Below are positions 1 through 64,000 of a stretch of DNA of 64,000 bases, in pieces (within the stretch, counting starts at the first letter, position 1; every line of letters starts with the position of its first letter). The notes below the pieces were generated by a model that saw only the letters and a program-made list of their open reading frames with translations, searched no databases and had not been told where the DNA came from. The translations under genes and the position numbers were made by a program. Origin of the DNA: Owenia fusiformis (lineage: Eukaryota; Annelida; Polychaeta; Sabellida; Oweniidae); NCBI GenBank assembly GCA_903813345.2, contig CAIIXF020000012.1:8023615-8087614 (forward strand), in the 5' to 3' direction.

Positions 1-925
1 CTATTCTAGAGAACTTAAACATGTTAAAGACATAAAGAGAAGTGAACATTTTTGCTTTCATATCTTTATTTACAGCTTTATATTTACAGCTTTTAAAGAG
101 TCGTTGCACATTTGTTGTGCCACATCAGAATGAACTCAGATCACAAAATATGCCTCATAATATCAGAGCATGTTTCAGGTGAAACAGAAAGATGCTACGA
201 GGATCAGAATGGTAAAGACCCAAATACTGGAAGTCAAATGGAAATATCAATATTTACAATGAAGGTCATGGATAAACCAAATTAGCATATCAAAATAAAC
301 ATTAGAGTAGACTGTAGTAAATTCTAAGGTCAGGGATCGCATAAGCCATGAAATATAAACATTAGCACCAAACAGCTTATCAATGAATCCTAAAGTTCAA
401 GACACATAATTCAGATAGTCCATATATCCCTGGCAGAGCGACTTGATAGTCTATGTGCAAGCTATATACAGACACCGTAATGTAATGTAGTTTATAGTTC
501 TACCATATGAATAACATAACATATATAACGACGACCATAGCGTTGAGGAAAATATAGTTGTCTTTCCTGGAGTAAATCTGCCAATGTCAAGCGCCGTTGA
601 ACTGGCCTGCTTTCAGAAAGAGTATTATAGACAGAGATACGATTTTTTGATGATCAACCACTACCACATTCTATCTCACGAGTTTGTTATTTTAACCATG
701 CTTGCACATAACGGCAAAATTGTTTTTAGTTTCTTATTGCTACATCATTCAATAATAACGAAGGAATGCATTCATTACATCATATACACGTACTTAACTG
801 TACATGTAAGTACAACATCGTATCTATTCATTATTTGAAGGACCAATCGATCTATTTTATAAATTTTATCTTGATCATCATTAATGTTCATACCAGCGTT
901 ACAATCTGAAATAGATAAGACGTTT
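1..925. other. Non-coding stretch, no gene seen
   Basis: AT-rich sequence downstream of the minus-strand integrase gene. A plus-strand ORF at 584-838 has low-complexity composition and no recognisable motif, so I do not call it. No RNA gene or clear repeat was recognised. Confidence 0.5.
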
Positions 926-2665
926 CTAATTTCTTAACAAATTTAGTCGAACTATTTCCTTTGCCCTTATAAATTTATCGGTGTAGTCGGATATGTCATT
1001 AGTTTCATCTAAAACTTTTTGAGAAATGCGAGTCAATTCACTTGGGCTGAACATTGGCAAGTTTACTCGCGGAAGTACTATCGTTTCCTCTTCTTCCCCC
1101 ATGGGAAAATTGCCACCGTTGTCTTCAACAGCGTAATCCTCATAGTTCTCTAGAATTACATCATCCCGGATGTCTTTTATTACAGTATGATCACTGCCAT
1201 AAATGTTCATTATGCCCTGAACAAAAAGTTGGTTCGGCGTCTTATTGCGCTCCGTTCTAAGTTTATGGTGATTCCAGGCGTTCTTGAATTGACGGATGCT
1301 GGCATTTATGATTGGAACAAAAACTGCATGTAGACAGAAAAAGTCTTTTTCGTCGTCGACATTGAAAAGGCAGCGTTCCTCGAGTGACCGGAAAAGGCTT
1401 ATGAAATAATCTGTGCAAAAAGACCTTAAATCCCTCCACAGACGCTCAATTCGTTGGTTATGTACAGAAGCACCTTTTAACCAAGAGCCGCGTCCTTCCC
1501 CCCTGCGCTGTATCATAGCCTGTCCAACCAACACATTCTCCCCACCTTTGTCTGTTCTAACTCTTGAAGGCCAATGGACTTCGTCTACTGCCCCCTCAAA
1601 TAGCTTTAACACAGTCTCTGCCAAGTTGTTAGTAGATGCACCAAGAAATGTAATGAGTCTTGAATAGCCATCTATTCCTCCATGGATGACAATCCTCCAC
1701 CTGTAATCAGAATAACTAGACGAATTAAACTTACATTCGATTCAAAAGCTTTGGAAATACTTTAGAAAATATTTTAGAAGCCCTGTATAATAAGGTCACT
1801 GTACCGTATAAGTTTGTGATTGCCATCGATGTGCCAAACACTCCCTGGACCTAAAAAACGAAAATAATCAAGATCAATCATGGTGTATTTAAAACATATT
1901 TATTTTGATATTTCGCAGACAGACAGTTTTTAATCATATCAACTTTAGACTAGAGCTTTAGTAATCTTGTTGGCTGTATGAAAATATAAAAATAATGTAT
2001 GTCGAAATATTGAGTTTAAGAGCAACTTGCTTGGTTTAACGTATTTACCAGGTACTTTGTACACCCGTCTTTTGATGCGACGGTTGCGTCGATTATAAAC
2101 ACCATCTGGGTCTATTCTGAGAAGACTCTCTTGTATTCGCTGTCTTGCACACGCTAGTTTTACTCCGTTTCCACTGATATATCCGGCTATCATTCCAATT
2201 CCTGTTGAACAAATAAAAATGTCTACATAAAGTTGTTGGGCATACAGAGCTGTTATTTTAACTATATGCTTCATGATCTAATCTCATGTTTAGAACATTT
2301 GCAAAACACAATATGGGGCCATTTTATAATGTAGTTGATAACTAGATTTAACACATCATTCAGATGAATATTGTTTCCAAGCACTTTTTCACCCGCCGGC
2401 TTAGATTGGCATATTGAAATTTCCAAAGTTTATATTATTATAGTAACATTACTTGCAAAGCATGTCGAAGCACTAAAGAACGATATGTTTGGCCAGATAT
2501 AAAAAGCACCAAGAAAGTGTTTTATATCGTTTATAGCATATTATAACAACATACAGTAATATGTGAGTACATTACATTTCACGTAATTTTGGATTTCAAC
2601 ATATTTGCATTTAAGCATGTTACGTAATCATGGTCGAAAGTTTCATGAAAAAGTATTGTCAATTA

Positions 2666-2977
2666 CAAGGGCGTCAGAAGGATTTGCCAAGAGGGGGAAG
2701 GGGCGACTTTTGGGTATTGATGGGTTGTGCGTGAAGCGCCCGCAGGGGGACCGGGGGGGGGGACTGCGCCCAGAAATGTTCTAATTTAGACCCTCTCTGG
2801 TGCATTCTGAACATATCTCAACACAACATTCCCAATAATAAAAACAAGAAAAGGGTGTTTTTAGAAAACTTAACTTGACTTAACGTTGACTTTTACTAAA
2901 ATGTACATTATGCACACAATCTGGGAAAAAGAGGGGGTGCGGTCGCCCCCAGCACCCTCTCCCTTCAGACACCAGTG
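2666..2977. repeat. MITE-like element in an intron of the integrase gene
   Basis: G-rich left end (CAAGGGCGTCAGAAGG) and C-rich right end (CCCTTCAGACACCAGTG) are imperfect inverted repeats about 310 bp apart, with G-rich and C-rich tracts just inside. No ORF. No clear target duplication was identified, so the superfamily is unassigned. Confidence 0.5.
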
Positions 2978-4255
2978 CAAGTATGAATTAAGGTGAACAA
3001 AACATGATCGCTCTTCCCATTTGACCTATCATATTTTCATCGGGAACTTGCTTTCAAATTCAAGATCGATCGCAGCGGGTCTATTAAATATTGGCTGAAT
3101 TCCTAAATATATGCATGGCACAAAGCTACAATTTTAAGGGAATTCATTCATTCATACCATCTTTTCTCGTTAAAATTACAACCAAATTAGTTCTGGACAG
3201 AAGGCACAATTGTGTGATGAGTATCAGAATGTTATATAAGGGACCAATTAAACTCGGATTTTAACAAACCAGATACTTTATATGTTGTGTTTAAGTAATG
3301 CTGCATACCTACTGCTTCTGGATTCCTGCTTTTATACTCGCTCACCAATATATCAAGTTCTTCATCTGACACGACATCAAAAGCATTGGAAAGTCCATAC
3401 TGTTGTTTCCGTCTGTGAACGGTTCGTTCTGATACGTCTAAAATATAAGTATCATTATTCAGTTATGAATTTTGCAAATTTAATACAAAACTAGATATTT
3501 CTGACGCGAATGGAAAGATGGCATGAAAGATTACATATTTATGATTGGCTTTCCACAGTGAAACGCAAACACGTTTTGTAATTCCAATAAAACTAATATT
3601 AGATAACTCTAGAGGTTATTATTAGGGAGGGATTACATGTTGAGTTTATCTGTAGGGTTGATATGATATATTCGAGAGGAGTATTTTTGACATTTAATTA
3701 ATAAAGAAATGAATATATTAATCAAATATTTAAATCAAATTAGTCTCCAACATTTCAATGTTGTAACTGTAAATAAAAATATTCTGAATAATACCTTGAC
3801 CACAATGATAATCAGAATAATTACCAGGGGCATTATTTAACGAAACCATTTGAAAAGGTGATTTCAAACGAGAAACTATTTCCCAGGACTTACAAAAAAT
3901 AATGTGTTTACTCTTCAGTATATTCTCGTATATTTGAGTCTACGCTGTCAAGTAGTTCAAGAAAAAACTGCTTTATATGTTTCATAAAAGTGCTTTGTGA
4001 CACCAAGTATCACGGTGATCATGGAGTGAAACATTATACTCACTCAACAGTTTAGCTATCTCTGTGATTTTGAAGGGCATGAACTTGGTGTAAGACCACA
4101 CGAAATTTAGTGTATTATATGTATAATATAATATAAAAGTATATAATATAAAAGTATATAGTTATAATATTATTAAATGGCGTATTATATATATAATATA
4201 ATATAATATAAAAGTATATGTTATATATATAGTTATATATTATATTCTTGTAAAT

Positions 4256-4918
4256 GTGTATATGCATGTATTTATTTATATATTTGTCTCCTCTGGTCCC
4301 CAGTCCCCAGTCCCCAGTAGTTATATAATATTTATATCAGTCCCCAGTCCCTCCTTTATATATGTTTGTGCATATGCATTTACATGTATTTATATATTTG
4401 TCTCCTCTGGTCCCCAGTCCCCAGTCCCCAGTAGCTATATATATATTTATATCGGTCTCCAGTCCCTCCTTTATATATGTTTGTGCATATGCATTTACAT
4501 GTATTTATTTATATATTTGTCTCCTCTGGTCCCTGAGTCCCCAGTCCCCAGTAGCTATATATATATTTATATCGGTCTCCAGTCCCTCCTTTATATATGT
4601 TTGTGTATATGCATATACATGTACTTATTTATATATTTGTCTCCTCTGGTCCCCAGTCCCCAGTCCCCAGTAGCTATATATATATTTATATCGGTCTCCA
4701 GTCCCTCCTTTATATATGTTTGTGTATATGCATATACATGTACTTATTTATATATCTGTCTCCTCTGGTCCCCAGTCCCCAGTCCCCAGTAGCTATATAT
4801 ATATTTATATCAGTCTCCAATCCCTCCTTTATATATGTTTGTGTATATGCATATACATGCATCTATTTATATATTAGTCTCCTCTGGTCCCCAGTCCCCA
4901 GTCCCCAGCTACTTTATA
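4256..4918. repeat. Tandem array, about 118-bp units, left arm of foldback element
   Basis: About six direct units each contain CTCCTCTGGTCCCCAGTCCC, a TATATATATTTATATC stretch and CCAGTCCCTCCTTTATATAT. The same units occur in opposite orientation at 5270-5812. Long ORFs through the array are an artefact of the repeat period and are not genes. Confidence 0.9.
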
Positions 4919-4924
4919 TATAGG

Positions 4925-5252
4925 ATAGGTTTTTTTGAAAAACAATTTTGACTTTAAAGCCCTATAACTTTGTTACACTTTAAGAAACATATCAATTTTT
5001 GTTAAAAAAAGTTATCAAATTCAATTGCCTGCCTAACTCGTATTTTTGCAAGGACTCAGATGGATGGATATTCTGTCATATGACTTGCGGCAAACCTACC
5101 ATTTCCCATTGGTTAACATGGGAATGTCGATTTTAAAAAATTCATCAAATTTATCATCGATTTTCGACTTGTTGTAATTGAGGAAAAAAATTGAGAAAAT
5201 TTGGTAATCATGGGGGGCTTTAAAGTCAAAATTGTTTTTCAAAAAAACCTCT
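4925..5252. repeat. Loop segment: copy of a repeat family also at 50.5 and 60.1 kb
   Basis: Flanked by inverted GGTTTTTTTGAAAAACAATT and its complement. The inside matches 50470-50750 and 60063-60350 (shared GGATGGATATTCTGTCATAT and TGACTTGCGGCAAACCTACC). It suggests that one element inserted into another, or that the foldback captured it. Confidence 0.8.
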
Positions 5253-5269
5253 CCTATATATATATATAG

Positions 5270-5812
5270 TAACTGGGGACTGGGGACTGGGGACCAGAAG
5301 AGACTAATATATAAATAGATGCATGTATATGCATATACACAAACATATATAAAGGAGGGATTGGAGACTGATATAAATATATATATAGCTACTGGGGACT
5401 GGGGACTGGGGACCAGAGGAGACTAATATATAAATAGATGCATATATATATGCATATATACAAACATATATAAAGGAGGGACTGGAGACCGATATAAATA
5501 TATATGTAGCTACTGGGGACTGGGGACCAGAGGAGACAGATATATAAATAAGTACATGTATATGCATATACACAAACATATATAAAGGAGGGACTGGAGA
5601 CCGATATAAATATATATATAGCTACTGGGGACTGGGGACTGGGGACCAGAGGAAACAAATATATAAATAAATACATGTAAATGCATATGCACAAACATAT
5701 ATAAAGGAGGGACTGGAGACTGATATAAATATATATATATATAACTACTGGGGACTGGGGACTGGGGACCAGAGGAGACAAATATATAAATAAATATATG
5801 CATATACACATT
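5270..5812. repeat. Tandem array, inverted copy, right arm of foldback element
   Basis: Reverse-complement units of the 4256-4918 array (ACTGGGGACTGGGGACCAGA and so on), about five copies. Together the two arrays can form a very long hairpin. Confidence 0.9.
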
Positions 5813-6087
5813 TACAAGAATATAATATATAACATATACTTTTATATTATATTATATTATATTATATATATAATACGCCATTTAATAATATTATAACTAT
5901 ATATATAATATATACTTTTATATTATATTATACATATAATACACTAAATTTCGTGTGGTCTTACACCAAGTTCATGCCTTTTGAAGTTATATTCCAAGAG
6001 TAATGCTATTTTCTCTTTCTCCAACACAATTCGTGGTCGTCCAATACTGCCATCTCTTTCAACTTTTCTTGGAAATGCAGATGCCAT

Positions 6088-7167
6088 ATTTTTTATCAAA
6101 TTAATATTCTTGATGTTTTAATTTGTTGATTTTAGAATTGATTTTATAATCAGACATCATCCAGCATCAGGCATAAATGAAAGTATTTATTGTTTTCGTA
6201 CGTTTTTAGATCGCTTTTAGCATCATTTAGTTAGGTCCCTTGCAATTATGTGTACTTCTTTCAACACTTTGGTTACTTAGTCGTATGAATGTAAGTCTTT
6301 TTCTGTAGTTTTTTTCAAGGTTGGTAACATGCATATAGAAATTGACTTTATTTCCAATACATCTTGATAGTCCTCCATGAAATAAAATGTATTTAATTTT
6401 GAAACTTTTTGAAATTTTAATTAAACTTTTTGAAAGTCATTTGAATTTATTTATTTTGTTTACTAGGAAAACTAGTAAAATATCACACTACAATGTTGGT
6501 TTAAAGGCTGCGTTCCACGACGTTGCTTGTAAACATCTGCTCTCCAAGCCAGACAATTTTACCACCTTATCGATATTCATTCATTCATGATAACACACTG
6601 CTTGCTGAGAAAGCCATCAAACTGTCGCTTTGACCTTCGACCTGGCATCAGATTACATTTATCTTTGGGGGAACTACGTGCATCGTCGGTAGTGCGTCTC
6701 GTCTCTATTTTTTTATTTTGGGACTTTTTGCCCCGATACAAATGTACCATATAGATTGGAACGCATTGCCTTTCAAGTTATGCCACGCATTTTCGCATAT
6801 GCATATAGCTTGAAACCGCGTGATTCCAATTTATTTTTACATCTTTCATGCACACCAGCGGCGATCCGTACCCCCAGTTAATGTAAATATTGATTTAATT
6901 TGTGTATAAAAATATAACTATATCAACTATTTAAACGTTTGTCTTTTTTTATTTACATTTTATTTTAATGGTTACATTAAAATTGGTTTATATGAGAAGC
7001 GAGTTCCCATCTTTCATTACAGTGATTAATTACTGGGCAATTAGCTGCTGAATGCTGATTGCTGGTCAACTATGCCTCTCACTTATTCTGCATTTTCCAC
7101 GTGGACTATACAGCGTTTTATTACAGGCTAAGAAAAAGGAATATATTCTATCATACATATTAGTATC
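6088..7167. other. Intergenic region between two divergent genes
   Basis: Separates the start of the minus-strand integrase gene (6087) from that of the plus-strand UAS gene (7168) and may hold both promoters. No convincing core promoter motif was identified. A possible acceptor (TTATTACAG, ending near 7125) just before the UAS start codon would imply an upstream untranslated exon. Confidence 0.4.
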
Positions 7168-10100
7168 ATGTCGGATCTAAATCAATCAAATGCTGGAGGA
7201 CCAATAACACCAAGGAGGTAACCATTTACTTATAGTTATAATTCTTTTTAAGACAACATCATATGGGTTTTTCTGCTGTTCTTTAAGAAAATTACTTTCA
7301 CGGTTTATGTTTATGTTTATTTTTAACAGATCTTATCTTATGAAATAGAATGGAAATTGTAATTGTTTTTGGAAAGTAATTCATTATTGTTTATTGTTTC
7401 TTTATTATTGTTGCTCCCCCTTACTCGACTTCAACAAGTAAGTTAGATTAGCAGGATACTCAACGGGGCAGCCAAGGTTCCCAAACTTATGTGGGAGCGC
7501 ACACAAACGGTTATTAATGTTGATCACTTTTCGAATTGACCGATTGTATTATGATATTTTTTCACGGCACTGCACAGAAATTCTGCAAATGAGTATCTTA
7601 GAAAAAACCCAAGGTGTTCCAAAAATGTGTCTCTATTAAAATTCAATATTTTTTTCAATTTTAGCCAGGACGTCATTGCGGCAATCAACAGTAGAAGGAG
7701 GACTCCTACTGGTCGTAGAGGGATGGCTAGACGGGTTGGGGGTGCTCTCGGAACACCCGCTGTCCATAGGCGCAATGCAAGGGGGACCAGACACGTGGTC
7801 CGCCTCACACATGCGGAGTATCATTGCGGGAGAATTCCAAGAGGAGATGTCCTTGCGAGGCATGGTCGAATCAAGCAAGTCAACTTCTCAAGAGCGATGG
7901 GTAGTGGGGAGGTTCTGTCAGCTATTAAGTTTGAATTTGCTACCCCCACACAGTCCAGGTAAGCACACATGACAACCTTAACAAAATTGTCTCCAATTTT
8001 ATTTTAATTCATATAAAACAACATGATTAATTTGCTCGATTTTTAGAATAACTAATAATGATAATTTTGCGACGTGTGGTTATTTTATCATTTACATGAT
8101 TATTAGTGTTAATCATTAACACGTGTCTGGTCATAACAACTATACAGCACAGTGCAACATTTTAGTCTCAAATTTATCATCTCCCACTGACTTACATGTT
8201 TATAAAGTCTTGATCTGCATCTGCCAATCTGAACACTTTTGGCAGGTGTCAAAGGTGTCCGGACTAGACACGTTTTACTGTATATATAAACCAACGGGGG
8301 TTGATACAAATGCACCATATCCCACTGTTCCTCAACTTTTACCTCGACGTAACATCAATGTAACGGTATGAACTATATTATATTACCAAACCTCGATTTG
8401 GTCTTAGATTGGTTTAATGCTAATGTAACAAAAGCAAGAGATCAAATTATGAAGTACGGCTTCGTTTACAAAACAAATTCAAAACTGAGGGCAATTCTAT
8501 TCTTATTGTCTAATTAATTTTACGCCAAATCATAATCTGCAACTTGACTTATATCAGCAGGTTTAAATCGCGAAAAACAAAAAATTCTTACATAACTTGA
8601 GTCCAGGAAGCTCATACTTTTTTAAATTGACAAGTCAAATTAACGACTTGTGGAACAGTCAGTAATATCCTACAGGACACCAATACCCTTCCGTTACACG
8701 AGCAGACCCATATCAAGTGACTAAGTCTAATGTCATTATACTGTATATGTTTTGTATGGCTAGCAGTTTGAGTCAAACGTTTGATCTCATAATAATGACG
8801 ATGTTTAAAATATATGCCTTGTAGAATACCATTTTTGTTCACTCGGCTACGTTTGCTTGCAGTGAAGGCGGGCGTGCGAAGATGGGAGAATGCTTGCCCT
8901 ATGAAAATAAAACCCGTGGCCTGCCTCATCAATTCAATTATATTTGTAGGCCCCTAGCCAGGGGGTTCGAGAGGCTCGTATACGCCCCCTGATATCTTCT
9001 AAAAAATATGGACCTACCGTTTTGCTTTCTCGAAGGAAACTTGATCTTCCCCACATAAACTGAGCAATTAAGATAAAATAAAAACTGGCATTCCTGGGCA
9101 TTGTATTTTACAAATTTGGGTATTATTTTTCAAAATTTGGGCGAATTTTTTCTTTGCGTGAGCGCGGACATTAGTGTGACCCTTCCCCTTTTTGGGCCTT
9201 TATAAGTGTGGGACCCTCCCTTGTTAGCTATCCGATCTGCCACTTCCCTTCACAATACGAATGGGGTTGATTTGAGAATGGGGAAATTTATTTATGGGTG
9301 GGAGTGTTCCCTACACCCCCCCCCCCTTTACAAAAGCTGGCTACTGGCTTGATTTGTTTACAGAAAGGTAGATATTCATGACAGATTCAAACAGATATTA
9401 AATTATTGTCTTTAGAATCGTGGTCTTGCGACGAGTCCCGGAGGAGACAGGAACGGGTTGGATCTGGGTTAACACCATTGTAGATGGGAATGATCTGGTT
9501 GATTCTGACTCCCATCGACGGGTTTATTTTTCAATGGATGTTGGTAAGTGTATAATCACATTTTAAGGTCTGATCTGATTATAAGACGTTTTAAACTCAC
9601 AAAGCGTTCCAATTCTATATAATATATATTAGGATTCCGAGGTTTTCATTCTTGAGAAAACTAGATGTAAACGTACAATAGTACCCCAACAACATCACTG
9701 AAGTGTAAGCTGATATATTGTATTTTATCGAATCGATGTATTTTTACTTTTACAAGGGAACGAACAGCAGTCACACATTCGGACAGACGCAACAACATCC
9801 ACCCCTGTAGTTGACGGCGGTGCAGTAACGATTACTGTTCAACAAAGTCCACCCCTATCACCAATCACTGTGGAGGACTCCCACGAAGTGGAGATGGCGA
9901 GGGAACCAACCATAGACTGGGATGTTTCATTCTTTGCACAAACAGGTAGGTCAAACAAAATTCCTGGGGGTTAAAAACATGCAGTAACTTGTTAATGTTT
10001 GATAATTGAATGTTGGATAACCCTTCTGCAATTCCCTTTACAGTCAACGACAGCAATAACGATTATCGTTTTATGGCACTCGATTACTCATGCCAAATAG

Positions 10101-13100
10101 AGGTCATTCGAATGAGTACTTGAACCCATCTAACTAACTGTTTATTAAGAAAGGTCACGGTTCTAAGTTCACCATTGAATCTTATAAGGCTTTCTTCGAA
10201 AAAATTGTCCGTAACGTTGATTGTAGACTATAAGTCGTTTATACTAGTTTACGCAAGAATGTGGTAATTTCGTTTTTGAAGTGTATCGCAACTAGTAGTT
10301 TTAGAACTACATTTGGCTCTGAATATATAATGCAGTGCAGGGCAGCTAAAATGGATATACAAACTAAGGTCAAATAAATGACCTCATCTACACTAAGGTT
10401 CCAGTACACATTTGGAAAAGCTAATGGTGTCAGCTTTAAGAATCAGACATCCGCTCGAAATTATGGTTGATTAAAAGAAATAGAAAGTTACCCTTTATTC
10501 CCAAAGCGGAATGTTTTTAGATTGAAAATAAAAAAACAATTGGGGATAAAAGGATGTCATTTCTTTTCGTAATAACAGAAAAATTCGAATGGAGGTCAGC
10601 TTCTTGAAGCGGACACTTTTAGCCTTTTAACGGTGTATTGGATTGTTGGTGCCGATGAGATAATTTATTTTTCACTTAGGAGCAAATTCAGAGACTTTTC
10701 ACAAGTATAAATACAAGACTTAGTAACTTATTGTATTTCATACCTACTAGATTCTATGTAAACGAGCGGGAATATATAGTGTATCTAGGGAGCTATCACA
10801 AAGGCCCGGGATGGATTTTTTAAATTTTTAGTCAACATTTTTTTGACATTTTTTTAAATTTATCTTTTCAAAATTTTTGAAAATCTCGCAAACTTTAAGA
10901 CCAAGAAAACGCGTACCTTAAGTATGTTTTGGAATTTTGAACTTTATGAGGTATAGATGTACCTAGAACGATCAGTAGGTATTAAATACATCTGTTATGT
11001 ACGGTCTGTTTTTGATACAGGGTTTATCCAGCGGGATATATAGAGATTATCCTATATGAGGTTCAGTATATTGGGATTATCCCGAGGCCAATATAATATA
11101 TCTGCCCGAGGGCCGTAGGTCCCGAGGGTAGATATATTATATTGGCCAAGGGATAATCCAAATATCCTGAACCGACCATAGGATGATCTGTTTATCCCAT
11201 ACCAATCACATTGTTCAATTGGCCAAAGCTCAGAAACTTTGCAACCAACCGTGGAATTATTTTCAAATATTCATGTCCAGTTTTGTATTCTTGTCCGTAG
11301 CCGGATTTTCCTGTTCAAATCTTTGATTATTAACGGGGCATACTGCTCCTTCCCTTCTTTAAAGCATCAAACAGATCGCGAATGTCTGCGTTTTTCTCCA
11401 TTGTCGTTTACAGTATGCGAACGTTACAAAAAAGAACCAATACGGGAACAGCGATTATGATGTAGCGGGCAGATATACTATATCTGCCCGCTCGGAGCGG
11501 GACGTAAAGCTATATCTGCCCGCTGATGAAAATATAAGTTTTTACAAACCGGCTTTATGTACCCGTAACACGTCCAAGTATGGGATAAATGTGTTTATTC
11601 CATAGTTAGCATGATAGTCATACGATAACATGTCAAAATAAAAACGGTATTTTTGTAATCAGCGGTAAAATATGATATTTTTCACAAAGTTTCATTTAAC
11701 CATAGCGTACGGTGTTTTAGCCATGACATACGGCGCCGTATGCTATGAATTATGGATTTTTGCTACTTCAGACTCAAAACGAGGCTAAGTGTCAACATCG
11801 CCGGATCGTTTGGAAAATTCGAATTAAATCACTTAATTTCCGACGTTTCTGATGATGGCTTTAACTATGGAATAAAAATAACATCCTATGATTTACTCGT
11901 GATATGATTTAAATCCACTCATGGATATTGATATTATATCCATTCGTGTATAAAAATCATATCACTCATAAATCATAGGATATCCTCTATATCTCCCTCT
12001 GTCCCTGCGGTCCCTGGGGAAACACACACATTTCCCTTGGGATAAACACTGTATACAAAACCTTTCAGTACATAACCCTTATATATTGGGGTATTGGTAT
12101 CGGGACCCGTTACATAATATTATATGATAAAAGCTCTTCAAAAGCATCTCCCAAACGATAATTATTAAATCGCTAAACCACCTGGATCAATCTATCGATG
12201 AACATGGTTTTGTTTTTCTTCCAGGGCGCATTGAAGAAGATTATTCCAACAATGGAGTATATTCAATTTCTGGTACGTACCTCCAAACAGCTTTTTGCAT
12301 TCAATTGTATATCAAAATAGCGTTTGAAAAGTTGTTGACCACATCAGCATGTTCATCAAGTTGTTTACTAACTAACGTTTACCAATCGGAAATATTTTAA
12401 GTGATTTTGCATATGCGTTTATACATGTATATATAAATGCCTTGCATAACAGTAATAGAGTGAATGCAATTAAGGGGCAGCTAGCACGGATCTTCACGGA
12501 CAACAGATAGTTGTCCATCAGCTCAGCATGATAGATGATATGGCAAGACTGTGGAGTATGCACCCTGTCTTCTATCTTGGGTTGTTCAGCCAAGTAAGTA
12601 TCTGTGTTTCTAGTTGACTCACCGAGATCAACACGATTATTTCCAGCCAGAGACTGTAAAAACTATTGCGTTGAGTAGACCAACCATTGATTACATGCCC
12701 GTAGCCAGGGGGGGGGGGGGGTTCGAGCGAACCCAAGTGAATCCCCCTGGACATTTTTTTAATTGACCCCCCCCCCTCCCCTCTTCCTCACATTGGCAAA
12801 AGCCGTACTACGGGCCTGAATCATGAAATGTTTTGGGAGTTTAAATAACCAATAACAATAGTATTATAAGTATAGATGTACCTCGTACAGAATAAATTCA
12901 TCTTCGACTTCCAAGTTGAAGCAACTGAAACTTGATCCTTGTGAAATGGAATAACATTTCAATTGTTGGTCTTTTTAAAGATTTCGAATTTGAATTCCAT
13001 ATTATTTATTATATGAAGAAAATTGTTTCTTAACGAATGGATACAAAGGCCTTGGACCAATAAAAAGAAGAATATATACATGTGAAGCCAAAATCATCAT

Positions 13101-15983
13101 TGAACCCGTTAAGATGATTAATAAAGCAATAATATTCTAATATTACAGGCAGTGTCTCAATGTCTGGCTGATTTAAAGCCATTGGCTGTGTACATTCCAT
13201 CTGCTAACACAGATCACAGGTTTGTCATTTCATACTTTTATATTTTCATATGTCATGTAATAATATTTAAGCAAGTCGGAGTAATTTTTCATCCGTTAAG
13301 AGGACTTTTAAGTTCCAGCCAAGTTGGACATATCACACCCTTAGCATAATATTTGATCCTATGTAGCAAATTATGTCCAAGTGAATCTAATAACTGATCC
13401 AGTAGTACAGAATACTAGATTACATTCGATCTGAAATATCATCATCGTGCAATATTTTCTTTGAATTTAGAGAACAATTGGGCATTTTTGAAGAAGGTTG
13501 GTCTGAAGCATGCTTTTTCTATTTTCCAGGGAGGTATGCGATGGTACTGTTATTAAGGCATTGCAAGATGCAGTTGTTCTGATGATCCCACGCAATACAA
13601 ATGAACTCATACATTGTAAGTATGCTGTAGTTATAAGGACACAATATCTGATCTAATCTAGTTCACTTTCAAAAGAGTAATGTTGCTGAATACAATAAAT
13701 AATTCTTACTAAAGCTGACTTCCAACATGGCAACATGTTTAGAGTCAGTCAATACAATCTGATTCGTTAATTAAAAATAGCAAAATTAAATCGTGAATAC
13801 TAGTACTACTGCAAGAAGGCAATCAAATGTAGTTCTCATAATACATGCAAATAGAAAAATAAATTAATCTTCTGTGTATTTAGCAAGTACACTTTTTAAA
13901 TCATTTCTAAATTTGCCAGTTTTATATTACTGTGTATTAGAAGCTGTGGTTCTGATTTTACATAATACTACAGTATTGCATTTGTCATGTCAGTCTATCC
14001 TATAAGCATATTATTAATAACCTCGACTTGGGTTGAGTTGCCATAACTAATTCAACATGTTTAAAATATTTTCAGTTCGAATTACTCACAACATTATGGA
14101 CAGTTCAATGAGTTCCCGTTTGGTTATTCTCGTGCCCAACAACAGTGGAAGTGATGTTAGCAAAGTGAAACGAGTTAAGCGTAAGTGTAATCAAAGGTTA
14201 TAATTAAAACGCTGGATGGTACAAAATCTCCTCATACATCAATAATCATCACCACCACGCAATCCTACACTGTATTCTCAGGGTATTAGTACTCCCGGGT
14301 TAGTACTATTTTATTATTTGTACTAAGCAAGAAACATAGCCCTTAGGAATGAGGTTATTTGTAAAATATATAAAAGTTTTTAAATTTTATAAATTGTTGA
14401 GATTCGATAAGGAAGTCTGTTATATGATATCGACACTTTTCTTAAAGTTGATGGAGATCACTTGCACCATTTGAAGGCGGCGATGGAAGCGGCGTTACGG
14501 ATGATAGACGAAGTAAGGAGTGCAAGGTACGTTTTGTAAAATCATGATAATGCAACAATACCACACTCGTCTAAAGAGAGTAATCAAAAACATTAAAGCC
14601 CCTTGAATAGTTCGTAGTTCCCAAGAAATATCATAAACATTTGGATGCTATGCAAATACAGAATGAAGTGAAAGCTGACACTGTGATTGAACGAGAAGAA
14701 AGGTCATGAGAGTGGCAATGTATCAATTGTAATTCAATGCCTAATTTGAAAAGATAGGCCTAAGCATTATCAAAAATATAAGATTAGTACATTTTGTTCA
14801 TGTTGTAAATATGAAAAACAGGGTTTTAATTATAGTTTAGAACTTAACATAGATCTACCAGAAGACATACTATTTGTTATCAAAAGCAGACATAAACTAC
14901 AGGCAATTTCCAACATTTTAAAGGACGATTCTCGGTTTGGAGAACTAAGTTCATCAATCTAAATGAGCATTATCCCTGCTTCGGACAAATTTGATTTTTT
15001 TACATAATATATATTTGAATGTCTTCTTTTAAATAGTCATAATTTAATTTGGGTAATATTTCTAAATTTTTCGCAAAAAATATTAGCGCAGTACACTGAT
15101 GAACTTCTTTCCCCAAATCCAGACTTGTATTTTATTGAATCGGTCTAATTGAGTGTTATCCCTGATTCAGACCAATTTGTTATTTTTACATCTTGTAGAT
15201 TTAAATGTCCTCTTTTGAATATTCATAATTTAATTTGGGTAATATTTCTATATTTTTCATGAAAAAAATTATTAGCCCAGGAGACTGTTCTCCAAACCGA
15301 GAATCGTCCTTTTTTGTTTTTATTTTACTTCAATAACAATACAAACACAAGCAACTGAACCAAGTGTGTCATAAATGTTTTTTAACCAATTTGACGTCAT
15401 AGAATCAAAATTAAGTATTGTTGATTTTAAAATTTTTATTAACTTATCACTTATATGAAGGATAACACTCCATCAAAGTATGACTTCATGTTATTTTTAA
15501 ATGGAGTATCATAGTCTGCCTGTGAGACAGGTCCACCAACAACGTTTTATTTTTGATATACTTGTCCTAGATATCTGCTTGACTGGTTGTTGTCATGGTT
15601 GAATCATAAATTTACTACAACTTTAGCATCATATTCATTGAAACAATGTAGCAATTTGGTAAAGCATTGGCTACTGTGTACCATTTTGAAATTACTGCAA
15701 TAAACTTATTAGGGGTACTATTATGTAACTATGTTATTGTTATTGTAGAAATGAAAGAAGAGAAAGGGCTGATTTAAGACAACTACAAGACATGGAGTTA
15801 CGAGAAAGTCTTGAGGTAGACAGAATGACTACCTCTCGCACTAGTGCAACCACCACTTCGTCGACTGCTGCACCTAGAACAGCAACCACCACTTCACCCC
15901 CGGCCCCCACCAGTGGAAACACCGCTGTACATAGTAGAGAACTGCTAAGAGCGGCAGCCGAAGCCAGGTTGAGAAACCAATGA
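7168..15983 (+). CDS. UAS-domain (FAF/UBXD-like) protein, 11 exons, no UBX domain
   Basis: Exons: 7168-7217, 7665-7958, 9416-9543, 9757-9945, 12225-12272, 12481-12593, 13149-13219, 13530-13615, 14076-14180, 14448-14526, 15749-15983. All introns are GT...AG and all phases agree, giving 466 codons including TGA. Exon 2 is Arg-rich. Exons 6-10 form a UAS-type thioredoxin-like fold: the run from HPVFYLGLFSQ into ADLKPLAVYIPS resembles the HPVFY..SF..A...KPLLVYLH start of FAF1/UBXD UAS domains, followed by RLVILVPNN. The end of exon 10 and exon 11 (RRERADLRQLQDMELRESLE) match the helical ..LRQQQD.AY..SL..D segment that follows UAS in that family. Then a Thr/Ser/Pro-rich tail replaces the expected UBX domain. 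Known relatives act in ubiquitin/p97 pathways; without UBX, p97 binding is not expected. The specific role is unknown. Confidence 0.8.
8946..9351. repeat. CCCGTAGCCAGG-family inverted-repeat element, degraded
   Basis: Left end TAGGCCCCTAGCCAGGGGGT and right end with a C-tract followed by GCTGGCTACTGGCTTG. It is a decayed relative of the copies at 12695 and 16518. Lies in the intron between 7958 and 9416 of the UAS gene. Confidence 0.55.
11061..11173. repeat. Long hairpin (palindromic repeat)
   Basis: Arms of about 50 bp, such as GGCCAATATAATATATCTGC against its complement, around a loop containing GGCCGTAGGTCC. A related short palindrome with TATCTGCCCGCT lies at about 11463-11522. Both are within the 9945-12225 intron. 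Confidence 0.75.
11463..12070. repeat. Palindromic repeat cluster
   Basis: Contains AGCGGGCAGATATA and its inverted copy, then nested inverted words (CCTATGATTTA and TAAATCATAGG, among others) and a TCCCTCTGTCCCTGCGGTCC stretch ending at GGGATAAACACTG. The right end, including CAGTACATAACCCTTATA, resembles 60825-60860. Intronic; no coding capacity seen. Confidence 0.45.
12695..12818. repeat. CCCGTAGCCAGGGGG-family short element
   Basis: Begins ATGCCCGTAGCCAGG followed by a G-tract and TTCGAGCGAACC; ends C-tract ... GCCGTACTACGGGCCTG. Inverted ends are imperfect. Located just after exon 6 of the UAS gene, within the intron. Confidence 0.7.
14920..15312. mobile_element. MITE with 26-bp perfect terminal inverted repeats
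   Basis: Begins AAAGGACGATTCTCGGTTTG, and the same 26 bases occur in reverse complement at the right end. The interior is a two-copy imperfect duplication of about 200 bp (shared AATTTAATTTGGGTAATATT). No ORF. It lies in the last intron of the UAS gene. The TTTAAAGG context may hint at a TTAA-type target, but this is not established. Confidence 0.85.
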
Positions 15984-16099
15984 TAAATCATGAGTTCTAA
16001 GTTTGAACATTTTGGTCCTATGGGACCTTTATGTCCACGAACTAGCTCCTTGCATTGTGTGCAGCGTCTACCTTGTTCTTGTGTGTCTTGTAAAGCCAT
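15740..16099 (-). other. Antisense ORF with a Cys-rich N terminus, uncertain
   Basis: A 119-codon minus-strand ORF starting MALQDTQEQGRRCTQCKELV and then RGHKGPIGPKC. The C-x2-C ... GHKGP-x-GPKC pattern looks like a small zinc-binding motif seen in some invertebrate transposon-linked proteins. The rest overlaps the last exon of the UAS gene antisense and looks like a shadow. It could be the first exon of a minus-strand gene, but I found no good donor after the Cys-rich part. Confidence 0.25.
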
Positions 16100-16106
16100 A
16101 ATTTGT

Positions 16107-16112
16107 AATAAA
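16107..16112 (+). terminator. Polyadenylation signal AATAAA
   Basis: Lies 124 bases after the UAS gene stop codon, in an AT-rich context; the best candidate for its 3' end. Confidence 0.6.
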
Positions 16113-16517
16113 TAATTAAAACGTATAAAATTGACTATATAAAATCCGAAGCGTCCTGCTCAATCGATCATGTTTTGACTGAATGAATTCAATTGATCTG
16201 GCCTGGCCGTGAGCCAACCCACTCCATGCATGAACGCTTACAATCAGTATACCTATTAAAACCTATTTATAGGATAAATATTCAGACATTGATAAAATAT
16301 GAAATTTATTATAGAAAAAATGTATTTTATTGTTCAAAGTGGAATTTTGTATTAAAACTATTAAAATGAAAAGTGTATGATGAATTTTCTATTTTACGTC
16401 ATTGTTTATGTTATGTAAAATAACCAAAGGCTGAATAAAGACTATTTTAAAAGAAAAAACATTCTGATACTCATAGCATCTTTCTGTTTCAATCTGTCAA
16501 TGTATTAAGGACTGTTT

Positions 16518-16714
16518 CAGGCCCGTAGCCAGGATTTGTCAAAGGGGGGTTCAGTTTTTAAAAATTTCCAGGGGGAGTTCACATTTGACAAATAATTTGG
16601 CCCAAATATGGCTTAAATCACTTGAGAAGTAGTCAAAATGGTGAAAAAATGCATTATTTTGAAAGAATTTTGGTTCGCCCGAACCCTGCGACCCCCCCCC
16701 TGGCTACGGGCCTG
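16518..16714. mobile_element. CAGGCCCGTAGCCAGG MITE, complete copy
   Basis: Starts CAGGCCCGTAGCCAGG and ends CCTGGCTACGGGCCTG, a perfect 16-bp inverted repeat 197 bp apart, with subterminal G- and C-rich stretches. Same family as 12695-12818 and 8946-9351. No confident target duplication. Confidence 0.85.
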
Positions 16715-17820
16715 CTGTTATGCGTTTTCGCTGCACATTCAATAAGAGCCTTAGTACCATCAAGTGAAGAGCAAAATTGAATCAGTCCAATACAAATGAA
16801 TATTATTAGAATGTGCAGGATGGACCAATGCCAAAACTTCTAGCTTTGTCCTGCCTCTGCCTCAATAGTATAGTTTCCATATAGCTTTTGAAATCTCGCT
16901 AAATCTCGTTTTTCGTAAGATTTTAAGAGACTTGCATATTAGACCTCTAATGACTTACATTACCTTCTTTTAAATGGTATATTTGAATTCAGTGGAATGT
17001 TTTCTCCTAAAATAGCTTTGATTTACACAGTTATGTAATTTGAATAATTTTCTATGACAATTTAAAAAAAGTTGGGCCAAATGTCCATAGATGCAATGCT
17101 AAAATTCTTTAAAACCGTGGATTATTTGTATGTCAATCAACATTAGCATGTTTAATCACAACATGTTCATAAACAGGGTCATCATGTGGTATATCATTCA
17201 AGTTTTATACAGATTCAACAAACACACTTTGATAAATCATGAAATTAAGCCACTTTTCCAAGATTTTAGCATGTAAGTGAATGGAGCTCTAGCCAGAGTT
17301 AAAAGCTGAATAAAAGATGGCAGCACGAGATTTCATTGATTTTTCTGCTATTTAGAAACTATCCTATTCTAGTGTAGAGATATATCTGAAGTACGTACAG
17401 TAGCTATCATACCCAACTTGCTTAATTGAAACAGATTACAAGGATACTTGAATAACGACACGGTTCTATAAGTGATTATCATAATGATACTTGTCTTGTA
17501 AGGAATATATTAAATAATGTAAACAAAGTTTGATATTGAGGAATATACTAAGTAGTTATTGACACTTCATATGTAATAAATAAACATTGCTGGTAAAATC
17601 TCATGATCGGATCGTTTGGTGATCAAATAGATAGTTAAAAACTAATATTATTATGATAGATGACGTTTGAAATTTTAATTTTAGCTATTGTCTTGATAAG
17701 GATCTGAACGCCATGTAACAAAAAGTCCACAATAGCGACCACATACAAATATATCCATACGCTGGCGTGTTATTTGAAACTGCACGATGTTGTTTAATGT
17801 ATTCTAATATTTTCCATGTA
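16715..17820. other. Non-coding, nothing recognised
   Basis: AT-rich, stops in all frames; no exon, RNA gene or obvious repeat. Confidence 0.5.
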
Positions 17821-18678
17821 TGCCCTCTATATTCAATAATCTGCGATTAAAACTTTACGTTAAGTTTATCGAACTTTCCGATATGTCAACTCCAAGCCAT
17901 CTATATTTCCAAATGATCATTAAAACTTTACGTAAAGTTTAATTCTCAATTTCCGAAATTTTAAATCCAGTGCCATCTTTATGTCAAACACACCGTTTAC
18001 ACTTTTTGTAACATTTATTAGAGCCGACTCAACGATGTTTAAATGCCATCTATATTTCAAGTATATCATTAAATCTTTACGTAAACTTTATTAAAGGAAA
18101 CTACGATAAAGTCTCTACGTAAAGTTTATTTCACTATAAGGAAAGAACGCTAAGTTTTTCAGTTTTTTACAATAAGGAAAGAACGATAATTAGAGACAAT
18201 AAACAGTAAAAGAAGTTGTCTATAGTAAAGTACGAAACTAAAAGGAAACAACCATAAGTCTTTCCGTAAAGTTAATATTAACTTTACGTAAAGTAAGAAA
18301 CTAAAACCCATACAACCATTTACCACAATTTTATTAAACGTAAACGTTGTTTATCGTATTAATACTCTTCGTTAAGATTAGCATAGTTATAGGACGCCGA
18401 AGACTTTTGGCAGGATTTGCATTCCATAATAAACAGTAAAAGAGACAATTTCCTTCTTTAAGAAGTTTTCTATAGTAAAGTACGAAACTTAAAGGAAACA
18501 ACCATAAGTCTTTCCGTAAAGTTAATATTAACTTTACGTAAAGTAAGAAACTAAAACCCATACAACCATTTACCACAATTTTATTAAACGTAAACGTTGT
18601 TTATCGTATTAATACTCTTCGTTAAGATTAGCATAGTTATAGGACGCCGAAGACTTTTGGCAGGATTTGCATTCCATA
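17821..18678. repeat. ACTTTACGTAAAGT palindrome-rich region with a tandem duplication
   Basis: The self-complementary word ACTTTACGTAAAGT and variants recur across about 17840-18550. From 18198 a unit beginning AATAAACAGTAAAAGA is duplicated in tandem (18198-18426 and 18427-18678), nearly identical apart from about 22 extra bases in the second copy, which suggests a recent duplication. No coding potential recognised. Confidence 0.8.
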
Positions 18679-20381
18679 CTCTTCAGCATTTAAGAATTCA
18701 ATTTTTGCCTAGATATTTTTGTATAATGTTAAGACCTTAAAGTTTGGTCAACTAATGAGGACTAGGAAAAGAAAGTTGTTAATTAAACTGGCACATTTTA
18801 TTAAGGAGGCAAATGTATTTATGACAAAGCATCATTTGTGGTAAATCATGTATTTATTTAAAACGTTTTTAGCTATGCAGTCAAGCCGAGTAAGTAAGTC
18901 AACATTCGAAAATAAAAATCTCAAAAATCGTACATCTTTGATTTCCAAAATAATTTGTGAGGTGGTTATTAAGACGAAAATACACATTTTAACGTATTAA
19001 TTTTGAGTACATCTCGAATCCATTCTCAACAAAGCGTTCTCGAAATAAGTATTCGAAATATTTGAGTTCGGGATGATAAAAGTACGTTTAGATATACCGC
19101 TCCTTAACAAACTCCTTAGGGAACAAGATATAGAATCAAATGCATATTCTTCTTGTTTACTCGCTGACACATGCCAACGAATGTAACATAAGTAAATATC
19201 TCCGTTTTGAATAATTTTGTAAACGTTGTTCTCTACAGGTGCCATTTTTATAATTGAAAAACAAAATTGAACATTTTGCATTTCTTAATTGATAAGTTTC
19301 TTGGGATACAACTTAACTGTTAACGATTTAAGTCATGAATAATATTTCCCTAAGTGATCCCATGCTAAATAGACAGTAATTAGGTCATTGTTTTGTGTTC
19401 AACCTTGTTTTCATGACTTTTAACATGAGTCGACAATTATGTAGGAAATTTCAATTCCAAATGTAAGCGTGTCAACTCCTGCTTTGCACAAAATTTAGCC
19501 TTTTAGAATGATAGATCGCCAAAATCTGCAAGATTATTCTTCAAAACTACCCTTGAAATATAAGTATGTGGGATATTACAGTGTAAATTGACACGCATTT
19601 GTTTGCTCCATATCATGAAAAAATAGATGCAGTACCATCTTTCAATATTTGAAAACAGAAAGTTCATTCTGTATGTAAACAAGAAAAAATACATAATGGT
19701 TGATTCATAATGAAAAATGACCAATAACATACATCTTTTGAAGTAGGGGTATACAGGGACATAGTGGAAATTCAAAAATTCAGGCCATATCCCCAAGATT
19801 GCTTCACCAATATATAACAGAACATCAAATTTATCATTTACACGTTTGCTGATAGGTTTATTGAAAATAATTAAACAGAGGTTTACTTCAATTGTGGCAC
19901 CATTCTTAGTTAATATTGATGAACATACGAATATCGAATGTTGACTAAGTTACCTGGCTTGACCGTATGGTGTAGAGATTGGTTGTTATTGTGTCGAAGT
20001 CGAAAATTTCAAAATTATGTTACTAATGTGATATAAGGTAGATTATGCAAGGGTTGGTTTCCAATAGACTGGTTAGAATTGTTTTTATAAAATAATAAGG
20101 TACTGTTTATATATTTGTTACATTATTTTTAATTATTGTTGCTAAAATTTGTACTGTTTGAGACTCTAATACCCTAAATTGGGTGAAGAGGAATAAATAA
20201 AATCTAAAAAATCTAAGAAACCAACTGTACACTCAAAACCTAATATTATCTTCTTGTCAACCTAGTAGAAAATTAAAGCTGGTTTATTTTGAAAGTTTAA
20301 GATATTTAGGAAATATTGACAAAACAATTGTTTGATATGCCAAGACCGAGTAGCACATTAAATATGATAATTCATTTTATA
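18679..20381. other. Non-coding stretch, no recognised gene
   Basis: Small minus-strand ORFs (18997-19281, 19503-19796) have no recognisable domain or splice context. No repeat structure was evident by eye. Confidence 0.4.
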
Positions 20382-20684
20382 CCACTCTAAGTCCAATTAC
20401 AGTTGTATAACATGGGTCTATAACAACGATATACAGTGGAGAGTGGTATATCGTCATCGTATACAACTCCTCCGTATACACTCCAGCGTATACCACTGTA
20501 GAAGTGCATTCTGGGAACTAATGAATAAAAAAAATCATGAAAATTTTCATGATTTCCTAGAATCAAGTGACGTCATAAATGGTTCGAGATCAACATCAGC
20601 ATTATTGAGTTGGCTATGGGATATTTTTATGGTTTTTAATAGTTATGATTGTGTTCGAATCAACTGTAATTGAACTTAGAGTGG
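20382..20684. mobile_element. MITE with CCACTCTAAGT inverted ends
   Basis: Left end CCACTCTAAGTCCAATTACA and right end TGTAATTGAACTTAGAGTGG are inverted with one mismatch, 303 bp apart. The interior has further inverted words (GTATAC). No ORF of interest. Confidence 0.7.
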
Positions 20685-20692
20685 CATAATAA

Positions 20693-20846
20693 GATTATAT
20701 AATGGTTCATTCTGTATATCGTGCATTTTATACTCTCGTGAGAATATAATATATTCACTCGTTCGCTACGCTCACTTGTGAATATATTATATACTCACTC
20801 GAGTATAAACAGGATATACAGAAAGAACCATTATATAACCTCATAA
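20693..20846. repeat. Long hairpin with loop TCGTTCGCTACGCTCAC
   Basis: Arms starting ATTATATAATGGTTC and TCTGTATATC pair with the complementary sequence about 130 bp downstream. Abuts the preceding MITE. Similar in design to hairpins at 11061 and 59588. Confidence 0.75.
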
Positions 20847-22587
20847 TATATACATTATATATATTATATAGATATTATGAATATGTTTTTCGTTGTAGAG
20901 TAAAGGTTGATGATAAAATAATTCTATTCTTATATTGCAAATGGCAGGGAATTGAATTTTTGAGAAATAAAAAGACGTGGACATTTTGTCATGCAGTCAT
21001 GAAATATAGCAAATTAACGATAGAAACATATTTTCAAATTTTGAATTGGGGCTTTAAGGTAAAACTACAATGTCGACCGACTTTTTCCTAAAATTAATGA
21101 TTTCTTAAATAAATCAAGGTGAAAGATATACTAATGTATACAAAATATGAAAGATTGACTGTTTATTAATTTCAGAAAATTAAAAAATGTTTTAAATTAA
21201 TATTGCTCTCAATGGGAAATTCCTTTTTATTTGAAAGCACAAATAGCACAATGAAGATCTTCTTCAAAAAATTGTGATCGATTCATTCTATGAGACTACA
21301 TAAGTGTTTAAAATAATATATCTGAAAATTCACCGTTCGGATCTTGATTTTTTTTGAATATCATGAATCAGTGGGAACATGTTATTAACCCATTCTATAT
21401 AATGAGTTATAATGCCCAAAAAAGTCTTGACAGATCAACATGAGTGTGTTATGTGAAACGATATCGAGAAAATGTATTGTTGCGTTTAAATTATGAAAAA
21501 GTAGATTCTGCCGGTTTTTGAACCCAGTCTCTCGAGGTTTAAAAACATTAAAAAAACAGGGCCTTAATATGTGCGTCATGCTGCATTTCAACATCCGGAA
21601 CATTTTCAAATCAACATATATGAATCTTTACATCAGATCCAGTTTTTGGTATAAGAGATGCGCGAACTGACTGCGCAATAAACATTGAACTATTTTTGGT
21701 GATTGATGTAATGAATATATAGGCTATAGTTGTCCCGTATGAATTGCATTCAATTCTCTCTCCCTAAATAAAATTAAACGACTTCAGAGTTGGAAGGTTG
21801 CAGTACAGTTTGTACATTGTATATTTTGCTTTCCGTAGTTTTATATTAACCACGCTGCAATATAATCTCCCAAATCATGATTTCGTCTTTTTAACAATAT
21901 GTTTTATATAGAACTGAATGGCTTCTTTTACTTCGTTGACATCGACGTTCAGTGTAGATTCACAACCGAACTGCGAGGATACACCATGATAATGATGACC
22001 GAGGGAAATTGCTAACTCTCTGTAGCATAAATTCAGATGAGGATGGTTACACACTATCTCAATCACAAACAAACCCGGAGTAGAAAACAAAGTGTTCGCT
22101 AGTCCAGCTCCATGTGGTGCAACCACGAGTCTGGCTTGGTGGAACAATTTTCTCGTGTCAGAGAATGATGGAAGGTTGTCGTCTGCGTAAATGAAAAGTT
22201 CCATATCGTTCTGTTTCGCAATATCATTGAGAAATGAAGCTATTTCGTCGTGCTGAACTAAAATTCTATGTTTGGTCCTTTTTATTAAGATAATATAGTT
22301 TTTGGGTGGTATAGGTATACTTGGACTTATGTATTTATTTAACTCCTTCGACATCTGATATACTCCCGATACGGGGTATTTATACATACCACAGGGCGTA
22401 CCTTCCGGGAAATACACTCTAGCTGCGAGTATTGGTCCAATTGTATCACATATTACCAGTTCAGATATATTTCTAGAGGGAAATAGAGTCTGGAGTAGGG
22501 TGGTCCAAAATATGGCGAAAAACCAACTTTCTTTCGGATCATCTTCCTCATTTGACTTACTGTTGTCCATGACCTAAAACACCTACA

Positions 22588-23010
22588 CACCAAATTTTGA
22601 GACCCAAATCCCATGGGAAATTTACCCACGCTTCGACTGAAAAATTCGGTTATTTCATGATTTTTTGCTATTTTCGATAAATTGCCATCTCCTTTTTCCT
22701 GGTATAAAATGTTTCTATTTTTTCATAATAAACATTTTTGTAGGACTCTTTATTACTTAATAATACTAGGAGCACAAACACCAAATTTTGAGACCCAAAT
22801 CCCTTGTAAAATTTACCCATGGTTTGACTGAAAAATTGTGATTTTCACATTTTTTCCGATTTTCAATAAATTGCTGTCTCCATTTTCCTGGTACGATATG
22901 TTTTTATAATAAACATTTTTGAGGACTCTTTATTACTTCATAATACTAAAAACCCATACACCAAATATCCACCAAATTTTGAGACCCAAATCCAATGAGA
23001 ACGTTACCCA
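22588..23010. repeat. Subterminal tandem repeats, left side of hAT-like element
   Basis: About three copies of a roughly 190-bp unit with CACCAAATTTTGAGACCCAA, TTTACCCA and TAATAAACATTTTTG; inverted relatives fill 23970-24775. Confidence 0.8.
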
Positions 23011-23969
23011 TGCTCTGACTGAAAACTGGTGCTAATGATAGCTTATGATGTCTGTTTTAGGGGCATAATATGTTAATAAACATTATGGTAATTCCTTCTT
23101 AATCCAAAGAAACACCTGAATATCAAGACTTTAAGTCTTATTGAAAGGCGACAAATTTAGTAGAAAATTTAGGATCTTTTACTTGTACATTTATATACTG
23201 TGGTTAATATTAAGAAGTGATGACTCGACAGCAACTCAAATGCCTTGAAGATTTGGTTTGTTGGTTTCAGTAGGGATACATCACAGGACTTTGTTTGGAT
23301 TTGTGTGAGATGTCATATTCTTTCTCACATCTTTGCAGGGTAAGGTCAAATATCAAATCTGATTTTCTTTGGAGAAATGATTTTTTGATTGATCAATGTA
23401 TCAATTAATGGCATGGTCTCTGTTGTAACCAGTAAGCCTGTACCAAATCTTCAAGGGATTCGAGCTTCCACTGAGCTTGGTCATTTCTGTGAAAATGTTC
23501 ATGCCCTGAAAGTACACTATGTAGAAGATAGGAAGAGCAATGAGAAACACTTAAGGTAATTCTGTATGTTCAGAAATTTTAAGTGGAGTCCAATGTTATT
23601 TCTGGAACTCATTCCATAATTGGTCAGTTCTTTCAATTTTACACTGAGTTCAAATATGTATTTAGATTATTAGTTGATGGTTAGTAATTTTCTATAATGT
23701 ACTATGTGCTATGTTTATACACTGTTTGTGCATTTGAATGGAATGAGTTATGTGTTCCTGAAAAAACACGGGGCTCCAATTAGGAAGCCATTAAAACTGA
23801 AAATAAGGAATTACCTTAAAGTACTATATAACCATCTTTCACGATGTAACGTATGTAAGGCCAAACAGGATAATTAAGACAACGTGTAATACAATTTATT
23901 ACAAATTGCACATCACACAACAATGATATGGTGCTCTTAACGACAAAAATCAAAAGTATATGATCAAAG

Positions 23970-24775
23970 CAAACGTGAATTTCCCATGGGGTTCAGATCT
24001 AAACATTTGGTACATATTAAATGTATGGGTTCCTAGTATTAAGAACGTATTAATGTCCTCCTAAAATGTTTAAAAACTAAATATAAGATTAATGTTGATC
24101 TATTGAAACTAGGAGAAAATTCGCAGAAAATCACAAATTCTTGGTTGAAGCATGAATTAATTTCTCATGGGGCCAGGGTCTCAAAATTTGGTGCATATTT
24201 GGGGTATGGGTTCCTTGTATTATGAAGTAATAAAGAGTCCTCCCAAAATATTTATTATAAAAAATAGAAACATAATAATACCAGGAAAATAGAGATGTAT
24301 TGTATTGTATTGTATATGAAATAACCCAATTTTTCAGTCGAAGCGTGGGTAAATTTCCCATGGGATTTGGGTCTCAAAATTTGATGTATGGGTTCCTAAG
24401 TATTATGAAGTAATAAAGAGTCATCCAAAAATATTTATTATGAAAAGACATCTACCATTTTATACCAGGAAAATGGAGATGGCAATTTATCGAAAATAGC
24501 AAAAAATCATGAAATAACCGAATTTTTCAGTCGAAGCGTGGGTAAATTTCCCATGGGATTTGGGTCTCAACATTTGGTGTATGGGTTCCTAGTATTATGA
24601 AGTAATAAAGAGTCCTACCAAAATGTTTATTATGAAAAAATAGAAACATATTATACCAGGAAAAGGGAGATGACAATTTATCGAAAATAGCAAAAAATCA
24701 TGAAATAACCGAATTTTCAGTCGAAGCGTGGGTAAATTTCCCATGTGATTTGGGTCTTAAAATTTGGTGTGCAGG
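23970..24775. repeat. Subterminal tandem repeats, right side of hAT-like element
   Basis: About five copies, in the opposite orientation to the left set (TGGGTAAATTTCCCATGGGA, TTTGGGTCTCAAAATTTG). They explain the minus-strand ORF at 24131-24361, which is not a gene. Confidence 0.8.
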
Positions 24776-25775
24776 TGTTTTAGGTCATGGACAACAGTAA
24801 GTGAAATGAGGAAGATGATCTGAAACAAAGTTGGTTTTTCACCATATTTTGGACCACCCTAGTCTGGAGTGATGACTTCATGAACGAAGTGCAAGCGACA
24901 TATATTTTGATATCATTGCGTTTGTCTATAAATCTTATATATCGTGATAGTCTTGGGAGAGATTCCACCATTCCATGGTAAAACTCGCCTGACCAAAATT
25001 GTGTTATTACAAATACTTCTTCGTAACGGGGCAACTTATCCAGATTATCTTTAATTGTTGTCTTGAAATGTTCTTTAGAAGCTTGAATCCATTCGGGTCT
25101 GTCGAGACAACTATACGGTATAACGTGCAGGCCACCGACAAAAACCACACCATCTTTCGAGATGATTCCATTTTGTATTATATGAATGAAACTAGATATT
25201 GTCTCCATTTGGAATATTTCTTCTGTTAGTGTATAATTTAGTGGTAATTTGAATCGCTGTTTACGTTCAGGTTTCTGTGCGGAAAAGGTCTGCTCCATAT
25301 TTGTCGTACATGAGTTAGAATATGGTGTTTTAACTTTATTATCGGCAAGTGCCGTACATAAAGACTTGCTTCCTATCCATTGATATAAACCATACCCATC
25401 TTTGACAGAATCCATTATTTGAAAGAGCAACGTTTTAATATTATGCTCTGTGGCAATGTGAATAAAATAATCATCTCGACTTGAAGTAACGTCTTTGAAT
25501 TCGCCAGATTGGGGCATTATAAAATGACCCTCCCGAATCCTCGTCGATCTGTGTTCATCCAAATGTTGTTCTATCGTAACACGGTTGTCGGATATTGCAA
25601 TGAAATGTGAATGAATGTTAGCGTTTTGCTTTGAACTCGTGTGTGCCGGTTTGAAATGCTTACCTTGTGCTTTGTCAAACCAGATTTGTTTTAGCGCCAT
25701 TCCAATCACTGCAAGGCAAATGATAGACAGCATGATTTTCTTTAGATGCTTCATTCTAAATGTGCACAAAGACAC

Positions 25776-27540
25776 TTTTCTATTACGAGTAATCGTGTTT
25801 CGTATGATGCGAGATTACATTATCGAGTTGAAGAGTTGATTTGTATTGGGGAGTGTAAGAGATCCGCGTTGATTTGTTTAATGTGCTTTTGTACGTATGC
25901 CTGGGTAAACAATGATAACACGCGTGTCTTCAGTTTTCAGTGTTTTCAGTTCAGTGTTTTCGATTTCAGCTTATCTAAGTAATTAAGATCTACTTGTATA
26001 TTCCAATCATTTTGTTATGCAAACTAATAAAATCCAACGGATTGGTATCGATTTGGCGAACTGAATTTAACATTGATTTTCTTTTAAACCAATTATTGAA
26101 AACATTCTGTAAAAAACACAGATATTTATGCAATTATGCTCTGATTGACAACAGGTTATTGCGAAAATTAGTTAAATATATTTTTATAACTGTTTTTGTT
26201 AACTTTTTTCGATTTTTTAGTGCAATTATTTTTGTTCCTTTCTACCAATTCTTGAGAATGAAATAGAATATCGTTCCGAACCTTGTTTGAACAAAATAGC
26301 TTTCGTAGACCTCTCAATATTATAGTTGGCAAAATTTGGTTGATTTTAAAAAAAGTATTCAAAAAATTAAAACAAAACTCCAAAATAGATAAAAACCAAG
26401 AAAGTAAACCGTTTGTTTCATTAACAGGATACGTTTTTTAAATCAACCAAACTTTCCTTACAATATTGGGAGACCTAAACACGCTGTGTATATGTCGTTT
26501 TGTTCCAATGAGGTTCTGATAGATGTTTCGTGTCATTCCGAATATATGATACCACGAACAAAACACGTGTCAGATGTACTTTCTAAAACAATATAGAGAA
26601 AAGTATATATATATGCATTTCAATTTAAACTGTTACCATTCAAAAGAGGATTATCATGAGAAAATTTTCAGACTTAGAAACCTAGTGTGTTCAATTCAGT
26701 TCGCCATCGATATCAATCCTTTAAACAAAGGTTATAAGAAAAATGTCACTAAATTGGGTTACAAAGCAAATAGCTTCGCTTATAATTAGGATAACCTATA
26801 GAATTACGAGCCTTTTATATATAGCATCCTTATTATTTTGAAATAAAGTAATCTTGGAAATTTTGAAAATGAAACGATTTCATTTTGATGCGGTTGAAAA
26901 ATAGCATCACTTTAATGACTATTCGTCTTACTTACTGTATAAAAAGGAGGTGTAAAAAACGTGTCAATACAAAAATAGAACTATTTTTTTTCAAATCCTG
27001 ACATAACGATTTAATTTAACTCAGTATCCGTGTCCTTAAAATCTCGATATGTAGACAATTTACTGAGAAGATTGTTTCACCCACCTTTCCCTTCTGTTTA
27101 AGGTTATTTGTACTGTAGTTCATAGAATGAATTCCTAGAACGCCCAATAACGAAACCTAACCATCGACAACGTACGGTGACAAAATAAACCTTCGTACAT
27201 TTTAGATGTATGATGTCACTATTAACTGATTTGAAGCAAATACTATAGGTTTTAAAAATTTTATCTGCGGAATACATAACGGATTTCATTCTTATACCGT
27301 GTGTATTCTCTTAAAAATACTTTTAGCATTCCGATAACGTTTAAAGATTCTTAAGCAGCGCTTGATTTTTTGGAGTAAATTTACTCACAAAATTAATGGA
27401 AATGTTTTTTTCACATTTCACATCACATTTCCTTTGGTCATTCCCCCCCCCCCCCCCTGTCCCCTGTTTTATGAGATTTTTTTCACTAAACTAAACAATT
27501 TAGGATAACTGAAGATTTGATAAATATTATATATTGGGTA
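25776..27540. other. Upstream of the GT61 gene; no gene recognised
   Basis: AT-rich, with small unsupported ORFs. The proximal few hundred bases should include the GT61 promoter and 5' end, but no core motif stands out. A C-tract lies at about 27446. Confidence 0.4.
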
Positions 27541-27545
27541 TAATT

Positions 27546-27694
27546 TAAAAAAATCAGAAATGTACGTTGTCAACTCCACTGTCCCATGTCAGTGTTATTG
27601 AAAGTCATACAACAACAAACAATGCAGTAAAGCAATGATTTCAATAGCACTGACACCAAACAGTAGAGTTGACAAGGAACATTTCTGTTTTTTT
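27546..27694. repeat. Short inverted-repeat element
   Basis: About 50-bp imperfect inverted ends: left TCAGAAATGTACGTTGTCAA, right TTGACAAGGAACATTTCTG. Internal TGTCAGTG and CACTGACA also pair. Non-coding. Confidence 0.6.
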
Positions 27695-28446
27695 AAATAA
27701 GTTCAGGCAGGCATATCTTTCTGACCATGAAGATGGGCATATCTTTTAGAATAAGGTGGCACGCTCTGTGCAATTTTATACATCATGGACATTTAGCAAA
27801 AATATAACCCAACTTGAGAAATCATTGCTACAGGATATGCAGATATACCTTTACCAAAGGTCCTTTAGTATCACTACGTCTCAACATTTCGTCTTAAAAA
27901 GGTCTAGAACTTCTTTAACCTTCTAGAAAGCACATAGTTTCTTCAATTCTAGCCCTATCATCTTGAATTATTGTTAAAATCAACAGTACAATTTTAATAC
28001 ACAATCCAGACACTTCAGTTTCCCAAATTAATGAAATAATTTCGAAAAATTATGGGGTTTACAGAGTGCAAGGAATTGGAAATATGTTGAACTTATTTTT
28101 GACTATTTATTTTAATGTATGACGAATTAAAACCTAAAGCAAAGTTTCCATTATAGTATGATAACTCTCTACCACATCTCTGTTCCTTGTAACTCGGTCT
28201 AGTCTTCCATATAAACGGCGTTCAGCGGTGTTCATTTTTACAAAAGTTGCATAAGCATATGATTAAATTACACTTCAAAGTGTATGAGTCTGCTGCTTTA
28301 TTCTATCCATATTATATTATTTTCACAACCTACCTAGATCAGGCGAGATAAACATGTTTACCAGTTCAAAATGTATTTAAATTAGAATGACGTGGACGTT
28401 TTAGTAATGGTTTGATTTTAAAATAAAGCAGCACTACTAGCTCATG

Positions 28447-29434
28447 CACGGTGCCCAAGTCTTAACAGTGAAGATCGTCCCGGACGTGTTTTTTCAAACG
28501 ATTTAGGCGTGTTTTTGGAACATGGAATACGACATTCGTTAGAATGGAGGAAAAATGTAAGCATATTCTATATTTTACAAACGAACATAACTTGACTACT
28601 AAGATATTCTTCTTCATACCTGCGTATTTATTTTGGGGATCATTCCATCAAACTTCATAGTAATCGCAATTATATACCAAAATGCCAGAAATATGAACGT
28701 TTAAATAGACAGTCTATCAACAACGTGGAATAATATTCACTACTTAACTACCTTTATCTTAAAGTGACCATAAATGAACGTAAAAATTCCATAACCACAT
28801 TTATCAACCTACCTCTCAAGTTTTCCAAAAACACGTCTAAAGCGTTTGAAAAAACACGTCTGGGACAGTCTCCACTGTCAACACTTAGTCACCGTGATAA
28901 AATGTAAGAATATTCTATATTTTACAAACGAACATAACTTGACTACCTAAGATGTTTTCCTTCATACCCAAGTATCTATTTTGTGGATCATTTCATCGTA
29001 CTTCATAGTAATCGCAATCATATACCAAAATCCCAGAAATGTGTACTAACTTTGCATTTAGTGTTATTTAGTTAAGTTTAAATAGACAATCCATTCAACA
29101 ACGTGGAATAATATTCACTACTTAACTATCTTTATCTTAAAGTGATTTTCAGGCAAAAATGTGTGAAACACTGACAGAATCTTTCAGTTTCTACTGTAAC
29201 AAGACAATAGCATACGATTCATGCAACTAACACATTTGTGAATACCTGGAGGTACCTGCTACAGTATGTAGCATGGTAGGCAATATAAAGTACTTACATT
29301 CACATAAAGTCAAGTGACAGCAATTCCATAACCACATTTATCAACCTACCTCTCAAGTTTTCCAAAAAACTCGTCTAAAGCGTTTGGAAAAACACGTCCG
29401 GGACAATCTCCACTGTTATCACTTGGTCACCGTG
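28447..29434. repeat. Tandemly duplicated inverted-repeat element with CACGGTG ends
   Basis: The left end (CACGGTGCCCAAGT ... GGACGTGTTTTTTCAAACG) is inverted relative to two right ends, about 28817-28894 and 29359-29434 (CGTTTG.AAAAACACGTC ... GTCACCGTG). The interiors 28555-28894 and 28900-29434 are direct duplicates sharing TTCATAGTAATCGCAAT and CAACGTGGAATAATATTCAC, the second with about 190 extra bases. CAC/GTG ends recall CACTA-type elements, but no target duplication is clear. Confidence 0.65.
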
Positions 29435-30214
29435 ATATGTGTATCTAGCATTAGTCATATCAATCTGACCATCATATGCTGTTATTTGTTGTTATTTTTT
29501 CTTATTTGGATATTTATTTTTTCTTATTTTCAACATGGCGGTCGATACTGAAAATATACTTAAATTGATTATATTTCGTCAATTATCAAGCGTTTTACAC
29601 GTCTAAGGTAAGATTTAACACTTTGATGTTGGTGCAAAATAATTAATTGATAATTTGTGTGACTTTAGTGAGTATGGTTACCCAGACAGGCCAGGAAAGC
29701 TTTTCCCGCAATTTGTTAGCTATTATATCTACGACCGTGTATGCTAAGAAAATGATAAAAAATAAATATCCAAATAAGAACAAGGAATATCGAAGAACAG
29801 CATACAGCGGTCGGATTAAGATGACTAATCTAGCATAAGTAGAGCATTAAGATAAACATTCTCGTGGTCATTGTATATTTTAATGGTCTTTTGCATTTCT
29901 TATCAATAATAACAGAATACATTTACACGAAAATATCATGACGTTATTATCGTCGAATCAAATCAATCCAGTGTGGTTCTTCTTACATTATAAGATATTT
30001 AATAATATTAAAGTATCAGTAATACTAAAGTACCAGTACTGCACACAAAAGTTTACTTGGTGTGCAATTTTAGCTGCTGAAGTTTGGGTCATTAGTCACT
30101 AACCAATGTTCAAATGAAGGAAAGTTTTCGAATCCTTTCTTTTTTCTTTTTCATAATAGTGGAGCCAGTTAAGGCAATGAAACCCTTGAATTGCACTTGC
30201 TGTTTGGTTTTTCT
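29435..30214. other. Non-coding, no gene recognised
   Basis: A 63-codon plus-strand ORF (29647-29838) lacks recognisable features. No repeat seen by eye. Confidence 0.4.
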
Positions 30215-33200
30215 AAAATCAACATATTAACTATAGAAATCTACACTAAAGAAAATTTCATAGTGGACTTTTTGAGAAAAGGACACTTTAGCAAAGCCAT
30301 ATTGAAAGCCGTTTATAATGGCAACCAATGGGGAATTTCCAAAATTTAAACGCCAATATCTTTAGAACCAAGTAAAAGAAAAAAATTAACCCTTCTTATT
30401 TTGAAGATAATCATGTTATTGTAACATAGTAGGGAAATGGTGATTTTTACTCTAAAACTGTTCTGCAGGGGGTCTTTTGAAGATTGATAGATTAATATGG
30501 GTTTTTACGATGTTTAAATCACTACATTAACTATAGAAATCTGCAATATTAGAAAATTTCACAGTGAACTTTTTGAGAAAAGGACACTTTAGCAAAGCCA
30601 TATTGATAGCCGTTTATAATGGCAACCAATGGGGAATTTCCAAAATTCAAACGCCTATATCTTTAGAAGTACACTGTGCAAAATGTGCGATATCTCCTGT
30701 TTTATTTCAAGAGATTTGCATAAATAGTTTGCAAATCTGCTTAGAATCCCCTAAAATATAGTCAGATATCAAATGTTTAATACGGACAAATTTGAGTATC
30801 ATACCACCTATATCAAATTATTTGATGGTATGTCAAAGAATAGGTCCCACATTATACTAATTTAAATGGAGATATGATCAGGAGATTTGCAATCTATATT
30901 AAATATCTTCTGTCTATACTCTTAAAAAACTGACTATATCTTACTATTCATACAGTACTGGATATACAGAACAGGAGATATGCAGCCTATCCTGTGCTAG
31001 AGACAGCTTATTTCAGCTTATATCAGGAGATACTCCCAAATCAGACCCCCAAAACAGGAGATACTCTAACTATACGAAATGACGTCATCAGGTCTCATTG
31101 CTTGCAGCGCTAATAAAGTAAAATCACTTATCTAGCTTATTAACCACAAGTTAAATATTTTAGCTATTAGATAAACAAATTGGAGAAGCTTATCCCCTCT
31201 CTGTTGTCTATTAATAAAGTGAATTGTCATTAAGATAAATAACTTTGTGATTTTAACATTCAGTGAGGTAAAATGTATGTACAAAAGTTAATAAGTATTA
31301 GTTACATTCCATTGTTCAAAACTGTTTTCTATAATTTTATATCATAGTACCCCACACAAGTACCATGAGATTAATCCATAAATTATAACAAACGGATTAA
31401 TGTAAACTTGTCACGTGGATTTCTAAATAGAAACTACTTCATCAAAGGGACTATAATCTGGTGGCTTTTCAGATTTTATAAACACATTGTTTGAGATAAC
31501 TAAATTGTTTTTAACACTTATAATACATAGATAACAGAAAACATGAATTGTGAAATATAAGAGAATACACGTTGTTTAACAAAGGGCATACAGATTGTAG
31601 GTTGTATCTGTGTAATATGGAGCCTCTGTTCTCTAATGTAAACTCAATCTGAAGGTGAAACAATGTAGTAAAACCGAGTGGAAAACTCATTCATTAAAAT
31701 AGTATCTTTCCACAGAATTGATGGATTTAATTCAAAATTTGACACAATGTTTATCATAGTGTTGGGGACATTATGCCATCAAATTTATCTAAAATAATTC
31801 ATATGCAAATTATATTTATTGGAACTTTGAACCGTCAGTCATGACGGTTCTAAGTTCCAATCCATTAACTTTAATAAACGGATCAGTTTTCAAAACTCAT
31901 TACACTGAAATTTGATAATTAGGGATTAAACATTTATGTTAGCATTTTGCTCTGACATGTCTCAAGATGTTATTTACATCATTTCCCAATACTACTCAAT
32001 ATTACAGAATATATGACATTTACATGCATCATTCTACAATAATATGCATTGATTCAATATCCCGAATCCCAATTACTGCTCTGTAACTTGACATTTACAA
32101 TGGTGTGCATCATTTTAACAATAGTATGCATTGATTGAATATCCCAATTATTACTCAATATTATTGTATAAAATGACATTTTAATGGTATGCATCATTCT
32201 ACAATAGTGTGCATTAATTGATTTTCCCAATTACTGCTCAATATTACAGTATAAAATGACATTTGCAATGGTATGCATCATTCTACAATAATATGCATTA
32301 ATGGAATTTCCCAATTACTGATCAATATTACAATGTAAAATAAAAACAATTGTATTACTGAGACCAATCTGATGTTTATCTCAGACAATCTAGATAACAT
32401 AGAATATGAAGTATGAAGTATTATGTTTCATGCGCTTGTTCTTGTATCTCTAAATGTGACATTAAATTAATGCATAAACTCTAACAAATGGATTAATATA
32501 AAACTCAATGTGAAAGAGAAACAATGTAGTACATGTAAAACCGAGAGGAAAACTTATTAAAATTAAAACAGTAACTTTCCACAGAGTTGATGGATTTATT
32601 TCAAAATTTAACACAATGTTAATCATAGCATTGGGGACATTAGGCCATCAAATTTATTTTAAAGAATTCATTTGCAAATTATTTTTATTGGAACTTAGAA
32701 CCGTCAGTTGTGTAGAAATTAATCCATTAACTTAAGTAAACGGATTAGTTTTCAACGGATTAGTTTTTCTAATTCCACTGAAATTGAATAATTAGGGATT
32801 AAACATTTATTTTAGCATTTTGCCCTGACATGTCTCAAGATGTTATTTACATCATTTCCCGATTACTGCTTAATATTACAGAATATATGACATTTACAAT
32901 GGTATGCATCATTCTACAATAGTATGTATTGATTCAATATCCCGAATCCCAATTACTGCTCAATATTCAGTGTAACTTGACATTTACAATGGTGTGCATC
33001 ATTTCAACAATAGTATGCATTGATTGAATATCCCAATTATTACTCAATATTATTGTATAAAATGACATTTTAATGGTATGCATCATTCTACAATAGTTTG
33101 CATTAATTGATTTTCCCAATTACTGCTCAATATTACAGTATAAAATGACATTTACGATGGTATGCATCATTCTACAATAATATGCATTAATGGAATTTCC

Positions 33201-35050
33201 CAATTACTGATCAATATTACAGTGTAAAATAAAAACAAATGTATTACTGAGACCAATCTGATGTTTATCTCAGATAATCTAGATAACATAGAACATGAAT
33301 TATGAAGTATTAAGTTCCATGCAATTTACTTGCATCTCTAAATGCGCCAATGAGATGTGTTATAAACTCTAACAAACGGATTAATTATCAATGTAAATTT
33401 GTCATGGTGAAATTCTAAATAGAAACAGGTTTATCGCAAAGACTAATCTAGTGTTTATCTCTGATATTTTAAACAAATTGTTTGAGATTACTAAACTGTT
33501 TTTAACATTAAATAGCTTTTCTTGTCAGGTGTCAACAATCTGCAGAGTAAAACCGATCGAGAGGAAAACTCAATAATTAAAAAATAACTTTCCATGGAGT
33601 TGATCAATTAAATTCAAAATTTAACACAATTATAATCATAGCATTAGGGACATTATACAATTAAATGTATATAAAAAAATGAACTCAAAAATTATTATTA
33701 AGGAAATAAGAACCCTCGGTTGTAGAAAATTAATCCATTCACTCTAACAAACGGATTAATTATCAATGTAAACAAGTCATCAATCATTAATAAGCCAGAT
33801 AAGTTACAGAAATAAGATGTGATGACGTCATTTCGTATAGTTAGCGTATCTCTTGTTTTTGGACCTCTGATTTAATAGTATATCCTGATATATGCTAGAA
33901 GAAGCTGTTGTTCATAGAATCGGCTAGTATATCCTTTCTGTAGATATGATAGAGTGGTAGACAAACTATATGTTAGCCTTGATATATAACACAGCTTATA
34001 TTAGTTCATATTTAGTAGAGTGGCAAATAGTACTAACTATACTAGTTGTCCGCCAAATATCTGGATATAGCATGTGTCTATACAACACGGGAGATACGGG
34101 AGATATTTCACACTATGACAGTTGATATTAGAGCATAGTTAACAGGATATTCTATTACTATATAGCCTTTTTTGCACAGTGGTAGGTAAAAGAAAAAAAT
34201 TAACCCCTCTCATATTGATGATAATCATGTTATTGTAACATACTAGGGAGGTGGTGATTTTTACTCTAAAGCTGTTCTGCAGAGGGTCTTTTAAAGATTG
34301 ATAAATTAACATGGGGCTGAATATCGTTTTTTATAATTTTAACGGTTAAATATATCAAAAATAAGAAATTTTCAGAAATGTTCGTGTTTGATTTTCTAAA
34401 ATCACTATATCAACTATAGAAATCTGCAATATTAAAAAAGTTCACAGTGGACTTTTTTGGAAAATGACACTTTAGCAAAGCAATATTGATATGCGTTTAA
34501 AATGGCAGCCAATGGGGAATATCCAAAATTCAAAAGCCAATATCTTTGGAAGTAGGTAAAATGAAAGAGTTAACCCTTCTAATTTTGAAGGTAACCATGT
34601 AGTTGTAACATACTAGGAGAATGGTGATTTTTACTCTAAAACTGTACTGCAGGGGGTCTTTTGAAGATTGTTTAATTAACATGGAGCTCAATATAGTTTT
34701 TTTTTATAATTTTAAAAGTTTAATATATCAAAAATAATACATTTTTAGAAATGTACCTGTTTGTTGTTTTAATCACTATATTAACTATAGAAATCTGCAA
34801 CATTCGAAAATTTCACAGTGGACTTTTTGAGAAAAGGATACTTTAGTAAAGCCACATTGTTAGCATTTTATAATGGCAGCCAATGGGATTTTTCCAAAAT
34901 TCAAAAGTCAATATCTTTGGAACTAGGGGAAAGAAAAAATGTAACCCTTCTTGTTTTGAAGATAATCATGGAGAATGGGCATTATTACTCTTAAACTGTT
35001 CTGCAGGGGGTCTTTTGAAGATTGATTAATTAACATAGAGCTCAATGTAA
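30215..35050. repeat. Tandem array of about 300-370 bp units, interrupted by a CACTA-like element
   Basis: Units start near 30215, 30520, 34390 and 34760, with part of another at 34185. They share ACTATAGAAATCTGCAA, AGGACACTTTAGCAAAGCC, GGCAACCAATGGGGAAT and CTGCAGGGGGTCTTTTGAAG. The element at 30672-34181 splits one unit. No coding potential is conserved between units. Confidence 0.85.
30669..34184. mobile_element. CACTA-like non-autonomous element (30672-34181), 3-bp duplication GTA
   Basis: Begins CACTGTGCAAAA and ends TTTTGCACAGTG; flanked by GTA on both sides (30669-30671 and 34182-34184), with array sequence continuing beyond. CACTR ends and a 2-3 bp duplication fit EnSpm/CACTA. Outer segments of about 400 bp are imperfectly inverted, rich in GGAGATA/TATCTCC words and bounded inside by GAAATGACGTCA and its complement (about 31076 and 33826), like CACTA subterminal repeats. 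The interior holds three direct copies of an approximately 0.9-1 kb segment (around 31660, 32520 and 33545, sharing TTTCCACAGA.TTGATGGATT). No transposase frame was found. Confidence 0.8.
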
Positions 35051-35472
35051 ATGAGCAACATTTTGGAGCCTTGCTATTTTCAACTAGGGCCACTTTTCAA
35101 CACCACTTCGTTAGATATAACAATATATGTATTAATGATGCACCTTTTAAAAGGGATTTGTTTGTCCACAAACCTGTAGCACTACTTTTTAATTTTCTAG
35201 TCATATTTTTAGACACCTAAAATACAGTACCTATTTCAGCAAGTAAGTTTAGGATTATTCTCACAGTGGCCATTGATTTTTTTGTTTTTTTATTATTTTC
35301 AAAATTAAAACATATTTACATATACATTTAATCAAGAATACAAAAGTTAAGTAAGGTGTGATAATATAAAATATAAGGCTACAGTGAGTACATAAACGTG
35401 AAAAAGAAACACAGCAAGTACATGTCTATAAAGATGTGAAAAAAGTATATCTACATATACTATGATATACAT

Positions 35473-35840
35473 CTACTCTGTTAATAAAACAAGTTCAAAA
35501 GTATTAATGCAGTCCTCTAAAAGGTGCAGCACTTCATTATTTTTCTTCTTCATATGTCTCATATTTTCAACATACTTGGATAAATATAGAAAGGCTTGAT
35601 TGTTAAAATTTACATCCTTAAGTCCTTCATAATCCTCCGAGTCTTTACTCCAATTTACATAAATGCTAACCCTAATATTATATTTTTCCATTGAAAATTA
35701 CATTTTAAAATCTTCCCAACATTAACCCAAAGATTTCCTAGCGATCGACACTCAAATATCATATGCTTGCTGTCATGAGTGTCATTGTAATACAGACACA
35801 GTTTCGAAATGTTATTATTCCACTTACTCTTTTAAGGTCG
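35473..35840 (-). pseudogene. 3' end of a non-LTR retrotransposon (ORF2 C terminus), decayed
   Basis: Minus-strand translation from about 35815 reads WNNNISKLCLYYND, then THDSKHMIFECRSLGNLW: a C-x-x-x-x-D-x-x-x-H-x4-C knuckle typical of the region after the reverse transcriptase domain in several LINE clades. A stop then a frame change lead into the open frame 35691-35473. No upstream RT blocks are present, so the copy is 5'-truncated. Confidence 0.6.
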
Positions 35841-36244
35841 AGCAAACAAAATTAGGTATGTACAACTTTTGACACAGAATTTACGAAAAAATACTAGTAT
35901 TAATTACACACAACCATTTCAAATTAAACTTGTTTTTAAGCATTCATATAGCAAAATGCACAACAAATACCAATCAGTGATAGATAAATACCTTACTTGG
36001 TATTATTCCAATCTAGCAACGACCTTATATTACCCAAGACATTATTTGTTTGTCCACAGTTGTGTGATCACATTTGTCCACAGTTATCTACCATATCATC
36101 ACGTTTATCAACAATTAATCACACAATAACTTTTTATCATTTCATAAGTCATCATATAAGTCATCATAAGGAGAACTAACACAACTGACATATTCAGTCA
36201 ACTCGGTCATTAATATGTAAATGACGTTATCGAACTGTTGTTTG

Positions 36245-37439
36245 CTATTTGATTTTGTTGAGATAGGACCAGAGAGGCCATAATTCATAATGATGTTCTT
36301 CCAGAGCAATAACATCCATTGCATATTTCAACACATAATCAAGCTGTTTTCCTTTAAATATCTTTTTCATCAGACCCACTATTTTCGACAGCCCATCAAA
36401 CGAGAGTGATACTCGAGGCAAATGTGCATCAATCTTATCGTTTACTTGGAAGTTAGAGTCCTGGGGCCAATTGCTGCGATCAATTCTATCACGCCGAGTC
36501 AAAAGCTCTTTCTTTTTGAGGGGAACGTTTGAAGATTTTTGATATTCATAAAGTTTCTGACTTATCAATCTTTCATCTATATAATTTGCAGTTGTGATTT
36601 CAGAGTTGACAATTGCACCAAAATTATCATAGTTTATTCTGTGAATTATTTGATCAATGCCTTTGACCTGGATTGTTTCTTCGTATTTTTCTTCACTTGC
36701 ATTGTTTACTCCATTGAAATAACTGTCTACTTTCATGACATCTTTCCATCGGTCCATGGTCATTGAGATATGACATATTGCATAATGCGGGATTTTAATT
36801 CCATCGAAGTCAAACGTTCCACAACAAAACGCATTTGTAATTAAGATCTCAGACAAACTATTGTAGTTCACGTAGTCTCTACCACTTTGTTCGAAAAGCC
36901 ACAAATCAGCGTCAGCCGTCATTATGATGTCATCGGGTTTCAAACCTGGGACGAAATACGCGACCAATAATCTTGATGTCATTGCCATCAATGCTTGAAG
37001 TTTATGCGTTGTTTCAAGAATAATCAATTTTACATTTGGGTCCATCCTTAAGTTATCATGAATTACTCTCAACGCTGGATTTGTTACCCATGTCGAATAA
37101 TTCCCAGTTATGACGACTATACTTTTAAAGTTAAGTTTGGCATACACCTGCACGGTAACCGGAAGGTAAAATGCATAACTCCAGGAAATGTCTCCATCAA
37201 TGGTTGGATCCGGAGTCGTTGTTGTCATGACAACATACTTTGTTATCGTTGTGGTATTCTTGGTTCCAAAGTCCTTAGCTCTAGTTTTTTTAAGTTCTTC
37301 ATTTTTGAGGCCAATCACATTGTGTGTGTTTTGTTTTGGGACGCGAAATTCATTTCGTATCTTTCCGTGAAGTGTATTCATGCTTTCTACAGCAAACTCT
37401 TCAGATTTGAGCCGTTTGTCAGGACTGTTTTTGTAAGAT
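36245..37439 (-). CDS. GT-A-like glycosyltransferase with DADLW motif, main/last exon
   Basis: Begins after an acceptor (TTCTTTTCAG) at 37440 with one leading base, then 397 codons and a stop; an ATG occurs at 37381 but the frame is open back to the acceptor, so an upstream exon with a start and probably a membrane anchor is expected and was not identified. SIVVITGNYSTWV looks like a first beta strand and nucleotide-binding segment, and DIIMTADADLWLFEQ supplies a DxD metal/nucleotide-sugar motif following a beta strand. HYAICHISMTMDRWKDVM and LPRVSLSFDGL follow, and the protein ends HYELWPLWSYLNKIK. I recognise the fold class, not a named family; substrate unknown. The frame is intact. Confidence 0.65.
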
Positions 37440-37710
37440 CTGAAAAGAATAAAACCATTACCCTAGAGACTAGTTACATAATTTTTCTAAGAGTTATATG
37501 AAATCACGATCTTCTATCAAGATGGGAACGTACACTCTCAAAAGGTTTGCGTGTAATGACACTTGGAAGAACGAGACAATTTGTTCAAATAATGGTGTTA
37601 ATTCATTTTATAACCCTACCTTATGCATAACTTATTCTTATTCTCTATTGACACGCTATAACTGGGTTTTATTCATTTGAACAATTGAAATGTATAGCAA
37701 CTAGAGGTTT

Positions 37711-38950
37711 AAGATTGCAAGCAATCTTACGGAGGCCCCGTAGGCTTTTTTGAACATTATAAGGTCAGCCAAAGGTCAAATCTTAAATACAAGGTCATAT
37801 ATGAACTCCAGGCATCTAGTAGATGATTTAAAAAAAAGTTTGGTCAATTTGAAGCAATGTGAAATTTGACCTTGAAAAATTTCAACATTACACCTTTTTC
37901 AGTTTTTGAGGTCAAATATCTCAAAACTGGTGCAGAATTTTAATAAATAATCAATAGTTAATATGTGTAAAACCTTTAGAGGAATATATATCCTGACTTT
38001 AATTCAAAAATATTGATTTGTAGTCACAAACTTTGAGAAACTTAGAAAACACAGTTTGTGATCTTGTTTGATGACCTTGACCTTTGACCTTAAAAATTTA
38101 ACTTTTTTAGACCTCAGTATATCTTTTCTGATTGAATAAACCTAAATTTGAATCCAGAAAATCAATTTGAAAAATCAACTTTTTGACCTTTCGAAGGTCA
38201 CTGAAGGTCAACTAAAGGTCATAGGTCAAAACTAAGGTCCGATTTGAGTTCCTGAGATCTTGTAGATGCTTTTTAAAAAAAAGTTTGGTCAATTTAGAGC
38301 AAAATGAAATTTGACCTTGAAAATTTCGAAATTTGACCTTTTTTCAGTTTTTGAGTTCTAATATCTCAAAACTGGAGCAAAGTTTTAGTAAATAGTTAAT
38401 TGCTAATATGTGTAGAACCTTTAGAGGAATATATATTTTGAGTTTCAGTAAAAAATTGATTAGTAGTCTCCAATTTTGAGAAACTTAGAAAACACAGTTT
38501 GTGATTTCGTTTGATGACCTTGACCTTTGACCTTGCAAATTTTACTTTTTTAGACCTCAGAAGGTCTTTTGTGAATAAATATACCTAAATTTGAATCCAA
38601 AAAATCGATTTGAAAAATCAACTTTTTTGATCTTTCGGAGGTCACTGAAGGTCAACCGAAGATTTGGAATCCTGAAAACTTGAAGATGAGTTTTAAAAAA
38701 AAATTGGTCAATTTGAAGCAAGTTGAAAAAAGACCTTTTTGACCTTTTTTGACCTTCAATATCTCAAAATCTAGGCATAATTTCTCTAAACGGCAAAAGG
38801 CTAAGACGAATAGAATTCTAAAATCTATCTGTATGCAAAAATTCAGCGAAAAATATTGAAGTGTAGTGTCAGGATTTGAGAAACTTGAAAAAGACTTAGA
38901 TTTGACCTAGATTTTGACCTTTGACCTTGACCTAGATATGAACTAATTTC
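37711..38950. repeat. Tandem repeat rich in AGGTCA half-sites
   Basis: About 430-480 bp units, roughly 2.5 copies, sharing GACCTTGACCTTTGACCTT, TCAAAACTGG and CACAGTTTGTGAT. The word TGACCTTTGACCT is a perfect DR1 nuclear-receptor type element on the other strand and appears near 38087, 38516 and 38916. Related units occur at 53.5-54.1 kb. Whether any bind receptors is unknown. Confidence 0.75.
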
Positions 38951-39399
38951 CCGACAAGTCCAGCCCAGGTCCCTAATAGGACTATATATGAGATAAGTCA
39001 AAGCTAGCTGGAATATAATAACTACAAAAATGATAGGAGGCCCTTCAATAAAAAGTAGAAAAATGCAGTATATTTCTCTGAGCTGATCACTCGGCAGATC
39101 GTTCCTCGTATGCTTTAGCATACAAAGATATAATATAAAACACAATCAAGCATTTCATCATTCATCATTTATAATGAAAGTATCGTGTAACAACGTAATA
39201 GCGATTTGTAAAATGTTATAATTGTCTATAATCTTGACCGAACTAGGTATTTCTTATCATGGTGATTTTACCAGAATTCTCTGAGAAATCTGACGTCATT
39301 AGATTACGAGAGCAAATATTTTTCAAAGTCTATGTAAAACTTGAACTTCTTCAAGTTGAGAATCAAATCCACTATTTGGCAAAGAACGTTTGCATGTTC

Positions 39400-39632
39400 T
39401 ACCCAAAGTACATGTTCTGGCTACCCAGATTACGTTCTGGTGAAGGCCATTGGAAATACCCCCGTGTGTCTACCCCCGTCTGTTTCGTAGCACGCCATCC
39501 ACATTAACTACCTTTCCAATGTACCAAGCACCATCATAGACTGCAGCAGTATAATTGTAAATCATGTACAAAATAGCTGCTTCATTATCATCGGGTTCGT
39601 CTGCGTCAGTGCTCTTACTCTGTGGTTCATTT
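39400..39632 (-). pseudogene. Decayed exon of a protein with a tudor/chromo-like segment
   Basis: Minus strand 39632-39470 reads NEPQSKSTDADEPDDNEAA, then AAVYDGAWYIGKVVNVDG and ends at a stop; a one-frame shift resumes with YFQWPSPERN. The pattern A.YD..WYIG.V........FKWP is seen in small modules of many invertebrate hypothetical or transposon-linked proteins. The break suggests a relic; family assignment is tentative. Confidence 0.35.
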
Positions 39633-41670
39633 TTTGCACTTCACAAGGCAAAGCAAGAAACAAACGTTTTTAAGGGGGAGCTCTACTCTGGGTGTGTGGT
39701 ACCGCTTAAGGTAACGGTGTAACTAAAACATTTTTGAAAAATTAATAAACATGCACATGTTATTTTCTGTTGAAAATAAAGTATGTTGGCACGTGTGCAT
39801 CTCATTGTTTTTCAGGGAAACATTTTCACATTATCTTATTTTAATAAACTTGTTAAAAGGTCCTTGGTAACTCAAGTGCTGCTCAGAAACTTTGAGAAAA
39901 CATTGGAAAATTGAAAAGACGTCCATTTTGAATGTTTTTCATGAAATTTCAGCATTTCTTGGAGTTAAAATTGACCTTTTACCAGACTTAATATAAAGAA
40001 AACACTGTGACGATACTTTCCTGAAATTTCTACATGCCTTCATACTTTATTTTCTACAAGAAAATAAGATGAGCATGTGTTATGTACCAGGACTACTAGT
40101 ATAGTCCTGGACCGAGCGCAATATTTTGCCTGTACGATTACAACTTGGGAGAATTATCTACGCCTCTTACACCTAAACCTACTTCAATAGATTACTTGGT
40201 ATATTAGCATTCTTTCCGTGTAGTTGAATCCACAATTGTCTGGGTATATCGACAGAACGAAGAAATTTTCGTTTTCCTAGAATCAATAAGCAACGAACAA
40301 AAACAAACTTCCAAAATACGACGTCATTTTACATTCGGGCTTGTTTTTGTCATCCGGGCTTTGTTGATGAGTGAGACTTGAAACATAGAAGCAAGAAAAT
40401 GAATTTACTATTTCCGTTTTTCTTGATAAAAATCCAAGGACATCTTATTTAAGTATGTGCTATGTGAATGAAGGATAGAACGCAACGATATCATGATGTA
40501 TTCGTACACGACCCTCATGATATCTGGATGATGTATAATGATTTTATAATAGTGTAGTCGCTATAACACACAATAACTATAACTCAAGATGTCAGAAACT
40601 ATGATGAACTTTGTGAAAAATTACATTTTTCCTCTAATTATCGTCCGGTTTCTACTTTCTAGAAGCTTTGAGAATTTCTAGATCGTGTTCAGATGAAATT
40701 TTAGAAGTAGCGGTACAGGCATCTCTGCGTAGCATGGACGATGTGTCAATGAGGAAGAAAGGCTCATATTCTGTCAAAACGTCGAAATAAATATTGAGTA
40801 CCTCCAAACTTGGCTCCAGATTCACGTCGTAGACTTCCGGTTGTATGACGTGTTGGGAATGGGGCATGATATAGAGGTTCTACACATATATAAGCAGTTG
40901 ACTATTTATTAAAACGTTGTGCCAGTTTTGAGATCAAAAAGAAAGTTTTCCAAATAGTTTATCTGGATTCAACGGGTCAAATGAGTCACTATAGAAAAAT
41001 GAGGTTTTAGATAGAACAAGCTAATACATTGGTCACATTTGCAATAGTTCACGCTCACGTTCACGTTCTCTGAAAAGGTTTGGCTTAACCTCCCTGGTAC
41101 CTGGCTTCGACGTACCATCGTCAAGATAACATTGTGAAGCGACAACTCTAGACTAGGGTCAGAGAGTGGTATTCGTATAATACCTTATCTGTAACCGACT
41201 CTTTTTATCGACATTCGAGTTAGACCAACCATTTCCTCGAAACGAAAAATCGCTTATTGAATAAAATGTCAAGTTAACTTGAATATGTCAAATTCAAAAA
41301 GGTAATTCATTACTATTCATTTGGGGCATTTTATTGATTCAAATAACGACACGTCTCAATCAGGTGAAGCCAATTTATTCAAGTATCAGATTATTCGATG
41401 AAAAGAGTTATCTTATATTTGACCTAAGACAGACACTATAAGTTGTGTCATATCTCTCGGTACCACTCAGATAACTGTCGAATCAACAATAACGCTGGGG
41501 TAGGGCTATCAAAATATTTGCAGCCACTCTGACATACATTTTCTCCATAAGTTTTATTTGATAGTATACCCATACTGTTAATACTTGATTCTTCTTTTCC
41601 TTAATCAAAATAGTTCGGTAATTTATGACTAACTGAACCTTTTTTAATTGCAACGCATAAACTGGCCAAA
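39633..41670. other. Non-coding, one small ORF of unknown status
   Basis: A 71-codon minus-strand ORF (40867-40652, MPHSQHVIQPEVYDV...) has a TATATATG stretch about 20-30 bases upstream of its ATG; no recognised domain, so not called a gene. The rest shows nothing clear. Confidence 0.35.
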
Positions 41671-42312
41671 GGAGGGGGAGTTGTTTGTCGAATGAATTGG
41701 GGGAGTTTTTTTCATGCATTTCGCTTATGTTTCAATCCAAAAACACATCAATACACTTTAAAACATTTTATTGACTATAAGATCGCACCATATAATCCAA
41801 AAAATGTTTCTCATTTTCGAGGATTATCTATGAATTAACACCCGAGTATTTTAATTTTTCAAACTAGGGCTGGGAATCATTGGTAATCGACGCTTTTGAA
41901 TAAATATAATGCTGTTTGAAACAGATTTTATAATGCCAATGATTTCCCAAATTGCGTAAACTGTCCACATTGCTTAATTTCTAGAATTTTTTATGTTAGG
42001 AATTTCCCATAGAAATCCAATGGTGCAGTTCCAAGCAGATTTTGAGATAACAGGAAAGTAAATCTTTAATACACACCTAATATGGGTTGCTTTGGTTTAT
42101 ATCGCAACCCAATGATTTCCAGAACTTTAAAGTTTGAAAAAGTAAAATACCCGGGTGTTAATCCATAGATTATCCTTGAAAATAAGAAATATATTTTTTA
42201 ATTATATTGTGCAATCGTATAGTCAATAACATGTTTTAAAGTGTATTGATGTTTCTTGGATGAAAGACATAAAAAAAACTCCCCCAATTCATTCGACAAA
42301 CAACTCCTCCTC
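41671..42312. mobile_element. Foldback/MITE element with about 200-bp inverted arms
   Basis: Left end GGAGGGGGAGTTGTTTGTCG and right end CGACAAACAACTCCTCCTC. The arms continue inward with AATGAATTGGGGGAGTTTTT, TTTTAAAACA and AACACCCGAGTATTTT against complements. No ORF beyond shadows; target duplication not clear. Confidence 0.75.
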
Positions 42313-43249
42313 GTTTATTGAGAGCGGTGTATAAAGTCATTTATCACTTCAAGATTCCTCTAGATTCATATAAAAAATGCACCATTTGGCCTGTTTATAC
42401 ACAACTGAACAAAAGCCAAGTCGACCCTGGTAATGACAATAAAATACGTAAACAATTTTATTATGCTTTGAATTTATTATAGTTATTTTCACATTAAGAT
42501 AATCAAACCGTTACAAATGTCATACATAACCCTCTTGAATATTATTATTAGTTCTAGAATGATTTGACTTTTTAACTTATTTAAATTGCATAGGTGATTT
42601 TGGTATAATCTGAGATGGGTCCCGAGAATTTGAACTATTAATTAACGTGTTTAAGTGTCATAATTTAGTCTCATAAATTATTTTCTGAAAGTTTAATATT
42701 TTCCAAAGATTTATTGAAGTATTTACATATCTTCCATTGCAGAACACCTCGGTTTGAGTACACCCTATTATTGCAGACAGTGCCCGGGAGAGAGTGCTAG
42801 CAGAAAACGCTTGGAGAGAATATCATGTGCATGTGATTCAGAACCATTTTTGAATGCAAATATTCAGGAATTGTCCCGTTTATATATTCTAGTACACTAT
42901 TTAGCGGTTCAATGGAGTATTGTTTATCAAGATACCCCATTGATGCAAATTATTTTTATACCTTGAACGTCATACATTTTCTGTGCGAATACATGATCAA
43001 TATATGTTTATTTCTCATTGTTGTTTTTCTATGCATTTCCCTTTGAAAAGAGTATGATAATCAGTGTCGCATAAGCCGACGTCGGCTGAGAGCAATGTTT
43101 TTTTAAAATGTGTCAAATGAATTTCATATAAATTGCTTGCAACACAAGAATAAACTATATTAAACTTAACTATTAAAACACAACGCATGTGAATTAATCT
43201 TCATATCAGAATTATCTTGATGTCTCTTATTTGAAGGTCATACAACAGT
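42313..43249. other. Non-coding, nothing recognised
   Basis: A 70-codon plus-strand ORF (42754-42966) lacks recognisable features. Confidence 0.4.
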
Positions 43250-44153
43250 TCAAGTGCTTGAGTATAATATTATGTTAAGTGTATACATTTCAAATGTTCC
43301 TGGTACATTATCAATTTTGTTTAATTTGTTTTTCAATAAAAATGAAATTTGGATCATTGAAATCAAATTTCCAATCATTACCTTTCTGATATCAACATAA
43401 TTATCACAACCCATAATAAAATGGTAAAGATTCTCTAATGAGTTATTATTACATTTCTTACACTCCCTATTTTCTCTAGGTAAAGCATTTTTGTTAATTT
43501 CTAAATTATATATACCACATAGTAACTTAATCATCATATTACATTTTTGCTGTAGAGTCCATAGAGTTTATATAAGATTGATGCAAATTTCTCAATAATT
43601 TCCCTTTAATACCAGCGTCATATATTTGAGCAAATAGTTCATCAATCCACACTGTGACATATGCTTTCTTTGTGTCTAAAAATGCAGCAACAATCTTACT
43701 TCTATTTTCAACATTATGAGCTATAGCCTCTCGGAGAAGAAGGGATGAGTGAAGAGAACTATATTTAATCTTATTAGCACCCTGTAACTCTGATATTGCC
43801 TGATAACTATGACCATACTTCAATTCCCTCTGAAGTAAAATCTCATCATATAGTTTACACAGTGATGATTGAAGTGTTATACGTCTGTAACTATCCTTAT
43901 CAAATTTCTTCTTTTTTCCTCCATTATATACTGGAATTATGACACCCCGTTTAAAGTTCTTGGGTAAATATTCTTCCTTAATCAACATATTAAATAGAAA
44001 TGCTATAGTTTTAAAAGTGTGATCACCAGCATACCAAAATTGTTCATATGGTATGCCATCATAACCTGGTGATTTGGCCTTAGGTAACTTATAACAGGAT
44101 TCCCTGACTTCACAGTACATTTTGAAATTGTGGAGAATCATGAACAGTTTCAT
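43250..44153 (-). pseudogene. Non-LTR retrotransposon reverse transcriptase, internally deleted
   Basis: Minus strand 44153-43539 carries typical RT blocks: YKLPKAKSPGYDGIPYEQFW, FKRGVIIPVYNGGKKKKFDK, SYRRITLQSSLCKLYDEILL and IVAAFLDTKKAYVTVW (first catalytic Asp present; the usual following Asp of AFDTVW is Val). The YADD block and everything up to the C-terminal knuckle are missing: after INSMDSTAKM a stop and frame change lead directly into 43537-43250 with CKKCNNNSLENLYHFIMGC, the post-RT zinc-knuckle-like region. The copy is dead. Clade not assigned. Confidence 0.85.
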
Positions 44154-44261
44154 TATCTATACACTTTATTAATATTTGCTTGAGTTGTGTTAATAGACCT
44201 TCCAGGGCTGTTGTATTTGGGCGATAATAAAAAATAAATACCCTTAATAAAATTGACGCAC

Positions 44262-44320
44262 GATACGGGGTGTCATAATTCCAGTATATAAAGGAGGAAA
44301 AAAGAAGAAACTTGCCGTAT
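44262..44320 (+). pseudogene. Inverted fragment of the same reverse transcriptase
   Basis: Plus-strand GGGGTGTCATAATTCCAGTA followed by AAGGAGGAAAAAAGAAGAAA encodes GVIIPVYKGGKKKK, the block present on the minus strand at about 43905-43955. It is bracketed by CGATACGG and CCGTATCG. It suggests a 5' inversion or a second, oppositely oriented copy. Confidence 0.7.
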
Positions 44321-44938
44321 CGTCGCTCCACTGATTGTGTAGTGAATACACTTTCAAAAAAGCCAAATAACAATAATCAGACTTTTATTCACTGAGTTAC
44401 AAGGTTATCAATATTATATTGTGGTCCGCGACTCGCGTTTTGATCCAAATAATTTGAGTAAAAAAATGATTTTTGGTACTGGTAATATATCCATGGCCTT
44501 TTAATTGGAGGTTCTGAACATGTCTGGCAGATGTCTGCAAAAGAAAATAACCATACCTTTATACGTTTTGTAGAAATAATTTTATTTGTCTCCCCTACCT
44601 GAAGATTTTTCCATTTTGCGGCTTTTTAGACATTTTTCAATCTTAATATGCATGTTATTTACAAACTTGAGCATGTATATGCATCGAAATATTACAGAAT
44701 TATTTGAAGTATGTAACTAGTGTTATGAAAATATGTTGTTCACATTAGGGTTAAAGTATTGACTGTTGTAATTGTATTTTAATGTTAATCTTTATTGCCC
44801 ATAATGAAATGGAGATACAACTTATATATACAGTGATGTAAAATGTGATTTTCGTATTTTAAATGCAGTTCTGAGTATTAAAAACGATCAAGAGAAGTGC
44901 ATAAATATTTTTATGCATCATAAAGTGTTTTGTGGGAC

Positions 44939-45240
44939 GACCGTATCGTTTGCCTTATATGAATAATGACTATTAAATAGGTGGATCCTGAATCAGGTGG
45001 TTGTCTGCGGTCCCAGACCTAAGTAGCGGCGATTGGGGTCAGTTGTATTCTGAGCCAGTACATAGCGAGCAACAGTTATTTCAAGTTATATTCAACTCAC
45101 TGAAGTATTACTGTTTTCAGTGTCATTATTTGATATTATTATTTGAAATGTACTGTACACATTATTAATCTATTATTATTTGAACTGTACTGTACACATT
45201 ATTATTCAAATTACTGGACATTGAATTGTACTAAATTGTT
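44939..45240. repeat. Direct repeat, left copy (about 300 bp)
   Basis: Shares with 46711-47010 the words TAGGTGGATCCTGAATCA, GGTTGTCTGCGGTCCCAGAC, AGCAACAGTTATTTCAAGTT and the end GACATTGAATTGTACTAAAT. The pair is about 1.47 kb apart, with small differences including a short deletion in the right copy. Confidence 0.85.
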
Positions 45241-45839
45241 AATTGTTGGAAAAGATTTGGAAAGGAATTATTCATGAGGATTTGGAGTTAATTTCTAACA
45301 ATCATTCGGTAAGTAATCTCCGTATCGTACATTATAGTATGCTCTGGACAAACCAGGTATGGCAACAAAGGTAGTAATTTTCGGCCTTTCTGTAGTTGGC
45401 TCGAAAGAATTTCAATAGAAACACCGACCAAATCTAAATTTGAACAGAAGTGATTTAACATATAATTGTTTCATGAAATTAGAGGCGGGTAGTTTGCCTG
45501 GGGGCCTCAATCAAAAGCATATTACAATAGAATTATTTTCGTTCATCTTTATCAATGTCGGTTATATCATTTAAAATTCTTGTCTTTCCTAACCAAACTG
45601 GAATTGACAACAATGTGAGAAATAATATGGGAAAATGTATGATTTAAATCTGATAGTGGGGACAAAAGTTCGCCAAATCTGAAGTGTTAACTTATCTTCG
45701 CAAAGGATAAGTTGAAAGTGAGTGATTGCCATGCTTGTTTTTTCCTATTTAATATGATAATTTATTATTACGTATTTGGCGTAATTATCATATTTATTTC
45801 CATAATTAAATATGTATCTGTGTTTTCTCCACATAGCGT

Positions 45840-46275
45840 AACTGATTCATTATGCTTGTTGTCAGTACCAACAAGGGCCGTTGGGTAATACTTGATTAGT
45901 AATGAATTTAAAATAGTATCAGCTCGACGGCCGTGTTTAATGTTTACCTAAGGTGCAAATGATAGTAGTCCTGACTATCGAACCGGTAAATACTTCAAAT
46001 TATTCTTGTTGTCAGGACCAACAAATATTACCGATAATGTGCAAATGGTAATAGTCCCAATTATCGCACCGGTAATATATAATTTAATTAATCTTGTTGT
46101 CGGGACCAACAAATGTTTTTACCGATAATGTGCAAATGGTAATAGTCCCGATTATCGCACTGGTTATACATAATTTAATTATTTATATTGTTGTCGGGAC
46201 CACCAAATGTTTACCTAATGCAAATGGTAGTAGTCCTGTCTACCGCATCGGTAATACATAATTTAATTATAATTA
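45840..46275. repeat. Tandem repeat, about 90-bp units
   Basis: Four to five units with TTGTTGTCGGGACCAACAAA, ACCGATAATGTGCAAATGGT and AGTCCCGATTATCGCACCGG. Lies between the two direct repeats. Confidence 0.8.
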
Positions 46276-46444
46276 ATCAATTACAGTGGAGAATTTAGTT
46301 AAAGTGCAGAAACTTTCTTCATAGCTATTGGTGTTGCGGACAAACTGTTGTATGTCATGGGATTTATTGCATTTATTTTAATTTGATATGTCCGGATAGC
46401 TACTTTTGACTGATATTTTTCAGGGAACTGAGTGAATAATAAAT

Positions 46445-46606
46445 ATGCCTAGCTACAACAAGAGGCCCAGGCAAAAGAAAGGCAAAGTCGACGCCACAAA
46501 CTACATCATCAGCACCCGTACAATCAAGCTCAAAACGGCGTATTCTACTATGTTTGGATCTAAGATTTTCAGTATAGATAAAGTCTTTTATGATCTTTCG
46601 AATGAG
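46445..46606 (+). CDS. Putative first coding exon, basic small protein, unknown
   Basis: ATG at 46445, 54 open codons, then a strong donor (AATGAG/GTAAGTTT) at 46607. A polypyrimidine-TTTTTCAG acceptor ends at 46423, so the exon may be 46424-46606. The N terminus is very basic (MPSYNKRPRQKKGKVD). No family recognised and no following exon identified. It sits between two direct repeats and could belong to a non-autonomous retroelement. Confidence 0.35.
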
Positions 46607-46710
46607 GTAAGTTTCTAGTTCGAAAGACAATCGTATCAACTTGAACAAAAGTTGAGTTTTGACGAAAAATTTTAACATGCGCAGAAGTCCCATTTTCGTT
46701 GTACCATATT

Positions 46711-47010
46711 GACTGTATCGTTTGCCTTATATGAATAATGAATATTAAATAGGTGGATCCTGAATCATGTGGTTGTCTGCGGTCCCAGACCTAGGTAGCG
46801 CAGATTGGAGTCAGTTGCATTCTAAGCCAGTACATAGCGAGCAACAGTTATTTCAAGTTATATTCAACTCACTGAAGTATTACTGTTTTCATTATCATTA
46901 TTTGATATTATTATTTGAAATGTACTATTAATCTATTATTATTTGAACTGTACTGTACACATTATTACTATATATTCAAATTACTGGACATTGAATTGTA
47001 CTAAATTGTT
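46711..47010. repeat. Direct repeat, right copy (about 300 bp)
   Basis: Second member of the pair described at 44939-45240. An LTR-like arrangement is possible, but TG...CA ends and a target duplication are not evident. Confidence 0.85.
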
Positions 47011-50000
47011 GCCACCCATTCCCCTCTACTTCCTTTCAGATATGACTCCCCAACTTGCTAATGATATTATTATTTTATATTAAATTAATTAATTTCACCA
47101 ACACGAATGTATTATGTTCCGCTATAATTAGCAACTGAGCAGATCAAGGGAAGAGACACAAATCATTTTTGGGTGGCACAAATGCACAAAGTTGTGAAGA
47201 TGTTGATCCTTATAATTCGAAAGTTTTATGTAATTTCAATAAAAGATAAAATAAGTTTGTTATAACTTATTTTCAGGTGATACATGTACCAGCTCGGCTG
47301 TACCGATTCATTTGTCGGAACTTATTTCCAAAGTGTTCCGTATAATATCGGAAATATAATTTCCATCCACATTTAGGTGATTTTTGGGATAATCCAAAAA
47401 ACAATTTGCTGTAGTACAACTTATATAAGCTAATTTCCACAGTGATACTGCCCAACCCATAATCTCCCTTATTGAGTTAAGAAATCGCCAAAGCTTCATA
47501 TTATGAAGCAATTTTTAACATTACAAACTACATAGACAAATTAAACATTTCAACCATAAATAGCATTTACATCATTCACAACTGTTTTTCACTACATACC
47601 TGTAATAAGTATATGTCATTAATAACAAACTGAAAAGCGTTCCTGCTTGAATTATTCTTATTTTCTTAACATACATTTTGGTGTTGTCTTACTCCTCCTT
47701 GTTAATATAAAACATTATTTCGTTACAAATACAGTTGTTTGGTGCAAATATGACTACTGTCGTAGCTTGATTGGCGAGATCTCCAAACGATTCTGGAACT
47801 TGATGAAAATGGATTTTCGCCCAGTAACTTCGGCGAAGTACTCAATAATTCAGTGTTAGGGCTAAATCTTTATCCCCGATGTGGTAATCATCATCGAGAG
47901 TGCTGATTGGTGAAATCTATGGTTCCGAAGGGAGGTTCCTATTGAAGCGATGCATTCTGGGGATTAAGAACATTTCACCAGGGGGCGTAATATGTGATTT
48001 TTAGCAAGACCATCACGTACATATTATTTATAATACCCCCTGTCAAGCAGTGATTTCCTATCAAGTGTGTCGTATCGACCTATTGAAATATGCAAACACA
48101 CCTTCGTGCAATAATGCTGTCATATCGGCATCCTGACCCGGTACGAAAATGTCCATTAAGAATAATTCGTTTTTTATAGGTCCTAAGGGGCCTCGTAAAA
48201 TATTGCATCATATTTCATGACAGCATCTTGTAGAGTCGACGCTTTCCATGAATATCATTTCCTAGTTTTCTTTATTTTATGATCATGTGTGTTAACAGGC
48301 ATTAATCTGAATATTACACCAACTTTCACTTCTTTTTTCTGGTTGTAACCCGCGATCGTATACTGTCTTATATCAGGAATTTTGCTTTCAAATATTTTAT
48401 CTTATCTCATGGAAAATCATCTGTTATAGCACTATCACTGCGTGTCGAAACAAGAGCAACTATCACATAATCATACTCACATACAGTACATATTTTGTAA
48501 CTCTAAATACATTTTATGAAATCCATGTCTCGAATTTATAAATCATTTGATGCTATTGTATTGTTGTATGTTTATCTAATTATATCCATGCCCGGTTAAT
48601 TGACGACGTCCCAGGACGTGTTCGACCACCCCACCCCTACTCTTCCAAAACTAATCCAAAACAATACATTTAGTAATTTTCAACACTGATTTAAACAATT
48701 GGCATATTGACTCTTTCGCCTTATATATAAGCTCCGTGGACGCTAGATTCGGATATTTCACTTTTTTTTATCAAAGTTTTATACTGATCGCTAATATCGC
48801 CATTCTTCAGGAACCATATGGTACTATTATAATCATAATGTCATTAGTTACAGAAAACTCCAGTGCTTCGCTGCAAATGTGTTTTCACCTCTTAAATAAC
48901 ATAACAATCAACATGGAGGTAACCAATACACGCATGACAATATATATTAACTTATCCTGATAATGTACTCGACAAGAATGTTAATTTCTATGTAATATTT
49001 TTTAATGGTGACTTATAATATTGGTGAGATAAAACTAGATATAGTTATAGTGATATAAACTAGGAACAGAGCACTCAACTTCTAGTGTTGCGGGTGTTGT
49101 GTATTTCTGGAGTTTGTGTAGATTTATGAATCCACTGTCAAGGTCACTGTCTAGAATATTGTTTCATACATTTACATATAAAGATATCTAAAAACTAGAC
49201 ACGATCTTTCTGAAAAGATGAAAACAATAGTTTGCTCAATTCCATCACCCTTCTCTTGTACAATTCCCGCACGTTAACTGCCACGCTTAATTTGGTACAG
49301 TCCCCGTGAATACGACTGGACGGTTGAAACGGTTTAAGGTTTGTGCGACATCTATGAATTTAGACAAAAATGATCGCGTCCATAACCGTGATTTTGATTA
49401 TGGAATACGGTTAAGGTGTGTGCGACATCTATGAATTGAGTTCAATTAAACAATATCTATCTTTAATGTATGGAACTAAAAGTTTAAAGTTGAAACTAAA
49501 AAGTGCAATTAGAGAAGCCAATTATAATTTAGAAAAAAACAGGCAGTCTAGAAAGAGAAGTCCAAGTATACACATGAAAATATAAAGTGAAGAAGTAAAA
49601 CAAGAAATAAAAACATGACATTGTACAAATGAATTCGAAGAAGTGACCCAATAAGTAACTGAATAAGCGACAACTGTCGGACATGGCGAGAGCATCAAGG
49701 GGGCCCCTCGGCAAAACGTCGAGAACCAAAGATAGGCGTCACGCCCCCACCCATCCCCTGCGCCGCACCGTCACAACAATCGCGGCCTGTTTTAAAAAAT
49801 TTAAAATATGCCTGATATGTTTGATTTTAAAAGAAAACAAATTAATGAACATACCGTGTATGCTGTTGGTTAATTAAACAAAACTATTACTTTCCCTTAA
49901 TTTATCAAAACTAATAACAACTTGGGACTTAAATGCTTGTTCATGCCAAATTGTTGCTAATAATGAATGAAAACATAAATGTCAAAACATTTATCATGCA

Positions 50001-50042
50001 CGTATCTAGCACGAACCCAGGAAACCCCTCCATTATACATAC
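47011..50042. other. Non-coding; short repeats only
   Basis: Contains a 100-bp-spaced duplicate of GTGTGCGACATCTATGAATT (about 49340 and 49430) and a GC-rich patch at 49680-49790 (GGGGGCCCCTCGGC, CACCCATCCCCTGCGCCGCA). No convincing exon or RNA gene was found. Confidence 0.4.
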
Positions 50043-50891
50043 ACTCCCCTTCATAAGTTTGGCAACCTTTACTCCCCCATTGAACTACGTGTTAAAGCGT
50101 ATTTTATTTACGTTTGAATTTTTATTTATTTAACCAGCGATGGAATAACTTATAATATTAATGGGACTTTATTTCCAATACCTCCAACTTTTCTCAATTT
50201 TTTCCTCAATTACAATAGGTCGAAAATTGATGATAAATTTGGTGAATTTTGGGAAATCGTCATTGCCATGTAATCCAATGGGAAATGGAGGGTTCGGGGC
50301 AAATCAAAATCAGGATATCTTTTCAGTAAAAGATTCAGCAAAAAATATTTTTATATAGAAAATTGAATCGTCTACCTTTTTGTACACTGAGGGTTTAGTT
50401 TATTTGATGAATACTAAAGTTACAGTCATTTTTGAAAATACTTTTTCGCCTCCTGTTTTATTTCAATGGGAGAGGTTTTTTGAAAAACAATTTTGATGTT
50501 AAAGCCCTATAACTTTGTTGAACCTGAAGAAGCATATACTTTTTTGTTAAATAAAGTTAGCAAATTCAATTGCCTGCCTAACTCGTATTTTTGCAAGGAC
50601 TCGGATGGATGGATGGATATTCTGTCATATGACTTGCGGCAAACCTACCATTTCCCATTGGTTAACATGGGAATGTCGATTTTTAAAAATTCATCAAATT
50701 TATCATCAATTTTCGACTTATTGTAATTGAGGGAAAAAATTAGAAAATTTTGAGGTATTGGAAATAAAGTCAAATTACGTTTCCGTAAATAGTTTAAGTA
50801 TTTTCATCCCAGGTTAAGTAAATAAAAATTCAAAGGTAAAGAGGACATGTAGTTCAATGGGGGAGCTAAGGTTGCCAAACGTATGGAGGAG
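50043..50891. mobile_element. Inverted-repeat element, complete-looking copy
   Basis: Left TTCATAAGTTTGGCAACCTT, CCCCCATTGAACTACGTG and ATTTCCAATACCTCCAA; right GAGGTATTGGAAATAAAGTC, GTAGTTCAATGGGGGAG and GGTTGCCAAACGTATGGAGG. Arms are about 250-300 bp, imperfect, separated by a spacer with ATGACTTGCGGCAAACC. A second copy is at 59721-60497 and its core forms the loop of the foldback element at 4.9-5.25 kb. ORFs inside are not genes. Confidence 0.8.
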
Positions 50892-51167
50892 ATTGTACAT
50901 ATAAATGGGCATCAAAATCTGATTCTCAAATGCGATGCGAATTTGAGTGAGCTCAAATATCGTATAAAAAGAGTACAATAGAATTCAAGAATAAGTTTGG
51001 TTGTTGAATATGCTGTAAATACATTCATAAGAATTCAGAACGCGAACAGCATTTGACGAAGTATGACAAGGGAAAATTAAACCACATGGTGTCAACTATT
51101 TGATACAAAGTACAAAGATAGAAACTTTTAAAGTTGAATGAAATGAAAATACGTATGCATACAAACA

Positions 51168-54100
51168 ATGTTAACAAACATTTGGAAATTGATTATACGG
51201 GCATTTCGATGGAAAACCTTTATTTGCACATTGTTATTTGCAAATGTAGTATTTGTATATCAACTTGTTGATCGCTTTCAAAGGAACAAATTAATTCGTC
51301 TGAAACAGGAACACGTTCGAGCAAACATATATAGTGAAGAAATACATGGTCATAACTGCTCACATATTCGACACAACTTTGGTAAGTTCGTTAATTTACA
51401 TGCTGATAATAGAAGATTGAAATATTCCAAAAAGCATCAAAACATGTAATTAGACATTGTCTTGATGTTGTTTTGCAATATAACATAGACAGTAAGATTC
51501 ATCTTTAAAAGCATCAGCAATGCTGAAAATATATACAGCAGTAAATTCAAGAACTAGTGACTGCAGTTTTCATTCTAAATGTATCTTTCGAGTCATCGTT
51601 AACTCTTCAAGTCTTGTGTGACAAAAAGCTTGACATGTACATAACGTAAAATAATTAGATGAATTAAGATGAAACAGTTCTAATCGGTGAGTTTATTCAA
51701 TAGACGTAGATTTCATTTTTCCAACATTAAAAACTAGAATGAAAAATATGGTAGGGTAAAGTAGGTTCAAAATAATACGACTGTATATAGTTTGTCCTTA
51801 TGTTCCCGTACACTATTAGAAGGATAAGAGTGTAAAAAACTGGCCTCTTTCGGAGGTTTGCTAATAATCTAAAAATTAATCCTTTCATTACCAATGGGTA
51901 AAATAAAGAAATAAATCATAATTTTTCAATCCAAAAATATGTCATTTTTTCAATGAATGTGTACATGCCATTTCCTCGTAATTACAAAATTAGTGTTCTG
52001 GAAGTGGCTTTCAATATTTTGGTAAAACTACCTTCTTCATGTGTGTATATAAATGATCATAGGGCCAATATTCGTACTAGGATTACATTTTAATTGGAAC
52101 GGGTATTCCGAATCAGATTTCTCTGTCCATTGATTTTTTTCCAATTAGAGGAGAAACCGACCATGATTTCCAATACAATAATTAAAGGCCGAGTTCCGGG
52201 AAATATTAACACAATTGAACATGTTGAACAACTAATATACATACTTTTTGTGGCTTGGTTGAATGGCTATTAATCCCAAGTTCCGATGTGCCTCATCAAG
52301 AAGACGATAGAGTGACAAAGGTTATGTCAAGCGGGGTTTATAATTTTTGTGCAAATTTTCTTCTTGGATCGAAAAATTTCATTTTAATTCGATTAACTTA
52401 CGATAGGTGGCAAAAGGTCTAAAGGTAGATCACGTGACACAAAACAACGAATCATATGACACGAAACAATGATTCATTCGCCAGATGGCGCAGTTAAATG
52501 AGGTCAATTTTACGACAAACGAAAACCGTTTAGCTCAGCTTCAATTTTGCTCTCGCAGTCGAACGAAACTGACACTTCTTTCGTTGATATCTAGGTGAGT
52601 GATTTTTTTCAGGCTCCGGTATTTTGACAAAAGTAAGTTCACGTCGTAGCCATTCTTAGGGGCAGGTTTGAGGCACCAACGATTTATTTTGAAGTTTTTC
52701 TAAGGAATTATTCCCGATTTCCGGTATTGTCCCTTTAAGCTACCGTGATTTCTTGGATGTTTCAATTTGGATGCTGTGTATCCCTTAGGGATTACATGAC
52801 AACGTTAAAGGTAATTTTAATGTCACCAAGGGCTTTTTTCTAAAACCTATTATAACGTGAATGTTGGCAGTAATTTTAACCATTTTAAGAAATATACCAT
52901 CATCTCATTTGCAACTTAGAATATTATATACTCACGTCTAATACTACTTGATGCTATAGAAAACGTTATCAACTCATGAGGAAGTTGACCGTGGACTATC
53001 AGTGTGTCAACGATACAATACTCATATATGGTTATGTATATTTGTAATCCATATATAATGTTCCATTCGTGTAAGAATATAAACGTTTCTTTTTCATTAT
53101 TTTTAATGATTTTTTACTGTTCATAAATTATAATGCGTCCACAATATATGTGTTAGAACCGCCATTTAACATTATGTAAAAAAGTAGCTTTCTTATTTGC
53201 AGTTGGAATTCCCAAACTTTCAGCCAGCCATGCGACACATTACAATCAAGCTATAGCCACACCCCTTCATATAGTACTGATAGAAGGGGTCGCTGGTTTC
53301 CAGTATCATGCCAACCTAAACAAAGAACAATTATAATCATTCCATTTAGAGATAGAGACGAGCACCTTAAAATGTTCATAGAGCATTATACTCCAATATT
53401 GCAGAGACAACTGTTGGATTATACAATTATTGTCGTGGAACAGGTATTGGTATTATTTCTACTGATCACTCATTTTCTATATCACTGTGGTCCCGGGATT
53501 TGTGATAGGTGACTTTTTAGGTCCCTTTCTTTTAAAGGCTTTCATTATATTAAGCTGTACTCAGTCTATATCTCGTATTTGACACTTCAAAAAATATTTT
53601 TTCCAATTGACTTAACATGGGGCACCAAATTTAGCAAGTTTTGAGCTTTCAAAACGCCATAACTTCCGAACCTGAAGACGGATCGAAATTTGGTTGCAGA
53701 TTCGGATTTCTGAGAAAATTCTCTCATTCATTTATAACTCATAGTACACGTTAAATTTGGAGAACGTATTATTTTGACCTACTTTTCCGACACTATATCT
53801 CAAAAGTGGGTCAAAATACTTTCTGACGGCAAAAGGCTAACACTATTAGCACAGCTCTTAACTATATGTATACACAATTTCGAAGAATATAATTAAAGTG
53901 TAGTGTTGGAATCGCAAATATAAGGAAAACATTGGATTTGACCTAGATTTTGGCCTAGGCATTTTGGTGTCCAAATTTTTAAGAAAAGAAGCTTTTGAGG
54001 TCCCCTTCTTTTATGGGCTTCCATTCTGTTTAGCTGTTCTTAGTCTATATCTCGTAATTTTACACTTCAAATTTTTTTCCTCGACAACAAGGCGGCCATT

Positions 54101-57100
54101 TCGAAAATAGGTGAGCTTTTGAACCAAGATTCACAAGGGGCTCTCTTGTATTGGTAATTAAAAAAGGTAATCTAAAATTAGGGCTGGAAAAAATAAATTG
54201 ACATCATTTCCGATACGTGCATTTTGTTTTCGCAAAATACAATTGAATTTGAAAAAGTTAGACAATTTGATTTTCAATATTAAAATAGTTTTCGGTGAAT
54301 ATTATACTGAATAGATATCCTGAAATCTGAAAGCAAAATCATACATTTTAATATAACATTTGTAAAATGAAATTCAAATTAAGAGTTAACATACATTTAA
54401 GGGCAAATCCCAACATATCTTTAAGGAACGTATTTTTTAAAACGAGATATTTGAGGAAGAAATCCGCATTCCTAATTCATTGAGACTTCAGAGTTCAATA
54501 TTGAATCATTTGCTGAAAATTTAGACACAGCATTTTGTAACCGCTAAGCCCGCCGCTAAGCCATTACACCCTTGGAGCACCACAAACATGCTACTAGTCG
54601 TGCGAGCCTCACTTGGTTGTATGCTTTCAACTATATAAAACCTATGTACGTCAATTCATATACTTCTGTAAAAATGGCACATAATGTTAGGTTGAACGAG
54701 CCACAGATTTAAATACTATATAAATAAAAATAAATAAAAATAAGTTTAATATGTCAATTTCTGAAACATGCGATTCCCACACTTCAAAACTGAGGTAAGA
54801 TGATGATTTGATAAGAATTCCAAATCAAAAGAATTTATTTGGTATTTCATGGTACCTCATGCACCTATAGTTAGTTACTGAATAGTGGATGTTTAATAGC
54901 AAATATTTTTCTAAGAGTAATATTTATTTAATCATGGCGCACATAAAACGTCTTTTTTACTACACGAATACTCTCAGTTGGTACTCAAGATATCCATTTC
55001 GCTCCGTAGACTCTAAAAGTAAACCTTTTTAAATTGCAATGCCTTGCAACAAAGACTACATAGTGCTCAAAATATCTATTTGTTCTTTCTTTGAATTGAA
55101 AATAAAAATTAATCTGTACTTAAAGGCAGCATCAGATCTATGGGGGTGACAAATTTCGAAGTAACATGAACAATTCACCTACCAATCTATTCCTAAAATA
55201 CAATATCTCCCAAATGATTCACGATATCTTTTAAATTAGTGAAGTTATAATGGATCCAAAGTGCAAAAATTGGTGAATTTTTTTTTAATTCTCCCAAGTA
55301 ATAAGAATGGTAACCATTCTTATAGAAAATAATACATTATTGTAAAATTCTTAGTTTTCCTGAAACTATAGGGATTTTCAGAAAATAAAATTTGTGAATC
55401 ATTATAGACTTTGTTTTGAGAAAAGAGCTTTTTTATTTTATTAAAGAATGCTGTCAAATCCGTTTTTGGACACACGATTTGAAACGTGTGCAAGACTAAT
55501 CCAGAAATGCCTCAAATAATGGCAAAGACAGAAATCTCAATTTCAGAAAATAGCATTTTTACATTTTTGGACAATTTTATTCTCAAAAATATATGAAATC
55601 GAAGTGATGAATAATAAATACTACACCCATTCGATCAAATGCTTGCGTTTATAAATGATACATACATGTATGCTTTATATAATAACTCATTTCAAAATTA
55701 CTTTATAATTGCTCTTGGGGACTTATCAGCTCCAGACAGGAATTTTTGTTTGAAATAAAACAAATCGAAGGCGCATAGATTTGAAAGAAAATGTGTTTCA
55801 TCAGTATTAAGACAGTTGGTTTATTTTACCGGAGGTGAAGCAGCTTTTAAGTTAGAAAATAAATTGCGCGAGATTAATATTAAAATTTTCTTTGCCTAAG
55901 GTTTACAATAATATGTTAATCTTAAAAATATAAGAGATTTCGCAACGCACTTATTAGTGTGCTTATAAATCCCTTATGCGATAACGTAAAAATCGTGTGT
56001 ACTACGATTATCAGTTTCGCGCAACTCTATCTAATTGTATTCATAACCCCCCTATCACACCAAACTAGTTCTTACCCGTTCTTGCCAGTCCTACGAAAAC
56101 GTCGTAAAACGGGCTCAATCTGGCTGTGGTCTAAAAATATGTCTAAAATAATTAGCTATCTCGTTCATAAACAGTCTTCAATACGTCCATCTCATTCGCA
56201 TAACGCGTCCTTTAGTCTATTACAGAACAGAACGGTATGGTCGCCATCGAACTTTGAATCGATTTAAAATTCTAAATCACATTTTTCCGTCAGGAAAAGT
56301 CCATGAAGTTCGTAAACAGACCGTAGAACGTTGTAGCTACGTTCATTCCGTTCGCACACAGTTTAAAACCAGTTTTGAAGAACGCAGTGGCAACTTGCTT
56401 GGAGTGATAGGTATATTTTTGCTAACTCGTTTATAAATACGTTCTTAATCAGTTTTAACCCTTTTGCAATTAGTTCTACCTCGTTCTCAATACGTCCTCA
56501 GACAGTTCAACTCGTTGTAAAAACGCCCCTAGTAGGATTGAAGTACGACGATTCCGCTCGTAGTGCGTCCATCTCGTCGTTAGTAGGTTCTCACTCGTTC
56601 TTATTGTAGAATGTGACGACCAAGAGAACATTTTGAGCATGTTCTAAGTTCTAGAGGACCTACCCGTTCGGGTACGTTTGATGAAGTTTGTAAATGGACC
56701 CCAAACGGTTCTAAGTACGTCCAGTCCGTTCGTACACAGTTGAAGCCCGTTTTCGAGACCGTAGTGAGAACGAGTTTGGTGTGATAGTAGGGTTAGGAAC
56801 CATCGCTTATAAAAAACGTTGTTTCTCGTTTAGACGATACTACAAATGTATTTTGTAGGGAATTATGGGAATATTTTGCAAAAAGTATATTACTATTCAA
56901 TTCACCTAATTAAAAGCAATTTAGAGGAGATAAAAAATCAATCTTGGTGAAAAGAAAATAAGAATTGATCGATGAGTACATCTTTTGGGGAAACGTCAAA
57001 TTCCATTCACTTAAAATGCGCATAGCTATACATATAAACATAAGCTGTACTTTCACTGCCGTGGGAAATGTGACTGCAAAAGTATGAGAGCGCAGAAATT

Positions 57101-60100
57101 CTGCGGCGAGCGTAGAAAAGCTACTGGCCGCAGAAATGATAGACCGCAAGGTCGCCGTAGGAAATTTGACTGGGGTGTAAGTTTTCTAACACCCCAGTCA
57201 CATTTGTCGCCTGGCGGCCGCAAGTCGACCGCAGAACAACTAATTCGGTGAATTTCTGCGGCGAGCGTAGGAAACCTACGCTCGCACTGCGGCCTCCGTA
57301 CGGCGTATCCAGTTTTTTTACAGGCCGCAGGGTCGCCGTAGAAATTATAACTCGGAGTTATAATATTTGTTCATTTCTGAGGTCCCCGTAGAAATCAACT
57401 GGCTCAACAAGATTGAATCATTATTTGTCAATGTTTCACGATCACTTTTCATTTGATATTACATCCCAGCACTATGAATAACATTTATAAATTGTCCCGA
57501 TGTAAATAAAATGTAAAAAGTATTATTTATCAACAAAAATATAAAATTCACCGTGCGGCTGCCGTGGGAAATGTGACTGCAAAAGTATGAGAGCGCAGAA
57601 ATTCCACGGCGAGCATAGAAATGTTACTGGCCGCAGAAATGATAGACCGCAAGGTCGCCGTAGGAAATGTGACTGGGGTGTAACACCCCAGTCACAGTTG
57701 TCGCACGGCGGCCGCAAGTCGAATATGAATTAATGTGGCGAGCGTAGAAAAACTACGCTCGCCTTGCGGCCTCCGTACGGCGTATGCAGATTTTTACAGG
57801 CCGCAGGGAAGGCGTAGAAATTATAACTCGGAGTTATAATATTTGTTCATTTCTGAGGTCCCCGTAGAAATCAACTGGCTCAACAAGATTGAATCATTAT
57901 TTGTCAATGTTTCACGATCACTTTTCATTTGATATTACATCCTAGCACGTTGAATAACATTTTATAAATTGTCCTGATGTAAATAAAATGAAAAAAAACT
58001 ATTAATTATCAATAGAAATTTAAAACTCACCGTGCGGCTGCCGTGGGAAATGTGACTGCAAAAGTATGAGAGCGCAGAAATTCTGCGGCGAGCGTAGAAA
58101 AGCTACTGGCCGCAGAAATGATAGACCGCAATGTGACCGGGGTGTAATATTTGTTCATTTCTGAGGTCCCCGTAGAAATCAACTGGCTCAACAAGATTGA
58201 ATCATTATTTGTCAATGTTTCACGATCACTTTTTATTTGATATTACATCCTAGCACTATGAATAACATTTATAAATTGTCCCGATGTAAATAAAACAAAA
58301 AAAAGTATTATTTATCAACAAAAATTTAAAATTCACTGTGCCGCTGCCGTGGGAAATGTGACTGCAAAGTATGAGAGCGCAGAAATGCCACGGCGAGCGT
58401 AGAAATGTTACTGGCCGCAGAAGTGATAGACCGCAAGGTCGCCGTAGGAAATGTGACTGGGGTGTTAATCAAGTCGAAGACGCGATAAGGAAACACTAGG
58501 GAGTTTAAACTTGCAATGTTTTTCACAACCTGAACCTGAACGGAAAATATTTAAGCGATGCATTTGTATGAACGATTGGTCATGCGTATAGGTTGACGTT
58601 TCGATTTGATATGCAAGCTGAAAATCCCTATTATCAAAGCGAAGGTACTCATTCAAGAACCTGTATATATTTTAACTTTCAATTCAGACAAGACTCTATC
58701 ACCAAGGTCCGGCTATCAATGCACCTTCTTCAATTGAACGGGGCCAATTCCATAAAATGACAAAATGGAAGCGACGTTATTATTTCTATTAATAAGTAAT
58801 GTAATATAAGTGGTGATTATTTTTTACAAATAAAAGTCCATGATTTGCCAAAAGCCTGTTATGTAGTCATTCATTCATTCTATCTAAGATAAAACACTTT
58901 TAGATTAGTCAGTAAGCGCATAATGTTATATTGTTTTTGTTTTTTTGTTAAATGTTGATTGTTCAGTCGTTAGATTTACTATCTCGATAAAAGTGTCAGT
59001 TTTATGACAAAACTATATATAATCGTGTTTTATCATTCACGTTACTTCCTGGGCTTAAAAACTCGGTTGATTTATAATGAAAAATTACTGCATTTTTCAG
59101 AATGATTAATTGCACAATCATTGTATATATAATGGCCACAATCATCAATGAATGCAATTATCATGTTGTACCAATAGCAACCACATTATCGACTCCCTTG
59201 TCACTCATCTTTTAGAGTGTTTCCTCCGAAAATTATCTGACGTCTGTGAGATTTTCAATGGATTTCCCCGTTGTGCTCTTGATAAAGCATGACTATTAAA
59301 TAGCCCATGCTTGTACAGCACATGATGGTACGTGAAAACCGGGTCACATGTCGTGGGATATCTGGCGATATTCAATGGCAATGCTAATTAGATAAGACAA
59401 CCGTGAGATATCTAGCGATATCCCACACTCCCGGGAATTTTCAAAGAATTTGTTTTCGTTCAGTGTAAATAATTTAGTTCAGTGTAAGTCAAAATGGCAG
59501 ACGAACCGAGTAGATTCGTAAAAATATCTGAAGACTTAATGAATTAATAATATTAGGGATGTTGAGCTAGACAGTGATATAATAAAACAAATATTTCACT
59601 CTATTGAGGTGAATACCTGTAGCACTTTCACAAGTTGATATTCCACTTGCCCTTCGGGCTTCGTGGAATATCACTTGTGAAAGATGTACAGGTATTCACC
59701 TCAATAGAGTGAAATGTTTGTTCAATATTGATGGAAACGTAACTTGACTTCATTTCCAATACCTCCAAATTTTCTCAATTTTTTCCTCAATTACAATAGG
59801 TCGAAAATTGATGATAAATTTGATGAATTTTTGAAAATCGTCATTCCCATGTAATCCAATGGGAAATTGAGGGTTCGGGGCAAATCAGAAATCAGGATAT
59901 CTTTCCAGTAAAAGATCCAGCAAAAAAATATTTTTATATAGAAAATTGAATTGTCTAACGTTTTTGAACACTTCGTGTTTAGTTTATTTGATGAATATTA
60001 AAGTTACAGCGCTTCAAAGTCATTTTTGAAAAGAATTTTTTGCCTCCTGTGTTATTTCAATGGGAGAGGTTTTTTGAAAAACAATTTTGACTTTAAAGCT

Positions 60101-62908
60101 CTATAACTTTGTTGAACCTGAAGAAACATATCAATTTTTTGTTAAATAAAGTTAGCAAATTCAATTACCTGCCTAACTCGTATTTTTTGCAAGGACTCGG
60201 ATGGATGGATATTCTGTCATATGACTTGCGGCAAACCGACCATTTCCCATTGGTTAACATAGGAATGTCGATTTTCAAAAATTCACCAAGTTCATCATCA
60301 ATTTTCGACCTACTGTAATTGAGGGAAAAAATTGAGAAAATTTGGAGGTATTGGATTGTAAGTCAAATTACGTTTCCATCAATAGTATAAGTATTTTCAT
60401 CGCAGGTTAAGTAAATAAAAATTCAAAGGTAAGGGGGCTTTAACACGTAGTTCAATGGGGGAAAAAGGTTGCCAAACTTATGGAGGGGACTGTATATTAT
60501 ACCTCACAATTGTAAAAATTAAGCAACACTTCCCAAAGTTTCAAGTTTACCGTCTTCAAACGCTCAAATACGCTGCAATTGTATCATTTGCACTGACATT
60601 TCAATTTCTTACTTGAGAGGCTATTGGTCATTGTTTGTACTGGCCAGATCGGAGTTTGAAATATGTTATGTTTACTTTCCTTATGACACAGGATGTACTC
60701 GTAAGATAAAGCAATTATGTATGGTCGGTTTGGATAGAGGTTTATCCCTCGTTAGAGATGTAGCTCTACCTTCGATCCATATGGTCCCTCGGGTAGATAT
60801 GCATATCTCCCTCTGGATAAACCCCATATCCAGAACATCCCAGTACACAACCCTTATTTAGGTAATAATATATTGCTGCAGGGTTCAATGTTTGAAGTGC
60901 CAGGAAGTGCTTATACTTATTAGTATTAATATTAGCACATCGAGCATTTGACGAGCAGATAAGATGGGAAGAGTTCAAAATAAAACAACGTGCTACCATA
61001 CCAACTATGCATTTTGACCAATTAACAGTAACCCGTTTTTCAATTGTGTTTAATGTCTCCCACAAGTCTTCAGAATAACATTGTCGACAAATGAGCATTA
61101 TGCTTGTCTGGCCTATTCACACACTGTTTGTTTATGTTGCAGGATTACACCCATAATTTCAACAGAGGGTATTTATTCAATGTTGGATACAGAGAAGCGC
61201 TTAAATTGACGGACAACACGACTGATGGTCTTTGCGTGATACGACATGACATTGACCTACTCTTGGAGGATGATCGACTGATTTATGAGTGTTCACGAGA
61301 TCCAACCCACTTCTCTGTTGGCGTGGATACGTTGCAATACAGGTTGGCATAAGATGGGAAAAACACCAGTGTTCAAATGTAATGTATATAATTTAAATGT
61401 GTATTGAAAAGATATCTTTGCTAATTTGTCAAATCGAAAGACAAATGACGTCATGCAATGGCGGTTTCAAAATTTTCTAAAAATGCTTCGAATAATATTA
61501 TTTTAACAACTGGTGTGTTAACCAATACAATAGTTTATTATTTCACGTCAACATAAAGAAAGATAAAGGAATATGCTAACATCGATTAAACCATCATAAC
61601 GTGTGGTTTTCGAAAACTAGCCGGTCAAAATTTGTAAAAACCAAGGTGGTAACACCCCAGTCACATTTGTCGTATGGAAGGCGTGCGTCGACCGCAGATC
61701 AATTAAATCAGTGTATTTCTGCGGCGAGCGTAGGAAAACTACGCTCGCCTTGCGGCCTCCGTACGGCGTATCCAGTTTTTTACAGGCCGCAGGGTCGCCG
61801 TAGAAATTATAACTCGGAGTTATAATATTTGTTCATTTCTGAGGTCCCCGTAGAAATCAACTGGCTCGACAAGATTGAATCATTATTTGTCAATGTTTCA
61901 GAATCACTTTTCATTTGATATTACATCCTAGCACTATGAATAACATTATAAATTGTCCTGATGTAAATAAAATGAAAAAAGTATAATTTATCAACAGAAA
62001 TTTAAAATTCACCGTGCGGCTGCCGTTGGAAATGTGACTGCAAAAGTATGAGTGCGCAGAAATTCTGCGGCGAGCGTAGAAAAGCTACTGACCGCAGAAA
62101 TGATAGACCGCACGGCGGCCGTGGGAAATGTGACTGGGGTGTTGATCAACAGAAATTTAAAATTCACCGTGCGGCTGCCGTGGGAAATGTGACTGCAAAA
62201 GTATGAGAGCGCAGAAATTCTACGACGAGCGTAGAAAAGCAACTGGCCGCAGAAAGTATAGACCGCACGGCAGCCGTGGGGAATGTGACTGTGGTGTAAG
62301 CAAGAAACTTAGATTATTTCTGTCATCTCCAAAGCTCGGGGGTTTTTGAAGTCAACGAAACAAGTCAAAATTTCTTTGCGCTGTGATCTTGTGATGTGAT
62401 ACTTGTTTTAGACTGTCTTATGACTTGCTTTTTGGCGGAGTAGTTGCTATTCTTGGAGAGCAGTTCAATGAAGTAAATGGCTTTAGTAATATTTACTTCG
62501 GTTGGGGCGGAGAAGATGATGACTTTAGGGCACGGTAAGAAATTGAATTTTAAATTATGTGTCGAATCGCAAAATCCAGACAGGTGAAAGGTGTTTGTAC
62601 ATTAAATGACATTCACTGTATTTTCCTAACAGTAGCAAGAACGTTGCAAGGTTTTTTAAAGATGTGTTTGTATTTTCACTAGAGGGAGCGCACTCGAGCA
62701 TAGACGGAAAAAATAACTGCAAGGCAAAATGGCAAACTCTTCTCAATATACAGTATTCTAGAGTCCATATTGATTAATCGTTAAAATTTGATGTTGTTTG
62801 TAGATTATTTGAATTTGGATTCATTCCTGTGCACCATAAAAATGTTTCTTGGGCTCGTTATTCAATGCTGACCCATAAACATGCAGACGAAACTCAGAAT
62901 AATGTTAG
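51168..62908 (+). CDS. Beta-1,4-galactosyltransferase-like (GT7) gene, 3' incomplete in window
   Basis: Catalytic exons: 53203-53443, 61143-61342, 62412-62534, 62804-62908, all GT...AG and mutually in phase. They carry [64 protein letters not shown] (DxD-type motif), [25 protein letters not shown] and MLTHKHADE (the Met-x-x-His metal ligand region): the B4GALT signature, in order. The likely first exon 51168-51381 encodes a short tail and anchor ([20 protein letters not shown]) as in type II Golgi enzymes, but its donor is phase 1 while the 53203 exon needs phase 2, so a stem exon is missing from my model or the first exon belongs elsewhere. The last exon should follow beyond 64000. Predicted role: transfer of Gal or GalNAc from UDP-sugar to GlcNAc-type acceptors in the Golgi. 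The 7.7 kb intron 53444-61142 is packed with repeats. Confidence 0.85.
52181..52740. repeat. Possible inverted-repeat element containing a promoter- or exon-like patch
   Basis: Left TTAAAGGCCGAGTTCCGGGA and right TTTCCGGTATTGTCCCTTTAA are weakly inverted. Inside, 52480-52592 (ending GATATCTAG/GTGAGT) looks like an untranslated exon with a donor. Either an alternative first exon of the galactosyltransferase or part of a repeat. Confidence 0.3.
53500..54080. repeat. AGGTCA-related repeat, two diverged direct copies
   Basis: Copies near 53515 and 53980 share AGTCTATATCTCGTA and TTACACTTCAAA-like words. The part at 53750-53960 (GACGGCAAAAGGCTAACACT, TTTGACCTAGATTTTGGCC) matches the unit end at 38770-38950. 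Intronic. Confidence 0.6.
54081..56044. other. Intronic, nothing specific recognised
   Basis: AT-rich intron of the galactosyltransferase gene, no exon in phase and no clear repeat structure. Confidence 0.45.
56045..56815. mobile_element. CpG-rich inverted-repeat element, CCCCTATCACACCAAACT ends
   Basis: Left CCCCCCTATCACACCAAACT and right AGTTTGGTGTGATAGTAGGG are inverted about 770 bp apart. The arms are rich in CGTTC/GAACG words (CCGTTCGCACACAGTTTAAA, CCGTTCGTACACAGTTGAAG). ORFs 55959-56267 and 56254-56436 fall in the element and are not genes. Confidence 0.7.
57040..58466. mobile_element. Nested array of ACACCCCAGTCACATTT MITEs
   Basis: Repeated ends ACACCCCAGTCACATTTGTC and GAAATGTGACTGGGGTGT enclose GC-rich segments (GCGGCGAGCGTAGAAAAGCT, AGACCGCAAGGTCGCCGTAG, CGGCCTCCGTACGGCGTAT) and an AT-rich core (ACAAGATTGAATCATTATTT). 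At least four right-end copies (57044, 57555, 58030, 58340) and two left-end copies (57189, 57683) appear; at 57679-57684 one element ends and the next begins almost directly. Non-autonomous; target-site type not resolved. Intronic in the galactosyltransferase gene. Confidence 0.8.
58467..59587. other. Intronic, nothing specific recognised
   Basis: AT-rich; a word pair GATATCTGGCGATATTC and GATATCTAGCGATATCCC near 59360-59430 is repeated. No exon. Confidence 0.4.
59588..59720. repeat. Near-perfect 133-bp hairpin
   Basis: Arms of about 57 bp (CACTCTATTGAGGTGAATAC, CTTTCACAAG.TGATATTCCAC) pair around a loop TTGCCCTTCGGGCTTC. It directly abuts the following inverted-repeat element. Confidence 0.85.
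59721..60497. mobile_element. Second copy of the CCAATACCTCC inverted-repeat element
   Basis: Left TTGATGGAAACGTAACTTGA and CATTTCCAATACCTCCAA; right TTGGAGGTATTGGAT, AAGTCAAATTACGTTTCCAT, GTTGCCAAACTTATGGAGGG. The outermost left arm present at 50043 is missing here, replaced by the hairpin at 59588-59720. Confidence 0.75.
60700..60860. repeat. Palindromic repeat, GGATAAACC family
   Basis: GGTTTATCCCTCG ... CCCTCGGGTAGATATGCATA ... CTCTGGATAAACCCC. Its right end (CAGTACACAACCCTTATTTA) matches the family at 12060-12085. Confidence 0.6.
61648..62300. mobile_element. ACACCCCAGTCACATTT MITE, copy plus partial duplicate
   Basis: Left end ACACCCCAGTCACATTTGTC at 61651, first right end GAAATGTGACTGGGGTGT at 62126-62143, then a second right-end segment (62150-62300, ending GAATGTGACTGTGGTGTAAG). 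Same family as 57040-58466. Lies in the 61343-62411 intron. Confidence 0.8.
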
Positions 62909-62999
62909 GTATGGTATTAATCGATTAAGTGAAGTCATATATAAGATTAAATTTTAAGATTAAATTTGCTAAATTGTCCACCGGAGAAAAATATGATTT

Positions 63000-63490
63000 G
63001 ATTTTCCAGGTTTTACAAAATTTATTGGTTTCAAATTCAATACCTCTTTAAATGATCCTCTTATTGAAATAACACAGGTGGTCAGTTAGGTGGTCAAAAT
63101 TACTTTAAGCTCTGTATCGCTAATTTTAACAATGAAAGCGAGACATTTAGCATGTAAAATGTAAAACCATTCAATTTTCTACTCAGAAAGAATTTTTAAC
63201 ATATGCTTTACTGAAAAGATATTCCAAAATGTTGCCCCTAAGCCACCATTTGTTTAACATGGGATCTGCCATTTTTGTTTTTCATGAAATTCATAAATTT
63301 TGACATCAAATTTTGACCTATTGTAATGGAGATATAACATTGAATTTTGCAGACTTAATAGAGAATAGAATTAAGATACAGATTTATTTACTTTATCGGG
63401 TTTTCTTTTGTTCAACACTTAGAGAAAATAGTCGTTCAAATAAATGTGGGGGTTAACATGTAAACCTATGAGGAAAATCACTGGTCCTTA
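63000..63490. repeat. Diverged relative of the CCAATACCTCC element
   Basis: In reverse orientation it shares CTTTACTGAAAAGATATTCC, ACCATTTGTTTAACATGG and TTTGACCTATTGTAATGGAG with the elements at 50043 and 59721. No coding potential. Confidence 0.5.
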
Positions 63491-63766
63491 ACTTTTTTGA
63501 GGAGTATATTTCGGAAGTTAATCTATTGCATATCAAACCGAAACGAAAAGTGCAATGTATCGAGCGCTCATTTACTTTCCACGCTTAAATAACTTCTGTG
63601 TTTATGCTGAATTGTAACTGACCGGCTAGCGGCTGCCGGCTTGATGGCAATGACTATGAATAGTACCTGCCGTGTATCTCCGTACCTTCAAGCTATCGCG
63701 TCAAACCCAATCGCTGCCCTATATAACCGGTTAATCTGCTGTTATGCCTGGGTTAAATATCGGCCC

Positions 63767-63838
63767 GCGCCCGGCCGATTGAGTGTTTTGTTCATTATTG
63801 TATTGAATTTTAAACAAAATACTCAATCGGCCGGGCGC
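63767..63838. repeat. GC-rich hairpin
   Basis: GCGCCCGGCCGATTGAGT pairs perfectly with ACTCAATCGGCCGGGCGC, then after one mismatch TTTTGTT pairs with AACAAAA; loop about 20 bases. No U-tract or RNA family recognised. A GC-rich leader (63620-63760) of unknown nature precedes it. Confidence 0.8.
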
Positions 63839-64000
63839 CGTAGTGAAAATCGGAGCAAATGTCACTCAGGCATTAACTCTTCACTTATAAACATACAACT
63901 AGACAAGAATATTCTGGGCTAAAACGGTTTATTAAGTAAACGTAAAACTTATAATCTCAAATACTGTACATATACATTGAGTACTAGAATAACCGCCCAA

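Follow-up and report, generated by a model that had tools for sequence, protein, structure and literature searches.

Transposons of the hAT type are described as making 8-bp target duplications and as having terminal inverted repeats of 5-27 bp (PMC2874221), and the target rule nTnnnnAn is given for the hAT element Hermes (PMC2803484). Introners are introns derived from DNA transposons, which use bases of the duplication and can add codons; they were found in only two animal groups (PMC9860276). The window analysed here is a stretch of 64,000 nucleotides from Owenia fusiformis (C12:8023615-8087614), and the genome searched comprised 498 Mb in 525 contigs. In this window a gene resembling the GT61 glycosyltransferases is split by an inserted element. 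Insertion of a non-autonomous hAT-type element, inactivating one GT61-like copy, is the best explanation and in our judgement a highly probable one.

The split gene and the inserted element

The gene and the element consist of the following parts:

24862 to 25754, minus strand: 5' part of the GT61-like gene, from ATG 25754 and ending in one 8-bp copy of the target duplication
21875 to 22495, minus strand: 3' part of the GT61-like gene, including the natural stop and the match to PF04577 positions 18-134
22496 to 24861, plus strand: non-autonomous hAT-like element of 2366 bp, with no transposase frame found
22496 to 22515, plus strand: left terminal inverted repeat TAGGGTGGTCCAAAATATGG, 20 bases
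24842 to 24861, minus strand: right terminal inverted repeat, the same 20 bases as the left
22488 to 22495, no strand: left copy of the 8-bp target-site duplication GTCTGGAG
24862 to 24869, no strand: right copy of the 8-bp target-site duplication GTCTGGAG
22575 to 23025, plus strand: left subterminal array with units of about 190 bp
24123 to 24781, plus strand: right subterminal array with units of about 190 bp, inverted relative to the left array

The original prediction of an element at 22496-24861 with perfect 20-bp ends and a perfect 8-bp duplication was confirmed. The two ends are identical over 20 bp and agree at 56 of their first 60 bases, and the end sequence of the family is TAGGGTGGTCC. 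Judged by eye, the match between the ends extends to 35 bases in most of the other copies aligned. The perfect match is limited to 20 bp here because the window copy differs at base 21; the base following the right repeat (window position 24841) is T here and C in 20/20 other aligned copies.

After removal of the element and one duplicate, a single open frame of 501 amino acids was obtained on the minus strand, from ATG 25754 to a stop ending at 21875. The uninterrupted joined frame that had been predicted was thereby recovered, but not its length of 508 codons. That count (906 + 621 bases, 508 codons plus stop) begins at 25775, which is a GTG on the minus strand seven codons upstream of the ATG; ATG 25754 is aligned with the starts of the paralogues L001, L002 and L004. 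It had also been claimed that no other lesion was present, and the joined frame indeed contained no further stop or frameshift. Extra lesions relative to paralogues had been named as evidence that would speak against the reading, and the sole indel relative to L001 and L002 was one in-frame extra codon near residue 18.

The 3' part matched the Pfam profile PF04577 (GT61) with 52 bits (cut-off 27) over profile positions 18-134, and the 5' part alone had no Pfam match at 0.001. The 5' part showed amino acid identities of 80, 75, 75 and 60% to four paralogues on C12. The N-terminus of the split gene appeared by eye to be hydrophobic and membrane-anchor-like. Both the PF04577 match of the 3' part and the paralogue alignment agree with the predicted hAT-like insertion into an open GT61 frame. 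Without splicing, the upstream frame enters the element and stops at 324 amino acids, with its final 26 residues encoded by the element, and the downstream frame starts at an ATG within the element and has 231 amino acids.

PF04577 had 15 matches in the genome. The split gene is one of five close copies on C12, the others being L004 at 7.61, L003 at 7.84, L001 at 7.88 and L002 at 7.98 Mb, all on one strand, and a more distant paralogue lies on the opposite strand at 9.17 Mb. L001 and L002 are single-exon frames of 500 amino acids, and L004 is one of 507. Since L001 and L002 match profile positions 1-134 of 137 with the domain at residues 257-436, the insertion at codons 296-298 lies inside the PF04577 domain. 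The sequence HGAGL, a GT61 motif, was conserved in the paralogue alignment. The best solved relatives of L002 were POMGNT2 chains, with an E-value of about 4e-4 over about 105 residues. A literature search on GT61, POMGNT2, EOGT and invertebrate together found no paper joining them.

A search of the genome for an empty site had been proposed with the original prediction, and was carried out. The 152 bp across the junction aligned ungapped in L001, L002 and L004 at 94, 91 and 83% identity, with the 8-bp target present once and exact in L001 and L002, and once with one mismatch in L004. With these three ungapped paralogous empty sites the insertion is demonstrated. L003 was also ungapped across the site for 99 bp at 90%, up to its own break. 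All six candidates for an empty allele in the assembly were scored and none was nearer than the 94% paralogue, a result that leaves room for an empty allele in the animal. Additionally, 19 joined 152-bp sites of other element copies were queried. The best 40 of 4531 candidates were scored and all belonged to two copies, for which precise empty sites were found: L008 (13 places, 100%) and L011 (27 places, 99%). Both copies are located in repeats, and it is the empty versions of these repeats that were listed.

L003 (C12:7835100-7837500) is without its 3' half, and its frame meets 23 N at C12:7835848-7835870. The 3' half was absent beside L003 in the seven places listed by a protein search with the 3' part. 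A repeat starts about 40-45 bp beyond the L003 break, with 39 other scored places at 98-99% among 349 candidates; it is a high-copy repeat unrelated to the window element. A hotspot for damage near the same site was considered and rejected: the L003 break is 19 bp downstream of the equivalent of the window insertion site, behind the run of N and with a different repeat beyond it. The hotspot signal was dropped because two breaks so close together in 1500 bp are not very improbable. With the window copy and L003, two of the five close copies on C12 are disrupted, which fits ordinary birth-and-death turnover.

Elsewhere in the window, a high-copy repeat was found upstream of the 5' region of the gene at 26004-26100, and 34 of the 40 listed matches cover only its first 60-97 bases or so. 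The minus strand has a 271-amino acid open frame with the integrase core domain PF24764 at 929-1741, an open frame of 405 residues at 36245-37462 (possibly another single-exon gene) for which Pfam gave no match at 0.001, and a reverse transcriptase fragment at 43542-44156 with PF00078 just below the cut-off. Two arrays of a 119-bp unit are present at 4260-4922 and 5258-5792, and their consensus units look mutually inverted by eye.

The element family and its probable hAT affinity

The exact 20-base end occurred 145 times in the genome (75 forward and 70 reverse), and the reversed, uncomplemented 20-base control had no exact occurrence on either strand of the same genome. Based on these counts and on the three ungapped paralogous sites, the observed element is not a product of chance. 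A DNA search with the element scored 40 places among 173 candidates, and 20 other copies were fetched as a sample of the family. The duplications of these 20 were exact and 8 bp long in 15 copies and 9 bp long in two; the remaining three are one copy within a simple repeat and two whose ends are damaged. Divergence from the majority was 0.5-1.0% in 19 of the 20 and 3.9% in L010, with mostly private changes. Judged from these divergences, the pattern looks like a star-shaped burst. Over 2356 sites the window copy differed from the family majority at 21, of which 20 are private, and it had four private indels. The 19 other copies together had 290 private substitutions in 47,994 sites, on average below the rate of the window copy, and 42 private indels, 34 of them not a multiple of three. 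A block of 193 columns within the subterminal arrays was missing from the window copy and from L007.

As for hAT elements, an 8-bp target duplication was found in the window copy and in 15 of the 20 fetched copies, and the terminal inverted repeats are short (20 bp and perfect here, within the 5-27 bp given for hAT, though 35 bases in most other copies). The pattern nTnnnnAn was found in 13 of 16 eight-bp duplications, with T at position 2 in 14 and A at position 7 in 15; the 16 include the window copy and leave out L009, L010, L017, L023 and L024, which have no clean 8-bp duplication.

No long frame or transposase was found in the window copy. Nine hAT transposase loci, from 138 PF05699 matches, were read, and the family ends (first 16 bases, at most three mismatches) occurred at none of the nine. 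Two of these nine had TAG-starting 13-bp ends, TAGAGCTCTGATC and TAGGGCTGCCATC, with 8-bp duplications. By eye, none of the hAT transposase matches was enclosed by ends among the first 100 of the 145 end positions. For L027-L031 and L033 the frames of at least 90 amino acids were listed and three were scanned with Pfam, again with no transposase. The longer copies L027-L031 were considered as the autonomous partner and rejected, the 6.8-kb copy being enlarged by a reverse-transcriptase element and not by a transposase. A 93-residue open stretch inside many copies reached at best an E of 0.15 in Pfam, against a threshold of 0.001; it had 97 genome matches, mostly near-identical copies, of which only part were checked for family membership. 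An older relative at C1:37862734 had no transposase frame. Since no transposase was found, the element is called non-autonomous and hAT-like, and since none with these ends was found among the nine loci read, its hAT membership rests on ends and duplications.

Among the loci seen in these searches, L027 (C4:16781400-16788340) is a family copy with a nested retrotransposon that has a 1260-codon endonuclease and reverse transcriptase frame. L035 (C5:17920700-17927700) and L036 (C9:35662500-35669500) have the look of autonomous hATs: each has two long open frames and 13-bp ends, and their 8-bp duplications are GTACAAGC and ATCCAAGC.

Age of the insertion and fate of the gene

The branch to the split copy, estimated from pairwise distances over 500 codons, had a dS of 0.095, a dN of 0.048 and an omega of 0.51 (bootstrap 0.30-0.90; below 1 in 99% of bootstraps). 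The private divergence of the element, part of which may predate the insertion, was 0.0085, or about 9% of the dS of the gene branch, from which we infer that the insertion is much younger than the paralogue split. This supports an inactivation younger than that split, and to this extent the loss is recent as had been predicted. "Very" recent goes too far for a copy with 20 private substitutions and four indels; as it has more substitutions than the mean of the 19 other copies, the element has probably been in place for a measurable time. Free decay to that divergence would be expected to leave 0.51 nonsense changes and 1.1-2.5 frameshifts in a coding sequence of 1503 bp. The chance of no lesion was 0.21 with the family mean indel rate, 0.135 with an indel rate scaled to the substitutions of the window copy and 0.05 with its own four indels, so that the clean frame is only mildly notable. 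It fits a young but not brand-new loss, equally a polymorphic allele, and it leaves some room for persisting function. Some constraint is left on the branch, which would fit a branch that lies mostly before the insertion, but would also fit a partly persisting function.

Under the preferred explanation, the element would be a copy of a hAT-type DNA transposon family that recently spread through the Owenia fusiformis genome, and a transposase from elsewhere would have inserted it at GTCTGGAG in an intronless gene for a GT61-like glycosyltransferase, within the region of its PF04577 domain. The enzyme would most likely be abolished in the living animal: the upstream product of 324 amino acids, with its 26-residue element tail, would be without the PF04577-matching part, and the downstream product would be without the N-terminal anchor-like region. 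With intact paralogues still present, the loss is probably tolerated, as in the usual birth-and-death process of gene families.

The same insertion may, as the original prediction had suggested, be a segregating or heterozygous allele, with intact alleles common; this is compatible with the best explanation, and we put it forward tentatively as a realistic possibility. The youth of the family (a divergence from the majority of 0.5-1.0% in 19 of the 20 other copies) points in this direction, as do the clean frame and the constraint on the branch; the lack of an empty allele among the six scored places in the assembly points the other way, but weakly, as assemblies usually keep one allele. It could also be that the gene was already decaying and that the element landed in a pseudogene. 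The omega of the split copy was higher than that of L001 (0.23) and L002 (0.27) in 98 and 96% of bootstraps, as such decay would predict. However, neither gene part has a stop or frameshift and the branch omega is below 1, and we regard this course of events as unlikely.

Finally, the element could serve as a new intron, with a donor in its first bases and an acceptor formed by its other end and the duplication, giving a working enzyme of 503 or 508 amino acids. The hypothetical sites, suggested by general consensus weights not trained on Owenia fusiformis, are:

24857, minus strand: candidate splice donor AGG/GTGGTC (first intron base)
24842, minus strand: candidate second donor ATG/GTGAAA (first intron base)
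22489, minus strand: candidate splice acceptor CTCCAG/AC (first exon base), from the element end and the target duplication

These in-frame pairs lie at the very ends of the element and were the best of 35. By these weights, the donor at 24857 ranks within the top 9.1% and the donor at 24842 within the top 6.9% of GT sites in the window, and the acceptor ranks within the top 3.1% of AG sites. The best pair was rarely equalled by placement controls: random placement of the element in the frame did as well or better 21 times in 1000 (180 had no in-frame pair), and successive same-orientation placement 30 times in 1386, although the latter control tests mainly frame and acceptor, because the element's own donors stay fixed. 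The better donor (24842) depends on the T at window position 24841, a CpG to TpG change on the gene strand at the base by which this copy differs from 20/20 others. The nascent intron would thus have acquired a better donor, and the enzyme would survive with two or seven extra residues. The absence of other lesions (a chance of 0.05-0.21 under free decay) and the branch omega below 1 in 99% of bootstraps favour such an intron, and transposons spliced out with duplication bases and added codons are on record for Introners (PMC9860276). However, both donors are weak in absolute score, and the gene has far stronger GT sites, foremost AAG/GTAAGC at 25663 in the top 0.1%. The weights are not specific to this species, the pair search was post hoc, a CpG transition is a common kind of mutation, neither of the close paralogues L001 and L002 has an intron, and Introners are given for only two animal groups in PMC9860276. 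The splice evidence is therefore suggestive, post hoc and weak, and we consider both the new intron and its improvement by the CpG change very unlikely.

Comparison with known systems

Insertion of a hAT-type element into one GT61-like copy is a well-known kind of event and, apart from the splice reading, ordinary gene-family decay. The locus is a clean case of gene-family turnover by a young mobile element, complete with target duplication and paralogous empty sites, and the divergence within the element family allows the event to be dated in relative terms. Should the splice reading prove true, the locus would show intron gain in an animal at an early, observable stage; if not, the case is routine.

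The gene resembles the GT61 glycosyltransferases (PF04577; POMGNT2, EOGT) in its PF04577 match above the cut-off and in the HGAGL sequence of the paralogue alignment. It differs from the solved members in that L002 is only distantly related to them and the window copy is split. The element resembles non-autonomous hAT elements with a Hermes-like target rule in its nTnnnnAn 8-bp duplications, in its short inverted ends beginning TAGGG, in that no transposase of its own was found and in the precise empty sites, and it differs from them in the arrays of units of about 190 bp, inverted relative to each other, that lie inside its two ends. As described for Introners in PMC9860276, its inverted ends and target duplication could supply splice sites and add codons. 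In contrast to Introners, whose family median lengths are given there as 30-654 nt, the window element is 2.4 kb long, and it is one insertion with candidate splice sites.
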